A stretch of 64,000 nucleotides of DNA. Origin: Longilinea arvoryzae. Lineage in GTDB: Bacteria; Chloroflexota; Anaerolineae; Anaerolineales; Anaerolineaceae. The notes under the pieces were generated by a model. The model was not told the origin of the DNA, did not search any database, and saw only the letters and a program-made list of their open reading frames with translations. The translations under genes were made by a program, and so were the position numbers. Positions within the stretch are counted from its first letter, which is position 1. The number at the start of each line of letters is the position of its first letter. Below, piece after piece: positions 1-64,000 of the stretch. The DNA lies in contig NZ_DF967972.1 of the NCBI RefSeq assembly GCF_001050235.1, forward strand, positions 1,378,475-1,442,474, written 5' to 3'.

Positions 1-1038
1 GTGATTGCGGGTACCGTGCAGCGCTTGATGGCTCTGGATTATCCGTTCGATCGTTTTCGAATTCACATCGTGGCCGACCATTGCACCGACCAAACGGCGC
101 TGTTGGCGCGCCAGGCCGGCGCGGAGGCGCACGAACGCAACGAAGGCCCGCGCTCCGGCAAGGGCGCCGCGCTTTCCTGGTTGTTTGGGCGCATCCTTCA
201 GGATGATCAGGTGGATGCCCTGGTGATCTTCGACGCGGATACACGCGTGGACGCCAGCTTCCTGCGCGTGATGGACGCGCGCCTGACAGACGGTGCGCAG
301 GTGGTGCAGGGGCAGCACCGCATCAGCAATCCCAAATCCGGCTGGTTTCCGGCGTTGACCTGGGCGATGTTTCTGATCGACAACCGTTTTCAGAATCTGG
401 GACGCAGCAACCTGGGCTGGTCGGCCAAGCACATGGGCGATTCGATTTGTTTTCGAGCGGATGTGCTGCGCCGGTTGGGCTGGGGGGAAGGATTGACCGA
501 AGATTACCAGTTGCGCCAGCGGCTGCTGCTGGAGGGGATTCACATCGTCTACGAACCGGCGGCGCTCGGATTGGGCGAAGCGCCACTCACCTGGCAGCAG
601 GCGCGCGCCCAGCGAGCGCGCTGGCTGCGCGGCACGCACGATGCGAGCCGCCAGTTCGCCGGACAATTGCTGCGGGAAGCGCTGAAACGCGGCGACGGCG
701 CCTTATTGGATGGAGCCCTGCAGGCCTATTTACCCTCCTATTCGACGCTGACCCTGCTGGCAGTTTTACTGCTGGTCGTGCAGTTGGTCCTCTTGGGGTT
801 GGGCGGGACCATCGCTGCGGGCGCCAGGATCGGTTGGGCGGCGCTGGTCGGGCTACTGTATGTGTATCCACTGTTCGGGCTGGTCCTGGAACGCGCGCCG
901 CTGCGGGCTTACGCGGCCATCCTGACCGGACCGGTGTTCATGCTCTGGCGAAGCGGGCTGGCCTTGCAGGCCCGTCTGGGCCGCCGGCCGGTGACCTGGG
1001 TACGGACCGCGCACGGGGGAAGTGAAAAAGGCAAATAG
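1..1038 (+). CDS. Glycosyltransferase family 2 membrane protein, 5' end cut by the window
   Basis: This is probably a processive or lipid-linked GT2 enzyme that adds sugars from nucleotide-sugar donors at the cytoplasmic face of the membrane. The frame is open from base 1 and the usual N-terminal beta strand and first nucleotide-binding motif are missing, so the true start lies upstream of the window. Visible GT2 features are the DAD motif (near residue 79 of the visible part), a later TED motif and the QRARW (QxxRW) motif at about residue 203, followed by two or three hydrophobic segments in the last 100 residues. It is followed after 3 bp by a GT39-type gene and then by GT4 and Wzz/BY-kinase genes, so a role in exopolysaccharide assembly is inferred. 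The exact sugar cannot be told. Confidence 0.85.
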   Translation: MIAGTVQRLMALDYPFDRFRIHIVADHCTDQTALLARQAGAEAHERNEGPRSGKGAALSWLFGRILQDDQVDALVIFDADTRVDASFLRVMDARLTDGAQVVQGQHRISNPKSGWFPALTWAMFLIDNRFQNLGRSNLGWSAKHMGDSICFRADVLRRLGWGEGLTEDYQLRQRLLLEGIHIVYEPAALGLGEAPLTWQQARAQRARWLRGTHDASRQFAGQLLREALKRGDGALLDGALQAYLPSYSTLTLLAVLLLVVQLVLLGLGGTIAAGARIGWAALVGLLYVYPLFGLVLERAPLRAYAAILTGPVFMLWRSGLALQARLGRRPVTWVRTAHGGSEKGK

Positions 1039-1041
1039 ACC

Positions 1042-2343
1042 ATGAGAAATTTCATCAAACACAATCTGTTGATCCTCATTCTGGGGTTAGCCGTGCTGCT
1101 GCGCGTTGCTGCGGCGGTTTACATGGGCGACACGGTCCAAGTGCTGCCCGGCACCTCCGACCAGGTTTCCTATCACAATCTGGCGTTGCGCGTGTTGGGC
1201 GGGCACGGTTTCAGCTTTGGCGAAAATTGGTGGCCGGCCACGCGCGCCAATGAGCCGACCGCGCACTGGAGCTTTTTGTATACCCTGTATCTGGTCGGCG
1301 TTTACGCGCTGTTTGGTCCCCATCCGCTGGTCGCGCGCTTGATTCAAGCCGTGATCGTCGGGCTGCTGCAACCCTGGCTCACTTATTTACTGGGCAAACA
1401 GTTGTTCAATGCCCGGGTGGGGCTATGGGCGGCCTTTCTCAATGCCATTTACGCTTATTTCATCTATTACGGCGGCACCTTGATGACCGAGCCGTTCTAT
1501 ATCACGGCCATCCTTGGCGCGCTGCTGCTGGCAATTCGGCTGGTTCAGCCGCCGGATGAAAATACCCGGCGTGGGTTGCTGGCGGTCGGGTTGGGTCTGC
1601 TCCTGGGGGCGGCTGTCCTGCTGCGTCAGCTCTTCTTGCTGTTCATCCCGTTCTTGCTGCTGTGGATGTTTTGGGCCAGCCTGCGCAGGCACAGCGCATT
1701 GAAGTGGGTGCATTATGTGCTGCCACTGGCGGTGGTGGCGGCGATGATCGCGCCCATCACGATTTACAACGCGCAGCGCTTTGGCCAGTTCGTGCTGCTC
1801 AACACTAATTCGGGCTATGCTTTCTACTGGGGAAATCATCCCTATTACGGCACTCATTTTCAACCCATCCTGAGTAATGAAGAATACCAGCAGTTATTGC
1901 CGCAGGATCAACTGAACCTGGACGAAGCGGCGTTGGATAAGGAATTGCTGCGCCGCGGAATGCAGTTCGTTCTGGAGGATCCCGGGCGGTATGCGCTTTT
2001 GAGCCTGAGCCGCATCCCCGCCTATTTCGAGTTCCTGCCCAGTTCTGACTCGGGGACAATCAGCAACCTGAGCCGGGTCCTTAGCTTCGGCATCCTCTGG
2101 CCGTTCATGCTGGCCGGCCTGATCATGGCCTGGCGCAAACGCTCGCACCGCTTCTGGGACGCGCTGGCTTCGCCAAAATTCCTGCTGGTTTTGTTTGCCC
2201 TGGTTTACACCGTTATTCACGTCCTCACCTGGACCTTGATCCGTTACCGTCTGCCCGTAGACGCGACTTTACTGGTATTCGCGGGTGTGTGTTTCGACGG
2301 CATCGCCGTTTACCTGTTTCAGAGAAAGAAGCCGGCTGGATGA
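1042..2343 (+). CDS. GT39/PMT-superfamily integral membrane glycosyltransferase
   Basis: A 433-residue polytopic membrane protein of the ArnT/PMT-like (GT39) class, which uses polyprenyl-phosphate-linked sugars as donors outside the membrane. The N-terminal hydrophobic helix is followed by an extracytoplasmic loop with the acidic motif (MGDT...PGTSDQ), then about ten further hydrophobic segments typical of the family. The motif YYGGTLMTEPFY in the middle resembles the conserved catalytic-loop region of bacterial GT39 proteins. It starts 3 bp after the GT2 stop and ends in a 4-bp ATGA overlap with the next glycosyltransferase, so the three are very likely cotranscribed and translationally coupled. 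The substrate is unknown. Confidence 0.8.
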   Translation: MRNFIKHNLLILILGLAVLLRVAAAVYMGDTVQVLPGTSDQVSYHNLALRVLGGHGFSFGENWWPATRANEPTAHWSFLYTLYLVGVYALFGPHPLVARLIQAVIVGLLQPWLTYLLGKQLFNARVGLWAAFLNAIYAYFIYYGGTLMTEPFYITAILGALLLAIRLVQPPDENTRRGLLAVGLGLLLGAAVLLRQLFLLFIPFLLLWMFWASLRRHSALKWVHYVLPLAVVAAMIAPITIYNAQRFGQFVLLNTNSGYAFYWGNHPYYGTHFQPILSNEEYQQLLPQDQLNLDEAALDKELLRRGMQFVLEDPGRYALLSLSRIPAYFEFLPSSDSGTISNLSRVLSFGILWPFMLAGLIMAWRKRSHRFWDALASPKFLLVLFALVYTVIHVLTWTLIRYRLPVDATLLVFAGVCFDGIAVYLFQRKKPAG

Positions 2344-3548
2344 AGATTCTATTCGTGGTGCCGTATACGCCCAACCTGGTGCGGGTGAGACCCTACAACC
2401 TGATTCGCGCGCTGGCCGCGCGGGGCAACGCCGTGACCGTGGCGACATTGACCGGCGGGCCGGACGACACGGCGGATGTGCGCCGCCTGGAGGCGGCTGG
2501 CGTTCGCGTGATTTCAGCCCGCCTGACTCGCTGGCGTTCGGCGCTGAATTGCCTGCTGGCCGTACCCTCGCGTATGCCGCTCCAGGCGGCTTTCTGCTGG
2601 CAGCCCGAACTCGCCGCCATGATCCGGCGCGAAATGGCGGCGGGCGGTTTCGACGCGGTGCACGTGGAACATCTGCGGGGCGCGCGTTTTGGTCTGGCCC
2701 TTCTGGATGGCAATTCTGTTCCGGTCGTTTGGGACAGCGTCGACAGCATCACCCACCTTTTCCGTCAGGCCAGCGCCCGGGCCAATTCGATCAAGAGCAA
2801 GGCCATGGCCCGCGTCGAACTCAAACGCACCCAATCCTATGAAGGTTGGCTGGCGAGGCAGTTCGCGCGTGTGCTGGTCACATCGCCCATCGACCGCCAG
2901 GCCTTTCTGGAACTGGCGCCGGATTGCGAAGATCGCCTGGTCGTATTGCCCAATGGCGTGGACCTGGATTATTTTCGGCCGGATGGAGAAGCGCCGCGCG
3001 CGCCGGCTGAACTGGTGATCAGCGGCAAGATGAGCTACCACGCCAATATCGCCATGGTGCTGCATCTAGTGAAGGATATTATGCCGCAGGTGTGGGCCGA
3101 ACGGCCGGACGTGAAATTGACCATTGTGGGCAAAGACCCGCCGCGCCAGGTGCTGGCCCTGACCGAAAATCCGTCCATCCTTGTCACCGGCTCGGTGCCG
3201 GATGTGCGCCCGTATCTGCAACGCGCCACGTCGGCGGTGGCTCCCATTACCTACGGCGCGGGCATCCAGAACAAGGTGCTGGAGGCTCTGGCCTGTTCGA
3301 CCCCGGTCGTCGCCAGTCCGCAGGCGGTATCGGCCCTGCAAATTCGAGCCGGGGAAGAAATCTTGGTCGCCGGCGAACCGCGCGAATTCGCGCGCCAGTT
3401 GCTGCTGCTGCTCGCCGATCCAGCCTTGCAGCATCGCCTGGGTGAAGCCGGGCGCCAATTTGTGGAACGCCAGCATTCATGGGACAGCGCAGCAGCTCGA
3501 TTGGAAGAAATCTATCAGGCGGCCGGCCGCGAGAACCGTCCAGCCTGA
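2340..3548 (+). CDS. GT4-type sugar transferase (GT-B fold)
   Basis: A 402-residue GT-B glycosyltransferase. I place the start at the ATG overlapping the upstream TGA (ATGA) because the protein then begins MKILFVVPYTPN, the standard first beta strand of the family; a longer frame to 2289 runs inside the GT39 gene. The C-terminal half holds the GT4 nucleotide-sugar site: the SGKMSYHAN strand, the LTIVGKDP strand and the GAGIQNKVLEALACSTPVV helix with the conserved glutamate. The layout resembles the Stp1-type sugar transferases (TIGR03087-like) of exosortase/EPS loci; that is family recall, not a search. It completes the three-gene glycosyltransferase operon and is followed by the chain-length regulator/kinase. 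Confidence 0.85.
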   Translation: MKILFVVPYTPNLVRVRPYNLIRALAARGNAVTVATLTGGPDDTADVRRLEAAGVRVISARLTRWRSALNCLLAVPSRMPLQAAFCWQPELAAMIRREMAAGGFDAVHVEHLRGARFGLALLDGNSVPVVWDSVDSITHLFRQASARANSIKSKAMARVELKRTQSYEGWLARQFARVLVTSPIDRQAFLELAPDCEDRLVVLPNGVDLDYFRPDGEAPRAPAELVISGKMSYHANIAMVLHLVKDIMPQVWAERPDVKLTIVGKDPPRQVLALTENPSILVTGSVPDVRPYLQRATSAVAPITYGAGIQNKVLEALACSTPVVASPQAVSALQIRAGEEILVAGEPREFARQLLLLLADPALQHRLGEAGRQFVERQHSWDSAAARLEEIYQAAGRENRPA

Positions 3549-3565
3549 TCCGGCATGCTGCGGGA

Positions 3566-3594
3566 GTGACTTGGATTGCAAAAGTTGATAAAAT
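3566..3594 (+). promoter_or_regulatory. Possible sigma-70 promoter for the Wzz/BY-kinase gene
   Basis: GTGACT (3566-3571), a 17-bp spacer and TAAAAT (3589-3594) lie 64 bp before the chosen start at 3658. The -35 is weak (4 of 6), so this is only a candidate and the gene may simply be read through from the upstream operon. Confidence 0.35.
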
Positions 3595-3657
3595 AGATAG
3601 CAAGAGTTGGGCCGACGCTGAATGCCTGTCCGTTCGACACCGGCCAAAGGATCAATT

Positions 3658-5211
3658 ATGACTTTCAACGACTATATCGCTCCGCTCCGTAAATGGTGGT
3701 GGCTTCTGGTTGCAGCAACACTGGTGGCCGCGATTGCCAGCTTGCTGTATTCGTTTACCCAGCCAAAGATTTATCAGGTGCGTACGACTCTGATGGTGGG
3801 AAATTCCCTCAATGCAGCCAACCCCAACGGCGGCGAGTATTATCTGCAGCAACAGTTGGCCGGGATTTACGCGGATATCGCTTATCGCGAACCCATCCGC
3901 CAGGCGACCATGGGGGCGCTGGGCATCGATTTTCTGCCGGAATATTCGGTGCGCGCGCTGCCCAACTCGACATTGATCGAAATCGTCGTCAACGACACCA
4001 ACCCGCAGCGTACTGCGGCGGTGGCCAATGAGCTCGCCAATCAAATGATCAACCGCAGCCCCACCCTGGAAGGCGAGGATGCCCAGGTGCAGCAGTTCCT
4101 GCAGGATCAATTATCGATCATCCGTGGACAGATCGAAACGACCCGCAAGGACCTGGAGAGTTATCAGGAGCAGCTCACCAAACTGACCTCGGCGCGCCAG
4201 ATTTCCGAAGTTCAGGGCCAGATTTCGCTGCTCGAAAGCCGCCTGAGCAATTTGCAATCCACTTACGCGGCCCTGTTATCGAATACCCAGGGCGGCGCGA
4301 CCAATGCGCTGTCCGTGATCGAGCAGGCCGAAGTGCCCACCCAGCCGGTTGGACCCAACCGGTTGATGATTGTCCTTCTGGCGGCGGCGGTTGGTCTGGC
4401 ACTTTCGGCTATCGCAGCCTATGTGATCGAATTTCTGGATGACAGCGTCAAGGGCCCGGAAGACATCAAGCGCATTCTGGATGTGCCCATCGTCGGCGAA
4501 GTCGGAGATTTCCCGCCCGGCAAGGACCCGTGGTCTTACGTCATCGAAGAACCGCGTTCACCGGTGGCGCACGCCTTTCGGGTGATGCGAACCAACCTGG
4601 ATCTGTTGAACCCGGACGAGCCGCTGCATTCTTTTCTGGTCACCAGCGCGGGCATGTCGGAGGGCAAATCGACCATCGCCGCCAACCTGGCGGTGGTGAT
4701 GTCGCAGGGCGACCGCAGGGTCATCTGCGTCGATGCAGATTTTCACCGCCCGATGCTGCACAACGTGGTCAGCATCGATAACGAACATGGCCTGAGTGAT
4801 GTATTCAAGGGCTCCATGGAGCTGCAGGACGTGGTGGTGCCCTGGAACACCGGAAAACTCAAGCTGATTCCTTCGGGGATCATGCCGCCCAATCCTTCGG
4901 AACTGCTCGAGTCGAAAAAGATGAACGCGATCATCGACTCGCTGACCCAAATGGCGGATGCCATTATCCTGGATGGGCCGCCGTTCTTCCTCTCGGATGC
5001 ATCCGCCCTGAGTACGAAGGTCGACTGCGTGGTCCTGGTGATCCGGCCCGGATATACCCGCAAAGATGCCGTACGCGCCATGAAGGAGGAAATCGCAAAA
5101 TTGCGCCTGAAAAAGGTGGTGGTGGTGCTCAACCGTGTACCCAAGAGCGAGTCGTATTACAGCAAATATTATCCCTATGAATACGAAAAGCGAGCCAAAG
5201 CCAAAGTTTAG
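3658..5211 (+). CDS. Wzz/BY-kinase fusion (polysaccharide co-polymerase and tyrosine autokinase)
   Basis: A 517-residue chain-length determinant fused to a bacterial tyrosine kinase, as in Wzc, controlling polymerisation and export of surface polysaccharide at the inner membrane. TM1 is at about residues 13-31 (KWWWLLVAATLV), then an extracytoplasmic coiled-coil Wzz domain, TM2 near residues 238-256 after a PTQPVGPNR proline-rich motif, and the kinase domain. Walker A is GMSEGKST (G332, K337, S338), Walker A' is VDADFHRP (D359, D361) and Walker B is IILDGPP (D439). The C terminus carries a six-tyrosine cluster, the usual autophosphorylation tail. The start at 3658 is preceded by AAAGGA; an in-frame ATG at 3622 lacks a good site. 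It follows three glycosyltransferases, supporting an EPS role. No phosphatase partner is in the window. Confidence 0.92.
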   Translation: MTFNDYIAPLRKWWWLLVAATLVAAIASLLYSFTQPKIYQVRTTLMVGNSLNAANPNGGEYYLQQQLAGIYADIAYREPIRQATMGALGIDFLPEYSVRALPNSTLIEIVVNDTNPQRTAAVANELANQMINRSPTLEGEDAQVQQFLQDQLSIIRGQIETTRKDLESYQEQLTKLTSARQISEVQGQISLLESRLSNLQSTYAALLSNTQGGATNALSVIEQAEVPTQPVGPNRLMIVLLAAAVGLALSAIAAYVIEFLDDSVKGPEDIKRILDVPIVGEVGDFPPGKDPWSYVIEEPRSPVAHAFRVMRTNLDLLNPDEPLHSFLVTSAGMSEGKSTIAANLAVVMSQGDRRVICVDADFHRPMLHNVVSIDNEHGLSDVFKGSMELQDVVVPWNTGKLKLIPSGIMPPNPSELLESKKMNAIIDSLTQMADAIILDGPPFFLSDASALSTKVDCVVLVIRPGYTRKDAVRAMKEEIAKLRLKKVVVVLNRVPKSESYYSKYYPYEYEKRAKAKV

Positions 5212-5232
5212 GGCTTTTAAGGATTGCGCCGT

Positions 5233-5262
5233 TTGACAGAAAATCGCTGGCTGTGATATAAG
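5233..5262 (+). promoter_or_regulatory. Strong sigma-70-type promoter of the DNRLRE protein gene
   Basis: TTGACA (5233-5238), an 18-bp spacer and TATAAG (5257-5262). The start codon at 5272 is only 9 bp past the -10, so the predicted transcript would be leaderless or nearly so. Confidence 0.7.
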
Positions 5263-5271
5263 TCTTGGTGT

Positions 5272-6774
5272 ATGAAAAAGATTCACATTATCGCCATACT
5301 CCTGACTTTATTGGCTTTGCCAGTTAACACCACAGCAACATACGCAGCGCGGATAGGGGGACCTTCCCGCGCTGGTTTTTATCAACAAAGCAACGCTGGT
5401 TCAAGCAACACGGTCTTTCTGCCGCTGGTTTCATCGGAAGAAAGCACTCCCGTTGTCACTCCTTATTCGAATCCTTACCGCATCAACGCCCGCTCTCTGT
5501 CCGATGACACCTGGCTGGCCCCAACGGCCATCTTTTGGTTTGGGCAATTGAGCCTGTCCGATAACTATGTGGATGCGCGCGTGGGATATACACCGACCGA
5601 TCTGGTCGTGCGGCTGACCGTTCTGGACCGCCTGCTCTTTTACGATACCACGCCTTCAGCGGCCGACCTGACGAATTACGACGCGGCCGTCCTGTTCCTA
5701 AGGACGAACGGCCCAACCGGATCGGCGCCGGACGCGAACAGTTTCAAATTCGTGGCCCAGCAATTCCCCTTCGACAAGGATCCAACGCCTTTCAAGGCCG
5801 CGTATCAGGGAAATGGAACGAACTGGCAGGCCGCCAACCTCTCCTTTAACATCAAACCGGTTTACCGCGGCGGCGGCGGTTTTAACAACATGAAAGACAA
5901 TCAAGGCTGGTCGATCACCTATACCATTCCTTACGCCAGCCTGGGTCTTTCCGGGCAGCCTGCGACCGGCACGGTGTGGGGAATTGGCGCCACCGTTTAC
6001 GATCGGGACGATCCAACCGCGTCGGTCCACAGCATAAGCTGGCCGCCCGAGATGGAACAGACCGTCCCCTCGAAGTGGGCCCAGTTGGGATTCGGACTCC
6101 CACAGTACACGGCCCCCGCGCACAGGAACGAACAGTCGATCACCATCCGGCGCGGCTTGAACGCAACCAACGTGCCCGATGCCAGCGTTGGCGGCAGCAC
6201 GGTTTGCGGCCTGGGCGTCGATAATTACTTCCTCGATTGGGGAAATAAACCTGAAAGTTTTTACGCAAACAGAACCGTCAATAACACCCAGTTCAACATT
6301 CAAAATCAAGGCGACCTGTCCGATTTCCCCTGTTTTTCCAAGTATTACGTCACCTTCCCGTTGGATGCCATCCCGGCTGGAAAGGTAATCGTTTCGGCCA
6401 AACTCGTACTGCATCATTGGGGCGGAGCGGCGACGTATTCCGCCACCGAATCGCTCATTCATGTGATGTCCGTCGCGCAGGATTGGAATGAATCCACCCT
6501 GACCTGGAACAACGGGCCTCTGCCGGTCGAGAACTTCGATGCCAAGTGGATTCAACCCCTGCTCAACGATCCCGGGCCGGTCGGCATCCCATATGAGTGG
6601 TCCGTGTCGCCAGCGTTGGCCGGCGCTTACCAATCCGGCCAACCCCTGCGCCTGGTGCTGTACTCAACGGATGAGGCAATGGACAGCGGCAAGTATTTCT
6701 GGGCATCCAACCGACCGGACGGCGAAGAATCGCGCCCGACGCTGATCGTAACCTATGCTGATCCGGTAAATTAA
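5272..6774 (+). CDS. Secreted DNRLRE-domain protein with a sugar-binding-like N domain
   Basis: A 500-residue exported protein. Residues 1-26 form a signal peptide (MKKIHIIAILLTLLALP, then an Ala-x-Ala region). A short linker holding VFLPLV at about residues 42-47 follows. Residues 65-265 resemble the carbohydrate-binding-like (CBM9-type) beta sandwich found in surface hydrolases, and residues 285-500 look like a DNRLRE domain: a cysteine-containing GLNATN repeat, the FPLDAIPAGKVIVSAKLVL strand and the DWNESTLTWNN motif. Such domains occur in cell-surface proteins of Chloroflexota and Firmicutes and probably serve as structural or binding modules; no catalytic site is evident. It lies behind the Wzz/kinase gene under its own promoter and ends before a strong terminator. 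Confidence 0.75.
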   Translation: MKKIHIIAILLTLLALPVNTTATYAARIGGPSRAGFYQQSNAGSSNTVFLPLVSSEESTPVVTPYSNPYRINARSLSDDTWLAPTAIFWFGQLSLSDNYVDARVGYTPTDLVVRLTVLDRLLFYDTTPSAADLTNYDAAVLFLRTNGPTGSAPDANSFKFVAQQFPFDKDPTPFKAAYQGNGTNWQAANLSFNIKPVYRGGGGFNNMKDNQGWSITYTIPYASLGLSGQPATGTVWGIGATVYDRDDPTASVHSISWPPEMEQTVPSKWAQLGFGLPQYTAPAHRNEQSITIRRGLNATNVPDASVGGSTVCGLGVDNYFLDWGNKPESFYANRTVNNTQFNIQNQGDLSDFPCFSKYYVTFPLDAIPAGKVIVSAKLVLHHWGGAATYSATESLIHVMSVAQDWNESTLTWNNGPLPVENFDAKWIQPLLNDPGPVGIPYEWSVSPALAGAYQSGQPLRLVLYSTDEAMDSGKYFWASNRPDGEESRPTLIVTYADPVN

Positions 6775-6797
6775 GTGGATCCATCCTGAAATTGAAT

Positions 6798-6836
6798 AAA
6801 CGCCGGCCGGGATTTTCTCCGGCCGGCGTTTATTTT
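6798..6836. terminator. Bidirectional intrinsic terminator
   Basis: A perfect 13-bp GC-rich stem (6798-6810 with 6819-6831), an 8-nt loop, and T-rich flanks on both sides. It separates the convergent DNRLRE gene and O-antigen-ligase-like gene, and the minus-strand stop codon sits at its edge (6836-6838). Confidence 0.9.
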
Positions 6837-8500
6837 TACGGCTCACCCAGTTTATTCTGGAGGATCCGGATCATTTCCCGGGTGTCGGATTGGTCCGGCA
6901 CGAGGCGGTCGAGCAATCGATAGGCGTACAGGGCAGTCTGGTAATGGTACAGGTCGTTGTATTCCCGCCAGGCGAGTCCCTGGAGTTCTTCGATGATCTC
7001 GGGCATTCCGCCGAGCACCGCCTGGGCGCGATCGAGATCGCCGCTCCACAGGTACGCCAGCCCCAGCCCTTTGCGCCCGCCGATGTGGTTGGGCGCGGCC
7101 CGCCAGGCAATTTCGAGATGCGGGATGGCTTCGGAAAAGCGACTCTCTGCCAGCAGGAGCAGCCCATAGCGCCGGTTGATCGGGGTGCTGCCCGGATCCT
7201 GGCGCAGGGCGCGTTGAAACAGGCCCTCGCTTTCGCTGCGCATAGCCGAACGAAGATCGGGCGTGAGCGTTTCATCGAGGTCGGCGCGGGTTTGAAGCAG
7301 TGCGGCCTGGTTGGCATTCCAGGCGGCCGCCGGCGGCCAGGAATTCGCCAGAACGCCCCCCACGAGGACCGCGGTCGCAATCCCGGGCAGAAGCCAGCCC
7401 AGCCGGGGACGAGATAAAGGCCGGGCGTGCAATAAACGCGCGGCGCACAACCCCAACAGGTAGAAGAAGGGCAGCCAGGTCCACAGGGATGGATACTGGC
7501 GCGCGTCGCTCAATCCGTGCAGCAGCGTTGCCGTCAGACCGGCGCAGGCAGCCTGAAAGCGCAGGTCGCTTTTGAAAGCCGGATAGCGCAGCAGGGAGGT
7601 GTACAACGCGGCGACCAGCCAAACAAAAGCGGCGGCTCCGAGCAGGCCTTGCTGCAGCCCGACCTCGAGCAGCAGGTTGTGCGAATATCCCAGGAAGGGC
7701 ACATCCAACAGCAATTCGTAGCTGGAATAGACCCTACTGAAGGCGTTGCCCAGGCCGATGCCGCTGAAAGGTTGCTCGGCCAGCAGCGCCAGGCTGTGGG
7801 AGTAGACCTGTAGCCGGTCGGGGCGTATGAAAAGCGCTCCGGCCAGATTCCCCGCCACGGGAATTTCCGCCAGGGCGTGGATATCCCCGCGAATCAGCAC
7901 GAACAGGACCATCCCAAGCGCGCCAAGCCCGGCCAGCAGCGCCAGCCAGCGGGCGGGTTTCCAATGCACGGCGGCCCAAAGCAGCGCGGCGCCGAGCACA
8001 CCCAACCACGCGCCGCGCGAAGCCGAGAAGAGAATGGCGACACTGAGCAGGCCCACTGCCGCCCAACCCAGGATGCGCCGGCCCGGTCGTTCTTGCAGCA
8101 GGGCCAGCCCGGCGGTGAGGAAGAGGATGCTTTCCAGAAAGGTCGCCAGGCTGTTGGGCACCGGCTTCCAGATGGGAAAAGCCGGCAGGATCGACGAAAC
8201 CCATTTAACAACCCGGTCGATTGCCCCGATTTTCTCGTCGTAGGCAATATGCCCGGCCTGAGTGATGAAATAGAACGCGGCGAGTGCGCCCAGTCCGGCC
8301 AGAAGGACGGAAAATTCATCCCAGTGCCGGTCAGAAACGGCGACGCGCGAGACCAGGCCGTACAGGATCAACATGCCGAGCAGGGCGATCCACGTGCGCT
8401 GGCCGAGTCCGCGGTCGTAAACCACGGCCAATCCCAGCCACGCACTGGCTCCAAAAACGGCCAGGGAAAGGTCGAAGGGCGCCAGGCGGATGCGTTTCAA
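6836..8500 (-). CDS. O-antigen ligase/polymerase-like (Wzy_C) membrane protein with C-terminal TPR
   Basis: A polytopic membrane protein of about 554 residues in the O-antigen ligase/Wzy_C family, which ligates or polymerises lipid-linked glycans outside the membrane. About ten hydrophobic segments precede and surround the Wzy_C signature, where GIGLGNAF and the YSHNLLLEVGLQQGLLG motif (the conserved His-Asn loop) are visible. The last 140 residues are helical and TPR-like (NRRYGLLLLAESRFSEAIPHLE and two further units). The frame is open to 8932, but the upstream part overlaps the zinc-ribbon gene in another frame and is not membrane-like. I therefore choose the TTG at 8500, which starts MKRIRLAPFDL just after that gene's stop. 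It probably works with the GT cluster on the opposite strand. Confidence 0.8.
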   Translation of the reverse strand: MKRIRLAPFDLSLAVFGASAWLGLAVVYDRGLGQRTWIALLGMLILYGLVSRVAVSDRHWDEFSVLLAGLGALAAFYFITQAGHIAYDEKIGAIDRVVKWVSSILPAFPIWKPVPNSLATFLESILFLTAGLALLQERPGRRILGWAAVGLLSVAILFSASRGAWLGVLGAALLWAAVHWKPARWLALLAGLGALGMVLFVLIRGDIHALAEIPVAGNLAGALFIRPDRLQVYSHSLALLAEQPFSGIGLGNAFSRVYSSYELLLDVPFLGYSHNLLLEVGLQQGLLGAAAFVWLVAALYTSLLRYPAFKSDLRFQAACAGLTATLLHGLSDARQYPSLWTWLPFFYLLGLCAARLLHARPLSRPRLGWLLPGIATAVLVGGVLANSWPPAAAWNANQAALLQTRADLDETLTPDLRSAMRSESEGLFQRALRQDPGSTPINRRYGLLLLAESRFSEAIPHLEIAWRAAPNHIGGRKGLGLAYLWSGDLDRAQAVLGGMPEIIEELQGLAWREYNDLYHYQTALYAYRLLDRLVPDQSDTREMIRILQNKLGEP

Positions 8501-8502
8501 GG

Positions 8503-9009
8503 TCAGCCCCCCAGGTTGCGGATGTCCTCGCGGCAGCGTTCGATTTCCCGGTTCAATTGCGCGCGCTGCCGCAATAGAAGAATGGTTCGCGCCGATATGT
8601 AGATCAGGGCCAGCCCGCCCAGGATCATCAACCCATCCGGTAGAAAACGGATCCAGCCCGAATCGGGGGTGAAGACCAGCCAGCGCCTGAGAAAATAGCC
8701 CATTCCAAATACCAGCAGGCTGACAAAAATAACCCGGGTCCGCTCTTTGAGAGTAGCCGATAATTGCCCAAGCTTGATCAACAGCCCGGGCAGCGCCTGC
8801 GCCGAAACAACCCGGCGGCTGTTGGTCTGCAGGTCGTTCAATTCGGACTTCACCTGGTCGAAGTTTTTCTGCAATTCTTTCATCCAATCCGGATGATCGC
8901 TCAAACGATGGATCGCCCCGCAGTAAGGGCAAACATAGCTATCCTGTCCGGCAGATTCCAATGTTCCGCCGCAGTTGGGACATGTCAGGGTGATCAAAGG
9001 GGTTGGCAA
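8503..9009 (-). CDS. Zinc-ribbon membrane protein of unknown function
   Basis: A 168-residue protein with an N-terminal zinc ribbon (CPNCGG at about residues 10-15 and CPYCG at 27-31), a coiled-coil-like stretch at 45-85, two hydrophobic segments (about 93-108 and 124-143) and a charged C-terminal helix. I do not recognise a named family beyond zinc-ribbon domain-containing. The TTG start at 9009 is preceded by TTGGAG at good spacing. Its stop lies 2 bp before the start of the O-antigen-ligase-like gene, so the two are almost certainly cotranscribed, and a regulatory or assembly role for the ligase is possible but unproven. Confidence 0.65.
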   Translation of the reverse strand: MPTPLITLTCPNCGGTLESAGQDSYVCPYCGAIHRLSDHPDWMKELQKNFDQVKSELNDLQTNSRRVVSAQALPGLLIKLGQLSATLKERTRVIFVSLLVFGMGYFLRRWLVFTPDSGWIRFLPDGLMILGGLALIYISARTILLLRQRAQLNREIERCREDIRNLGG

Positions 9010-9173
9010 AAGCGCTCCAATCTGCCTCCATGAGCGATTCGGATCCGTTTGGATGAAATCGACTGCACGGAATGCAGAAAACCTTCCTATAATAAAAATA
9101 TCCAGAAAACGGGTGCGGATCTAGAGTGATTCTAACCCGGAATTCGAACCAGGGAAAGCAGCGGGAGGCGAGT

Positions 9174-10154
9174 ATGTCCAAAAAGGATAAAAACGGACAC
9201 AAGCCGCATTCGGATGGCAAACACGGCCGCAAGTCAAAAGAAGATGCAGCACCGGCGCCGGTCGAGCAGGCCGTTCAGGCTGTCTCTGCCGTCCAACCCA
9301 CACCGACGGCGCTGCACATGAGCACGCCGGCTGAACCGGAGGAACAAATCCACCTGACCAGGAAAGCCTACGATAAAGAACTGGCCAGACTGCAAATCGA
9401 ACTGGTCAAAATGCAGGAGTGGGTGCGGGCCAGGGGGCTGAAGGTGGTGATCATTTTCGAGGGGCGCGATGCGGCCGGCAAGGGCGGGGCGATCAAACGC
9501 ATCACCGAGAGCCTGAACCCGCGCGTGTGCCGGGTGGTGGCCCTGCCGACGCCCACCGAGCGTGAGAAGACGCAGTGGTACTTCCAGCGCTATACCGCCC
9601 ACCTGCCGGCCGCCGGTGAAATGGTGCTGTTCGATCGCAGTTGGTACAACCGGGCCGGCGTGGAACGGGTGATGGGGTTCTGCAGCGAGGACGAATACCG
9701 CGAGTTTCTGCGTTCGGTGCCGGAATTCGAGCGCATGCTGGTGCGCTCCGGGATCATCCTGATCAAGTACTGGTTCTCGGTGAGCGACAAGGAACAGGAA
9801 AAACGTTTCCAGGCGCGCATCGACGATCCGACCAAGCGCTGGAAGCTCAGCCCGATGGACATGCAATCGCGGGCGCGCTGGGTGGAATATTCCAAGGCCA
9901 AGGATGAGATGTTCGCCCACACGGACATCAAACAGGCGCCCTGGTACGTGGTCAACGCGGACAACAAGATGTGCGCGCGCCTGAACTGCATCCGCCACCT
10001 GCTCAGCCTGATCCCGTACGAGGATTTGACCCCCGAACCGATCGTCCTGCCGCCCCGCCAGCCGGACCACGGCTACGTACGCCCGCCGATCACCGACCAG
10101 ACCTTCGTGCCCCAGGTCTACATGCCGCAGGATGAGAAAGAGGACCAGGACTGA
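9174..10154 (+). CDS. ppk2: Polyphosphate kinase 2 (PPK2)
   Basis: A PPK2-family enzyme of 326 residues, which transfers phosphate between polyphosphate and nucleotides in the cytoplasm. Walker A is GRDAAGKGG (residues 97-105), followed by the lid motif TEREKTQWYFQRY and the Walker B-like DRSWYNRAGVE. These and the single-domain length fit class I PPK2 enzymes. The first 55 residues are a low-complexity Lys/His/Ala/Pro-rich extension not needed for catalysis. I chose the ATG at 9174 because GGGAGGCG lies just upstream; an in-frame start at 9126 has no ribosome site. The gene stands alone between two intergenic regions, so direction (ADP or GDP phosphorylation) cannot be read from context. Confidence 0.93.
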   Translation: MSKKDKNGHKPHSDGKHGRKSKEDAAPAPVEQAVQAVSAVQPTPTALHMSTPAEPEEQIHLTRKAYDKELARLQIELVKMQEWVRARGLKVVIIFEGRDAAGKGGAIKRITESLNPRVCRVVALPTPTEREKTQWYFQRYTAHLPAAGEMVLFDRSWYNRAGVERVMGFCSEDEYREFLRSVPEFERMLVRSGIILIKYWFSVSDKEQEKRFQARIDDPTKRWKLSPMDMQSRARWVEYSKAKDEMFAHTDIKQAPWYVVNADNKMCARLNCIRHLLSLIPYEDLTPEPIVLPPRQPDHGYVRPPITDQTFVPQVYMPQDEKEDQD

Positions 10155-10727
10155 CGGGCCGCGTCATAAATCGAATTGATTGGTCCAGGCGTTGGGAAAC
10201 CAGGTCGGGATGGTGGCGTCCGGGGCGGTCGCGGGCGGGCACGGCCGCACGCAATTCGTAAGCCCTTGCGATTTTGTCTTTGCCTGCGAAAAGCAAGGGC
10301 CGATTATTCGTAAATCCGTTTGATCTTCAACGAGTGGGATTGGGCTCCATTTTCTGATTGAAATTCAGAATGGAGTTTTTCGCAGTTGTATCCATGGATA
10401 AAACTTCATATACTATATCTAAATAAGTATTGGTAAAGAATATCCTTTATATATTATCTGTGCTGGTATTGATTAAAAACAGAGGCATAAAGCACTGAAC
10501 AGAGACTTCTTCTGCGCGCGTCGCTAAAGGAGGAAAAAGTCCTGATTGACCGCTGGTGAAATCAATCGATTCAAGTCTTCGGCGCGCGACCGTGGGGAAT
10601 AACCCACCTGCCGCCGTTGAGAGGGATTGCACGCCTGGGCCGATCAGAGTGAATTCGATTACCCGTAGGCCGGAAATATGGGTAGGTCGGACCTGCAATT
10701 GTTTTCGAAGCAATACCGGAGGGTCTG
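10155..10727 (+). other. 573-bp intergenic region between ppk2 and the beta-helix protein gene
   Basis: I see no credible gene here. It holds a long-loop inverted repeat (gcccttgc at 10262-10269 with gcaagggc about 22 bp further on), the ppk2 terminator at 10345-10380, an AT-rich tract at about 10390-10490 suited to a promoter for the downstream gene, and about 200 bp of GC-rich leader of no recognised riboswitch class. A purine-rich ribosome site (ccggagggtctg) precedes the ATG at 10728. Confidence 0.6.
10345..10380 (+). terminator. Probable intrinsic terminator of ppk2
   Basis: ctccatt (10345-10351) pairs with aatggag, extended by ctga/tcag with a 2-nt bulge, and is followed by a run of five T at 10376-10380. 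Confidence 0.65.
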
Positions 10728-13490
10728 ATGTTCAACCGAAAATCCATCTCAAAATCGTGTTCCATCCTGTTCATCCTCGTGATTCTGCTCGCGCTGGCCT
10801 TCAATCCCCAGTATGGCGCGTCTGCCCAGGCGCCTGCGATTCTCTATGCGACTCCGAGCGGGACGGGCAACTGTTCGACCTGGGGAAATGCCTGCACCCT
10901 GGCAGCCGCGTTGACCAGCGCGGTTAGCGGCGACGAGATCTGGGTCGCGGCCGGGCTGCACCGGCCGACCACCGGCACACTTCGTTCCGCCACCTTCCAA
11001 CTCAAGAGCGGCGTCGCGGTCTATGGCGGATTTTCCGGGACGGAAACCGAGCGTGCCCAACGCAATCCCATGACCCATGTCACGATCCTGAGCGGCGATT
11101 TGCTTGGCGACGACGTGGGTTTCACCAACAACACTGAAAACGTCTATCACGTGGTGATGGGCGCGAACAGCGCGATCCTGGACGGTTTTACCATTACGGG
11201 TGGGAATGCGAACGGCCTGACTGTGCCGGATGACACCGGTGGGGGCATGTTTATTTACCAACGCAACCCATCACTGACCAACCTGACTTTCTCATACAAT
11301 AGTGCTTCCACCATGGGCGGCGGACTCTACATCGACAATGGTACTCCCGCGCTGACGGATGTTAGCTTTACGAACAACTCGGCCACCTGGGGCGGTGGGA
11401 TGAACGGTTATGCAAGCAGTCCCATATTGAACCGGGTTACCTTTTCCGGTAATGCAGCTCAATCGGCTGGCGGCGGACTGCTCATCTGGAGCGGCGGCAC
11501 CACTTTGTTAACAAATGTCACTTTCTCAGGGAATTCGGCGACGGATCACGGCGGCGGAATGATGATCGAAGGTGACAGCAATGCCACGCTGACCAACGTG
11601 ACCTTTGGCGGGAACACTGCCAATCAAGGGGGTGGAATTTACAACTCCGGCACAGCGCCGTTGATCCGGAACGCAATTCTTTGGAACAACATTGCAGCCG
11701 GCGGCGGCGCTCAAATCTACAACAGCAGCACCGCTTCCGTGGTGACCGACGGGGTCGTACAGGATGGTTGCCCGGCAGGGAGCACCTGCACGAATATCAT
11801 CATCGCCGATCCACACATTGGAGTCCTTGGCAATTATGGCGGCGCCACACAAACCATCCCGCTTTTGCTCGGTTCATCGGCGATCGACACCGGCAATGAT
11901 TCTTTTTGCCCGGCCACGGACCAGCGCAGCATTGCCCGCCCGCAGGGGGCCCATTGCGACATCGGCGCGTATGAGTTTGTGAATTTGGCTCCCACTGATA
12001 TCCTCCTCTCCAACAGCACGGTGGCGGAAAATGCCAATCTTAATACGTTGGTAGGCGCTCTCTCCAGTGTCGATCCGGACCCGGACAATACCTTCACCTA
12101 CAGCCTCGTTCCAGGCGGCGGCGACACGGATAATGCCTCCTTTACGATCTCCGGCGACACGCTGCGCACTTCGGTGGTCTTCGACTTTGAAACCCGCCCC
12201 AGCTACTCGGTACGCATCCGCACCACCGACCAGGGTGGAGCCTGGTATGAAGAGGCCTTCACGATTACCATCACCAATGTCAACGAAACCCCCACCGATA
12301 TTCAACTTTCGCACACCTCGGTGCTGGAGAACGCCGCAATCGACACTCCGGTGGGCACCCTTTCCAGCGTCGATCCGGATTCGGGCAATACCTTCACCTA
12401 CAGCCTGGTTTCAGGGAACGGTGATACGGATAACACGTCTTTCAATATCTCCGGCGACGCGCTGCGCACCTCGACGGTCTTCGATTATGAAACCCGTTCC
12501 AGTTACTCGGTGCGGGTGCGCACCACCGATCAGGGCGGGCTGTCGTATGAAGAAGCCTTCACCATCACCGTCACCGATGGCAACGAATTCCCCACCGATA
12601 TCCAGCTCTCACACAGTTCGGTGGCCGAGAACTCCGTAATTAACACTGCGGTGGGCACCCTTTCCAGCACCGATCCTGACCCGGGCAATACCTTTACCTA
12701 CAACCTGGTTCCCGGCGACGGGGGCGCGGATAATACCTCCTTCAACATCTCCGGCAATACACTGCGAACCTCGGTCATTTTCGATTTCGAAACCCGGCCC
12801 AGCTACTCTGTGCGCATCCGCACCACCGACCAGGGCGGTTTGTCGTATGAAGAGGCCTTCACCATCACCATCACCAATGCGAATGACGCGCCGGTGTTGG
12901 CTTCGATTGCGAATGCAACCATCGATGAAATGGCGGCATTTACCTTTACCGCCTCCGCAATAGATGTGGACCCCGCCACCGTTCTCACCTACAGCCTGAC
13001 CGGATCGGTTCCGGCGGGCGCAACCATTAGCCCGACCGGCGGCGTCTTCAACTGGAGACCCACCGAAGTCCAGGGACCGGCGTCTTTCACCTTTAACGTT
13101 CGGGTGTGTGATAACGGCAACCCGTCCCTGTGCGATCAGCAGGAGATCACCCTCAGCGTGAGTGAAGTCAATCTTGCGCCCGTCGCCGGGAACGACGCCT
13201 ATTCTGTAATGGTGAACCAGACGCTCAGCGTCCTTGCCCCGGGCGTGCTGATCAACGATGGGGATGCCGACCTGCCGCCCAATACGCTGACTGCGATCCT
13301 GGTGGCGGATCCGGCACATGGGACGCTGACATTGAACGAAGATGGCAGTTTTACCTACCTGCCCAATAATTGGTACGGCGAGGACCATTTTACCTACCGG
13401 GTATTTGATGGAGGACTGTCCAGCCCTCCGGCCACGGTGACCATCACCGTTACGCCTTTGACCGTTTTCATCCCCTTGGTCTTGCGCTAA
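10728..13490 (+). CDS. Large secreted beta-helix / cadherin-repeat surface protein
   Basis: A 920-residue exported protein. A signal peptide covers residues 1 to about 35. Residues 40-300 form a right-handed parallel beta-helix (pectate-lyase-like, with repeated Gly-Gly-Gly-Met/Leu turns such as GGGMFI and GGGLYI). Residues 375-418 match the choice-of-anchor Q type end (CPATDQRSIARP...CDIGAYEF). Three cadherin-like 100-residue units follow (residues about 422-721), each with VDPD, FDFETR and TDQGG motifs, then an Ig-like domain (about 722-815) and a VCBS/cadherin-like final domain ending in TVFIPLVLR. The role is probably adhesion or matrix formation at the cell surface; no enzyme active site could be identified. 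The gene is monocistronic and closed by a 15-bp hairpin. Confidence 0.85.
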   Translation: MFNRKSISKSCSILFILVILLALAFNPQYGASAQAPAILYATPSGTGNCSTWGNACTLAAALTSAVSGDEIWVAAGLHRPTTGTLRSATFQLKSGVAVYGGFSGTETERAQRNPMTHVTILSGDLLGDDVGFTNNTENVYHVVMGANSAILDGFTITGGNANGLTVPDDTGGGMFIYQRNPSLTNLTFSYNSASTMGGGLYIDNGTPALTDVSFTNNSATWGGGMNGYASSPILNRVTFSGNAAQSAGGGLLIWSGGTTLLTNVTFSGNSATDHGGGMMIEGDSNATLTNVTFGGNTANQGGGIYNSGTAPLIRNAILWNNIAAGGGAQIYNSSTASVVTDGVVQDGCPAGSTCTNIIIADPHIGVLGNYGGATQTIPLLLGSSAIDTGNDSFCPATDQRSIARPQGAHCDIGAYEFVNLAPTDILLSNSTVAENANLNTLVGALSSVDPDPDNTFTYSLVPGGGDTDNASFTISGDTLRTSVVFDFETRPSYSVRIRTTDQGGAWYEEAFTITITNVNETPTDIQLSHTSVLENAAIDTPVGTLSSVDPDSGNTFTYSLVSGNGDTDNTSFNISGDALRTSTVFDYETRSSYSVRVRTTDQGGLSYEEAFTITVTDGNEFPTDIQLSHSSVAENSVINTAVGTLSSTDPDPGNTFTYNLVPGDGGADNTSFNISGNTLRTSVIFDFETRPSYSVRIRTTDQGGLSYEEAFTITITNANDAPVLASIANATIDEMAAFTFTASAIDVDPATVLTYSLTGSVPAGATISPTGGVFNWRPTEVQGPASFTFNVRVCDNGNPSLCDQQEITLSVSEVNLAPVAGNDAYSVMVNQTLSVLAPGVLINDGDADLPPNTLTAILVADPAHGTLTLNEDGSFTYLPNNWYGEDHFTYRVFDGGLSSPPATVTITVTPLTVFIPLVLR
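11991..12890 (+). repeat. Three tandem 300-bp coding repeats
   Basis: Units at 11991-12290, 12291-12590 and 12591-12890 each encode exactly 100 residues of a cadherin-like domain, starting with a conserved cccac(t/c)gata. Unit length is constant at the DNA level and many blocks are nearly identical, suggesting recent duplication or gene conversion. Confidence 0.9.
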
Positions 13491-13536
13491 ATCGGGGACC
13501 ATTGCCGGCTGACCCGGAAAACGAAAATATATAGCA

Positions 13537-13571
13537 AATCAAAACCACCCGCTACACGGGTGGTTTTGATT
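13537..13571. terminator. Perfect 15-bp stem-loop after the beta-helix protein gene
   Basis: Arms 13537-13551 and 13557-13571 are perfect inverted repeats around a 5-nt loop. The right arm contains a T4 run but no long T tract follows, so it is a probable terminator and mRNA 3'-end stabiliser. The rest of 13491-13763 has no gene I can support. Confidence 0.7.
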
Positions 13572-13763
13572 GTAAAAATATCCATATCCGAAGCAATAAA
13601 AGGCTGTCTGGAATCACCCATCAGCCAGTCCCGATCCTGTTACCGCAGGGAGGATCCTTGATAATCCGATCAGACGATGTTCCTCTCATCAAAATGAAAT
13701 TCATTCAATGGCCCGTTCCGTATTCAGCGCTGCCCAATGATGTTGGCTTCGGGATTTCGATAA

Positions 13764-13792
13764 TTGACTTGATCTATCGATTTTGCTACTAT
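13764..13792 (+). promoter_or_regulatory. Sigma-70-type promoter of the amylopullulanase gene
   Basis: TTGACT (13764-13769), a 17-bp spacer and TACTAT (13787-13792). It predicts a leader of about 130 nt before the ATG at 13927, which has AAGGAG at good spacing. The leader also contains a minimal 5-codon frame (TTG at 13859) behind its own AGGAGG; its meaning is unclear. Confidence 0.65.
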
Positions 13793-13926
13793 ATTTTTAC
13801 TGGCACGTATCAGCCTGCATCGAATTGCCTGACCGCCAACATTCAGGAGGGAAATCAGTTGGCTGTTTTATTTTAAGCCTCTGGTTCTTCCGCTCTTTTT
13901 TCAGGGATCCAAAAAGGAGCAAGTAA

Positions 13927-18129
<4,203 letters not shown>

Positions 18130-18132
18130 GAT

Positions 18133-18561
18133 TTAATCTTCCCAATCCGCCGGGTTATAACGGCGCGTGCGCTTGACGGCGCCGCGCCGTTTCTTATCGT
18201 CCACGCGCGCAGCCGAGGCCGTGACACTGGGGCGGGTCTTTTTGCGTTCTTTGGGCTTTTCGAGCGCCTTTTGCACCAGCGCGATCAGCCGCTGGATGGC
18301 GTCCAGGCGGTTCTGCTCCTGGGTGCGGTAGCGCCTGGCCTCGATGATCAGGACGCCTTCATCGGTCATACGGCTGCCGGCCAGTTTCATTAGGCGTTCC
18401 TTGACCTCCGGCGGCAGGGCAGGCGTGGAGCGCACGTCCCAGCGCAACTGGCAGGCCGTACTGACCTTGTTGACGTTCTGTCCGCCGGGGCCGGCCGAAC
18501 GAATGAAGTCGAATTGCAGTTCGCTTTCGTCAAGCTGCAGGGATGGGATGATCTCGACCAT
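18133..18561 (-). CDS. arfB: Alternative ribosome-rescue factor ArfB (peptidyl-tRNA hydrolase)
   Basis: A 142-residue release-factor-like protein, close to the 140 residues of E. coli ArfB/YaeJ, which hydrolyses peptidyl-tRNA on stalled ribosomes. The catalytic GGQ is at residues 26-28 (AGPGGQNVNKVST), followed by the RF-1 domain and a basic C-terminal tail (KPKERKKTR, DDKKRRGAVKRTRRYN) that in ArfB enters the empty mRNA channel. It lacks the codon-recognition domains of RF1/RF2. It converges on the amylopullulanase gene with only 3 bp between the stops. The ATG at 18561 sits upstream of the conserved N terminus with no better alternative. Confidence 0.93.
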   Translation of the reverse strand: MVEIIPSLQLDESELQFDFIRSAGPGGQNVNKVSTACQLRWDVRSTPALPPEVKERLMKLAGSRMTDEGVLIIEARRYRTQEQNRLDAIQRLIALVQKALEKPKERKKTRPSVTASAARVDDKKRRGAVKRTRRYNPADWED

Positions 18562-18617
18562 GCGATAAGTATATCTGAATTCACCCCGGCCTGCGCCAAC
18601 ATTCCGGGGGATGAAAT

Positions 18618-20552
18618 TTACTGCAGGCGAAATGCCTGTACGGAGCGCGCGGGCAGGGCCAGGGTTAACCTGTTTTGCACGACCGGAACACTGCGCTGAT
18701 CACCCATGAGAGAAACCCATTGGTGAATTCCGGCATCCCGGATCTCGAATTCGCAATCCAGCGCGGCGGCGTTTGCATTCAATACAAAACAGACCCGCCC
18801 GGATGCATTCTCATGGATCGTCGTGATCACTCCCCCGGCGGTCGGCGAAATTTCCGGACGGATGGACCATTGCGCCAGCCGGTCACGGATATTTTCAGCG
18901 CTGGTCTGGCCGGTATTCGACGGATCCAGAACGATCCTGCCTTCGCCATAGCGTTGAGACTCTGCGTTCGATAAAGCCTGGAATTTTCCAGCCGCCGCCA
19001 GGAATGGCCCGGGATCGGCCGCGAAAATGCACAAGGTTCCACCGCGGGCGGCGTAATCCAGCAATTGGGCCAGGACCTGAGGCTGGATGTCTTCCTTCGG
19101 CGTGTAGTAAATCGCTTCGAATTGGTCCAAGTCAATCGGCGGAAGGTCGAAATCGATGATAGCCGGGTTGAAATTCGCCGTGAAAAGGGCATCGAACGCG
19201 GCGCGAAATCGCTGATAGCCATTCATCGTCTGGGTTTCAGGGCTATCCGCGCTTCGCGCACTCTGGATGTAATCCTGGCGCGCATCGCGGTGCGCAAAAA
19301 CAACCCCGACCTGGGAATTCTTCTGGAGGGAAAAATAATCCGGAATTCGTTTGAGGAGCTGGATCAAGTTTTTGACGCTCGAATAGGTGCTTCCGGGTCG
19401 GCCTGCCACGGTCACGGGCGCATCCGCCCAGTTCTCGCGGTTGACCGCCATATAGAAGTTGGCGCCTTTCAAACCCAACGCGAAGGCGGAATACTGGAAG
19501 AATGCCAGATCCGACAATCCGAAGCCCGGGTGGTCCTCATCCACTCCGGGAGAGATCCAGATGCCGGCCATCAATTCCGGCGCCCACACCAGTGGAGCGA
19601 CGGCCTGGCTGTAGCTGATGGCAAAGGCCATGTTCACACAATCCTGCCATTTGAACGGCGGAATGAAGTAGTAGTCATAGCCGATGAAATCACAGGCCTT
19701 TTGCAGAAGCATCCAGTTGTTGGGGGTTGCCAACTGGGGATGCTCGTTGATGTTGAGGGTGTATAAAACATCCAGCGGGCGCTGCCCTTGAAAAGCCTGC
19801 TTTAGGAACTGGATGTGATCCTGCAGAAGAAATTCTTTGTATTCCGTCCAGTCGAACAAATCCTGAGTGGAAGCATGATCGAAGGAACGCGGCGCGGAAG
19901 AAATCGGCGTTCTGCCGGGATATCTGGATTCGAGCCAGCGCGGATAAAGCCCATTTTCGGCGACGATGCTGGGATTGTAATCGCCTTCGAACAGGCGATC
20001 GTGAAAAGTCATGCTGGGTTCGTTATCGAGCTGGACCAGGATGATGGGTCCGTGCGGGTAGAAATAGCCCTCCAGCGCGGCGCGGACGGCTTCCAGCCAT
20101 TTCCGGGCGTAGGACCGGTATAAAGGATGCGCATAACTCGGGATCGGCGCCCGAAAGGGCGGGTTATACCCCTGGATGATCTTTCCCTTGCTGTCGAGCG
20201 CCAGGAGTTCACGGTGTTCGATCAACCAATCCGGATATCCTCCGTTTTTTTCCTCGGCGCAAATCCAGGGGCCGGGCTTGAGATGCACCCGGACATGATG
20301 CTTCTGACAAAGGTCCAAAAACCGCCTGACATTCAAACGCGGATCGGTCCTGCCGTCGAAATCGAATTGACCGGGAGCGGGTTCGAACCGGCGCCAGCTA
20401 AAATAGGTGGCCACGATTTCGAAGCCGATATCCTTGAGCGCCAGCAGGCAGGGTTCCCAATCGGCCGGGTCCAACCTCCAGAATTGAATCTCAGCGCTGA
20501 GCAACGGCGCCGTTTCAGCGCCCATGCGTATTCCAGACGAGTTGACCTGCAT
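18618..20552 (-). CDS. GH35-like beta-galactosidase
   Basis: A 644-residue cytoplasmic glycoside hydrolase (no signal peptide) resembling GH35. The N-terminal TIM barrel shows SAEIQFWRL, the ATYFSWRRFEPAPGQFDFDG strand and HLKPGPWICAE, with the likely acid/base glutamate at E178 (VQLDNEPS) and a candidate nucleophile at E326 (WAPELMAG). The C-terminal part (about 430-644) contains a beta-trefoil-like or amidotransferase-like domain followed by a beta sandwich. It is the last gene of an operon with two ABC permeases and a solute-binding lipoprotein (3-bp gap), so it presumably cleaves the oligosaccharide that the transporter brings in. Sequence alone does not prove a galactoside rather than another beta-linked sugar. 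Confidence 0.8.
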   Translation of the reverse strand: MQVNSSGIRMGAETAPLLSAEIQFWRLDPADWEPCLLALKDIGFEIVATYFSWRRFEPAPGQFDFDGRTDPRLNVRRFLDLCQKHHVRVHLKPGPWICAEEKNGGYPDWLIEHRELLALDSKGKIIQGYNPPFRAPIPSYAHPLYRSYARKWLEAVRAALEGYFYPHGPIILVQLDNEPSMTFHDRLFEGDYNPSIVAENGLYPRWLESRYPGRTPISSAPRSFDHASTQDLFDWTEYKEFLLQDHIQFLKQAFQGQRPLDVLYTLNINEHPQLATPNNWMLLQKACDFIGYDYYFIPPFKWQDCVNMAFAISYSQAVAPLVWAPELMAGIWISPGVDEDHPGFGLSDLAFFQYSAFALGLKGANFYMAVNRENWADAPVTVAGRPGSTYSSVKNLIQLLKRIPDYFSLQKNSQVGVVFAHRDARQDYIQSARSADSPETQTMNGYQRFRAAFDALFTANFNPAIIDFDLPPIDLDQFEAIYYTPKEDIQPQVLAQLLDYAARGGTLCIFAADPGPFLAAAGKFQALSNAESQRYGEGRIVLDPSNTGQTSAENIRDRLAQWSIRPEISPTAGGVITTIHENASGRVCFVLNANAAALDCEFEIRDAGIHQWVSLMGDQRSVPVVQNRLTLALPARSVQAFRLQ

Positions 20553-20555
20553 GCA

Positions 20556-21395
20556 TTAACCCTTGACCGAACCGGAAATGAGCCCCTGGGCGATATATTT
20601 CTGGATGAGTAGGAACAGAATCAAAACCGGGATGGTCGCCAGCACGGTGGCCGCCGCCAGTTGATTCCACTGAATTTCATAGGAGGTGATGAAACGCGAC
20701 AGGCCAACCGGCAGGGTGCGGATGGCCTCGCTCGAGGTGAAGGTCATGGCGTAAACCAATTCATCCCAGGAGCCGATGAAGACATAAATGCCGGAGGCGA
20801 TGATTCCGGGCAGGGCCAGGGGTAGGATGACCCGCACCATCGCTCCGATGCGCGAGCAGCCGTCGATCATGGCGGCTTCTTCCAGGTCGTGGGGAATCTG
20901 GTCGAAAAAGCCTTTCAGCAGCCAGGTGCAAAGCGGGACGGCAAAGGTCGTGTTTGCCAGGACCAGCGCGCCCATGGTGTTCATCATGTCGAAGGCTTTG
21001 ATCAATCGAAAAAGTGGGATGATCAGGAGAACGCTCGGGAACATCTGCACCATCAGGAAGCTAAACAGGACGAACTTGTGGCCTGGAAAATGGTAGCGCG
21101 AGAAACCATAACCAGCCAGAAGGCTGACGAAGAGGGACGCGATGGTTGTGCCAATGCCGACCAGGAAGCTGTTGCGAAAATACAGGCCGAACGATCCGCG
21201 CTTCATGATATAGGAATAATTCTCGAGGGTCGGATGGTCTGGAAATAATTTCGGGATGCTGGTATACAGCTCTGAACTGTTCTTGATGGAGGTACTCATC
21301 ATCCAGACGAAAGGCAAAACCGAGAAGATGACCAGCAGAATCAGAATCAGAATCGAAATCCATTTTATCCAGCGGTTGCTAAACAATGCGGTCAT
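20556..21395 (-). CDS. Carbohydrate ABC transporter permease (MalG-like)
   Basis: A 279-residue inner-membrane permease with six hydrophobic segments. The EAA loop that docks the ATPase is EEAAMIDGCSRIGAMVRVIL at about residues 170-190, and the C terminus ends GLISGSVKG as in MalG-type subunits. It pairs with the MalF-like gene 8 bp upstream and precedes the GH35 gene by 3 bp. No ATPase gene occurs in this locus, which is common for CUT1 systems sharing a multi-use ATPase encoded elsewhere. Confidence 0.93.
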   Translation of the reverse strand: MTALFSNRWIKWISILILILLVIFSVLPFVWMMSTSIKNSSELYTSIPKLFPDHPTLENYSYIMKRGSFGLYFRNSFLVGIGTTIASLFVSLLAGYGFSRYHFPGHKFVLFSFLMVQMFPSVLLIIPLFRLIKAFDMMNTMGALVLANTTFAVPLCTWLLKGFFDQIPHDLEEAAMIDGCSRIGAMVRVILPLALPGIIASGIYVFIGSWDELVYAMTFTSSEAIRTLPVGLSRFITSYEIQWNQLAAATVLATIPVLILFLLIQKYIAQGLISGSVKG

Positions 21396-21403
21396 TTTCT
21401 ACC

Positions 21404-22366
21404 CTAGCCTTCATTCATCCCGTTCCGGGCCGATAGTTTTATGTATCCCAGGCAGAGCAAGAATACAATAATGAACAATGCCACGGATAACGCTGAAGCA
21501 TACCCAAAGTGGAAGAAATCAAAACCATTCTTATATACATAAGTCACCAGAATATCCGTCTTCCCGGCCGGTCCACCGCCGGTCAGAATATAGATATAGG
21601 TGAAGTTGTTGAAGGTCCAGATCCCGGAAAGCAAGGTTACGACGAAAATAACCGGGGTCAGCAGCGGCATAATGATGTATTTGACCTGCGGCCAGAAGGT
21701 GGCGCCGTCGACCGCCGCGGCCTCATACAGTTCCGTGGGGATATTTTGAATCCCTGCCAGAAGCATCAACATCATGAATGGATAGCCGCGCCAGGCATTC
21801 GTCAGGATGGCGGCCGCGGTGGCGATATTGGCATCTCCCAGCCAGTTGATATTGTGGGAAACCAGATGTAACCCCACCAAAATGTAGTTGAGCAGGCCAT
21901 ATTGGGCGTGGTACATCCATTTCCACGAAAGCGCGCCGGCGACGCTGGGCATTGCCCACGGGATCAAGATGAGCGCGCGGGCCAGGCTCCGGCCGCGGAA
22001 GGATTCATTCAAGATCAGCGCCGCGACCATTCCAAGGAGGAACTGCAGGAGCACCGATCCGAAGGTCCAGATGGCCGTTTGCAGCAGCGCGTGGCTCAGA
22101 TCCTGGTCTTGAAGGATTTTCAGGTAATTTTTCAACCCGATAAAGTATTCACCCGCGTGACGCAAGGGCTCGATATCATACAGACTCATTCTTACCAACG
22201 TCAGCAACGGGTAAACCATCACCACGGTCAGCAATAATGCAGCCGGCAATATCAGGAAGCAGCCCATCCGGTTTTTGCGGAAGGATTCTTTCCATTGCTT
22301 GAGGGGGAGGGGAACGCCCCTCAAATTGCTTTGAGAGGCGCTCCCTTTGAACGTGTGGATCGACAT
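21404..22366 (-). CDS. Carbohydrate ABC transporter permease (MalF-like)
   Basis: A 320-residue permease of the CUT1 type. A cytoplasmic N terminus of about 35 residues precedes six hydrophobic segments; the EAA loop is YEAAAVDGATFWPQVKYIIM at about residues 218-238, and GGPAGKTDILVTYVYKNGF lies in the periplasmic region before the last helix, as is typical. It lies 4 bp after the binding-protein gene and 8 bp before the MalG-like gene in the same operon, and forms the heterodimeric channel with it. Confidence 0.93.
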   Translation of the reverse strand: MSIHTFKGSASQSNLRGVPLPLKQWKESFRKNRMGCFLILPAALLLTVVMVYPLLTLVRMSLYDIEPLRHAGEYFIGLKNYLKILQDQDLSHALLQTAIWTFGSVLLQFLLGMVAALILNESFRGRSLARALILIPWAMPSVAGALSWKWMYHAQYGLLNYILVGLHLVSHNINWLGDANIATAAAILTNAWRGYPFMMLMLLAGIQNIPTELYEAAAVDGATFWPQVKYIIMPLLTPVIFVVTLLSGIWTFNNFTYIYILTGGGPAGKTDILVTYVYKNGFDFFHFGYASALSVALFIIVFLLCLGYIKLSARNGMNEG

Positions 22367-22370
22367 TCTG

Positions 22371-23717
22371 TTATTGTTTCAAGATCTCAGCAGCTTTGGC
22401 AGCTGCATCGTCGAGGGCTGCTTGCGGGGTCTGACCGCCGGAGAGGGCAGCCTGAACCGCTTTGCCGAACAGGTCATCGATTTCTCCAGCCTGGCTGATG
22501 GTCGGGCGGGAAAGCGAATTCTCCAATGCGGCCGAGAAAACCTGCATGAAGGCATCGTCCTTGAAGGTCGGGTCCGAATACATCGATTTCTTCAAGGGCA
22601 GCAGGTCCAGCGATTTGGCCCAGTCGACCTGAACCTCATCCTGCAACAGGTAATTGATGAAGCGGGCAGCCTGTTCTTTGTGGGTGGATTGATCGAGAAC
22701 GATCAGGTCCATGCCGCCCAGAACGGACGCAGATTTTTTACCGGCGGGTAATGGAGCGATGGCCCATTTGCCGTCGATCTCGGTATTTCCCTTCAGGCTG
22801 GCAACCGTCCAGGGACCGGAGGTGAACATGGCGATTTGGCCGGCGACGAACGGGCCCTTGATCTCATCTTCGCCATAGGTGGCCGTACCGACCGGCATGA
22901 CTTTGTACTTGTTGGCCAGATCCACCCAGAACTGCAGGGCAGACACGCCTTCGGGGCTGTTGAACGCGGGGGTTACGGCGCCGTTATCGTTATTGAGCAT
23001 CACACCGCCAGCCTGCCAGAACCAGGGATAGAATTCGAAAGCGCCCCATCCACCGAACAGGCCAATGCCGTAGACTTCCGGATTGCCGTCATTATTGGTG
23101 TCCTTGGTCAGAGCCTGGGCATCTGCGAGCAGCTCATCCCAGGTTGCGGGCGGGGTCGCGATGCCGGCTGCTTCGAAGAGATCGGTGCGATAGTACAGGA
23201 CCATGGTGGAAACATCCTGGGGCACACCATACAGCGAGCCGTCTTTTACGAGTGGCTCCAGCGTGCCGGGGAAGAACTGATCGCGCAGATCTGCGGCGAT
23301 GAATTCATCCAGGTTCGCGGCATAGCCGGCCGAAATATATTGCGCGGCCTTGACCGGTTCTACGCGGGCGATATCCGGGGCGTCTTCACCCAGGATCGAG
23401 GTCACCAGTTTGTCGTAGAAATTCGAGTCGTTATTGCGCTCGACCTCGATTTTGATATCCGGATTTTCAGCTTCGAATTTCTGGATAATCTCATCCAACT
23501 TGGCGCTTTCGGTGTCGGAGAACTGGTGAGCAAAGCGAATGGTCACCGGTTCAGCAGCCGGAGCTTCGGTCGCCGGGGCCTGGGTTGGGGCGGCTTCCGT
23601 TGCAGCCGGTTCAGTTGCGGCAGGTTCAGTCGCCGCGGGGGTCGCCTGAGCGCAGCCAGCCAACAGCATGCTTGCGACCACCATGAGCCCGATAAGAACG
23701 AACATTTTCTTCTTCAC
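22371..23717 (-). CDS. Sugar ABC transporter substrate-binding lipoprotein
   Basis: A 448-residue extracellular solute-binding protein. The GTG at 23717 gives a signal peptide with lipobox LLAGC (C22), then an Ala/Thr/Glu/Pro-rich tether (repeated PAATE units, about residues 24-55) and the mature cluster-B (maltose/maltodextrin-type) fold beginning VTIRFAHQFSD. Motifs such as PWFWQAGGVMLN, VAGQIAMFTSGPW and the final KAAEILKQ helix fit family 1 binding proteins. It is first in the operon SBP-permease-permease-GH35. AAGGAGAG lies upstream of the start at slightly long spacing, and a TATACT-like -10 (23747-23752) without a clear -35 suggests an activator-dependent promoter. Confidence 0.93.
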   Translation of the reverse strand: MKKKMFVLIGLMVVASMLLAGCAQATPAATEPAATEPAATEAAPTQAPATEAPAAEPVTIRFAHQFSDTESAKLDEIIQKFEAENPDIKIEVERNNDSNFYDKLVTSILGEDAPDIARVEPVKAAQYISAGYAANLDEFIAADLRDQFFPGTLEPLVKDGSLYGVPQDVSTMVLYYRTDLFEAAGIATPPATWDELLADAQALTKDTNNDGNPEVYGIGLFGGWGAFEFYPWFWQAGGVMLNNDNGAVTPAFNSPEGVSALQFWVDLANKYKVMPVGTATYGEDEIKGPFVAGQIAMFTSGPWTVASLKGNTEIDGKWAIAPLPAGKKSASVLGGMDLIVLDQSTHKEQAARFINYLLQDEVQVDWAKSLDLLPLKKSMYSDPTFKDDAFMQVFSAALENSLSRPTISQAGEIDDLFGKAVQAALSGGQTPQAALDDAAAKAAEILKQ

Positions 23718-23848
23718 AGTCTCTACTCTCCTTCTTCAAATTTTTAAGTATACGCGATGGCAACGGGTTTGGGTGAAATCTGGTCAGGTCACGGAGTTCA
23801 CATTTTCAGCGCCGGCCGCGCATACCTAATTACTGGGGGTTATGAATA

Positions 23849-23876
23849 TTGACACGGATGTAGAATGTGCTATATT
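23849..23876 (+). promoter_or_regulatory. Sigma-70 promoter of the GH3 gene
   Basis: TTGACA (23849-23854), a 16-bp spacer and TATATT (23871-23876). Its position shows that an in-frame ATG at 23842 cannot be the start and supports 23974. The leader of about 90 nt contains the inverted repeat listed next. Confidence 0.8.
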
Positions 23877-23920
23877 TAATGAGTTATTTCAAAGGTTATT
23901 TTATATCAAAAAATATCGTC

Positions 23921-23938
23921 TGTCAACTACCCATGACA
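23921..23938. promoter_or_regulatory. Candidate operator between the divergent sugar operons
   Basis: tgtca (23921-23925) and tgaca (23934-23938) form an inverted repeat with an 8-bp spacer, about 45 bp downstream of the GH3 -10 and 35 bp before its start codon. It could bind the ROK regulator encoded next; this is inference. Confidence 0.35.
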
Positions 23939-23973
23939 ACGAAATCTCCAGCAAAAGAAAGGTTTTTTCTGTT

Positions 23974-26151
23974 ATGGCGTCGCCCGCTTCATCCATCATC
24001 AAAAAGGAAGCCCAAAATTTACCCCGCGAGGAATTCTGTTCCAACCTTCTTTCCCAAATGACGCTGAAGGAAAAGGTGGGTCAGATGGTTCAAGCTGACC
24101 TTTCCTGGAGTGAAAATGTAAAACAATTACTGCGGGAGGGCAGAATCGGTTCGCTGCTGACCATTCAGGATGTGAGATCCATCAACGAACATCAACACAT
24201 CGCCGTCGAAGAATCGCGCCTGGGAATTCCGATCCTGGTGGGGAATGACATCATCCACGGCTATCGCAGCATCTTCCCCATTCCGCTGGCGCTTGCCAGC
24301 AGTTGGGATGTGGACCTGGTCGAAGCCGTTGCGCATGCGTCCATTTCCGAAGCCATTGCAGCCGGGACGACCTGGAATTTTGCCCCGATGGTGGATATCA
24401 CCCGCGATCCGCGCTGGGGACGGATTGCCGAAAGCGCCGGCGAGGATCCTTTACTCAATTCGAAAATCGGCGCGGCCTGGGTGCGCGGATATCAAGGTTA
24501 TCGGAGTGAAACCGGGCGGCAGGCGGCCGCCTGTGTAAAACATTACGCGGCCTACGGCGCGGTCGAATCCGGCAAGGATTACAACACCACCGACATGTCC
24601 GAGCGCCGCTTGCGCGAAGAATACCTTCCGCCGTATAAGGCCGCGATCGACGCCGGCGTGAAGACGATCATGACCTCGTTCAACGATTTGAACGGCCTTC
24701 CGGCCACCATCAACCCGCTGCTGCTGAAACAAATCCTGCGCAAGGAATGGGGCTTCGAGGGCGTCATCATCAGCGATTATGACTCGATTGGCGAATTGAT
24801 CTTTCATGGCGTCGCTCGCGATCATAAAGAAGCGGCGCTACGCAGCATTCTGGCCGGCGTGGATATCGACATGATGGGAAACGCCTATCATTATCACCTG
24901 GCCGACCTGGTGCGGGATGGGCAGGTGCCCGAGGCGCTGCTCGATGAAGCGGTCCTGCGCATTCTGCGCCTGAAATACGATCTGGACCTGTTCGATCACC
25001 CCTACGCAGAAGAATCCCGGATCTCATCCTCCCTCATGCGGCCGGAAACATTAAACCTTGCCGCTGAAGCGGCTGCGAAAAGCATCATCCTTTTGAAGAA
25101 CGATCCCCGGTTGCTGCCTTTGCACCTGGAAGGAAAAACAATCGCCCTGATTGGGCCTTTCGCCGATGAGCGTCAAAGCCTGTTGGGCTGCTGGAGTTTT
25201 GACGGTAAGGCCGGGGACGTGGAGACTTTGCATGAAGCCATCGAACGAAACCTGCCGCCTCGCGCCAGCCTGAGGGTTTGTTCGGGCTGTTCGTTCGACG
25301 GTGATGCTGCGGATCTGGCTTCGGCCGTTGCGGTTGCCCGGCAGGCAGACGTGGTTCTCCTGGCGGTGGGTGAGACGGACCGCATGAGCGGCGAAGCCCA
25401 TTCGCGCGCGCATCTCGGGCTGCCCGGCCGGCAGCAGGAACTGGTGGATGCCGTGGTCGCAACCGGAAAGCCGGTGATCGCCGCAGTCTTTACCGGCCGC
25501 CCGCTGGCAATACTGAAATTGGCGCAGGAAGTGCCTTCGATCCTGCTCGCCTGGCACGGCGGGACCCGCGCCGCGCAGGGCCTGTGTGATGTTCTTTTGG
25601 GTCGCGTGAATCCTTCCGCGAAGCTGAACGTTTCATTTCCGCGCAGCGAGGGCCAGATCCCGGTCTATTACGCACACAAGAGCACCGGACGCCCGGCCGA
25701 ATCGAGCGGCGTTATTCAATTCAACGAAGCCGATAAATCCGTGTACCTGGATGAAAGCAACGATCCCCTGTTTGCATTCGGTTTCGGGTTGAGTTACACG
25801 AATTTTACCTATTCCGATCTGCGGGTGCTGACGCCGGTCGTGGAGAAGGATGGGTTCCTGCGGGTCTCTGCGACCCTCACGAACGCCGGAAATTTTACGG
25901 GCACGGAGATCGTTCAATTGTACGTGCGCGACCTGGTAGGAACGGTGACCCGACCGGTGAAGGAGCTGAAAGATTTTCAAAAGATGACTCTCGCGCCCGG
26001 CGAGAGCTGTTCGGTGGAGTTCGATTTGCCGGCCGGGGAGCTGGCTTTTCTCAATGTCGACCTCAACCCGGTCCTCGAAGCCGGAGAATTCAAAGTCTGG
26101 ATTGGGCCGGATTCAACCCGGGGACTCGAGGGCCATTTTGCCGTCCGGTAG
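23974..26151 (+). CDS. Glycoside hydrolase family 3 beta-glucosidase-like enzyme
   Basis: A 725-residue cytoplasmic GH3 enzyme that removes terminal beta-linked glucose or xylose residues. The GH3 N domain (residues about 30-345) has KHYAAYGAVESGKDYN and MTSFNDLNG, with nucleophile D268 in IISDYDSIGE. The GH3 C domain (about 380-590) contains the GETDRMSGEAHSR acid/base loop, and an FN3-like domain closes the protein (about 625-725). The start at 23974 (MASPASS) lies downstream of a strong promoter; no signal peptide is present. It is divergent from the ABC/GH35 operon and 82 bp upstream of the ROK regulator, so it likely hydrolyses imported oligosaccharides. Confidence 0.92.
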   Translation: MASPASSIIKKEAQNLPREEFCSNLLSQMTLKEKVGQMVQADLSWSENVKQLLREGRIGSLLTIQDVRSINEHQHIAVEESRLGIPILVGNDIIHGYRSIFPIPLALASSWDVDLVEAVAHASISEAIAAGTTWNFAPMVDITRDPRWGRIAESAGEDPLLNSKIGAAWVRGYQGYRSETGRQAAACVKHYAAYGAVESGKDYNTTDMSERRLREEYLPPYKAAIDAGVKTIMTSFNDLNGLPATINPLLLKQILRKEWGFEGVIISDYDSIGELIFHGVARDHKEAALRSILAGVDIDMMGNAYHYHLADLVRDGQVPEALLDEAVLRILRLKYDLDLFDHPYAEESRISSSLMRPETLNLAAEAAAKSIILLKNDPRLLPLHLEGKTIALIGPFADERQSLLGCWSFDGKAGDVETLHEAIERNLPPRASLRVCSGCSFDGDAADLASAVAVARQADVVLLAVGETDRMSGEAHSRAHLGLPGRQQELVDAVVATGKPVIAAVFTGRPLAILKLAQEVPSILLAWHGGTRAAQGLCDVLLGRVNPSAKLNVSFPRSEGQIPVYYAHKSTGRPAESSGVIQFNEADKSVYLDESNDPLFAFGFGLSYTNFTYSDLRVLTPVVEKDGFLRVSATLTNAGNFTGTEIVQLYVRDLVGTVTRPVKELKDFQKMTLAPGESCSVEFDLPAGELAFLNVDLNPVLEAGEFKVWIGPDSTRGLEGHFAVR

Positions 26152-26233
26152 AATGGATTGCCAGTATATAATGGATGAGCTCACATTGAACGAATCCAGA
26201 TGAAATTATTCCTTCACTGCATGGATAGGGTCG

Positions 26234-27487
26234 ATGAAATATAAAAAACCAACTCCTCAAGATCTACGGCGGGTCAACCGGGCCGAAATTCTGCGCAAGA
26301 TCTACTTCGAAGGGCCCATCTCGCGGCTCGAAGTCAGCCAGCAGATCGGCATCAGCCCGGCCACGGTGACGAATATCGTCAATGCCCTGCTTGAAAAGAA
26401 GATTTTGATCGAGTCGGGAATCAAGCGCTCCGAAGGCGGCCGGCCCAGCACGCTGATTACCATCAACCCCGATTATGGATATTTCTTTGGCATCGAGGTC
26501 GGAGAGACCTTTATCCAGGTCGAGTTGTTCGATATTCTTTTCAACTCCTGCCAGGGAGCCTCGTATCCGCTGGTCGAACCGCAAATCAATTCCCGCCAGA
26601 TCGTTTCCGGCATGCTCCAGGGCATCGAAGAGGTGATGAAGAAAGCCGGCATCCAGGAAAAGGATGTCATTGGGGCCGGGATCGGCTTTCCGGGCATGGT
26701 CGACCCCGCCAAGGGCGTTTCGATCTTCACGCCCAACTGGGGATGGCACAACGTATCCATCACCAGCGCTTTACGCAAGCGCCTTTCGATCCCGATGTAC
26801 CTGGATAACGGCGCCAAAGCCATGGCAATGGGCGAGGCCCTTTTCGGCGCGGGCCGGGGGGTGAACAACCTCGCGGTTCTGCTGGTCGGCACGGGCGTGG
26901 GCAGCGGAATCATCACCGGACGCGAGCTGTTTCGTGGGTCTTCGAATAACGCCGGCGAGTTTGGCCATACGACCTTGAACGTCGATGGGCCGCTGTGCCG
27001 CTGCGGCAGCCACGGCTGCATGGAAGTCTATATCGGCGCGAACGGCATCATCGACCGGTACTGCGGGTTGATCCACGATGAAAAACAGCCTTCGCGGGGT
27101 GACCAGGCGGCCTTTATCCAGTACCTGATCGCGGAAGCGGAACGGGGAAAGCCAGAGGCCGTCCAGACCATCGATGAGACCATCCGCTATCTTGGCGTCA
27201 GCATTGCCAATCTCATCAACGCTGTCAATCCCGAATTATTGCTTTTGGGCGGCTGGTCCGGGCTGCTCCTGGGCGTGAAATATCTGACCCGAATCGAGGA
27301 AGTTGTATCCCGATACGCGCTGCAGCAATCCCTGGCCAAGACGACCATCCGGTTGTGCCAGTTGGGCCAGGGGGCGGTCGCCAAGGGCGCAGCCGCGCTG
27401 GTGCTCGAACATTTCTTCGAGACGGCCGGCGAATCGGAAGCCTTCATGGTCGGCGGCGAAGCGATCGATAAAGCCAGCAAGGCCTGA
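26234..27487 (+). CDS. ROK-family transcriptional regulator (NagC/XylR-like)
   Basis: A 417-residue regulator with an N-terminal winged helix (about residues 12-70, SRLEVSQQIGISPATVTNIV as recognition region) and a ROK sugar-sensing domain. The zinc motif CRCGSHGC (C255, C257, C262) is intact. The kinase signatures are eroded: DxGxT reads EVGET, and in the ENDANA-type catalytic motif the catalytic Asp position reads Gly (LDNGAKAMAMGE). It is therefore a sensor and probable repressor rather than a sugar kinase. It follows the GH3 gene by 82 bp and faces away from the SBP operon, so it is the natural candidate to control both. A TATAAT at 26167-26172 has no convincing -35. Confidence 0.88.
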   Translation: MKYKKPTPQDLRRVNRAEILRKIYFEGPISRLEVSQQIGISPATVTNIVNALLEKKILIESGIKRSEGGRPSTLITINPDYGYFFGIEVGETFIQVELFDILFNSCQGASYPLVEPQINSRQIVSGMLQGIEEVMKKAGIQEKDVIGAGIGFPGMVDPAKGVSIFTPNWGWHNVSITSALRKRLSIPMYLDNGAKAMAMGEALFGAGRGVNNLAVLLVGTGVGSGIITGRELFRGSSNNAGEFGHTTLNVDGPLCRCGSHGCMEVYIGANGIIDRYCGLIHDEKQPSRGDQAAFIQYLIAEAERGKPEAVQTIDETIRYLGVSIANLINAVNPELLLLGGWSGLLLGVKYLTRIEEVVSRYALQQSLAKTTIRLCQLGQGAVAKGAAALVLEHFFETAGESEAFMVGGEAIDKASKA

Positions 27488-27498
27488 TCGCTATTTAT

Positions 27499-27537
27499 AT
27501 ATAGGACAATAGACATTAAGTGTCTATTATCCTATAT
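27499..27537. repeat. AT-rich 17-bp-arm palindrome downstream of the ROK gene
   Basis: Arms 27499-27515 and 27521-27537 match at 16 of 17 positions around the loop ttaag. It starts 11 bp after the ROK stop, so it is either a terminator or 3'-end hairpin (no T tract follows) or an operator. The remaining 187 bp to the DMT gene stop hold nothing I can call. Confidence 0.6.
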
Positions 27538-27724
27538 GAAATCGAAGATTCTCTCTTCTCTCGAACCTTTGCCTTATTTCACCATCGAAGCAGTCAGGCA
27601 GCTTATGGGGGATCAAACCGTTGCCGGCACGCTGCCGGCCGAATTTTAGTGTTGGATGAAATCCGGGCAGATCCTCCAGTAATAATATCCTCTCCGCGAT
27701 AGAGTCCACCTTTTGCGCAGATAT

Positions 27725-28777
27725 TCAATCCCCATTTGCGTGCAAATGGCGGTGGTGCAGATCCGGCCAGTGGGGATGGGAATGAATGTTCTCCGGGTGA
27801 TAATGCGGGTGAATGTGGCGCGTGGAAGCCGGTAAACCGGGATGGCTGTGCAGGTGGTGGCCGTCGTCATGCGAGTGCAGGTGCTCGTGGGCCTGCGCCA
27901 GGTGATGATGGCGGTGCGAATGCTGCTCGCGCGCCAACAACAGGATGGCCAGGACCAAAATAACGGCGGCGGCCATTTGCTTCAGGCTGAGCGATTCGCG
28001 CAGGAAAAGGACCGACAGCAACACCCCCCAGAACGGCGCGCTGGAGAAAATAAGCTGGCTGCGCGTGGCGCCCAGCGACTGCGCGGCGGTGATGTAGAGC
28101 ACGATGCTCAAACCGTAAGAGATGAAACCAATCCCCAGGCCAAAGGCAATCCAGCGCGGCGCGGCAACCATCGGCGCCAGGCTGAGGCCGATGATCAGGT
28201 TGGTCGACCCGGCGGCCAGGCCTTTCCAGAAAGTCGATTGAGCCGGGCTAATCCCGTCGATCAGCGCCGTGAAGTGATTGTCCAGTCCCCAGCACAGGCA
28301 GGCCAGGGCCACCAACGCGCCGGCTTTCACTGCAGCCGCGCCGTCTCCGGCGGCCAGGATCAAGGCGGCGATGAAAATGCCGGCAGCGGCCGCCCAACTG
28401 CGCCGGGTGAGGTAATCCTTGAAAATGAAATGGCCCAGCAGGGCGGTGAATACCGTTTCCAGGGTCAGCCACATCGAAACCGAGGTCGCCGAAGCCAGGC
28501 GCAGCCCGGCCAGCAGCGCCAGCGGGCCGAAAATGCCGCCGCAGAGGATGGACCCGGCCAGGCGGACGGCGTTATCGCGATCCATGCGCCAGGGCAGGTG
28601 AAACCTGTGCTCGCGGAATAGAATGGGCAGCACGCCGACCGCAGCGCCCAGGTAGAGCAGTCCGGCCAGTTGAAAGTCGCTCAGGTTCGCCAGTAAGGGT
28701 TTGCTGATGGGGGTGGCTGCGCCGAAGAAGAGCGCGGAAATCATGGCTAATGCGAACGGCAGGGAGGACCGCTTCAA
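27725..28777 (-). CDS. EamA/DMT transporter with a histidine-rich C-terminal tail
   Basis: A 350-residue inner-membrane transporter of the drug/metabolite superfamily with ten hydrophobic segments in two EamA repeats (residues about 8-285). The last 67 residues are soluble and carry 24 histidines in HSH, HxH and HH patterns, a likely metal-binding domain. Similar His-rich tails occur on some DMT proteins of other bacteria, suggesting transport or sensing of a divalent metal, but the substrate is not established. The start is a TTG at 28777 with AGGAAAAG at good spacing. It stands alone; no metal regulator or riboswitch is evident in the 186 bp upstream. Confidence 0.85.
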   Translation of the reverse strand: MKRSSLPFALAMISALFFGAATPISKPLLANLSDFQLAGLLYLGAAVGVLPILFREHRFHLPWRMDRDNAVRLAGSILCGGIFGPLALLAGLRLASATSVSMWLTLETVFTALLGHFIFKDYLTRRSWAAAAGIFIAALILAAGDGAAAVKAGALVALACLCWGLDNHFTALIDGISPAQSTFWKGLAAGSTNLIIGLSLAPMVAAPRWIAFGLGIGFISYGLSIVLYITAAQSLGATRSQLIFSSAPFWGVLLSVLFLRESLSLKQMAAAVILVLAILLLAREQHSHRHHHLAQAHEHLHSHDDGHHLHSHPGLPASTRHIHPHYHPENIHSHPHWPDLHHRHLHANGD

Positions 28778-28963
28778 TGGCTTTTCCTGAGAGGAGATTT
28801 AGTAGAGACTAATTTTACTTCCTTATTATCCCGTAGAACTGATGAATGAATTTCAGTAGAAAGGTGAATATTACTATCCAGCCGATAAATCATATAATTC
28901 ATTTCCTTTACGAAATGAAATGATTAGAATCATAAATTATATTGAAGGGTGCTACAATTAAAA

Positions 28964-29449
28964 TTAGTCTAATGGATGATCACTTAGATGACGGCAAGCT
29001 TGATCGATAGCTTCTTTTAACATTTGTTGGTTCTTTTCAAATGATTCTAAGCGTACTTCATCTTGAATAATTTGACACCAATATGATCGAATTTGGTTTG
29101 TTCTATTTATGAACCCTATGTAAGAAACTTTTAACAAAGCTTGGTTCGATATAATTTTTTCAAGTTTTTCAGGTGAACCTTTCCATAATCTACCAAAAGA
29201 AATAAATATTAGACCAATCATCAAAATAATTAAATTTAGGCTAATTTCAATACTTGACCTTGCATTTATTAGCAAGTGGAGTAAACCAAAAACTGAGATG
29301 ATAACCCCTAAGGACATAAGAATAATGCCAATTATTCGATCAATAGTCACTTGAATTCTGACCAATTTCATAAAGTTATCTAAATGTTCCCTTGTTCTTT
29401 CTTCCAGGACGTCTAGCTTTTCAAAATTCACTTCTGGGTGCTGCATCAT
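28964..29449 (-). CDS. Hypothetical two-TM protein, third gene of the AT-rich island
   Basis: A 161-residue protein with a soluble N-terminal helix, two hydrophobic segments (about residues 38-61 and 72-87) and a helical C-terminal cytoplasmic part of about 70 residues. I recognise no family. AAAGGAG precedes the ATG at 29449, and the gene lies 29 bp after the pentapeptide-repeat gene, so it is probably a cotranscribed partner in the membrane. Base composition is far more AT-rich than the flanking genes, as in the other two genes of this island, pointing to a shared foreign origin. Confidence 0.6.
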   Translation of the reverse strand: MMQHPEVNFEKLDVLEERTREHLDNFMKLVRIQVTIDRIIGIILMSLGVIISVFGLLHLLINARSSIEISLNLIILMIGLIFISFGRLWKGSPEKLEKIISNQALLKVSYIGFINRTNQIRSYWCQIIQDEVRLESFEKNQQMLKEAIDQACRHLSDHPLD

Positions 29450-29478
29450 CGTTTTTCTCCTTTGGAGTTTTGGAATTA

Positions 29479-31620
29479 TTATTCCATCTCTGATTCAAAC
29501 CCACTTACCCCTGGAATATCACTAATAATTGCATTCTTAATTTGAGGTTGGGTATATATAGCATTGGTTAATTTGGTTCTTATAAGTATAGTTTTTGATA
29601 AATCAGCGCCACTCAAATCTGCATTTGATAAATCGGCATCAGATAAATCAGCGCCCGATAAGTTAGCATTCGTGAAATTCGCATTTTGCAGCTTCGCAAA
29701 TTGAAGGTGGGCACCTATTAATCTCGCTCCTATAAAGCTGGCATTATTCAAAGTTGCATAGTTCAACCAAGCTGATGACAACTCGCATTCATCAAGGTTA
29801 CTATTCACTAAATAAATATTAGACATTTCACTCTCTTGCAAAAATGCTTTCGAAAAATCGGAATTTCCCGCTATTGCCCCACTAAGTAGGCAAGGAGTCA
29901 TAATGGCATTAGTAAATGAAGTGCTTGTTAAATTTGCCCCGGTAAAATCACTGAGTGTTAACACGGTATCATATTTACCAAAATCATGAGGATTTTCATA
30001 ATATTTATTAAAGTAATTGTGTTGACATACAATAAATGTCCAAAGATTTGGAAATATCTTTTTCAGTAACCAAAACTTCTTGGATCGTAACAGTAAACCT
30101 TTATTATCAAAATAATGGTCATGACTAATTGGACAAATTTCAGAAGAAAAATCAGCTCCAACTAGTGTTGCTAAAGTAAAATTCGCTCTGTAGAGTTGAG
30201 AACCTCTAAAATTGTAACCAGATAAATCCCCATTAAAATCCATACCTGCCAACATAGCATCACTAAAATCAAGATTTTGGATACCTGCTTGTTCAATTCC
30301 ATTGGTAAAATCAATAATTACTTTCCATTTATGTGAGAGAATAGTTTGATCGTCGATTTTAACATCGTTTAATACTGCCAATCGAAGATCAGCCCCGGCA
30401 AGATTCGCCCCACGTAAATCAGAGCCTGTTAAATCGGCCTCGTTAAAATTTGTTCGCCGAAGATCAGCATTCCGAAAATCTGAAAACCGGAGATTTGCTT
30501 TTGAGAAATTTGCTTTACACAGAATTGCCCCTACGAAAGACACGCCAGCTAAATACGCTCCATGTAAATCTTCGCCGACTAAGTATTGATTTGATGAATT
30601 CGAATTGTGAAGATATATTACAACAGCTTGTTTATAATCAAGAATCGTTGAGCTATCAATAATAGCTTCGGAAATATCAGTCTCTATAAATTCCACCTTT
30701 CTTAAATTTGCATGTGAAAAAATGGCATTTTCTAAAATGCAATTATCAAATAGACATCCTTCCAAATTACAACTACTAAAATTCGCGCCAGAAAAATTAC
30801 AATTTATAAACTTTGCTTTTCGAAGTGAAGAGTTATTGAACCTAACACTAAAGAAATTTATACTCCGACAATCTACAGAGTCCCATTTAGATTTTATTAC
30901 CCAAACACCTTCCAAATTCATATTTGTAAATTTCCGTTCACTCAGATCGGCATTAGAAAACCTTAAGCTTTTCAGATTTACTATTGGTGTGAGTTTATCC
31001 AATTCCTCCGGAGATAAATCTGATAACACCTCGGGGATTTCTTCAAATTCTAAATTTTCATTTACATTGTAATCTCTTGCTAATCCTAAATAGTAACTAT
31101 CAAGGAGATCTATCGCAACACCAATCCAATGACCATGCAAATTCTTTAATAGATCTCTCGTATACGCTTGAATCATTACTCTTGATTTTTTCCCTTTTTC
31201 GTAATCAAAAAAAACAGGGTCTAAGTATAAAGTTTCTAAGGTCTCCAGGTATTTTTCAATTAATGCCGATTGTTGTCTTTCGTTTGCATCTCTAGATTCA
31301 ATGGACTTAAACGCTTGTTCAAAAAAGATCGTCCCGATTGCAATTAAGACTGGAATAATTAGAATCTCAAAAAGATCAAATAGGGTTTTTGGTGCTCTAG
31401 GATTTGGGGACCTTATACCGAGTAAATTTACGAGATTTGGATTATTAGAAAAATCAAGTATATTATAGGCCTCAAGAAAACCAATCACAACAATTATCGA
31501 TAATAAACCACCAACACCTATTGTAAATACCATTAAACATCGAACGACATTTATCCTTATTTTCTCTGACTGGTTATTATCATGGTAGAAATTTTCATTA
31601 ATTTTTTTCCCTCCATGCAT
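29479..31620 (-). CDS. Membrane-anchored pentapeptide-repeat protein
   Basis: A 713-residue protein. Two hydrophobic segments (about 27-49 and 82-102) anchor it, followed by a helical linker with ERQQSALIEKYLETLETLYLD, a layout also seen in cyanobacterial membrane pentapeptide proteins. Pentapeptide A(D/N)LxX repeats form right-handed quadrilateral beta-helix blocks at about residues 216-320, 352-420, 440-500 and 560-700, interrupted by non-repeat inserts (one near 505-560 is rich in aromatic and basic residues). Its role is unknown; pentapeptide proteins act as scaffolds, immunity factors or DNA-mimic inhibitors in known cases. The ATG at 31620 has GGGGG at good spacing. It sits between a small HTH gene and a two-TM gene in one AT-rich operon. 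Confidence 0.85.
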   Translation of the reverse strand: MHGGKKINENFYHDNNQSEKIRINVVRCLMVFTIGVGGLLSIIVVIGFLEAYNILDFSNNPNLVNLLGIRSPNPRAPKTLFDLFEILIIPVLIAIGTIFFEQAFKSIESRDANERQQSALIEKYLETLETLYLDPVFFDYEKGKKSRVMIQAYTRDLLKNLHGHWIGVAIDLLDSYYLGLARDYNVNENLEFEEIPEVLSDLSPEELDKLTPIVNLKSLRFSNADLSERKFTNMNLEGVWVIKSKWDSVDCRSINFFSVRFNNSSLRKAKFINCNFSGANFSSCNLEGCLFDNCILENAIFSHANLRKVEFIETDISEAIIDSSTILDYKQAVVIYLHNSNSSNQYLVGEDLHGAYLAGVSFVGAILCKANFSKANLRFSDFRNADLRRTNFNEADLTGSDLRGANLAGADLRLAVLNDVKIDDQTILSHKWKVIIDFTNGIEQAGIQNLDFSDAMLAGMDFNGDLSGYNFRGSQLYRANFTLATLVGADFSSEICPISHDHYFDNKGLLLRSKKFWLLKKIFPNLWTFIVCQHNYFNKYYENPHDFGKYDTVLTLSDFTGANLTSTSFTNAIMTPCLLSGAIAGNSDFSKAFLQESEMSNIYLVNSNLDECELSSAWLNYATLNNASFIGARLIGAHLQFAKLQNANFTNANLSGADLSDADLSNADLSGADLSKTILIRTKLTNAIYTQPQIKNAIISDIPGVSGFESEME

Positions 31621-31657
31621 ATTTTTCCCCCAATAGAAAGACCCGATTAGAAATTTT

Positions 31658-31972
31658 CTATATATCTATATCATTTTTCTTTTTTAAGAAATTCTTACTC
31701 GATTCTAATTGGTTCCTTTTAATTGTTTGTAATGCACGTAAATAATCTGGAACCATTCGAGGAGAAACGCCAGCTCGTTTTCCTATAATATCAAAAGAGG
31801 GCTCTTTACCATTATATGCATGAAGATAGTAATTATAAGCTTCTAGAACCCTTACTTCTGGACTTCTGAACTCTTTATTCTTATAATACATCATTCGATT
31901 CTTCATGAAATCAATCCATTTTTCTCTGATACATATATTTTTAAGTTTACCTGATTTAAACAAATTAGTCAA
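31658..31972 (-). CDS. Small HTH-like protein, first gene of the AT-rich island
   Basis: A 104-residue basic protein. Residues about 58-90 (PSFDIIGKRAGVSPRMVPDY and following) read as a helix-turn-helix, so it may regulate the island; no family is recognised. The TTG at 31972 is embedded in TTGA, overlapping the stop of a six-codon frame (31989-31969) that has a good AAAGGA site, so translation may be coupled. An internal ATG at residue 23 is an alternative start. It lies 37 bp upstream of the pentapeptide-repeat gene. Its DNA is AT-rich like the rest of the island. Confidence 0.5.
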   Translation of the reverse strand: MTNLFKSGKLKNICIREKWIDFMKNRMMYYKNKEFRSPEVRVLEAYNYYLHAYNGKEPSFDIIGKRAGVSPRMVPDYLRALQTIKRNQLESSKNFLKKKNDIDI

Positions 31973-32011
31973 ACCATAATTATAAACATAAAGATTATCC
32001 TTTCAATAGTC

Positions 32012-32040
32012 GTAATAGTAAATTTTGTTCATAGGCTCAA
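32012..32040 (-). promoter_or_regulatory. Candidate promoter of the AT-rich island
   Basis: Reading the minus strand, TTGAGC (32040-32035), a 17-bp spacer and TATTAC (32017-32012) lie just upstream of the six-codon leader frame. Each hexamer matches at four positions. Confidence 0.35.
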
Positions 32041-32154
32041 TATTTTTTTCTCAGAACTACTTAATTGAACAGTGCCTTTATTATTTTTAACGGAATACTC
32101 TGACCTTTTACACCGTGTTATTAATTTTGGATGGCTTTTGTAAAATTGCGGCTA

Positions 32155-32682
32155 TTACGGATTCGAGCGCGTCAGCGCGGCGATTCGCTCGCGTGCGCCG
32201 GGATAAGCCGCTGACAGGCTTTCACGATCCGCGGCCGCGAAATCTTCGATTTGAAACGCCGGCGCCATGGTGGTTCCAAACAGGGCGTACCTGCCGCCCG
32301 CCATCAGACGCGATCCCTGCCAGACGCCGGCGGGGATCACGAACTGCACCTGTTCCCCCGCGAACACGTTTTGCCCCAACGTCACCGTCTGGAACGAACC
32401 ATCCGGGTGGAGCAATGTCAATTCGATGGGGTCGCCCAGGTAGAAATGATAGATTTCATCGGTTTTCAGACGGTGCAAGGCCGAAAAGCTGTCTGGGTCG
32501 TCGGTGAAAAGCATCAGAATAGCCGAGCCAAAGGCATGCTCCAGCCCGGCGTAGCGCGCGGGAAGCTGGTCTCCGGCGTATGTCCCTTCCGAGCGGTAGG
32601 TTTGAACAAACAGGCCACCCTCGAACGCGAGTGGTTTCAGATTGTACCGTTCGATGAGTGCTTCGACGACGGCCTTTGACAT
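32155..32682 (-). CDS. Cupin_5 (DUF985) family protein
   Basis: A 175-residue single-domain cupin of the DUF985/Cupin_5 type. The family N-terminal signature appears as LKPLAFEGGLFVQTYRSEG, followed by the beta-barrel motifs SALHRLKTDEIYHFYLGDP and FVIPAGVWQGSRL. Members are sugar-phosphate-epimerase-like cupins of uncertain function. GAGGAAGA lies just before the ATG at 32682; an earlier ATG at 32715 would overlap the GNAT stop as ATGA and is the alternative. It is the last gene of the long minus-strand operon that begins at 40311. Confidence 0.8.
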   Translation of the reverse strand: MSKAVVEALIERYNLKPLAFEGGLFVQTYRSEGTYAGDQLPARYAGLEHAFGSAILMLFTDDPDSFSALHRLKTDEIYHFYLGDPIELTLLHPDGSFQTVTLGQNVFAGEQVQFVIPAGVWQGSRLMAGGRYALFGTTMAPAFQIEDFAAADRESLSAAYPGARERIAALTRSNP

Positions 32683-32711
32683 GGGATCTTCCTCGTATGT
32701 GGAGTCAAAAC

Positions 32712-33254
32712 TCATTCCAGCGCGATCCAGTAGCGTTTGACCCATTTCCCGCTTTCCGGCGAGAGGCGCAGGTCTTCCAGCACGCCGCCGTTCTTCTCGA
32801 TGGTGCGCGCCGAGCCGGTGTTGTCGTCATCGCAGGTGACCAATACGCGCGCCAGGCCAATGGCGCGGGCCCGCTCGAGCATCAGGGACAGTTGGCGCGT
32901 GGCGCAGCCCTGGCGCCGCGCCGACGGGCGCACGGCGTAACCGATATGCCCGCCTTCGATCTCCAGCGAGGGATTCAAGTGGTGGCGCAGGCGGGTGATT
33001 CCCAGCAGCCGGCCCTGCGGTTCGCTCAGGAAAAATGTGGTTTGCGGGACGTAAATCTCGGGTTTGTATTTCCCCCGCGCGCAGGTATCGATGAAATCGA
33101 GAAATTCGCGGAAGGAACGAAATTCCAGGTATTCGTTCAGCCAGCCGTAATGGGTTTCGCCGGCGGCAAGAAATTCCTGCATGAAATCCCGGCAGGCGGT
33201 TTCGTGCGCGGGGGTCAATTGGATGAGGGTGAGGCTTTCCAGATCGATGCTCAT
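32712..33254 (-). CDS. GNAT acetyltransferase
   Basis: A 180-residue GNAT-fold protein. The acetyl-CoA-binding motif A reads HIGYAVRPSARRQGCATRQL at about residues 104-123 (R/Q-x-x-G-x-A pattern, with C in place of the usual G/I), and the asparagine-containing DDDNTGSARTIEKNGG segment is typical of motif B. It belongs to the family whose nearest characterised members acetylate small amines, but the substrate is unknown. It starts 1 bp after the stop of the preceding GNAT gene, so it is part of the same operon and may be translationally coupled. Confidence 0.85.
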   Translation of the reverse strand: MSIDLESLTLIQLTPAHETACRDFMQEFLAAGETHYGWLNEYLEFRSFREFLDFIDTCARGKYKPEIYVPQTTFFLSEPQGRLLGITRLRHHLNPSLEIEGGHIGYAVRPSARRQGCATRQLSLMLERARAIGLARVLVTCDDDNTGSARTIEKNGGVLEDLRLSPESGKWVKRYWIALE

Positions 33255-33255
33255 T

Positions 33256-33822
33256 TCAACCCAGTTTTCTGCGCAGAAACACGGCCACTTCGCCGTCTTC
33301 GGCGTCTTGATTCGTGTAGTACGACAGGTCGATGCCTTCGATGCTGAAACCGGCCTGTCGATAGAAATGGATGGCAGCCACGTTGGTGTTTTGCGTTTCG
33401 ACCGTCAGCGCGCGCAATCCCAGGGCGCTGGCTCGGACGGCCAGTTCGTCCAGCAGGCGGCGGCCGATGCCCTGCCGGCGGTGGTCGGGGTGGACGTGCA
33501 GTTCCCACACGCTCAATACGCGGTTCCAGCCCTGAACTTCGGCCAGCGCGACGCCGATCCACGCGCCGTTCCGGTACGCACCCAGTGAAAATCCTTCGGC
33601 CAGGAAGCCTTCGTAACGCTTAAGGTCGTCCTCCGACAGACACTCCCAGTAGTTCCGGACGTGCGGCGCGGCCAGCGGCTCGAGTTCGAGCGCGATCACG
33701 GTGCGCCGGTCGCTTTCCTGTTTGCGCGCGGCATAGCGCTGGGTCGAGGTATAACCGGCCATGATCTCGCGCAGGCGCGGGCGGTCGAGCTGTTCGAGCG
33801 GGCGAATTTCAATTCGATCCAT
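33256..33822 (-). CDS. GNAT acetyltransferase
   Basis: A 188-residue GNAT-fold protein with motif A ELHVHPDHRRQGIGRRLLDE (RRQGIG is the pyrophosphate-binding loop) at about residues 108-127 and the NTNVAAIHFYRQAGF motif B near residue 144. The first 90 residues are divergent and probably bind the acceptor. AAGGA precedes the ATG at 33822, which overlaps the end of the preceding GNAT gene by 14 bp. It is one of five GNAT genes in the 13-gene operon; substrate unknown. Confidence 0.88.
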   Translation of the reverse strand: MDRIEIRPLEQLDRPRLREIMAGYTSTQRYAARKQESDRRTVIALELEPLAAPHVRNYWECLSEDDLKRYEGFLAEGFSLGAYRNGAWIGVALAEVQGWNRVLSVWELHVHPDHRRQGIGRRLLDELAVRASALGLRALTVETQNTNVAAIHFYRQAGFSIEGIDLSYYTNQDAEDGEVAVFLRRKLG

Positions 33823-34318
33823 GCAGGTCCTTCAGCAACGGGATGGAAGTGGTGCCGTCAGCCTGTTTTTGCGGCGGGCCGGCGGAACGAAAACCGCAGC
33901 GCAGCCAGAAGCGCATCGCGGCGCGGTTGTTGACCTGAACGCCGCTGGCGATTTGAGCGGCGCGTCCTTCCTGACGGATGCGCTTTTCGATTTCAGCGAC
34001 GATGGCGTGGCCCAGGCCCTGGCGCCGGTACGGTCTGGCGATCATCAACAGCTCGATATCGGCCGTGTCGGCCTGGCCTTCGAAGCCGCCGGCCCTCCAA
34101 TCCGCCACGCCGATCAGGCGCCCGCTTTCGTCCCGGATGCCGTGGAACTGGCTGCCGGAGGAGCGTGATAATTCCAGGTCGGCCCTGACCATTTCGGGGC
34201 TGGCCTGCGGGTGCGGCCCCAGCGCGAGGAAATCTTCACAGCCGCGGTAAACTTCCAGCAGCGCGGGTAGATCGGTTTCGTCAACGGGGCAAAGGTGAAA
34301 AACGATGGGATGAGTCAT
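33809..34318 (-). CDS. GNAT acetyltransferase
   Basis: A 169-residue GNAT-fold protein with motif A ELLMIARPYRRQGLGHAIVA (RRQGLG) and VNNRAAMRFWLRCGFR in motif B. I use the ATG at 34318; a TTG three codons upstream is possible, and neither has a clear ribosome site. It overlaps the next GNAT gene by 14 bp and follows the four-TM membrane gene after about 60 bp. Substrate unknown. Confidence 0.85.
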   Translation of the reverse strand: MTHPIVFHLCPVDETDLPALLEVYRGCEDFLALGPHPQASPEMVRADLELSRSSGSQFHGIRDESGRLIGVADWRAGGFEGQADTADIELLMIARPYRRQGLGHAIVAEIEKRIRQEGRAAQIASGVQVNNRAAMRFWLRCGFRSAGPPQKQADGTTSIPLLKDLHGSN

Positions 34319-34378
34319 GGGATTCAAAGCAGGGTTGGCCGGGGCGGTGCATGGATTGGCTGGCGTGCAAACGGGGGA

Positions 34379-34765
34379 CTAACTTTGCTCGGCTTTACCA
34401 AACAGCTTGCGTTTTTCGAACCAGGGTCGCAGCAGCAGGTATACGCCCAGGATGATGAGCAGGAAGGCGCCTTCCATGTTCTTGACGCCCAGCAACTGGA
34501 CCACGCCGCCGATGATCGCGAGGATGCCCAGGACGGTGGTAAAACCGCTCATCCGGATTTTGTTAAAATAGCGCGCCACATTCAAACCCAGCATGATCAG
34601 GCCGACGCCGATCGACCACAGGCCGTCCGGAGCCAGGTTCTTGGGTACGAACATGAACCCGCCCAGCATGACCAGAAACAATCCCCAGGCGGTGGTTTCG
34701 AGGCGTTTGTTAAGTTCGATCTTCTGGGTATCGATGGGGTTGGGAGTAATCGTCGAGTCGCTCAT
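34379..34765 (-). CDS. Hypothetical four-TM membrane protein
   Basis: A 128-residue protein with a short polar N terminus and four hydrophobic segments (about residues 26-42, 48-64, 74-92 and 96-112), ending in a basic cytoplasmic tail (EKRKLFGKAEQS). I recognise no family. AGGTCTCT-type purines lie just upstream of the ATG. It sits 26 bp downstream of the ATC-hydrolase-like gene in the same operon. Confidence 0.65.
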   Translation of the reverse strand: MSDSTITPNPIDTQKIELNKRLETTAWGLFLVMLGGFMFVPKNLAPDGLWSIGVGLIMLGLNVARYFNKIRMSGFTTVLGILAIIGGVVQLLGVKNMEGAFLLIILGVYLLLRPWFEKRKLFGKAEQS

Positions 34766-34791
34766 GAGAGACCTCCGGAAAGATTTCGAAT

Positions 34792-35523
34792 TCAGAGTTG
34801 TTTTTCATTCATGAAATCGATCGAACGGCCGGCGGGTGTACAGTAGCGAAAATCGCAGTGCGTTTGGCCGCGGCCGAGTGTACCGCTGCGCTCGAACAGG
34901 ATGCCGGGCGGCATTTGCCTGGCATCGTAATCATCCAGTGCGCAGAAGGTGCCGGTCAATTCCGGCGCGCCCAGCGTGGTCAATACATCCAGGTAGAAAC
35001 AGCGCGAAATGTCCATGCCGATGCGCTGTTCGTTATCCTCGACCCATTGGGTCTCCCAGCCTTCCACGGGGAATTCGAACCGCATGATCCAACGCAGCGC
35101 GGGGCGCATCAGACGGAAGGGTTGCGGAAGAAGGCCCAGCATTTGCCAGAGCGGTTTGCGCCCGGGTACGAAATTGGCGGCCAGGATATGCCCGGTTTCT
35201 GACTGGGCTGCTGCCCGGTCACCCAGTTCGTCGCAAAGAACCTGATAGGTCGCCAGGCCGGGCAGAATATTGCCCTCAAGGTGCCAGCGCAGCGCCGGAT
35301 GGCTGAAACGCGGCCGGTGGGCCATCAACTGGTCGTACTTTTCCTGGATCCGGCCGGCCAGGAAACCGGCGCGCACCTCGCCGTGCAGTTTGGCCAGGGC
35401 GCGTTGGGTGGCATATAAATTGGGCATACTGCGCGGTCGAGTGGCCAGCCAGGCGATGGCGGCGCCTGAGGCCAGGCCAAAAACGGCCCAGAACAAACCT
35501 GAGGATGAACGCTTCTGGATCAT
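34792..35523 (-). CDS. L-2-amino-thiazoline-4-carboxylate hydrolase-like protein
   Basis: A 243-residue protein resembling the ATC-hydrolase family (PF14196). After one N-terminal hydrophobic helix (about residues 8-25, a likely membrane anchor) comes the domain, whose C-terminal signature reads CRCFYLDVLTTLG-like (here SRCFYLDVLTTLGAPEL), then FCALDDYDA, ILFERSGTLGRGQTHCDFRY, with the family's conserved cysteine positions. Known members open the thiazoline ring in cysteine formation, but most homologues are untested. The ATG at 35523 overlaps the NUDIX stop (ATGA) and has GGAGG upstream, so the two are coupled; a longer frame to 35646 lies inside the NUDIX gene. Confidence 0.75.
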   Translation of the reverse strand: MIQKRSSSGLFWAVFGLASGAAIAWLATRPRSMPNLYATQRALAKLHGEVRAGFLAGRIQEKYDQLMAHRPRFSHPALRWHLEGNILPGLATYQVLCDELGDRAAAQSETGHILAANFVPGRKPLWQMLGLLPQPFRLMRPALRWIMRFEFPVEGWETQWVEDNEQRIGMDISRCFYLDVLTTLGAPELTGTFCALDDYDARQMPPGILFERSGTLGRGQTHCDFRYCTPAGRSIDFMNEKQL

Positions 35524-35987
35524 TCCGCTTCCTCCCTGAAGATCAAGGGTTGGGACGGCCAGCCCCGGGTTTGGGCGGTTTGCACCAACTCGATCAGCGG
35601 GCGCGGCAGGACCGGATAACGCTGCAATTCGGTCACCGGCAGCCATACCGGCAGATAGGTGCCCGATTCCGGCCGGAACGGCGCGGTCATTTCAGGCCCC
35701 TGGCCGCTGCCAAACTGGCCGCCGGTGACCGCGCACTCGAAATACAGTTGCTTCCGGCCGCGGTACCAGGTCTGCGCCACCAGGCGGCCAACGCTGATGA
35801 CCAGGCCAAGCTCCTCTTCGACTTCCCGGGCGGCGGCCTGCTCGGCCGTCTCGCCGGATTCCTGCTTGCCGCCCGGAAAAACGTAGTACAACCGTCCGGC
35901 CTTTTCTCGCCGCATGAGGGCGATTTGCCCGTCCCGGACGATGACGGCGGCTGCCCGGCAGTCGGACTTAGCCATTCTTGATGTCAT
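35520..35987 (-). CDS. NUDIX hydrolase
   Basis: A 155-residue NUDIX hydrolase that would cleave nucleoside-diphosphate-linked compounds. The Nudix box is complete: GGKQESGETAEQAAAREVEE followed by ELGL (G-x5-E-x7-REVEEELG) at about residues 42-65. It resembles the MutT-like group but the specificity loop does not identify a substrate. The start may be 35987 or the ATG at 35975; both overlap the preceding GNAT gene and neither has a clear ribosome site, which suggests translational coupling. Confidence 0.88.
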   Translation of the reverse strand: MTSRMAKSDCRAAAVIVRDGQIALMRREKAGRLYYVFPGGKQESGETAEQAAAREVEEELGLVISVGRLVAQTWYRGRKQLYFECAVTGGQFGSGQGPEMTAPFRPESGTYLPVWLPVTELQRYPVLPRPLIELVQTAQTRGWPSQPLIFREEAE

Positions 35988-36396
35988 GCGACATGATTAC
36001 CAGATCCACACGCTGCGCCCAGCCGGTCTTCTTCCAAAAGGCGATGGCGTGATAATTTTGCTCGTAGACGAACAGGTGGCACTTCTGGATGCCCTCGGTG
36101 CGCAGGTGTTCCAGGCAGGTTTCGGCCAGGGTGCTCCCGATATTGTGCATGCGGTACGGCCGGGCGACGGCCAGGTGGTGCAAATATCCGCGCCGTCCGT
36201 CGTGACCGCACAGCACTGCGCCAACCAATTTTTCACCTTCGCGCGCAACCACGCTCAAATTGGGGTTGCGCTGCAGGAAAAGGTTGATGCTCCGGCGCGA
36301 ATCAGCGTCCGATAGCCCAACCCCTTCGGTTGTCTTCCACAGGTCTATGACTTCATCGTAATCATCGATCGTCATCGGACGGTATTCAATGGCCAT
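35968..36396 (-). CDS. GNAT acetyltransferase
   Basis: A 142-residue compact GNAT with YLHHLAVARPYRMHNIGSTL as motif A (the Arg-x-x-Gly loop is altered to RMHNIGS) and YEQNYHAIAFWKKTGWAQR as motif B. The length and pattern recall small GNATs related to RimI/YpeA. GAGGAGG precedes the ATG at 36396, a very strong ribosome site; the open frame further upstream is a shadow of the HD gene. Substrate unknown; it overlaps the NUDIX gene by 20 bp. Confidence 0.85.
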   Translation of the reverse strand: MAIEYRPMTIDDYDEVIDLWKTTEGVGLSDADSRRSINLFLQRNPNLSVVAREGEKLVGAVLCGHDGRRGYLHHLAVARPYRMHNIGSTLAETCLEHLRTEGIQKCHLFVYEQNYHAIAFWKKTGWAQRVDLVIMSHDIKNG

Positions 36397-36433
36397 GGAT
36401 GCCTCCTCGAATGAATGCACACCACCGATATGA

Positions 36434-37027
36434 TTATACGAGATTTGTATCCCCTGAAACCAACGATTCCAGTTCGAACACAGCGCTGGCAAGCTCGTCC
36501 AGCAACGCGGGCGGCAGGCAGGAACGCTGTTCGAGGGCCGTGTACATTGCCCGGCTGAACCACAGTGAGCCATCCCGCCCTCCCCTGAAGTCCCGCCACA
36601 GCTCCTCGCCAAGTTCGCGGTACTGGCGAGCCAGGGAACGAGTGTTGTGCAGCTTGTCGGCGGCGATGACCAGGCAAGCGGATGGCGAAGCGGTCCGGAT
36701 GGACTCGATGAAGGCTTCTTTCCGCGCGCGCCAGGGCGGCTTGGGGTGGGTCTGGGTGTCGCTGCACGCTTCGACGATCGCCAGCACCGGCTTTCCAAAC
36801 AGGATTTCGATTTCTTCCCGCGTCTGGCCGTTCTTTGGCTGATCCTCCAGTGCATCGTGCAACAGGGCGGCAATGGCTTCCTCCTCACTGCTGCCGTATT
36901 CGAGCACGATTCCGGCCGTGATCAGCAGATGGGCTACATAAGGAGTCTGGCTGCCCTTGCGCAACTGGCTGGCGTGCAATTGAGCCGCATAGGACAGCGC
37001 CTGTTGAAACCGTTCGCTTAGAGACAT
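36434..37027 (-). CDS. HD-domain hydrolase (MESH1/SpoT-hydrolase-like)
   Basis: A 197-residue HD-family metal-dependent phosphohydrolase resembling the ppGpp hydrolase domain of SpoT and the stand-alone MESH1 enzymes. Metal ligands are visible as the His in YVAHLLITAG, the HD of ALLHDALEDQ (H60, D61, with ED at 64-65) and the later KLHNTRSLAR motif (D/K-LHNT) typical of this group. No synthetase, TGS or ACT domain is present. The ATG at 37027 follows GAGGTAAAC. It starts 5 bp after the TspO-like gene. It may degrade (p)ppGpp or another small nucleotide. Confidence 0.85.
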   Translation of the reverse strand: MSLSERFQQALSYAAQLHASQLRKGSQTPYVAHLLITAGIVLEYGSSEEEAIAALLHDALEDQPKNGQTREEIEILFGKPVLAIVEACSDTQTHPKPPWRARKEAFIESIRTASPSACLVIAADKLHNTRSLARQYRELGEELWRDFRGGRDGSLWFSRAMYTALEQRSCLPPALLDELASAVFELESLVSGDTNLV

Positions 37028-37032
37028 GGTGT

Positions 37033-37797
37033 TTACCTCGCGGTTGGCCGGCGCAGCCAGCGCAGGCTGCCCGCCACGACCAGCACCAGCACGGCTCCCA
37101 GGGCAGTCCAGGCGGCTCCCGAAACCAGCGGATCGGCGGCCTGCCGGACGGCAATGCCGGCAAAAGCCCACATCAGCACCAGGCCATAGAGTCCATCATG
37201 CCGCAGAAAGCTGGCCAGTCCTCCCAGAATGACCGCGACACCCAGGACGATCAGGGTCCAGATTTGCGGCGCCAACCCCAGGCCGTCCCATTTCAGGCTG
37301 GTCAGCAGGATGGCGGCATTGGCGATGGTGGCCACACTGATCCAGCCCAGGTAGATGCTGAACGGCGCGCGCGCCAAAAGCTGTTCGGAAAGCGGCGCCG
37401 GGCTGCGGCCGATTTCAAGACGCACGTAAGCCATGATCAGGCTGCCGAGCAGCACCAGCATGGCCAGCATGCTGAGCGGAAATTGAAGATAATGCCAGCA
37501 AAACAGCCAGGCCATGTTGGCGATGCAGCTTAACACAAACCACCCGCCGGCGGCGCGCAAACGCGGATTGTCCTTCTGGGGAGCCAGGGCCTGGTAAACG
37601 ACATATACCAGGAGCAAAAGATAGATCAATCCCCAGATGGCAAAGACATAGCCGGCCGGGGTGAATAAGGTTGGATAATCATTCGAAATTTGGCCGGTAT
37701 TCAGACCATTGAAGGGAATGATGTTGGCCAGAGCGTTGACGATTACGGTTGCCAACAGAAAAACGATCACTGCGGCCTGTCGCAAACTGTCCTTCAT
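37033..37797 (-). CDS. TspO/MBR-related tryptophan-rich membrane protein
   Basis: A 254-residue polytopic membrane protein with about seven hydrophobic segments, in the long-form tryptophan-rich sensory protein group related to TspO/MBR. Typical features are FTPAGYVFAIWGLIYLLLL, ANMAWLFCWHY and YLGWISVATIANAAILL. TspO proteins bind tetrapyrroles or sterol-like ligands; for this long form the ligand is not known. GGGAGGGCG lies just before the ATG at 37797. It sits 54 bp after the alpha/beta-hydrolase gene. Confidence 0.8.
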   Translation of the reverse strand: MKDSLRQAAVIVFLLATVIVNALANIIPFNGLNTGQISNDYPTLFTPAGYVFAIWGLIYLLLLVYVVYQALAPQKDNPRLRAAGGWFVLSCIANMAWLFCWHYLQFPLSMLAMLVLLGSLIMAYVRLEIGRSPAPLSEQLLARAPFSIYLGWISVATIANAAILLTSLKWDGLGLAPQIWTLIVLGVAVILGGLASFLRHDGLYGLVLMWAFAGIAVRQAADPLVSGAAWTALGAVLVLVVAGSLRWLRRPTAR

Positions 37798-37851
37798 ATC
37801 GCCCTCCCTAGAAATACCAGTTGTTCTCAATCGATCGATTCTGATGCCATT

Positions 37852-38679
37852 TTACAAGACGCTTTTTAAGAAATCCTCCAGCAAACGATTGAACTCAGCG
37901 GGGTGTTCCAGACCCGGCAGGTGACCGGCATCAGCGATCATGGCCAGGCGCGCCCCGGGGATGCTGCTCGACAGCTTTTCCGTGTACGGAGCCATTTCCG
38001 GGATGTCCTCTTCGCCGCCGATGACCAGCGTGGGCGTGTGGATTTCTCCCAGGCGCTGCACTGCAGGGGGAGCCGGTCGGACTCGATTTCCCAGGCCCTC
38101 GGGCGTATCGAAGCTGGTGCGCAGCATCTCCTTGACGAAGTCGCGCACACGCGGATTCACCTCTTCTGGTTTGCGGCGCGGCCCGTCGATCCACAGGTGA
38201 ACGACGGCCTCGGCATAACGATCGAAGTCATGCCGCTTCTGGGCTTCCACCGCAACCTGCCACTGGCGCTCCGATTCCGGGGTATCCTGCCCCTCGAAGC
38301 CGTCCACATCCGAACTCACCGTTACCAAAGCCAGGACGCGATCCGGGTTCTGCAGGGTGAAGTTGATCACGGTGTTGCCGCCCATCGAGCAGCCGATGAC
38401 CACCGCTTTTTCGATCCCCAATCCATCCACCACCGCCCGCAGGTCGTCCGCGAGGTAATAATCGCCGGCCGCCATGGCGGTCTGGCCGTAACCGCGCAGG
38501 TCAAAGGTGATCACCTGGTAGCGCGCTGAAAAATGCTCCACCTGTGGCTGCCACATGCGGCTGTCGGCGATGCCGGCGTGCACGAAGACCAGCGCCCGAC
38601 CCTGCCCGGTGCTGGTGTAGTGGATGCGGGTGTTGTTGTAATCGATAGACCCTTCTCGGATTTGAGGTGCAGTCATCAT
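37852..38679 (-). CDS. Alpha/beta-hydrolase fold protein
   Basis: A hydrolase of about 275 residues with the alpha/beta fold. The oxyanion-hole region is VFVHAG, the nucleophile serine lies in GCSMGG (about residue 93), and the catalytic histidine in DAGHLPGLEHP near the C terminus. The third member is probably the Asp in IGGEEDIPE or the preceding strand. It resembles 3-oxoadipate enol-lactonase-like or haloperoxidase-like hydrolases, but no substrate can be assigned. The ATG at 38679 overlaps the preceding membrane gene by 4 bp (ATGA). Confidence 0.85.
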   Translation of the reverse strand: MMTAPQIREGSIDYNNTRIHYTSTGQGRALVFVHAGIADSRMWQPQVEHFSARYQVITFDLRGYGQTAMAAGDYYLADDLRAVVDGLGIEKAVVIGCSMGGNTVINFTLQNPDRVLALVTVSSDVDGFEGQDTPESERQWQVAVEAQKRHDFDRYAEAVVHLWIDGPRRKPEEVNPRVRDFVKEMLRTSFDTPEGLGNRVRPAPPAVQRLGEIHTPTLVIGGEEDIPEMAPYTEKLSSSIPGARLAMIADAGHLPGLEHPAEFNRLLEDFLKSVL

Positions 38680-39464
38680 TTCAGCCATTCTGGCCGGTTG
38701 TCCTGCACGGCCTCGCCCGGCCTGAGGAACTCGCGAATTTGTTTGGCGGTGGCTTCCTTGCCACGAATGCCGCTGCTGTATTCGGTTGTCAGCGGCAGGT
38801 GGCCGCCATCGCGGGTGACCAGGGCAATGCGGCAGGTGTTCCGGCCATATTCCAATACCGCGTCGGTGAAATCGCTGAGCGGATATTCGCCCTCGCGCAC
38901 GCCCGTCAGGCCGGTGCGCTTGAGCGTGACCAGACCGGTGACGCGATCGAGGCGCAGGGTAACGATCTGGCCGATGAAAAGGATCATCAATAGACCGGCC
39001 AGGGAGAAAATGCCGCCAAAAAGGGCGGCGAACAGGCGGTCGTCCTGGCGGATGTTCAATTCGGTCTGGCTCTGGTTCTGGATGAAGGTGTTGATATTCT
39101 GAACAACGTCATCTTTTGAAGACCATCCGGAGGAATAGACCTTCGTCAGGGGAATCCATTTTCCCTGAACCTGAAAGGCGACCCGGTAGGTATCCCCGTC
39201 GTCGCTGTCTTCGGAGACCTGTAATTCAGCGGCCTGCAGGTCTTCAACGGCGAAGGTCATGACGCTGGCCGGGCCGATAAAGCCGCGGGTACTGAACTGG
39301 CATTCGCCGCCTGAGCCGGATCGCTGGCAGTGCAGGGTGGCCAGTTTACCAACCAGCATTCCGCAAACCAGACCGACGCCGATGAACACCAGGCTGAACA
39401 GCCAGATTCCGATGGGGACGCGCCGCAGCGCAAGTGTGGTGGGGGAGGATTCAATCGTTTTCAA
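38676..39464 (-). CDS. Hypothetical two-TM protein
   Basis: A protein of about 262 residues with two hydrophobic segments (about 18-39 and 147-173), a soluble domain between them containing two cysteines (CQRSGSGGEC), and a C-terminal cytoplasmic domain with a beta-rich LRLDRVTGLVTLKRTG region resembling DUF3592- or PH-like membrane proteins, though I cannot name it. The start is probably the TTG at 39464, overlapping the end of the upstream GNAT gene by 14 bp, because the frame further upstream is a shadow of that gene. Its stop overlaps the next gene (ATGA). Confidence 0.6.
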   Translation of the reverse strand: MKTIESSPTTLALRRVPIGIWLFSLVFIGVGLVCGMLVGKLATLHCQRSGSGGECQFSTRGFIGPASVMTFAVEDLQAAELQVSEDSDDGDTYRVAFQVQGKWIPLTKVYSSGWSSKDDVVQNINTFIQNQSQTELNIRQDDRLFAALFGGIFSLAGLLMILFIGQIVTLRLDRVTGLVTLKRTGLTGVREGEYPLSDFTDAVLEYGRNTCRIALVTRDGGHLPLTTEYSSGIRGKEATAKQIREFLRPGEAVQDNRPEWLK

Positions 39465-40311
39465 AGTGATACTCGGTGTAATCGAAGATGGGACGATAGC
39501 CAATGTGTTGATAGATCGCGTTGGATACCGGGTTGGCAAGATCGGTAAACAGCGTGCAGAATTGATAGCCTTCATCCAGCATATGTTGGCTGAGCACGGC
39601 CACGCAGTTGGAGGCATAGCCCCGGCCGCGCTGGCGCGGCGGCGTATACACAAAACTGACCGAGATGCCGTGCGGGGTTGGCCGCCCAACCGCGGCCATC
39701 GAGACTGGTTCGTTCGCATCCCAGACGTACAACTGCCGGTCATCGATTTTAAGCGCTGTCATCGCGCGAGCCTGTTCGAGGGTGAGGTCTTCATGCAGTG
39801 CATCCTGATAAAAGGCGCGCGCCCATTCCGTCAGCAGCGGCAGATCGGACAGTTCGGCCGGCCGGAACCGGCCCGGGGCAGGCAGCGGCGGGATGACCTG
39901 GCGCAATTCGAAACCGCGTTGTCGCTGGTGGACGCGCGCCTGACAGCCGGTACGCTGCGCCCAGCGCTCGGCAAACCGTTCACTGATGGCCGCCGGGCCC
40001 AGAACCCCCGGGATTGCCCATCCCTGGGCGATGAGGTGCCCGGCCAGCATCTCCAGGATCGATGGATCGCAGGTCTCAGCGCAATGCAAAATAAGATTGT
40101 GCGGCGGCGTCATGATGGCGGCCAGAACGATCTGATGCGGCTCACGGTCGATCGTAAACAGGAACGGCGCGGCCAGGATGCGTTCGGGATAGTCGCGCAG
40201 CCGGATGCAGATGCCCAGCATCAGGCCGTTGGCCGCTTCATCTTGCAGCAAGGTTGTCTGGGCGTGCTGCAGGAAGGCGTCCGCGCTGGCAAATTGAATG
40301 GGTGAAAGCAT
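39451..40311 (-). CDS. GNAT acetyltransferase (two-lobed FR47-like), first gene of the 13-gene operon
   Basis: A 286-residue protein with a divergent N-terminal half and a C-terminal GNAT domain (about residues 140-286). Motif A reads VSFVYTPPRQRGRGYASNCV (RQRGRGYA loop), followed by DLANPVSNAIYQHIGYRPIF as motif B. The double-lobe size fits the FR47/GNAT group whose best-known relatives modify amines or peptides. GAGGCGGGAC lies just before the ATG, and a strong promoter lies 40 bp upstream. Confidence 0.85.
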   Translation of the reverse strand: MLSPIQFASADAFLQHAQTTLLQDEAANGLMLGICIRLRDYPERILAAPFLFTIDREPHQIVLAAIMTPPHNLILHCAETCDPSILEMLAGHLIAQGWAIPGVLGPAAISERFAERWAQRTGCQARVHQRQRGFELRQVIPPLPAPGRFRPAELSDLPLLTEWARAFYQDALHEDLTLEQARAMTALKIDDRQLYVWDANEPVSMAAVGRPTPHGISVSFVYTPPRQRGRGYASNCVAVLSQHMLDEGYQFCTLFTDLANPVSNAIYQHIGYRPIFDYTEYHFEND

Positions 40312-40349
40312 GTCCCGCCTCTGGAGAATCGTGGATACGGTGTAAAAAA

Positions 40350-40378
40350 AGTATATCCCAGCCGGGCGGGTGATTCAA
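40350..40378 (-). promoter_or_regulatory. Sigma-70-type promoter of the GNAT-rich operon
   Basis: On the minus strand TTGAAT (40378-40373), a 17-bp spacer and TATACT (40355-40350). The predicted transcript would have a leader of about 30 nt before the ATG at 40311, and no further obvious promoter or terminator interrupts the 8 kb that follow. Confidence 0.75.
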
Positions 40379-40522
40379 TGCAAGGATGGAGGGAATTCAG
40401 CGTTCTTTCGAAACCGTTATCCCCCTTCCCTTTGGCGCGGAGGACAGTACAATGGAGAAACCGAAATTTTCCATCCTGGGGCCGACGATTTTTTGCCCGC
40501 TCCGACTGAGGAGAACCCGAAC

Positions 40523-41332
40523 ATGAGTGTATTGAACATTGCCCACCGCGGCGCGCGTTCGCTGGCGCCGGAGAACACCCTGCTGGCGGCTGAGAAGGGT
40601 CTGGCACTGGGCGCCGACCTGTGGGAGCTGGACGTGGCCGTCACCCTGGATGGCGAGCTGGTGGTGCTGCACGACGACACCCTCGAACGCACTTCGAACG
40701 TCGCGGCGGTATTTCCGGAGCGCCGGCCGTGGTCGGTGTGGACGTTTGCCCTGGCCGAACTGCGCCAGCTCGATTTCGGTTCCTGGTACGCAGAGAAGGA
40801 TCCGTTCAGCCAGGTCCGAGCCGGCGCCGTCAGCGCCGGCGAACTGGCTCGTTTCAAGGGTGCGCCCATTCCGACGCTGCGTGAGGCGCTCGAGTTTACC
40901 CGTTCCCATCAATGGCGCGTCAATATCGAGATCAAGGATGCCGCGCACACCCCGGGCGACGCGTTTGTGGTCGAGAAAGTGGCCGGGCTGGTCAAAGAAC
41001 TGGACATGCTCGACCGGGTGATCCTCTCCTCCTTCAACCACGACTATATCAAGCGCGTTAAGACGGCCGACGCGGATATCGTCACGGCGGCGCTGGTCGA
41101 TCAACCCGCGCCCGATCCGGTGGCACTGCTGGAAAAAACCGGCGCGCAGGCTTACAACCCCAACGGAAAGTTCCTCGACGAAAAAACCGTGCGCGCGGTG
41201 CGCGCCGCCGGTTACGATGTGCTGGTGTGGACGGTGAACGAAGAGGCAGATCTGCGCGTCCTCATGGAATGGGGCGTGAGCGGCATCTTCACCGATTTTC
41301 CGCAGCGGCTCAACCGGCTATTGGGGCGTTAG
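40523..41332 (+). CDS. Glycerophosphodiester phosphodiesterase (GDPD)
   Basis: A 269-residue UgpQ-like GDPD that hydrolyses glycerophosphodiesters to glycerol-3-phosphate and an alcohol. The TIM-barrel signatures are AHRGARSLAPENT (H8, R9, E17, N18), WELDVAVTLDGELVVLHDD (E35, D37, H50) and the C-terminal GVSGIFTDFP. There is no signal peptide, so it acts in the cytoplasm. The ATG at 40523 has GAGGAGAA at good spacing; an earlier in-frame start has none. It overlaps the convergent membrane-protein gene by 4 bp and diverges from the GNAT-rich operon. Confidence 0.92.
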   Translation: MSVLNIAHRGARSLAPENTLLAAEKGLALGADLWELDVAVTLDGELVVLHDDTLERTSNVAAVFPERRPWSVWTFALAELRQLDFGSWYAEKDPFSQVRAGAVSAGELARFKGAPIPTLREALEFTRSHQWRVNIEIKDAAHTPGDAFVVEKVAGLVKELDMLDRVILSSFNHDYIKRVKTADADIVTAALVDQPAPDPVALLEKTGAQAYNPNGKFLDEKTVRAVRAAGYDVLVWTVNEEADLRVLMEWGVSGIFTDFPQRLNRLLGR

Positions 41333-41766
41333 GTTGTCTCAACGGGTTTTCGACGCTTGAGCAGCAGTCCCAGCAGACCGGCTACGGCCAGGATTCGGGC
41401 AGTATACAGCACGTGATCGCCCGATAAGATCGGAATTCGATAGGATTCAGGTATTAAACCGTGCATACCCGCAAACGCAACCAAAGGCGCGTAAAAGGAG
41501 ATCAACAATCCGAAGATGAGGAATAGCCAATGGATCATCGGTCCGCGCGCCGAACCGTCGATCACCCACAGGGCTAACAGGAAGGCGAGAAGCACGGTGA
41601 GCAGTCCCAGGGCATAAAATCCCCACCAGCCCGGCAGCAGGACGAATTCTTTGGCTGTCTGAATGCGAAGTCTGATCAGTAACTGGTCGACGTAAGAGGC
41701 GGCGGCAATGAGCGCCGACATGGCAAGCAACGCAAAAACCTGTTTGGTGGCTGTGCTTTCTTTCAT
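41329..41766 (-). CDS. Hypothetical four-TM membrane protein
   Basis: A 145-residue protein with four hydrophobic segments (about residues 11-28, 44-64, 73-94 and 115-134) and a basic C terminus (LKRRKPVETT). I recognise no family. GAGGAGGGCACC precedes the ATG at 41766. It converges with the GDPD gene, sharing 4 bp at the ends. Nothing in the sequence points to a function. Confidence 0.6.
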   Translation of the reverse strand: MKESTATKQVFALLAMSALIAAASYVDQLLIRLRIQTAKEFVLLPGWWGFYALGLLTVLLAFLLALWVIDGSARGPMIHWLFLIFGLLISFYAPLVAFAGMHGLIPESYRIPILSGDHVLYTARILAVAGLLGLLLKRRKPVETT

Positions 41767-41969
41767 GGTGCCCTCCTCGTTGAATCTTAGCAATGGATCG
41801 GCAACTTTACAACAGTCCCTGGCCCGGGTAAGTCTCCGGAATATTGCTCAAACGGCTCATCCAAAATGGTACAGGCGCAATATAATTCCGATCGAATCAA
41901 TTTCCGCAGATGCGCTTCGATCAACAATCTTGCGATCGTAAAGTGAAAAAGAATTAAGGAGAACCATCG

Positions 41970-42527
41970 ATGAACGAAACATTGAACGTTATTCATAATC
42001 GGCGCAGCATCCGCAGCTATACGCCGGAACCGATTACGGATGACGAACTGCACGAAATCATCCAGGCTGGCATCTATGCTCCCAGCGCTCGCAATTCACA
42101 GGACTGGCACTTCAGCGTGGTGCGCGACGCGGCGGTGCTGGGCAAATTAAAAGAGATCATGAAGGAAAACATGCTGAATTCGGGCGTCGAGTTTCTGACC
42201 AAACGCGCCAGCGAGCCCGGTTTCGTGGCCTTCTTCGATGCACCCATGCTGATCCTCCTCTCGGCGGACGAGAAGGAACGTTTCGCGGCCATCGACTGCG
42301 GCGCCGCGGCCGAGAATATCGCCCTGGCGGCCGAATCGCTCCACATCGGCACCTGCCTGATGACTTCATCTGAACTGCTGTTCGCCAGAGATGCAGATGG
42401 CAAATTGAAGAAATCCCTGGGCATCCCGGACGGGTACCGACACGTTTGTGCCCTGACCGTTGGTCACAAGGACGGCGAACAGCCTGCTCCCGCGCCCAGA
42501 AAAGAGAATCTGGTCAATACGATCTGA
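41970..42527 (+). CDS. Nitroreductase-family FMN flavoprotein
   Basis: A 185-residue nitroreductase of the NfnB/RdxA-like superfamily, using FMN and NAD(P)H to reduce nitro compounds or quinones. The N-terminal FMN-phosphate motif is HNRRSIRSYTPEPI (R11, R12, S13, R15), with APSARNSQDWHF and the ENIALAAESLHIGTCLMTS helix-loop typical of the fold. Physiological substrates of the family vary widely. AAGGAG lies 7-8 bp before the ATG; a TATAAT at 41881-41886 lacks a good -35. It is followed by the T-box leader of pheS but separated from it by that leader's own promoter. Confidence 0.9.
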   Translation: MNETLNVIHNRRSIRSYTPEPITDDELHEIIQAGIYAPSARNSQDWHFSVVRDAAVLGKLKEIMKENMLNSGVEFLTKRASEPGFVAFFDAPMLILLSADEKERFAAIDCGAAAENIALAAESLHIGTCLMTSSELLFARDADGKLKKSLGIPDGYRHVCALTVGHKDGEQPAPAPRKENLVNTI

Positions 42528-42578
42528 GGCTAGAGGCGGCGCCATGTCTCGTTCAGCGTTGCCGGCCCGAAACGCCCC

Positions 42579-42606
42579 TTGACAAGGGCGGTCTTTTGTC
42601 GATAAT
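42579..42606 (+). promoter_or_regulatory. Sigma-70 promoter of the pheST operon
   Basis: TTGACA (42579-42584), a 16-bp spacer and GATAAT (42601-42606). The predicted transcription start is near 42613, at the 5' end of the T-box leader. Confidence 0.85.
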
Positions 42607-42612
42607 AGAGTC

Positions 42613-42899
42613 CACATTATGAATCAAAGGCTGTGACGGAGAAAAGTAAGCCGGCGCTAACGCCCAGGGAGGCAGGGGCATTGACTGAGACCCTTGCCGC
42701 GTGAAGTCCGGATGAAGTTCCCTCCCGAGCCGCTCAGGGGAAAGCCCTTTCCGGGCGAGTAGTTTGAGACGCAATGCCAGCGTTACAGGGCAAACCAATC
42801 GCCAGACAGGCTGGCCGTTGGAGTGAGTGGACCCGAAAGGTCAAACAGGGTGGTACCGCGGATAAAAACCGTCCCTATCCAGGGACGGTTTTTTGTTTT
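42613..42899 (+). promoter_or_regulatory. T-box riboswitch (tRNA-Phe sensing) controlling pheST
   Basis: The leader carries the T-box core AGGGTGGTACCGCG at 42848-42861, whose TGGT bulge would pair with an uncharged ACCA acceptor end. A structured stem I follows the promoter, with an AGTA-type loop segment (about 42645-42648), and a TTC (Phe) codon at 42718-42720 is the likely specifier. The T-box is followed directly by the terminator at 42864-42899; the 5' part of its stem can instead pair with the T-box to form an antiterminator. Known T-box logic predicts read-through into pheS when tRNA-Phe is uncharged. Confidence 0.92.
42864..42899 (+). terminator. T-box regulated intrinsic terminator
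   Basis: A 13-bp stem (42864-42876 with 42881-42893), loop atcc, followed by a T-rich tract. Confidence 0.92.
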
Positions 42900-42942
42900 A
42901 ACCACGGATGATCCGTGAAGCAGGAGAGATGAAGGAGGTTCC

Positions 42943-43986
42943 ATGAGCGAAGGTAACGATATCCTGACCGAGTTGGATGCGATTCGACAGCGCGCGATCG
43001 ATGCGTTGGCTGCGGTGCAAGATGAAAACACATTGCAAACCTGGAAGACGGCCCACCTGGGCCGCTCGGCGGCCGTGATGCAGATTTTCAGCCAGATCGG
43101 GCAGGTGGATAAGGCGCTGCGCGGGCAGGTGGGTCAAAAGGCCAACCAGGTGAAGCAGGCGCTGGAAGCCGCGCTGGCCGAAAAGGAACAGGCCGTGCGC
43201 GAGGCCGTTCTGGCGCGCAAGCTGGTTGCCGAGAAGTTGGATGTGACTCTTCCGGGGCGCAAGCCGGCCTACGGGCGGCTGCATCCGGCGACGCTGGCCC
43301 TGGAAGATATCTGCCAGAACCTGATGGAGATGGGTTTCCAGATCTATCGGTCGCCTGAGGTGGAAACGGACGAGAACAACTTCGAGCTGCTCAACATCCC
43401 GGCTTACCATCCGGCGCGGGACATGTGGGATACCTTCTACACCACGAAACCGGGCGTGCTTCTGCGCACACATACCTCCCCGGGGCAGATCCGGGCCATG
43501 CGCCAGGTGGCGCCCAAACCGCTGCGCGCGATTCTGCCGGGCATGTCCTACCGCTACGAGCAAACCGACGCCAGCCATGAGTCGCAGTTCGACCAGGTGG
43601 AGGTGATCGCGGTCGGCCCCGGCATTACCTTTGGTGACCTGAAGGGTATGATCGAGGACCTGGCGCACCGCATGTTCAGCCCGGACGTGCACATTCGCCT
43701 GCGCCCGTCCTACTTCCCCTTCACCGAACCCAGCGCTGAAGTCGATATCGAGTGCTTCATTTGCGGCGGCAAGGGCTGCGCGGTTTGCAAGGGCGGCGGC
43801 TGGCTGGAAATCGGCGGCTGCGGCATGATTCACCCGACCGTGCTGCAAAACGGCGGCTACGATCCGTCCAAATTCTCCGGTTTCGCCGCCGGCTTGGGTC
43901 CCGAGCGCATTGCCATGCTGAAATACCACATCGAAGACATCCGCTATTTCTGGGGAAATGATGCGCGGTTTTTGGAGCAGTTTTGA
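42943..43986 (+). CDS. pheS: Phenylalanyl-tRNA synthetase alpha subunit
   Basis: The 347-residue catalytic subunit of the (alpha-beta)2 enzyme that charges tRNA-Phe. An N-terminal coiled coil (about 1-90) binds tRNA. The class II catalytic core shows motif 2 in LRAILPGMSYRYEQTDASHE, FPFTEPSAEVDIEC and motif 3 in GFAAGLGPERIAMLKY. A four-cysteine loop (CFICGGKGCAVC) near residue 270 is common in PheS of many bacteria. AAGGAGG precedes the ATG. The subunit partner pheT follows, but separated by an inserted four-helix-bundle gene. Expression is under the T-box. Confidence 0.97.
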   Translation: MSEGNDILTELDAIRQRAIDALAAVQDENTLQTWKTAHLGRSAAVMQIFSQIGQVDKALRGQVGQKANQVKQALEAALAEKEQAVREAVLARKLVAEKLDVTLPGRKPAYGRLHPATLALEDICQNLMEMGFQIYRSPEVETDENNFELLNIPAYHPARDMWDTFYTTKPGVLLRTHTSPGQIRAMRQVAPKPLRAILPGMSYRYEQTDASHESQFDQVEVIAVGPGITFGDLKGMIEDLAHRMFSPDVHIRLRPSYFPFTEPSAEVDIECFICGGKGCAVCKGGGWLEIGGCGMIHPTVLQNGGYDPSKFSGFAAGLGPERIAMLKYHIEDIRYFWGNDARFLEQF

Positions 43987-43990
43987 AGGA

Positions 43991-44040
43991 AGTGATGAGT
44001 GAAGAGTGAAGAGTGAAGCGTGAACAGTAAAGTGTGATGA
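43991..44040 (+). repeat. Simple-sequence gtgaagagtgaagagtga tract before the four-helix-bundle gene
   Basis: A low-complexity direct repeat of gtgaaga(g)-type heptamers that begins 4 bp after the pheS stop and ends where the inserted gene's reading frame opens. Similar but not identical words (gtgatgagttgatgag) recur at 48430-48446. Confidence 0.7.
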
Positions 44041-44051
44041 GGCAAAGAACC

Positions 44052-44576
44052 ATGAACGATCAAACCGCGGGACAAAACACCGATGCCGGCATTGAAGGCT
44101 TGTTGGTATGGCGAAAAGCCATCGATCTGGCGGTGTATCTATGTCACGATGTGCTGCCGACTTTCCCGGATTATGAACGATATGCACTTGCCAATCAACT
44201 CCGCCGTTCTGTTCAGAGTGTACCGGCAAATATCGCAGAAGGATATGGCAGGTTCTACTATCAGGAGGCCGTTCGGTTCTGTTACATTGCACGGGGCTCA
44301 TTGGAAGAAACGCGTACTCATTTAGTCCTGGCATCTAGACTGGGTTATATCAATACGGATGTCTTCCAACAACTTGATCGTCACGCTGTGGAAATTCGAA
44401 GCCTTCTCAATGGATACATTTCGTTTCTGAAGCGATCAAAACGGGGTATCAACGAGCCGGGTTCTACGATAAACGAACCATCCGGATTCTATTCCACCGA
44501 TTCCCTAGAAGATCTTGATGAATCTTCTCTTCCTCAGAACTCAGAACCCATTGACTCAGAACTTGATAGTGAATGA
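44052..44576 (+). CDS. Four-helix-bundle (S23/Avd-like) protein inserted between pheS and pheT
   Basis: A protein of about 174 residues. Residues 15-130 match the small four-helix-bundle family (TIGR02436, S23 ribosomal-protein-like), with LLVWRKAIDLAVYLC, the LANQLRRSVQSVPANIAEGY signature and EETRTHLVLASRLGYI. Relatives are encoded in intervening sequences of 23S rRNA and as the Avd protein of diversity-generating retroelements; the free-standing form has no agreed function. GAGG precedes the ATG at 44052. The last 45 residues are low-complexity and come from simple-sequence DNA (ctcagaac repeats). It separates pheS from pheT, which are normally adjacent, so it appears to be an insertion now riding on the T-box operon. 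Confidence 0.88.
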   Translation: MNDQTAGQNTDAGIEGLLVWRKAIDLAVYLCHDVLPTFPDYERYALANQLRRSVQSVPANIAEGYGRFYYQEAVRFCYIARGSLEETRTHLVLASRLGYINTDVFQQLDRHAVEIRSLLNGYISFLKRSKRGINEPGSTINEPSGFYSTDSLEDLDESSLPQNSEPIDSELDSE

Positions 44577-44589
44577 AAAGGAACACAAC

Positions 44590-47124
44590 ATGAAAATACC
44601 CCTTTCCTGGCTGAAAGATTACATTGATATCGACCTTTCGGTCGAGGAGCTGGCGCGGACACTGACCAACGCCGGACTCGAGGTGGAAGAGATTACCCTG
44701 ATCGGGCTGCCGCGGGTCGAAGGCGAGCGGCGCGAGTTCAAGATGGACGGGTTGAGCTGGGAGCCGGACAAGATCGTGGTGGCGCAGATCAACGAGGTCA
44801 TGCCGCACCCGAATGCTGACCGGCTGACACTGTGCCGCCTGGACGACGGCACGGGCGAATCGGTCGTGCTGACCGGCGCGCCCAACCTGTACGAATATAA
44901 GGGCAAAGGACCCCTGCCCAAACCGCTCAAGGTGGCCTATGCCAAAGAGGGCGCCCGAATCTACGACGGCCACCAGCCCGGGCAGGTGCTGACCACGCTC
45001 AAGAAGGCCAAGATTCGCGGCGTCGAATCCTCCTCCATGGTGTGTTCGGAAAAGGAACTGGGCATCTCGGAGGAGCACGAAGGCATCATCCTCCTGGATG
45101 ACGACGCACCCACCGGCATGCCTCTGGTGGACTACATGGGCGATGCCGTGCTGGAGCTCTCCATCCTGCCGAACATGATCCGCAACGCCAGCGTGATCGG
45201 CGTGGCGCGCGAACTTTCGGCTGCCACAGGCAAACCCCTGCACAAACCCCAGCCCGAATTGGATCCGAACGGCCCCAGCATCGCCGGCCAGGTCAGCATC
45301 CAGATCGCGGACCCGACCCTCAACCCGCGCTTCGTACTCGGCCTGGTGCGCGGCGTTGAACCCCGACCCAGCCCTTACAAAATTCAGCGCCGGCTGCGCC
45401 TGGCGGGCATGCGTCCCATCAACAGCATCGTCGACGCCACCAACTACATCATGCTGGCCACCGGCCAGCCGCTGCACGCCTTCGATTACGACGTGTTGGT
45501 GAAACGCGCCGGCGGCAAGGCGCCGACGATCATCACCCGTTCGGCGCAGGCCGGCGAAAAACTGACTACATTGGATGGCGCAGAACGCACGCTCGAACCG
45601 GTTACCATCCTGGTCTGCGATACCGCCGGCTCGCTTTCGCTGGCTGGTGTGATGGGCGGGCAGGAGAGCGAAGTCACCGACTCCACGCGCAACGTACTGG
45701 TGGAAAGCGCAAGCTGGAACTTCATCAACGTGCGCCGCACGACCACCTACCTGCACCTCAGTTCCGAAGCCGGTTACCGCTTCGGGCGCGGCGTGCACCC
45801 GGCCCTGGCGCCCTACGCCGCCCAACTCTGCATGGCCTGCCTGGTCGAATGGGGCGGCGGGCAAATGACCCGCGACCTGGTGGATGCCTACCCGCGGCCG
45901 GTTGTCGATCCGACCGTCGAACTCGCGCCCAAGGACGTGATTCGCATGCTGGGCATAGCCATTGCCCCGCAGGAGATCGTCGGCATTCTCGAACGGTTGG
46001 GTTTCACCTGCCGCATCCAGGGTGATACGGTGATCGCCAAGGCACCGCCCAACCGCCTGGATATCGGCGAGGGGATCATCGGCAAATCCGATTTGCTGGA
46101 AGAGGTGGCCCGCATCTACGGCTACAACCGCATCCCGACCACGCGCATGGCGGATCCGCTGCCCGAGGCGCACCTGCGCCCTGAACTGACCCTGGAAACC
46201 AGCCTGCGCCACGCGCTGGCGCGCCTTGGAATGCAGGAGGTGATCAATTACCGGCTGACCTCTCCGGAGCGCGAGAAGCTGCTGTACCCGGCCGGCCAGG
46301 AACCCGCCGCGCCCGAATATATCCGCCTGAAGAACCCGCTCTCACCCGAGCGTTCGGTTATGCGGCGCAGCCTGCTGGCCTCGGTGCTGGATACGCTCGA
46401 GAAAAACGCCCGCCTGCGCGACCGTCTGGCAATTTTCGAGATCGGACCGGTGTTCGAACCCCGGGCTGACCAGGTGCTGCCGGATGAGCCCGTCAAACTG
46501 ACCATGGCGATCACTGGAACGCGCCTGCCGCAGGCCTGGGACCGCAAAGACACGGCAAAATTCGATTTCTATGATTTGAAGGGTATCGTTGAAGGAATGC
46601 TGGAACAGGTGCACGCGCAGCAGGTGCATTTCGTCGCGGCCGGTTACCCCAGTTACCATCCGGGCATGTGCGCCGAGGTCTACGCCGGTGAAACCCGGCT
46701 GGGCGTGATCGGCGAACTCCACCCACTGGTCAAGGAGCGCTACGATTTCATGGCGCCCCCAGTGATGGCGGCCGAATTCGACGTCAAGGCGCTGCTGGCG
46801 GCGACCACCAGCCATTACGACACGAGCGGCGTTTCGACCTTCCCGCCGGTGCTCGAGGACATTGCGCTCATCGTGGATGAGTCAGTGCCGGCCGATCAGG
46901 TTGAACGCCTCATCCGCCAGACGGGCGGCAAGTTGCTGGCCGATGTGCGCCTGTTCGACGTCTTTCGTAGCGAACTGATCGGCGCCGGCAAGAAAAGCCT
47001 GGCTTACAGCCTGACCTATCAGGCGCCGGATCGCACGCTCAACGATCAGGAAGCCTCGCAGTTGCGCGGGCGCATCGTGAGACGGCTGGAGATCGAATTG
47101 GGCGCGAAACTGCGCAGCAATTAA
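44590..47124 (+). CDS. pheT: Phenylalanyl-tRNA synthetase beta subunit
   Basis: An 844-residue beta subunit, near the usual length of about 800. From the N terminus: a first domain (MKIPLSWLKDYIDID), the OB-fold tRNA-binding insert (about 45-200), the B3/4 editing domain (about 210-410, with RPINSIVDATNYIMLATGQPL), the B5 domain (about 430-500), a catalytic-like core (about 510-730) and the C-terminal FDX-ACB anticodon-binding domain (PPVLEDIALIVDE onward). AAAGGA lies 7 bp before the ATG at 44590, which starts 13 bp after the inserted gene. It shares the T-box-controlled transcript. Confidence 0.97.
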   Translation: MKIPLSWLKDYIDIDLSVEELARTLTNAGLEVEEITLIGLPRVEGERREFKMDGLSWEPDKIVVAQINEVMPHPNADRLTLCRLDDGTGESVVLTGAPNLYEYKGKGPLPKPLKVAYAKEGARIYDGHQPGQVLTTLKKAKIRGVESSSMVCSEKELGISEEHEGIILLDDDAPTGMPLVDYMGDAVLELSILPNMIRNASVIGVARELSAATGKPLHKPQPELDPNGPSIAGQVSIQIADPTLNPRFVLGLVRGVEPRPSPYKIQRRLRLAGMRPINSIVDATNYIMLATGQPLHAFDYDVLVKRAGGKAPTIITRSAQAGEKLTTLDGAERTLEPVTILVCDTAGSLSLAGVMGGQESEVTDSTRNVLVESASWNFINVRRTTTYLHLSSEAGYRFGRGVHPALAPYAAQLCMACLVEWGGGQMTRDLVDAYPRPVVDPTVELAPKDVIRMLGIAIAPQEIVGILERLGFTCRIQGDTVIAKAPPNRLDIGEGIIGKSDLLEEVARIYGYNRIPTTRMADPLPEAHLRPELTLETSLRHALARLGMQEVINYRLTSPEREKLLYPAGQEPAAPEYIRLKNPLSPERSVMRRSLLASVLDTLEKNARLRDRLAIFEIGPVFEPRADQVLPDEPVKLTMAITGTRLPQAWDRKDTAKFDFYDLKGIVEGMLEQVHAQQVHFVAAGYPSYHPGMCAEVYAGETRLGVIGELHPLVKERYDFMAPPVMAAEFDVKALLAATTSHYDTSGVSTFPPVLEDIALIVDESVPADQVERLIRQTGGKLLADVRLFDVFRSELIGAGKKSLAYSLTYQAPDRTLNDQEASQLRGRIVRRLEIELGAKLRSN

Positions 47125-47132
47125 GCGAAGAT

Positions 47133-47444
47133 AGCCACAGAGTACACAGAGAACACAGAGTAAAACCTGTAGGTCGGGTTGGAGGGGGAAGAATGCCAAT
47201 AAGTGATATGGGTATTTACTTCCCCCGTAAACCCGACGTCCAAAGACGTGGCGTAGACGTCGGTTCTCCGGGGAGAGCATGAGACCAATAACGGCATGTC
47301 TCTGCCACCGCCAAAGAGGAATCAACCACAGAGACATTATGCCCGAAGGGTACAGAGTAAACGGAGAAGATAATAAGAAAGAAGAGGAGATCATCTCCTC
47401 TTCTTTCTTCGATATTCTCTGTGTTCTCCGTGACCTCTGTGGCT
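47133..47444. repeat. 312-bp inverted-repeat element (CACAGAG ends) after pheT
   Basis: Two 28-bp ends (47133-47160 and 47417-47444) are inverted copies matching at about 25 of 28 positions, built from CACAGAG words. Inside are a degenerate third copy (about 47324-47365), a 19-bp-arm hairpin (47173-47191 with 47219-47237, 16 of 19 paired) and a perfect 35-bp palindrome (arms 47375-47391 and 47393-47409, one-base centre). No gene fits inside. The right end supplies the stop codon of the convergent aldo/keto reductase gene. It looks like a non-coding miniature mobile or REP-like element; the family is not identified. Confidence 0.8.
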
Positions 47445-48405
47445 ACTTTTCTTCCAATGGGCTGATGATGCGGAAAATCTCATCCACCAGCTCTTCGCTG
47501 AGCTGTTCGTGGGCCTCGATCGCGCCCAAATTTTCATCCAACTGCTCGATGCGGGTGGCGCCGGTGATCACACTGCTGACCTCTTTACGGCGCAGGATCC
47601 AGGCAATGGAAAGCTGCGCGGTGGTCAGGTCGAGGCTTTCGGCCAGGGAAGTAAGCTGGCGCACCGCCGCAATGCGCTCGGGGGTGATCTGGTCGCGAAT
47701 CCAGCTCATCTCGGGCAGGGTGGCACGCGAGCCGGCCGGAATGCCGTTGTTGTACTTGCCGGTCAGAATGCCGTAATGCAACGGGCTCCAGGTGGTCAGG
47801 CCTATGCCCAGTTCACGGGCGACGGGCATCAGGTCGTTCTCGACGCGTTTGCGATGGAACAGGCTGTACTGGGGCTGCTCGGCGGCCAGTGGAACCAGGT
47901 TGTACTGGCGGGCCGTCCCGTAGGCCTGCGTCACCTGGGATACCTCCCATTCGGAGGTGCCCCAGTAGAGCACCTTCCCCTGATGCACCAGGTCGTCCAT
48001 GATGCGCACCACCTCTTCGAACGGCGTGTCGGGGTCATAGCGGTGGCAATAGTACAGGTCGAGGTAGTCGGTATCCAACCGTCGCAGGCTGGCATGAACA
48101 GATTCGAAGATGTGCTTGCGCGACAGACCGCGCCCGTTGGGGCCCGGCATGGTGGGCCAGAAGACCTTACTGGAAAGCACCAGCGCCTCGCGGGGCAGGC
48201 CTTTGATGGCCTTGCCCAGCGCCACTTCGGCTTTTCCCCCGGCGTACATGTCCGCCGTGTCGAAGAAGTTGACGCCCTGGTCGTAGGCCGCGCGGATGAT
48301 ATCAATGGAAGCCTGTTCATCCACCTGGTTGCCGAAGGTGACCCAGGAGCCCAGCGATATTTCGGATACTTTCAGGCCGGTCCGGCCAAGTCGTCGGTAA
48401 TGCAT
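47443..48405 (-). CDS. Aldo/keto reductase (potassium-channel beta-subunit-like)
   Basis: A 320-residue NADPH-dependent aldo/keto reductase of the AKR family that includes Kv-beta subunits and YghZ. The TIM barrel begins HYRRLGRTGLKVSEISLG. Tetrad residues are visible in NFFDTADMYAGG (D, Y), LVLSSKVFW (K) and LYYCHRYDPDTP (H). The VITGATRIEQLDENLGA segment binds the cofactor. GGAG precedes the ATG at 48405. The stop codon lies in the terminal repeat of the adjacent element, so the last codons may have been altered by its insertion. Substrate unknown. Confidence 0.9.
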   Translation of the reverse strand: MHYRRLGRTGLKVSEISLGSWVTFGNQVDEQASIDIIRAAYDQGVNFFDTADMYAGGKAEVALGKAIKGLPREALVLSSKVFWPTMPGPNGRGLSRKHIFESVHASLRRLDTDYLDLYYCHRYDPDTPFEEVVRIMDDLVHQGKVLYWGTSEWEVSQVTQAYGTARQYNLVPLAAEQPQYSLFHRKRVENDLMPVARELGIGLTTWSPLHYGILTGKYNNGIPAGSRATLPEMSWIRDQITPERIAAVRQLTSLAESLDLTTAQLSIAWILRRKEVSSVITGATRIEQLDENLGAIEAHEQLSEELVDEIFRIISPLEEK

Positions 48406-48420
48406 GGTATTTCTCCGTAA

Positions 48421-48536
48421 GAGTTGATGCGTGATGAGTTGATGAGGTCTGAGGGAAGCCTCTGAATTATTTTCCCAAGCCTTTATTATCATAACTCAGA
48501 ACCCATAACTCATAACTCAGAACACATCACCTTATT
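48421..48536. repeat. Low-complexity intergenic segment with ctcagaaccc repeats
   Basis: About 115 bp between the aldo/keto reductase and kamA. It contains gttgatgcgtgatgagttgatgag (in part at 48423-48446) and tandem ataactcagaac(cc) words at 48491-48525. The same 13-mer actcagaacccat occurs at the 3' end of the four-helix-bundle gene (about 44539-44551). It may be an empty or decayed relative of that insertion. Confidence 0.55.
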
Positions 48537-49874
48537 TCACTTTTCCTCGCCCGGACCAATCCCGAGCGGCTTCCATTTGCTCGAATCGGCGCGCAGGCGA
48601 TGTTCGCCGCCGCCGCGATTGTGCAGTTCGTCGAAGCCCTCGGGTTTGATGAACATCTCGTCGCCGTCCAGCAGGCCGGTGATACCGATCTGGCCGGGCT
48701 CGACGCGTTTGTTCTTGCAGTACTCGCAGGTCTTGGGATCGTGTGGCTTGTAATTGATCGGCTCCTCGTAGGTGGTGACGTAACCTTCGTAGTTGCGCAG
48801 GATGATCTTGTGGTCCGACATGCTGATCTGATAATTGGGCATCAGTGGGATCTTGCCGCCGCCGCCAGGCGCGTCGACGACGTAGGTGGGCACCGCAAAA
48901 CCGGAGGTGTGGCCGCGCAGCCCTTCGATGATCTCGATGCCCTTGGCCACCGGCGTGCGGAAGTGCCCGGCGCCTTCCACCAGGTCGCACTGGTAAAGGT
49001 AGTATGGCCGGACGCGGATGCGCACCAGGTCCTGCACCAGCTTGCGTTGAATGTGGACGCAGTCGTTGACGCCGGCCAGCAGCACGGACTGGTTGCCCAG
49101 CGGAATGCCGGCGCGGGTCAGCCGGTCGGCTGCCTGAGCCAGCTCGGCGCTGATCTCGTTGGGGTGGTTGACGTGAATGTTCATCCACAACGGGTGATAC
49201 TTTTGCAGCATATCGCACAGCTCGGGGGTGACGCGCTGGGGCATGAAGACCGGCACGCGCGATCCGATGCGGATGATCTCGATGTGCGGGATCTCCCGCA
49301 AGCGCATCAGCAATTCCTCGAGGATTTTGGGCGCCAGGGTGAGCGGGTCGCCGCCGGAGAGCAGCACATCGCGAACCTGGGGGGTGCGGCGCAGGTAATC
49401 AAGTTGGGCTTCGAAATCCTGGTGCGAGAAAGTCGCGCTGGGATCGCCGACGATGCGCGAGCGTGTGCAGTAGCGGCAGTAGGAGGCGCACTGCGTGGTC
49501 ACCAGCATCAGCACGCGGTCGGGGTAGCGGTGCACCAGGCCAGGCACCGGTGAATGGCGGTCTTCGGCCAGCGAATCTTCCATCATCCCGGTGAAGGGCA
49601 CGATTTCATCTGCGCGGGGCACGACCTGCTTGCGAATGGGATCGTCCGGGTCGTTCGGGTCGATCAGCGAAGCATAATAAGGGGTGATGTCGACGCGGAA
49701 CAATCCCTGCGTCGTCAGAGCTTTGCGTTCGCTGTCGGTGAGGTTCAGGACTTTTTCGAAATCCTCTGCGCTGTTCAGGCGATTGCTCAACTGCCAGCGC
49801 CAGTCGTTCCATTTTTCGTCAGGCACATCCTGATAGATGGGGGCGCGTTTAGAAATGAAAGGGGAAGGGGTCAT
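48537..49874 (-). CDS. kamA: Lysine 2,3-aminomutase
   Basis: A 445-residue radical-SAM, PLP-dependent aminomutase converting L-lysine to beta-lysine. The cluster motif is CASYCRYC (C129, C133, C136), the PLP-binding lysine is K341 in DAPGGGGKIP, and two acidic residues that bind the substrate side-chain amine in the clostridial enzyme are kept (D297 in CDLVEGAGHFRT and D334 in VVDAPGG), which favours lysine over glutamate as substrate. A C-terminal zinc-type CEYC region is also present. No ablB acetyltransferase for beta-lysine osmolyte synthesis is adjacent. A promoter at 50083-50111 gives a leader of about 200 nt of unknown class. Confidence 0.95.
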   Translation of the reverse strand: MTPSPFISKRAPIYQDVPDEKWNDWRWQLSNRLNSAEDFEKVLNLTDSERKALTTQGLFRVDITPYYASLIDPNDPDDPIRKQVVPRADEIVPFTGMMEDSLAEDRHSPVPGLVHRYPDRVLMLVTTQCASYCRYCTRSRIVGDPSATFSHQDFEAQLDYLRRTPQVRDVLLSGGDPLTLAPKILEELLMRLREIPHIEIIRIGSRVPVFMPQRVTPELCDMLQKYHPLWMNIHVNHPNEISAELAQAADRLTRAGIPLGNQSVLLAGVNDCVHIQRKLVQDLVRIRVRPYYLYQCDLVEGAGHFRTPVAKGIEIIEGLRGHTSGFAVPTYVVDAPGGGGKIPLMPNYQISMSDHKIILRNYEGYVTTYEEPINYKPHDPKTCEYCKNKRVEPGQIGITGLLDGDEMFIKPEGFDELHNRGGGEHRLRADSSKWKPLGIGPGEEK

Positions 49875-50082
49875 GTCTTATAGACTCCAGTAAGTTTGAA
49901 TTCGATTGCGCAGCATGGGCGGATGATCGGGTTAATGCCACTGCGAAAGGTGATAAACGGGCAAAGCCTCTAAGAGGCCATAATGGTCTGGTGGTATGCC
50001 AGGGTTACTGGCGGATCATGATCTGTGCGCCAGAAACCTGCCAGAAACAGATACGATGTCCAAAGAGTCATCATAACACTTA
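49875..50082 (-). ncRNA. Long 5' leader of kamA, possible structured regulatory RNA
   Basis: About 200 nt between the predicted transcription start and the kamA ATG without a gene. Read on the minus strand it offers several hairpins: ctggcg/cgccag around a 14-nt loop region, gcctc-tta-gaggc followed by TTT (about 49965-49980 on the plus strand), and a long-range cgcag/ctgcg pair near 49912-49947. It does not match a riboswitch consensus that I know, including the lysine class. Confidence 0.45.
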
Positions 50083-50111
50083 ATTGTATAAAAGAAGGCG
50101 CGTCAGGTCAA
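50083..50111 (-). promoter_or_regulatory. Sigma-70-type promoter of kamA
   Basis: On the minus strand TTGACC (50111-50106), a 17-bp spacer and TACAAT (50088-50083), one mismatch per hexamer. The 50112-50250 stretch to the upstream gene's stop shows nothing else. Confidence 0.75.
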
Positions 50112-50250
50112 TTTGAAATGCCAATTGAAATTATCACGCCATTATTTTTTTTCAGGCCGATATGACCGAAATAATACAAATCCAACGTCGACTGAGTAAC
50201 GGATTTGGCATTGTAATCGGGCGGCCCAATAACCACCGATGGATGCCTGA

Positions 50251-51864
50251 TTAGTATTTCTCGTTGAGATATTGTGTAACATTCGTTAGCGCGAAAGGCG
50301 ATAAAGACGATGCGAAATATTGGCTGTTTTCCAAATAGGGAAAGTCGGAATTGAAGCAGGTGTTGAAGATGTATCTGAATGAGTTGACAGGTGTAATATC
50401 GTTTGGTATTGGGTTGTCCGAACCACAAGGAATATAAGAAGCATATAAAATTGCGTAACGCTCTTCCAAATGGTCCGATTCTAATGTCAAAGTATTAAAT
50501 TGCGACCCGGGACCGTGATCGCCATGGATGATGATAATAGGAGGTGTGTTGGATTTTTCGAAAATTTCCTGGACGGTTTTGAGTATCTCTTGGTTAATAT
50601 ATGAAACCTGGTTGGTATAACCGGTCCGATATTCTTCCAGTGTGCCGAAGAGCATGAAATCTGAGGCATCAAATGTCGAGTAAGGATGGTCAGGAGTGAT
50701 ACTTTCACCATTGGCTCCAAAAACGAAAGGAGGATGTGGTGAAATGATATGTGCAAATACAAAATCAGGCCCAACCTGCGTGCCAGCTTCAGCAATATAG
50801 TTCAAAGTGAAACGCACTTGTTCGCGATGAATGTTGTGCAACTGGCTGTTCCATAAAAGCCAAAGAGGAGTGGTGGTGATTACAAGCATCTCGAATTCAT
50901 TTGGATATAATGTTGGATGGAATAGTTCATCTGCGGCAATAAACTCAATTTCTGAATTACCGGTTGCAAAGGTGTTCACACGATAGCCAAGACGGGAAAG
51001 CTGGTCTACGACCCGATTATCTCGAGTAATAGTATTAAGCGGTGAGTAATCGAAAGCATCGCCGTAGTCCTCTTCAAGCCAATTGATAAAATCCATGTTG
51101 AGTAGAGATGCAAGAGCAGGATTGGTTTGCTTGTAATTTGCACGGCTATCCTTCGCTACTGAAAGGCCAAGATCTTTGAGCGAATTCAGGAAAGACTGGT
51201 TATCAAACCCATAAAACTTTTCAAGAATATCATCGCGACCGTAGCCATCCAAAACAATATAGTAGATATCTGGAAGCGTTTGACTTGCCTGCAAATAATT
51301 TGGCTCCGCCTCCAATGTTTTATGCCACTTATTAACAAGGCGATTTGAATCCATCGACTTCTCATTTCCCCTTTGTTGGATAAGGGTAACGGTGGATGAT
51401 CCCATGACAATTCCTATTAAGCCGATGGCAAAAATGTTCGCCATGCGGTTTGCAGTTCTTGGTTCTTTTTTGCTGATTAAAATAATCAAAAAAATGAAGC
51501 AATACAGGATGCTTAAAATAATCGCACATGCTTTGGACGCCTGTTGATAAGCTGGCACTTCTGTATGCTGGACAATCTTATTAAGAATAAGCAGTGATAG
51601 CTTCGTGATGCTATCGAGATTGAAGAAGAAAATGAAGAAAATGCTTGCAAGGAATGCTGCTTTTTCAAATGAATGGCAGATACGATATAGAAAGAAGTAA
51701 ATCAGGACGCTTGATATGAATACTATTAACAAGGATAAAAGGATATCTTCAATGCCCACTTTATTCAAGTTTTGAGCAAAAAGATAGAAAATAAAAAAAA
51801 GTGGAATCACGATTACATGAAAATTTATGCGTTTCAAGGGTGACATCCTTTTTAAGCAATGCAT
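50251..51864 (-). CDS. Membrane-bound sulfatase/alkaline-phosphatase-superfamily protein (copy 2)
   Basis: A 537-residue protein with about five N-terminal hydrophobic segments (to residue about 170) and an extracytoplasmic alkaline-phosphatase-superfamily domain. Metal and nucleophile candidates are D in IVLDGYGRDD, the threonine in NYKQTNPALASLLN and DH in HGDHGPGSQF; HIISPHPPFVFG is the other conserved loop. The topology recalls lipoteichoic-acid synthase or phosphoethanolamine transferases, but the motifs are distinct and the substrate is unknown. A start at 51846, directly after AAAAAGG, is an alternative. It is a tandem paralogue of the upstream gene (48 bp apart) and both are more AT-rich than their surroundings. 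Confidence 0.75.
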   Translation of the reverse strand: MHCLKRMSPLKRINFHVIVIPLFFIFYLFAQNLNKVGIEDILLSLLIVFISSVLIYFFLYRICHSFEKAAFLASIFFIFFFNLDSITKLSLLILNKIVQHTEVPAYQQASKACAIILSILYCFIFLIILISKKEPRTANRMANIFAIGLIGIVMGSSTVTLIQQRGNEKSMDSNRLVNKWHKTLEAEPNYLQASQTLPDIYYIVLDGYGRDDILEKFYGFDNQSFLNSLKDLGLSVAKDSRANYKQTNPALASLLNMDFINWLEEDYGDAFDYSPLNTITRDNRVVDQLSRLGYRVNTFATGNSEIEFIAADELFHPTLYPNEFEMLVITTTPLWLLWNSQLHNIHREQVRFTLNYIAEAGTQVGPDFVFAHIISPHPPFVFGANGESITPDHPYSTFDASDFMLFGTLEEYRTGYTNQVSYINQEILKTVQEIFEKSNTPPIIIIHGDHGPGSQFNTLTLESDHLEERYAILYASYIPCGSDNPIPNDITPVNSFRYIFNTCFNSDFPYLENSQYFASSLSPFALTNVTQYLNEKY

Positions 51865-51912
51865 GGAAAAATGATGTAAATCTTCGTTATTTCTCGAAGT
51901 TAAAAAGGGTGG

Positions 51913-53571
51913 TTAATTCTTTTCAGTCTTATGCCACAAAATGACATGGCTATTCTGACCATCTTTATTGTTTGCCGTCACTTTTTCGGTGACATCTGTA
52001 ACCAGATAGGGTGTCTCATTAGACGAGTAATATTGCCGATTTTCCAGGTAAGGCAAATCTGCACGAAAACAAGCATTGAAAATATACCGAAAAGAATTAA
52101 CCGGTGTAATGTCATCAGGTATTCCACTCCCGTGAGAACATGGGAGAAAATACGCAAAAAGGATGGGATAACGTTCCGAAAGGTTGCTGTTTTCGAGGAT
52201 CTGATGACTGAATTGAGATCCGGGCCCGTGGTCACTTTGAATGATGATAATGGGCGGGATACGGGATGTTTCAAGAATTTCCTTTACGGCGTCGATAACT
52301 TCTTGGTTAATATAAGCGAGTTGGTTGATATAGCCAGTTTTATATTCTTCAACCGATCCATCCGCCAGAAAATCAGCGGCATCGACTGTCGTAAACGATC
52401 GATCTGGAGTAATACTTTTTCCTTGCGAGTCGAAAACAAATGGCGGATGGGGGGCAGGGATATGCGCGAAAATAAAGTCAGGTCCATCTTGATTTCCGGC
52501 TTCTGCCAGATTACGCAAATTATATTTAATCCTTTCTCGGTGAATTGTGTAAAGCTCCTCATCCAAGAAAAGGCTGATTGGCGTTGTGCCAGTCTCCATG
52601 ATTTCAAATGTATTGAGGGAGGCTTTGGATCGTAAAGTTAAATCTGCGGTTTCTGATTCCAGGGTTTTGAAACCAGAGGAGAAGACATTGATATGGTATC
52701 CAACACGCCGGAGTTGTTCAGAGGTCCGGTTATAATCGAAAATTAAGTAGAGTGGTCCATAATTGCGATTTTCCTTGCCGATTTCATCTCCAATCCAATT
52801 GATATATTCCATATTTAAAAGAGACGCGAGGGATAAATCGGTCTGTTTGTAATTACTCAGGCTATCCTCACCCACTGTAAAGCCTTCGGCAGTGAGCGCA
52901 TCGAGAAACGGTTGATTGTTATAAGCGTAGAGTTCCGCCAATACATCGTTCCGGCCATAGCCGTCCAGGATAATATAATAAAAATCGGGAAGCTCGCCTT
53001 GTGGATGTAGAAGATCGGGTTCATTATGAAGGGTATCTACCCAGCGTTTTGAAAATTCGGTGAGGTTTCTTTCGGAATTACTTGTTATTTTTTCTATTGA
53101 AAAGGAAATTGAAGTACCTACCAGGATGCCTATCAAACCGATGGAAAAGAAATTGGCGAACCTGGTTAAGGACGCCGGCTCATATTTTTTCTTGACCAAA
53201 GCTAACAATGCAAGGATGAAAATTGCCCCGATACCGAATGCGCAAATTTTCTTTACATCAAGAAATGCGAAAGTGTCTACTTGATCGCCTGTGATGATTA
53301 TTCGAAAATAATAAAAGATTTTTGAAATAGTCTCATGATTGAAAAACAGCAAGGAGAATAAGGCTGTCAGTAGAGAAGATTTCTTCCATGAGCGGGTAAT
53401 TAACCCAAGAATGACAAAGAGCAACCCGGTGGATAGGATGGCAATCCACAGCGAACGGAGGATATCCTTAAAAGCGACGAGATTGGCATTCTGCCAGTAA
53501 TAGAAGAGTATAAAGAAAAGTGGAATTGTGAAAACATTGGCAAATGACAGCCAATCCAATCTGGATTTCAT
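51913..53571 (-). CDS. Membrane-bound sulfatase/alkaline-phosphatase-superfamily protein (copy 1)
   Basis: A 552-residue paralogue of the next gene downstream, with the same order of motifs: about five TM segments to residue about 165, IILDGYGRNDVLAELY, SNYKQTDLSLASLLNMEYIN, HIPAPHPPFVFD and IIIQSDHGPGSQF. The extracytoplasmic catalytic domain would transfer or hydrolyse a phosphate- or sulfate-linked group on a cell-surface polymer. GGGGGAAA lies upstream of the ATG at 53571. The conserved tract PVNSFRYIFNACFRADLPYL near the C terminus is shared by both copies and may mark a subfamily. Confidence 0.75.
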   Translation of the reverse strand: MKSRLDWLSFANVFTIPLFFILFYYWQNANLVAFKDILRSLWIAILSTGLLFVILGLITRSWKKSSLLTALFSLLFFNHETISKIFYYFRIIITGDQVDTFAFLDVKKICAFGIGAIFILALLALVKKKYEPASLTRFANFFSIGLIGILVGTSISFSIEKITSNSERNLTEFSKRWVDTLHNEPDLLHPQGELPDFYYIILDGYGRNDVLAELYAYNNQPFLDALTAEGFTVGEDSLSNYKQTDLSLASLLNMEYINWIGDEIGKENRNYGPLYLIFDYNRTSEQLRRVGYHINVFSSGFKTLESETADLTLRSKASLNTFEIMETGTTPISLFLDEELYTIHRERIKYNLRNLAEAGNQDGPDFIFAHIPAPHPPFVFDSQGKSITPDRSFTTVDAADFLADGSVEEYKTGYINQLAYINQEVIDAVKEILETSRIPPIIIIQSDHGPGSQFSHQILENSNLSERYPILFAYFLPCSHGSGIPDDITPVNSFRYIFNACFRADLPYLENRQYYSSNETPYLVTDVTEKVTANNKDGQNSHVILWHKTEKN

Positions 53572-53755
53572 CGAGTATTTCCCCCTTTTATTCGATTCTT
53601 ACATTTCTAAAACAGCTAATAGTCTACTTTGTATTAAATTTGGTGCCTTCTTTCATTTACAAAATAGAAGATACACACAATTATATTGCAATAATTCAAT
53701 TTTGTATCCAGCCAATTGGATTTATTAATTCTTTATCAGAATGCTCGAAGCATGC

Positions 53756-53784
53756 TTGACGCTCATTTTCGGGCATGGTATCAT
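53756..53784 (+). promoter_or_regulatory. Sigma-70-type promoter of the hrcA operon
   Basis: TTGACG (53756-53761), a 17-bp spacer and TATCAT (53779-53784), just upstream of the CIRCE operator. Confidence 0.8.
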
Positions 53785-53797
53785 CAATACCAGGTTG

Positions 53798-53824
53798 TTA
53801 GCACTCGAAGCCTTAGAGTGCTAA
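53798..53824. promoter_or_regulatory. CIRCE operator (HrcA binding site)
   Basis: A perfect consensus TTAGCACTC-N9-GAGTGCTAA, about 14 bp downstream of the -10 and 11 bp before the hrcA ATG, so HrcA autoregulates the operon. Confidence 0.98.
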
Positions 53825-53835
53825 AACGGATAACA

Positions 53836-54906
53836 ATGGACGAGCTGACTGAACGCCAAAAACTGATCCTCTCGGTAGTGATCCATGAGTACGTGCGAAC
53901 CGCCAATCCAGTGGGTTCGATGCACCTGGTGGAACGCTACCATCTGGATATGAGCTCCGCCACCGTGCGCAACGAACTTTCGACGCTGACGGAGATGGGC
54001 TATTTGCGCCAACCGTACACCTCGGCCGGGCGAGTTCCCACCGAGGAGGGTTACCGGTATTTCGTCGGCCGTTTGCTGCAGGAAACCAACCTGCCCGATA
54101 CCACCCGGCGCACCATCAGCCACCAGTTCTATCAGAGCCGCAACGACGTCGATCAGTGGATGCGGCTGGCCGCCTCGGTGCTGGCCCATCAATCACGGGC
54201 GGCTTCGCTGGTGACCGCGCCGCATCCGGCGCGCGCCGTAATCAAGCATCTCGAATTGATCTCCACGCGCGGGCGGCAGGTGCTGTTGGTCCTGGTGTTG
54301 GTGGGCGGTGAGGTTCACCAGCGCTTGATCACGTTGAGCGAATCGGTCTCTCAGGAACAACTTTCGACCTCGGCCAGCCATCTCAAGCAACTCTTCCAGG
54401 GCCAGGATGTCGAGGGCGTGCAGGCTCTGTCGGCGCAACTGCCGCCCCTGGAGGCCGAACTGACCGAGTATGTGGTGGATGAAATGAACCACATGGACGC
54501 GCTTGTCTCTGGAGAGGTTTACCTGGATGGCCTGACCAACGTCCTGGCTGAACCGGAATTCTCCGGGTCGGATGATGCGCGGCGCGCCATCCGCGTGCTG
54601 GAAGAACGGTCCATGTTGCAGGAATTGCTGGCACGAACTGTGCTATCTTCCAATTCGATGAACGGCGTCCAGGTTTTGATTGGCGGCGAAGGCACTTCGT
54701 GGGACGAATTACGCCAATGCTCGATTGTACTGGCGCGTTACGGAACACCCGGCCTGACCACCGGCACATTGGGCGTATTAGGTCCCATGCGCATGCCTTA
54801 CGGTCGAACCATTTCGGTCGTGCGTTTCCTTTCCGGGCTGCTCAGCGACCTGGTTTCGGAAACGATGGAGGAAGAGCTCTCAAACACTTCGGGTGAGGTG
54901 AATTGA
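53836..54906 (+). CDS. hrcA: Heat-shock transcription repressor HrcA
   Basis: A 356-residue repressor of class I heat-shock genes, which binds CIRCE and is kept active by chaperonin in known systems. The N-terminal winged helix (ELTERQKLILSVVIHEYVRT, then SSATVRNELSTLTEMGYLRQPYTSAGRVPTE in part) is canonical, followed by a GAF-like dimerisation domain. I start it at 53836, just after CIRCE, since the in-frame ATG at 53716 lies upstream of the promoter. Its stop overlaps the grpE start (TGATG), so the two are coupled. Confidence 0.96.
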   Translation: MDELTERQKLILSVVIHEYVRTANPVGSMHLVERYHLDMSSATVRNELSTLTEMGYLRQPYTSAGRVPTEEGYRYFVGRLLQETNLPDTTRRTISHQFYQSRNDVDQWMRLAASVLAHQSRAASLVTAPHPARAVIKHLELISTRGRQVLLVLVLVGGEVHQRLITLSESVSQEQLSTSASHLKQLFQGQDVEGVQALSAQLPPLEAELTEYVVDEMNHMDALVSGEVYLDGLTNVLAEPEFSGSDDARRAIRVLEERSMLQELLARTVLSSNSMNGVQVLIGGEGTSWDELRQCSIVLARYGTPGLTTGTLGVLGPMRMPYGRTISVVRFLSGLLSDLVSETMEEELSNTSGEVN

Positions 54907-55523
54907 TGGAAGAAGAAAAGAAGAAGCATACGAAAGCCGCTGTGGGTTCAACCGGGAAAGAACCGACAGCGTCGAAAAAACAATCGGCCCCGGTCGAGCA
55001 ACAGGAAAAAGAATTGGAAACAGAAACTACCGCAGCAATCGAAGAGAAATTCATCGCCGAAAACGCCGCGCTCCGCGAAGAACTGGATCAGGCGTTGCAA
55101 AAGGCCAAAGAGAATATGGATGGCTGGCAGCGCGAGCGGGCTGATTTTATGAACTACAAAAAGCGCATCGATCGCGAACAAGCCACCCTCAAAGAAAACA
55201 TCACCGGGGAAATTCTGAAGAAATACCTGGTCGTTGTGGATGATCTCGAGCGCGCGTTGAAGGTTCGGCCTACGGAAGGGGACCTGGCCGCCTGGTCTGA
55301 AGGCGTCGAGCTTGTCTATCGCAAGCTGATTGGCATCCTTGAATCCGAAGGCGTCAGGCGCATCCCGGCCGAAACAGAGAAATTCGATCCGAGCCGCCAT
55401 GAAGCCATTTCGCATGAAGACAACCCGGATCATGAAAGCGACGACATCATCGAAGTCGTTCGTCAAGGTTACACCATCGCCGACCGCGTGCTTCGCCCGG
55501 CCCTGGTGCGAGTTGCCCGCTAG
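54906..55523 (+). CDS. grpE: GrpE nucleotide-exchange factor
   Basis: A 205-residue cochaperone that releases ADP from DnaK. A charged, disordered N-terminal region (about 1-55) precedes a long coiled coil (about 55-110) and the beta-wing domain with ALVRVAR at the C terminus; GVRRIPAETEKFDPSRHEAI matches the family signature. GAGGTG lies upstream, and the ATG overlaps the hrcA stop. A TTG one codon upstream is less likely. It is the second gene of the CIRCE operon. Confidence 0.96.
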   Translation: MEEEKKKHTKAAVGSTGKEPTASKKQSAPVEQQEKELETETTAAIEEKFIAENAALREELDQALQKAKENMDGWQRERADFMNYKKRIDREQATLKENITGEILKKYLVVVDDLERALKVRPTEGDLAAWSEGVELVYRKLIGILESEGVRRIPAETEKFDPSRHEAISHEDNPDHESDDIIEVVRQGYTIADRVLRPALVRVAR

Positions 55524-55536
55524 GAGGAATTAATCA

Positions 55537-57456
55537 ATGTCAAAAATCGTCGGTATTGATCTTGGAACCACGAACTCTGTCGTCGCTGTCATGGTAGGCG
55601 GCGAACCAACCGTCATCCCCACCGCAGAAGGGGAACGGTTGCTGCCCTCAGTCGTGGCGGTCAACAAGAACCATGAACGTCTGGTCGGGCGCTCAGCGCG
55701 GAACCAGGCCATCACCAACTCGGAAAACACGGTTTTCTCGATCAAGCGCTTCATGGGTCGCAAGTTCGAGGATCCTGAGGTGCAGCGCACCATCAGCCGT
55801 GTTCCGTACAAAGTGGCCAAGGCGCCCAACGGCGACCTGCGCGTGGTGATGGATGGCAAGGAATATTCACCCCCGGAAGTCTCGGCCATGATTCTGGCTA
55901 AGTTGAAGACGGACGCCGAGGCGTATCTTGGCGAGCCGGTGACGCAGGCTGTCATCACGGTTCCGGCCTACTTCAACGACGCGCAGCGCAACGCCACCAA
56001 AGACGCCGGCAAGATCGCCGGGTTGGAAGTGCTGCGCATCATCAATGAGCCGACGGCTTCTTCACTGGCCTACGGCCTGGATAAGAAGAAGAACGAAGTC
56101 ATCGCCGTGTACGACCTGGGCGGCGGCACCTTCGATATTTCCATTCTGGACGTGGGCGACGGTGTGTTCCAGGTCAAATCCACCAGCGGCGACACCTTCC
56201 TGGGCGGCGATGATTTCGATATCCGCCTGATGGATTATTTGATCGATGAGTTCAAAAAGGAAACCGGCATCGATCTGCGCAACGACCGCCAGTCGCTGCA
56301 GCGCCTGCGCGAAGCGGCTGAAAAGGCCAAGATCGAGCTTTCGTCGACCATGCAAACCGAGATCAATCTGCCGTATATCACGGCGGACGCCTCGGGCCCC
56401 AAACACCTGGTCAAGACGGTTACACGTGCCAAACTCGAGCAAATCACGGCCGATCTGGTGCAGAAATCGCTCGATCCCGTTCGCCGGGCCATTTCGGACG
56501 CCGGCCTGCGCACCTCGGACATCAATGAGGTGGTGCTGGTGGGCGGTATGACCCGTATGCCCGCCGTGCAGGAAGCCGTGAAACGCGAATTCGGTAAGGA
56601 GCCCCACAAGGGCGTCAATCCGGATGAGGTGGTGGCGGTTGGCGCTGCCATTCAGGCGGCCGTGTTGGGCGGCGAGGTGAAGGATATCCTGCTGCTGGAC
56701 GTGACTCCGCTGACCCTGTCGGTGGAAACGCTTGGCGGCGTGGCGACCCCGTTGATCGAGCGCAACACCACCATCCCGACCCGCAAGAGCCAGATCTTCT
56801 CGACCGCTTCCGATTCGCAGACCTCGGTGGAAATCCATGTGCTGCAGGGCGAACGCCCGATGGCCGCGGACAACAAATCGCTGGGTAAGTTCGTGCTGGA
56901 TGGCATTCCCCCGGCGCCGCGCGGTTTGCCGCAGATCGAAGTGACCTTCGACCTGGATGCGAACGGCATTCTCAAGGTGACCGCGTCCGATAAAGCCACC
57001 GGCCGCAGCCAACACATCACCATCACCGCTTCGTCCGGCCTGTCCGACTCGGAAATCGATAAGATGCGCAAGGAAGCCGAAGCGCATGCCGAAGACGACC
57101 GCCGCCATAAAGAATTGGTGGAAGTGCGCAACTATGCCGACAATTCGGCTTACGCCGCCGAAAAAGCACTGCGCGATTACGGCGACAAAGTCGACGCTGG
57201 TTTGAAATCGCAGATCGAGGAGAAGGTCAAAGCGGTGCGCAATGTGATGAGCAGCGAAGACCCCGAAGCGATCAAACGCGAGACCGAGGCCCTGGGTCAA
57301 TTGATCCAGAAGATTGGCGCGGGAATGTATCAGCAACCCGGAGAAGGCCAACCGGGCGGCGCCGGCGGCCCGCAGGGCGGCCCTGAGCCCGGTTCAGAGG
57401 GCGGTTCCGGAAAATCTGGCGACGATGTCGTAGATGGCGAATTCAAGAACATCTAA
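55537..57456 (+). CDS. dnaK: Molecular chaperone DnaK (Hsp70)
   Basis: A 639-residue Hsp70, matching the E. coli length. The nucleotide-binding domain starts [13 protein letters not shown] and includes [14 protein letters not shown] and [14 protein letters not shown]; the linker is [10 protein letters not shown] and the substrate-binding domain follows, ending in a Gly/Pro-rich tail and the charged EFKNI-type end. A very strong ribosome site (TAGGAGGAATTAA) lies 13 bp after grpE. It acts in the cytoplasm with GrpE and DnaJ, encoded on either side. Confidence 0.98.
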
Positions 57457-57486
57457 CCAATCCTCTTCGTCGAGGTAAGAAATTTC

Positions 57487-57527
57487 CCCCTTCTTCCCGC
57501 TGGTTCTCTTTCAGTGGGAAGAAGGGG
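57487..57527 (+). terminator. 16-bp stem-loop between dnaK and dnaJ
   Basis: Arms 57487-57502 and 57512-57527 pair over 16 positions with one wobble around a 9-nt loop. No T tract follows, so it may act as a partial terminator or mRNA-processing/stability hairpin that lowers dnaJ relative to dnaK. Confidence 0.65.
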
Positions 57528-57561
57528 ATTATGATTTATAACGATTGGATGAATAGAACGC

Positions 57562-58674
57562 ATGGCTTCGCGCGATTATTACGAAGTGTTAGGGGTAAAT
57601 CGCAATGCCTCGCCGGATGAGCTGAAATCGGCCTTCCGAAATCTGGCGCGCCAGTATCACCCAGATGTAAACAAGGCGCCGGATGCAGAAGAGCGGTTCA
57701 AGGAAATCAACGAGGCGTATGCTGTACTTTCGGACGCCGACAAGCGGGCTGCATACGATCGCTACGGACAGGCCGGGTTGAACGGCATGGGCGGCGCGCC
57801 TGACTTTAGTACAGTCGATTTTTCGGACATTTTCGAAGAATTCTTTGGCTTTGGCGGCGGTTCCAGCCGGAGGCGAAATGCGCCCCGGCGCGGCGCTGAC
57901 CTGACCTATACGGTTACATTGGCTTTCGAAGAGGCCGCGTTTGGCGTCGAAAGGGAAGTGGAAATCACCCGCGATGAGACCTGTTCCACCTGCCGCGGCA
58001 GCGGCGCCGAGCCGGGCACCAGCCCGGTGCGCTGCGCCACCTGCGGTGGCAAGGGTGAGGTCCGTCAGGTGCGCCAGACCTTCCTGGGTTCGATGGTCCA
58101 GGTGACCACCTGCCCGACCTGCAACGGCTCAGGCGAGGTGATCAGCACGCCCTGCCATACCTGCCGCGGGCGCGGGTTGGAACGCAAGACGGTCAAGAAG
58201 ACGGTGCCAATTCCGGCCGGCGTCGATACCGGCACCCAGATTCGTTTGGCCGGAGAGGGGCAGCCGGGTTCCAACGGCGGCCCCAACGGCAACCTGCTGC
58301 TGGAAATCCAGGTCAAGCCGCATGCTTACTTCCGAAGAAAGCAATATGATATCATTCTGAATCTGGGCATCAATCTTGCCCAGGCCGCATTGGGCGCCGA
58401 TATCGAAGTGCCCACCCTGGAGGGCAAATCCAAATTGTCCATTCCGGCGGGCACGCAACCCGGAAAGGTGTTTACCCTGAAGGGGAAAGGCATTCCGCAC
58501 GTGCGCAGCACGGGACGCGGCGATGAACTGGTGGTGGTGGATGTGGAAGTGCCCACCCGCCTGACCGATGAACAGCGTGTGCTTTTCGAGCAGTTGGCCA
58601 AATCACTGGGTAGCGAAGTGCACACCAGGGAAAAGAGTTTTATGGACCGGTTAAAGGAGGTGTTGGGTGGCTGA
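57562..58674 (+). CDS. dnaJ: Chaperone DnaJ (Hsp40)
   Basis: A 370-residue type I DnaJ. The J domain (residues 1-70) has the HPD motif in [10 protein letters not shown], followed by a Gly/Phe-rich linker, a zinc domain with four CxxCxGxG repeats ([32 protein letters not shown]) and two C-terminal beta domains. It stimulates DnaK ATPase and delivers substrates. It lies 105 bp after dnaK behind a hairpin, and its 3' end overlaps prmA by 8 bp. Confidence 0.98.
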
Positions 58675-59584
58675 AGCACGCTGGCTTGAAGTTTCTCTGA
58701 CCGTGGATGGCGAGTTGGCTGAGGCGGTTTCTGAAGTGTTGAACCGTTTTGTATCCCAGGGCGTAGTGGTCGAACAGGCGGTTCGCTACAATGACGCGGA
58801 AGATGTCGGAACCCCGTACGGCCCGGTGCGGGTTTTTGGATATCTACCGATCGACGAACAGGTGGAAGATACCCGCCAGCGCCTGGAAGAAGCCCTCTAC
58901 TATCTGGGGCGCATTCAACCTCTGCCCAAACCCGAGTTCCGGGATATCGCAGATGAGAACTGGATGGAATCCTGGAAGCAGCACTATCATCCCATCCCGA
59001 TTGGTAAAAAACTGCTCATCCTGCCGGCCTGGATCGAGGAATATGATCGGGAACGCATCCCGGTGCGCATAGACCCCAGCATGGCGTTCGGCACCGGCAC
59101 GCACCCGACCACACAATTGTGCATGGAGATGGTGGAAAAATATACCCTGCCCGGCAAGCCCATCATCGACGTGGGCTGCGGTTCGGGCATCCTGTCCATC
59201 GCGGCGCTCAAACTGGGCGCCAGCCGGGCGGTGGGTGTGGATATCGACAGTGCTTCCGTCAAAGCGACCTACGAAAACGGCGCGGCCAACGACGTGGAAG
59301 ACCGGTTGGAGGTCGGCGTCGGTTCGGTGCGCGAACTGCGCCAGGGACATTTCAGCATCCGGCACGCGCCGGTGGTGGTGGCTAATATTTTAGCCCCGGT
59401 CATCATCCGTTTGTTCGACGCCGGCCTGGGCGAACTGCCCGAACCCGGCGGCACGCTGGTGCTCTCGGGCATTCTGGCCGAACAGGCTGCCGGCGTGGAA
59501 GAAAAGGGCAAGGAAATGGGCCTGGAGTTCGTCGAACGCGTCCAGCAGAAGGATTGGGTGGCGATTGTGATGAGGCGCCCATAG
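58667..59584 (+). CDS. prmA: Ribosomal protein L11 methyltransferase PrmA
   Basis: A 305-residue SAM-dependent methyltransferase. The N-terminal RNA/protein-binding domain (about 1-105) is followed by the Rossmann-like domain with [35 protein letters not shown] (SAM motif I) and [13 protein letters not shown] (catalytic motif). The GTG start at 58667 overlaps the dnaJ end and follows AAAGGAGG. A dnaJ-prmA pairing is common in many bacteria. The stop codon lies inside a 17-bp tandem repeat. Confidence 0.95.
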
Positions 59585-59614
59585 GGTGCAGGCGCCCATA
59601 GGGTGCAGGCGCCC
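59573..59614. repeat. 17-bp tandem repeat spanning the prmA stop
   Basis: aggcgcccatagggtgc occurs twice in tandem (59573-59589, 59590-59606) plus an 8-bp partial third copy. The prmA TAG (59582-59584) lies in the first unit and a second tag in the next. Confidence 0.85.
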
Positions 59615-59648
59615 GTAAAAGGAACGAGACAGTTGGATTGATAACCTT

Positions 59649-59673
59649 GCAGCGGCCAATTTTTGGCCGCTGC
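59649..59673 (+). terminator. Probable terminator of the heat-shock operon
   Basis: A perfect 10-bp GC-rich stem (59649-59658 with 59664-59673) with a 5-nt loop; the following T tract is short (ggctgttt). Confidence 0.65.
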
Positions 59674-59693
59674 GGCTGTTTAATCGGTGGGCG

Positions 59694-59882
59694 TCAACCA
59701 GCGGCCTTTCGGCCGGTCTTGAGAAGATTGAAGACGCCAATCACAATCCAGAGCCCGGCCGTCAGGTTCCCATACGTGACCTGCAGGGTCTGCAAAGGAT
59801 GCAATTGTGACTGGATGGGCGCCCGTCCCAGGAGAATCAACAGGCAGTCGATTGCCAAGAACAGAACGGCCACTGTTGGCAC
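59694..59882 (-). pseudogene. Truncated copy of the small membrane-protein gene at 61491-61889
   Basis: The last 63 codons of the intact gene are duplicated here with high DNA identity (the QTLQVTYGNLTAGLWIVIGV block is identical in protein), including the RKAAG/RQAAG end. Upstream of 59882 homology stops and the N-terminal half, with two of its TM segments, is missing. The copy stays in frame despite a two-codon deletion. It could be a remnant of a larger duplication that also involved pncB. Confidence 0.75.
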
Positions 59883-60048
59883 TATTCCACCATCGCGACG
59901 AGTATAAACATCGCCCAATGAAGAAGGCCGGCAGATGTCACCGTTCATTCGGGCTGTATTCGCAACATGAAGCTATAATTCAAGAGAAGGGACGTCCCTC
60001 AAGCCAAATGGCTTCTTGCTGCTTGAAAAGGAACATGGGAGATAAACA

Positions 60049-60819
60049 GTGGCCATCGATCAAGAACTACCTCGAAATCCATACAAGAACAACGACCTTT
60101 CATTGCTTAAGGTGATTCTTCTGATTTTTATTCCTACAACGGTATTAACCTCCATCTATTTGCTTGTGGGTTATGCACATACCACAATCCCTTCCGTTAT
60201 ATTGTTCTTCCTTTTAGCCATGCTGTTTCTTTTTCCGGTCGAAATTGCGATCGTATTGCGAGCCAGCAAGAAGGAATTCGGCAGTTATTCGTTTCGAAGC
60301 GCGTTTGTAAATCAGGGGAAGGCCGGGTGGAAAAGAACGCTGATCATCGGCCTGCTGTTGTTTGGCTTTGCCGGAATTATGTCGATTACCTTGGGCCCTC
60401 TTGAGAAATCTCTGACAGCTTCCCTTTCGGCCAAATTGGCTGCCGTTCTGCCTGCATATTTTGATTGGACCAACCTTGACCACTTTAGACAATATTCTGG
60501 AGTGAGTCTGCTGTTGATGAGTACGGTGTACTTAATTCTTAATGGCTTTGTTGGACCAATCGTAGAGGAACTCTTTTTCCGGGGTTATCTCACCTCAAAA
60601 TTGAGTCGCTATGGCAAAGTAGCACCCGTCATCGTAACGGTGCTTTTTTCCCTCTACCATTTTTGGCTTCCATTTCAGAATTTGTTTCGCATCAGCGTCT
60701 TTCTGCCGGCTGCCTATCTTACGTGGAAGGAAAAGAATATATACATCGGTATGGTATTTCATTGCATCAGCAACATCTTTACAGTCATCAGTTTTCTTGT
60801 TGCCCTGTATGCTGTATAG
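60049..60819 (+). CDS. CPBP-family intramembrane glutamic endopeptidase
   Basis: A 256-residue integral membrane protein of the CPBP (Abi/CAAX protease-like) family. Seven or eight hydrophobic segments surround the conserved motifs: EELFFRG (E173, E174, R178), FSLYHFW (H204) and FHCISN (H238, N242), the predicted metal-independent glutamate protease site as in Rce1. Bacterial members serve in bacteriocin self-immunity, protein processing or unknown tasks; nothing nearby indicates which. The GTG at 60049 has GGGAGA at good spacing. It is placed between duplicated gene fragments. Confidence 0.88.
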   Translation: MAIDQELPRNPYKNNDLSLLKVILLIFIPTTVLTSIYLLVGYAHTTIPSVILFFLLAMLFLFPVEIAIVLRASKKEFGSYSFRSAFVNQGKAGWKRTLIIGLLLFGFAGIMSITLGPLEKSLTASLSAKLAAVLPAYFDWTNLDHFRQYSGVSLLLMSTVYLILNGFVGPIVEELFFRGYLTSKLSRYGKVAPVIVTVLFSLYHFWLPFQNLFRISVFLPAAYLTWKEKNIYIGMVFHCISNIFTVISFLVALYAV

Positions 60820-61033
60820 ACCGGCGCCATAACCGGAACGATGCTTAATGCCTGTTCTTGAAAGATATCAAAATGGGTCGATCAAAACCGGCAACTGCGC
60901 AGTGGAATGACGGAAGAAATACCATCCTGCCGAGCCATTTCTGATCGTCCTGCCAAACAAGGGAAAAACCGTGGATGGATATGCCAGAAGCTTTCCGGCA
61001 TCGATAATTCCAACAGCGGAAATTCAAGTGATC

Positions 61034-61077
61034 AAAACTGCCTTCCAAGGGATATCTCATTGGAAGGCAGTTTTTTT
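61034..61077. terminator. Terminator following the truncated pncB copy
   Basis: A 15-bp stem (61034-61048 with 61060-61074) flanked by A-rich and T7 tracts, so active in both directions. Its stem word actgccttccaa is shared with the pncB terminator at 62169-62202, showing that the terminator was duplicated with the gene end. Confidence 0.85.
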
Positions 61078-61109
61078 AGTTGGCCTGTCATTCTGGATTG
61101 GATTCCCGG

Positions 61110-61455
61110 CAGGGATTGGCAGATCCGTTCGAGATCGGGATTATCCACGGCGTGGCGGCCGACCTTGGCCAGGTCCACCCACGTGTCGCGCACCTTCACG
61201 CGCACCACGTCGGCGGTGTAATCGGTGATCGTGCCCTCGTGGTTGTCGAAGAGCGAGGAGCCCACCGCGTAAACGTCAACCGGCACGCCCAGTTTTTCAA
61301 AACGCGTGATGCGTTCGGCGTTGAAACCGCCCGAAACCACGATTTTCACGCCGCGGCAGAACGCGCGGGCCTGATCGCGCAGCCGTTCGGGAATGTCCCA
61401 GCTTTCGGCAGCCGTGTCCAGCGCCTGGCGCATGTTGGAAACCAGGCAGCGGCTT
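61110..61455 (-). pseudogene. Truncated 3' copy of nicotinate phosphoribosyltransferase
   Basis: About 345 bp encode the last about 105 residues of the PncB encoded at 62249-63592, nearly identical in protein (RDQARAFCRGVKIVVSGGFN and the following region), then run into an unrelated C-terminal tail (LERICQSLPGIQSRMTG...) that stops near 61032. Homology ends abruptly near 61455, so there is no catalytic N-terminal part and no start. It is a non-functional fragment unless translated as a stand-alone peptide. Confidence 0.85.
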
Positions 61456-61490
61456 ATTTTTTACCACTGCTTTTGTATATTCGGTGGGCG

Positions 61491-61889
61491 TCAGCCAGCG
61501 GCCTGCCGGCCTGGCTTGAGAAGATTGAAGACGCCGATCACGATCCAGAGCCCGGCCGTCAGGTTCCCATACGTGACCTGCAGGGTCTGCAAAGGCAAGG
61601 GAAGCAATCGCGAGCGGATGGGCGCCCATTCCAACAGGATCAACAGACAGCCGACAATCATGAACAGGATGGATGGGAACAGCGCCAGCCGGTCCTTTTG
61701 CGTGGCGTGAACGACCCCATAGAAAAGACCGAGAAAAATGAAATTGGCGAGGAGCAGGAACAGGATGCCCGGCGTGAAGTTGAAATTCTTACCGGAATCC
61801 GCTTTGAGCAACGCTTTTCCGTAATCGGCGCCGAACGCCAGCAGCGTAATCAGGATCATCATTCCGACAGACCACAGTTTTTTATTCAT
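61491..61889 (-). CDS. Hypothetical four-TM membrane protein
   Basis: A protein of about 132 residues with four hydrophobic segments (about 6-24, 42-63, 73-90 and 108-127) and a short basic C terminus (KPGRQAAG). I recognise no family. The ATG at 61889 has GGAT-type purines upstream; a longer frame to 61928 is possible. A truncated second copy of its 3' half lies at 59694-59882. Its 3' end abuts the truncated pncB copy. Confidence 0.55.
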   Translation of the reverse strand: MNKKLWSVGMMILITLLAFGADYGKALLKADSGKNFNFTPGILFLLLANFIFLGLFYGVVHATQKDRLALFPSILFMIVGCLLILLEWAPIRSRLLPLPLQTLQVTYGNLTAGLWIVIGVFNLLKPGRQAAG

Positions 61890-62168
61890 ACGAATCCGTG
61901 TCTCCATTTTATTTAGCCATTTCCTCATTCAGGTCATAAGTTTAGAAGAGAGGTATACACATTCATCAGGATGTGCCTCCCAGCTTACACTTGCACCTCC
62001 CTACACCACGCGATCTATTGGCTCACGGCTGGATCCATCACGAACGAGAATGTTACCAACTCGATATGCTGATAATCTAAATCACAAATCATTATAGTTG
62101 GACCAGGCCAGGATGGGTAATGAGAATGTGGGGTCGATTCTTGAAAATCAATCCGCTGCAATCATAAA

Positions 62169-62202
62169 AACTGCCTTCCAATGCGCCAAGCATTGGAAGG
62201 CA
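62169..62202 (-). terminator. Intrinsic terminator of pncB
   Basis: A perfect 13-bp stem (62172-62184 with 62190-62202), 5-nt loop, followed on the minus strand by a T5 tract. The 61930-62160 stretch upstream of it holds no gene I can support. Confidence 0.85.
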
Positions 62203-62248
62203 TCCTCGTAGATTGATCGGTTTTTCTGGATCGGCTGGTCGGCAGAAA

Positions 62249-63592
62249 TTACCAGACGCGTTCGAAATCGGGGTTGTCGACGGCGTGGCGGCCGACCTTG
62301 GCCAGGTCCACCCACGTGTCGCGCACCTTCACGCGCACCACATCGGCGGTGAAATCGGTGATCGTACCCTCGTGGTTGTCGAAGAGCGAGGAGCCCACCG
62401 CATAAATGTCAACCGGCACGCCCAGTTTTTCAAAACGCGTGATGCGTTCGGCGTTGAAACCACCCGAAACCACGATTTTCACGCCGCGGCAGAATGCTCG
62501 AGCCTGATCGCGCAGCCGCTCCGGGATATCCCAGCTTTCGGTGGCCGTGTCCAGCGCCTGGCGCACGTTGAAAACAAGACGCGGGGTGACGCCCATGTCG
62601 AGCGCCGGATCGCCAATCGGCTGGACGGATACGTCGCGCAACGAGGCGCTGGTATCCATGCGCACGCCGTACAGGCGGTAACGTTCGGCCATTTCTTTAT
62701 TCCCGGCTTCGAGGTACTGGATGTAGCGGTCGAACATCAGGCGGCACACGCGCAGTGAGACCGCCACGCAGTCGTTCGAGAAGTCGACCAACGCAATGCG
62801 CGGCACCGAGACCGGCATGACCTGCGAGAAGGCCAGCATGGCCTCGGCGGAATCGCCCAGGAAGCTGGCGATGCCGGAATGCGAGACCGTGCCGCCGCCG
62901 TAGCCGCCCCACCAGTCGCCCTGGGCATCGGTCGAGACGAACGGGCCCAGCTTGGAGGCGTAGTCCATGTTGAAGCGCTGCAGCGCGATTTGATAGGCGT
63001 AGCCGTCGGCTGCCTGGACTTCATGCAGGTCGAAGCGCGCCGGGAAGAACATCATGGGTTTGCCGCGCGCGGCGATCAGCGTCTCGTAGACGTTGGTGGC
63101 CACCCGGCTGGCGCGGGTCAGAATGCCCAGGATGGGGGTTTCGAGTATGGCGAAATCGCGGTAGCGACCTCGTACGCGCATCACCGGGCTGACATTGAGC
63201 GGATTGCCGTTGTAATGCACCGTGCAGCCATCCTGGACTGCCCAGACCTGTAATTTATCGGCCGTGTTGACGAACCTTTCGTCTTCCCAGTACCCGGTGC
63301 AGTGCTGCAGCATGGTGAGCGCCTTATCGACGCCGACCACGATGGTGGTGTTGGGACGGCGCGTGAACATCTGCATCTCGACTTCGATATCGCCGCAGGC
63401 AACCCCTTCCGGAGAGATGCCGGCGGGCAGGCGCTGGTCTTTGCCCTGGTAGGTATACCCTTGCTTCGAAAGAACGGTCAGCATATTCGCGATGTTGGTG
63501 AAGTATTTATCGGTGTACCAACCCCGGCGCATGCGCTCGATATCCAGCTTGAAGGCTTCGTTACTCAGGCGTTTCCCATCGAAGAGGCTCAT
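62249..63592 (-). CDS. pncB: Nicotinate phosphoribosyltransferase
   Basis: A 447-residue enzyme of NAD salvage that joins nicotinate to PRPP. Visible family features are the N-terminal YTDKYFTNIANML region, the substrate-contact ARGKPMMFFPARFDLHEVQAADGYAY (in part) and the C-terminal SGGFNAERITRFEKLGVPVD phosphate-binding strand. The ATG at 63592 has AAGGAG at good spacing. It has a consensus promoter with a palindrome at the expected start of transcription. A truncated second copy lies 0.8 kb downstream. It is the only NAD-salvage gene in the window. Confidence 0.92.
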   Translation of the reverse strand: MSLFDGKRLSNEAFKLDIERMRRGWYTDKYFTNIANMLTVLSKQGYTYQGKDQRLPAGISPEGVACGDIEVEMQMFTRRPNTTIVVGVDKALTMLQHCTGYWEDERFVNTADKLQVWAVQDGCTVHYNGNPLNVSPVMRVRGRYRDFAILETPILGILTRASRVATNVYETLIAARGKPMMFFPARFDLHEVQAADGYAYQIALQRFNMDYASKLGPFVSTDAQGDWWGGYGGGTVSHSGIASFLGDSAEAMLAFSQVMPVSVPRIALVDFSNDCVAVSLRVCRLMFDRYIQYLEAGNKEMAERYRLYGVRMDTSASLRDVSVQPIGDPALDMGVTPRLVFNVRQALDTATESWDIPERLRDQARAFCRGVKIVVSGGFNAERITRFEKLGVPVDIYAVGSSLFDNHEGTITDFTADVVRVKVRDTWVDLAKVGRHAVDNPDFERVW

Positions 63593-63625
63593 GGACACTC
63601 CTTGGTGATCCAATATGGTTACTTT

Positions 63626-63640
63626 GTGTATTTGTTACAC
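63626..63640. promoter_or_regulatory. Candidate operator at the pncB transcription start
   Basis: The palindrome gtgta-tttgt-tacac overlaps the expected transcription start, just after the -10. A repressor of NAD salvage genes could bind here; no regulator gene is in view. Confidence 0.4.
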
Positions 63641-63641
63641 G

Positions 63642-63669
63642 ATTATAAGCCGGAACTCGGGTCTGTCAA
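63642..63669 (-). promoter_or_regulatory. Consensus sigma-70 promoter of pncB
   Basis: On the minus strand TTGACA (63669-63664), a 16-bp spacer and TATAAT (63647-63642): both hexamers are perfect. Confidence 0.9.
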
Positions 63670-63705
63670 GATGTGATAGACTGTGGGGTGAAAAGCGAGG
63701 AACAG

Positions 63706-63939
63706 ATGGGAAACCTAGAAAATTTGGGCAAGCTGCTGGTTGTATTGGGGGTGGTCGTCGTGGTGACGGGGGGAGTCATCTGGGTGGCGGGCCGTTTTTT
63801 TGGCAATCGGCAGCTTCCGGGGACAGTCCACATCGATTTTCCAGGTGGAAGCTGCATCATTCCCATCCTGGCATCCATTGTCATCAGCCTGGTGCTGACG
63901 GTTGTCTTGAACCTGGTGATCCGTTTATTGCATAAATAA
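63706..63939 (+). CDS. DUF2905-family small membrane protein
   Basis: A 77-residue protein with two hydrophobic segments (about 9-30 and 49-72) joined by the family motif RLPGTVHIDFPGGSCI-like loop (here RQLPGTVHIDFPG). Function of DUF2905 proteins is unknown. The ATG at 63706 follows GCGAGGAACAG. It is divergent from pncB and is the last gene in the window; 63940-64000 shows nothing. Confidence 0.85.
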   Translation: MGNLENLGKLLVVLGVVVVVTGGVIWVAGRFFGNRQLPGTVHIDFPGGSCIIPILASIVISLVLTVVLNLVIRLLHK

Positions 63940-64000
63940 GACGAATAATGTCATATGAGTCACCCGTACATTTGTCAGACAAACATAGGAGAAGGGTCAC

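Follow-up and report, generated by a model that had tools for sequence, protein, structure and literature searches.

Within the window (the whole 64,000-nt stretch of DNA that was analyzed), an S23/IVP gene lies between pheS and pheT of the phe operon and is bracketed by tandem arrays of 7-bp units, or heptads. A second heptad element, lacking a gene, lies further downstream between LAM and AKR. The features are as follows:

42624-42879, + strand: T-box leader of the phe operon, 5' of pheS (Rfam RF00230, 98.2 bits, E 2.1e-21)
42943-43986, + strand: pheS, whose stop codon is the 5' border of the cassette (TIGR00468, E 3.5e-89)
43991-44041, + strand: 5' heptad array, about seven AGTGAAG-type units (TRF period 7, 7.3 copies, score 60)
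44052-44576, + strand: S23/IVP four-helix-bundle gene, 174 aa (PF05635, E 9.8e-33; TIGR02436, E 9e-32)
44533-44563, + strand: 3' heptad array, CTCAGAA type (TRF period 7, 4.3 copies)
44590-47124, + strand: pheT, with the 3' border of the cassette shortly 5' of its start codon (TIGR00472, E 3.2e-195)
48421-48531, - strand: heptad element without a gene, at the LAM-AKR junction (TRF hits at 48421 and 48489)
48537-49874, - strand: LAM, lysine-2,3-aminomutase-like (80-88% match to the LAM of relatives; Pfam LAM_C on the L082 orthologue)

The genes pheS, IVP and pheT are co-directional on the + strand. An earlier note on this DNA had proposed that an S23-type gene splits pheS from pheT, with a gtgaaga-type tract on its 5' side, ctcagaac repeats at its 3' end and no transposase inside. 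The gene was confirmed: the ORF extends from the ATG at 44052 through the stop at 44576, passes the curated cut-off of PF05635 (113 bits against 33.8, profile positions 3-106 of 106) and matches PDB entry 2gsc (E 7.8e-18). The 5' tract was recovered as the array at 43991-44041, which begins 5 nt past the pheS stop codon and shows 29 of 35 matches at lag 7; among control stretches of 350 nt, a lag-7 score of 21 was reached in only 4 of 476. The 3' tract is weaker (lag-7 score 18) and, as the note had it, lies in the end of the reading frame, which reads through the array at 44533-44563, with a unit of 7 bp rather than 8. Likewise, no transposase was found inside the cassettes. A promoter and terminator scan of the window cassette gave results at chance level, with none of the cassette's own, and the T-box was the only Rfam match within 42300-48700. 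Just 3' of pheT lies an inverted pair of 9-bp-period repeats of the CACAGAGTA type (47132-47160 and 47417-47445; 29-nt arms, 90% complementary). In other families (L055, L060), the gap between pheS and pheT is taken up by a comparable 9-bp inverted pair, and such pairs are possibly a second class of period-based hairpins.

The distribution of the gene was surveyed in 147 Anaerolineaceae genomes, with the window genome designated G000. An IVP match was present in 64 genomes, and in 22 of them, from 8 genera, the gene was located at pheS-pheT, always co-directional with pheS; most other assembled pheS-pheT junctions had a gap of less than about 60 nt. Universal presence in relatives, which the earlier note had offered as grounds for rejecting its proposal, was thus not observed. 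All 22 pheST IVPs and the LAM-AKR copies of genus g39 formed one clade (support 100/100), and the sister genome G070 carries the gene at the same pheST position, indicating that the pheST gene is mostly inherited here and that insertion at this site need not be recent. The notion of the window copy as a recent arrival is not supported, given the same two results. No close empty relative was found for the window pheST copy. The window IVP had a dN/dS of 0.066 relative to G070, and values of 0.02-0.20 were obtained for other IVP pairs in which dS was computable; the window protein is under strong purifying selection. Furthermore, the window arms are not complementary beyond chance (score 8 against a shuffled mean of 7.8). 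The window copy is old, and its arm complementarity has been lost.

Taken together, the single clade, the uniform orientation, the conserved gene shared by G000 and G070 and the degenerate arms would all be expected if the gene were a resident of the phe operon, vertically inherited and often lost, with incidental repeats. We regard this alternative as doubtful, since the gene occurs in a minority of genomes scattered over 8 genera, since the same clade occupies LAM-AKR in g39 and since two genomes with nearly identical surroundings differ in the cassette itself. In G026 and G015 the pheST flanks are 93.9% and 93.5% identical, yet the IVP proteins share only 41% identity and the heptads differ, with similarity stopping at the pheS stop codon and returning just 5' of pheT. 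To judge from these borders, the entire cassette has been swapped at pheST. For the most part, then, the pheST site has been inherited within this lineage, apart from losses and one or more swaps. Elsewhere in the window genome, a second IVP gene of a distant lineage (C1:805845-806141) also lies between heptad arrays, and beside it (L003, G000:C1:805.3-805.7 kb) are four near-copies of a roughly 100 bp unit with GCTGAAT heptads. In other families of the order, a 224-nt pheS-pheT gap with inverted heptads (L063, G158) holds an apparent decayed N-terminal remnant of an IVP gene, and gene-less GGTC-type heptad tracts lie between pheS and pheT in L056 and L057.

The gene-less element at LAM-AKR consists of CTCAGAA-type heptads, the same as in the window cassette, with arms at 48421-48453 and 48493-48531 that are 79% complementary over 19 nt, and its border is the LAM stop codon. 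Relative to the window genome, the arrangement is reversed in the g39 genomes G125, G135, G138 and G134, in which an IVP-bearing element is located at LAM-AKR and a gene-less element at pheST, and the LAM-AKR junction of G137 is empty. In 5 of 5 genomes tested, the pheST heptads best matched the LAM-AKR heptads of their own genome; the match was clear in G138 (27 vs 8-12) and weak in G000 (16 vs 11-15) and in G135 (25 vs 22-23, against close relatives). These sequence matches suggest local copying or concerted change of the two arrays.

Anatomy of the class was examined by scoring lag-7 self-matches in IVP flanks as the best score per 35 nt. Beyond the family, a cross-phylum set of 80 loci was picked by protein similarity to Anaerolineae IVPs, spanning Clostridia, Bacteroidota, Planctomycetes, Acidobacteria, Proteobacteria, candidate phyla and one archaeon. 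For the 102 family loci the mean best lag-7 score was 24 of 35 on either side, compared to 14-17 at lags that are not multiples of 7, and in the cross-phylum set (n=83/79) it was 22.3/22.9 compared to 15-17. An array was present on a given side of about three quarters of IVP genes (80/103 and 76/103). Where both family arrays scored at least 21 (66 loci), the inverted match exceeded the direct match in 63, and 44 of the 51 cross-phylum loci with two strong arrays were inverted as well. Inverted matches within a locus averaged 21.4 in the family and 19.4 across phyla, whereas direct matches within a locus averaged 7.3 and 8.9, and inverted matches to other loci 8.7 and 7.2. The two arrays of one locus are thus usually inverted copies of one motif, and the motif varies among loci. 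Furthermore, the 5' arrays are AG-phased on the coding strand (59:15 and 37:4) and the 3' arrays CT-phased (61:7 and 39:8), giving an upstream consensus heptad of (T)AG plus four variable bases, its complement downstream, and a largely fixed polarity. In a typical element, two arrays, usually of 4-8 heptads each, enclose an S23/IVP gene that is about 120-180 codons long. The expectation that the same tracts recur at the borders therefore stood as regards period (7 bp), inverted order and TAG polarity and failed for the motif, which differs at almost every locus; the flanks of homologues differ in sequence, as the earlier note's opposing prediction would have it, but not in architecture.

Where both flanking genes point the same way, the cassette shared their direction in 70 of 73 cases in the family and in 46 of 55 across phyla (70:3, 46:9). 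In most co-directional family cases the array starts within about 16 nt of the upstream stop codon. This near-zero distance arises in part by itself, since repeated TAG heptads place a stop codon in every reading frame; the native gene ends are nevertheless retained in pheS, in LAM and in the plasmid gene at the first cyanobacterial site described below. The genes 5' of cassettes are varied and include pheS, lysine-2,3-aminomutase, gyrB, yidC, neuB, a pglZ gene, a lyase with an adenylosuccinate-lyase C-terminus, and others. At one locus (L138) the cassette lies directly 3' of gyrB, and at another (L169) it is flanked by the PglZ and BrxL genes of a BREX-like defence locus. At 20 other loci, most with weak or oddly oriented arrays, no Rfam-type rRNA hit was present, and insertion into rRNA was rejected for them. 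A search of 50,697 phage records gave no IVP homologue, which leaves carriage by phages unsupported there.

Filled and empty insertion sites were compared in cyanobacterial plasmids that are 92-97% identical, with one conjugative plasmid type for the first site. In Aulosira and Tolypothrix the first site is empty and reads AAAAAGTAATTAACAAATAATTATG, i.e. AAAAAGTAAT directly followed by TAACAAATAATTATG. In Trichormus and Scytonema it is filled and reads AAAAAGTAAT, then AAATCAGAATTCAG...S23...CTGAGTTCTTCTTTG, then TAATTAACAAATAATTATG; the borders are AAAAAGTAAT-(AAATCAG...S23...CTTCTTTG)-TAATTAACAAATAATTATG, with about 97% identity to the empty site and with TAAT, or GTAAT, as the duplicated bases. 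A gene-less heptad element occupies this first plasmid site in Brasilonema (L214). At a second site, in Nostoc plasmids, the empty sequence GGTTCTAGGTTATG corresponds to a filled GGTTCTA-(AATCAGG...CTGGA)-TTCTAGTTATG, with a target duplication of TTCTA. In strain N6 (L212 vs L213), an S23 gene contains a gene-less heptad element that has TTGA at either end. Clean insertions thus carry target duplications of 4-5 bp (GTAAT, TTCTA, TTGA), all exact ones being from cyanobacterial plasmids; unclean borders with no readable duplication were seen at sites B and C and in the second gap of L216. These data support insertion at the DNA level with a short staggered cut.

Based on these comparisons, the window gene probably (roughly 0.75) represents a class of small mobile elements that are not autonomous and in which an S23/IVP gene lies between heptad arrays, the window copy being old and inherited. 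The earlier suggestion of a small mobile cassette with repeat ends accordingly holds in large part for the class, as supported by the plasmid sites and the G015/G026 swap.

A second alternative likens the cassette to the 23S rRNA intervening sequence (IVS), but at the level of mRNA: the arms would pair, RNase III would excise the hairpin and the arrays would be kept for RNA pairing. In the 428-nt IVS of Coxiella, which is the precedent, tandem GACAGAT heptamers precede an S23 ORF, the termini form an inverted repeat of 28 bp and excision is by RNase III (PMC4990558). The cassettes resemble the 23S IVSs of Coxiella and Leptospira in gene family, approximate size, inverted-repeat ends, sense orientation in a transcribed unit (70:3 in the family) and sporadic distribution, with heptamers before the ORF in Coxiella (PMC4990558), and the motif shared by the two arms of one locus would also suit RNA pairing. 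The cassettes differ in lying between protein genes, in having heptad arrays at both ends across phyla, in their 4-5-bp target duplications and in the existence of gene-less versions. We consider excision from mRNA unlikely: on the transcript, G-U mismatches between the arms do not outnumber those of A-C type (51 vs 76), and thus give no sign of selection for RNA pairing, and folding of the window copy is not better than that of shuffled sequences, with no enclosing hairpin (z +0.93). The window copy lacks the complementary, stem-forming ends of a 23S IVS and lies between pheS and pheT rather than inside an rRNA gene.

The TRAP ring binds UAG/GAG repeats in RNA. By analogy, the heptad array could be the RNA target of an S23 pentamer, with the gene autoregulated and mobility secondary. 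The solved relatives of the S23/IVP protein, 2gsc (XCC0516) and 2rld, have five chains each, and the XCC0516 structure has been described as a homopentamer (PMC4990558). The 5' arrays keep (T)AG plus four variable bases at fixed spacing and usually comprise 5-6 units, although unit counts are partly set by the 42-nt window used and the AG-rich strand may only supply ribosome-binding sites. The complementary 3' array and the gene-less elements are left unexplained, and this account appears rather improbable. Least credible of all is that the heptamers are general slippage-prone intergenic satellites and that IVP genes are merely located where repeats are common, an account that draws on the heptameric repeats over-represented in many bacterial genomes (PMC4692102) and on the about 40 lag-7 arrays in 400 kb of G000, most away from any IVP, but that conflicts with the frequency of arrays beside IVP genes (80/103 and 76/103 vs 4/476 control stretches), the shared inverted motif and fixed polarity of paired arrays, and the insertion of whole units with target duplication. 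Repeat density was estimated from 400 kb in each of two genomes, G000 and G141. In a search of G141 for heptad-bracketed genes other than IVP, HEPN/MNT-like and nucleotidyltransferase-like ORFs were found near arrays and were not clearly bracketed by one inverted heptad pair; at G141:C34 257300-261500, a cluster of heptad arrays surrounds such MNT/HEPN-like and nucleotidyltransferase-like ORFs, with several IVP genes adjoining.

In the mobile-element reading, the arrays would be terminal inverted repeats recognized by a putative trans-acting recombinase. The comparisons place elements just past the stop of a co-directional gene, mostly in operons, with the 4-5-bp target duplication in young copies and with gene-less versions at the same kinds of place. 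The host operon would drive transcription of the cassette, under control of the phe T-box in the window copy, and selection would presumably maintain the protein. Under this hypothesis the S23 ring would most likely bind to the heptad array at the DNA or RNA level, with protection, packaging or regulation of the element as its role; a ring reading evenly spaced (T)AG triplets could explain why the period and the triplet are kept and the sequence is not. In a non-systematic look, no candidate mobilizing enzyme with heptad ends was found. Transposases of the Y1_Tnp class leave no target duplication, and the five Y1_Tnp matches in the window genome, mostly weak, were set aside for that reason. 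Avd is a small four-helix-bundle protein of diversity-generating retroelements and resembles the S23/IVP protein in this respect; the window genome has no match to RVT_1 (PF00078), the reverse transcriptase that a role as accessory gene of such a retroelement would call for. A broader proposition, which we advance tentatively, is that S23/IVP cassettes may be a new kind of transposable element of bacteria and archaea whose ends are read by the 7-nt (T)AG-N4 period and the inversion instead of a constant sequence, with the S23 pentamer as the reader. Neighboring elements of one genome would then often have arrays with a common motif, as though these had been rewritten jointly.

Among known elements, MITEs are similar in being short and non-autonomous, with inverted ends, short target duplications and gene-less copies. 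Terminal inverted repeats are present in the class and degenerate in the window copy, and the short duplication is seen between filled and empty sites of the cyanobacterial plasmids. Unlike in MITEs, the terminal repeats are 7-mer arrays that vary in sequence among copies yet are self-complementary, many cassettes carry a conserved gene under purifying selection, and no parent transposase is known. Intergenic arrays of variable 7-bp units have likewise been described as heptamers in Nostoc, Calothrix and Xanthomonas and as TAACTGA in Beggiatoaceae, as known and unexplained repeats; the portions of these reports consulted make no connection with S23/IVP genes or with a defined element that inserts (PMC4692102, PMC4679880). 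In the open-licence literature, no link of S23/IVP genes to inverted heptad arrays outside rRNA was found, which is weak evidence of novelty, nor was insertion of S23 cassettes into protein operons found described.

Genes for S23/IVP proteins (annotated 'four helix bundle protein') are common in bacteria and have no known function or reason for their placement in the searchable literature. The inverted arrays and target duplications would turn this orphan family into a definable mobile element, and the cassettes offer an origin for part of the unexplained intergenic heptamer repeats. The rRNA intervening sequences would become part of a larger class, and the function of S23 is now directly testable, both as binding of the array and as a requirement in movement.
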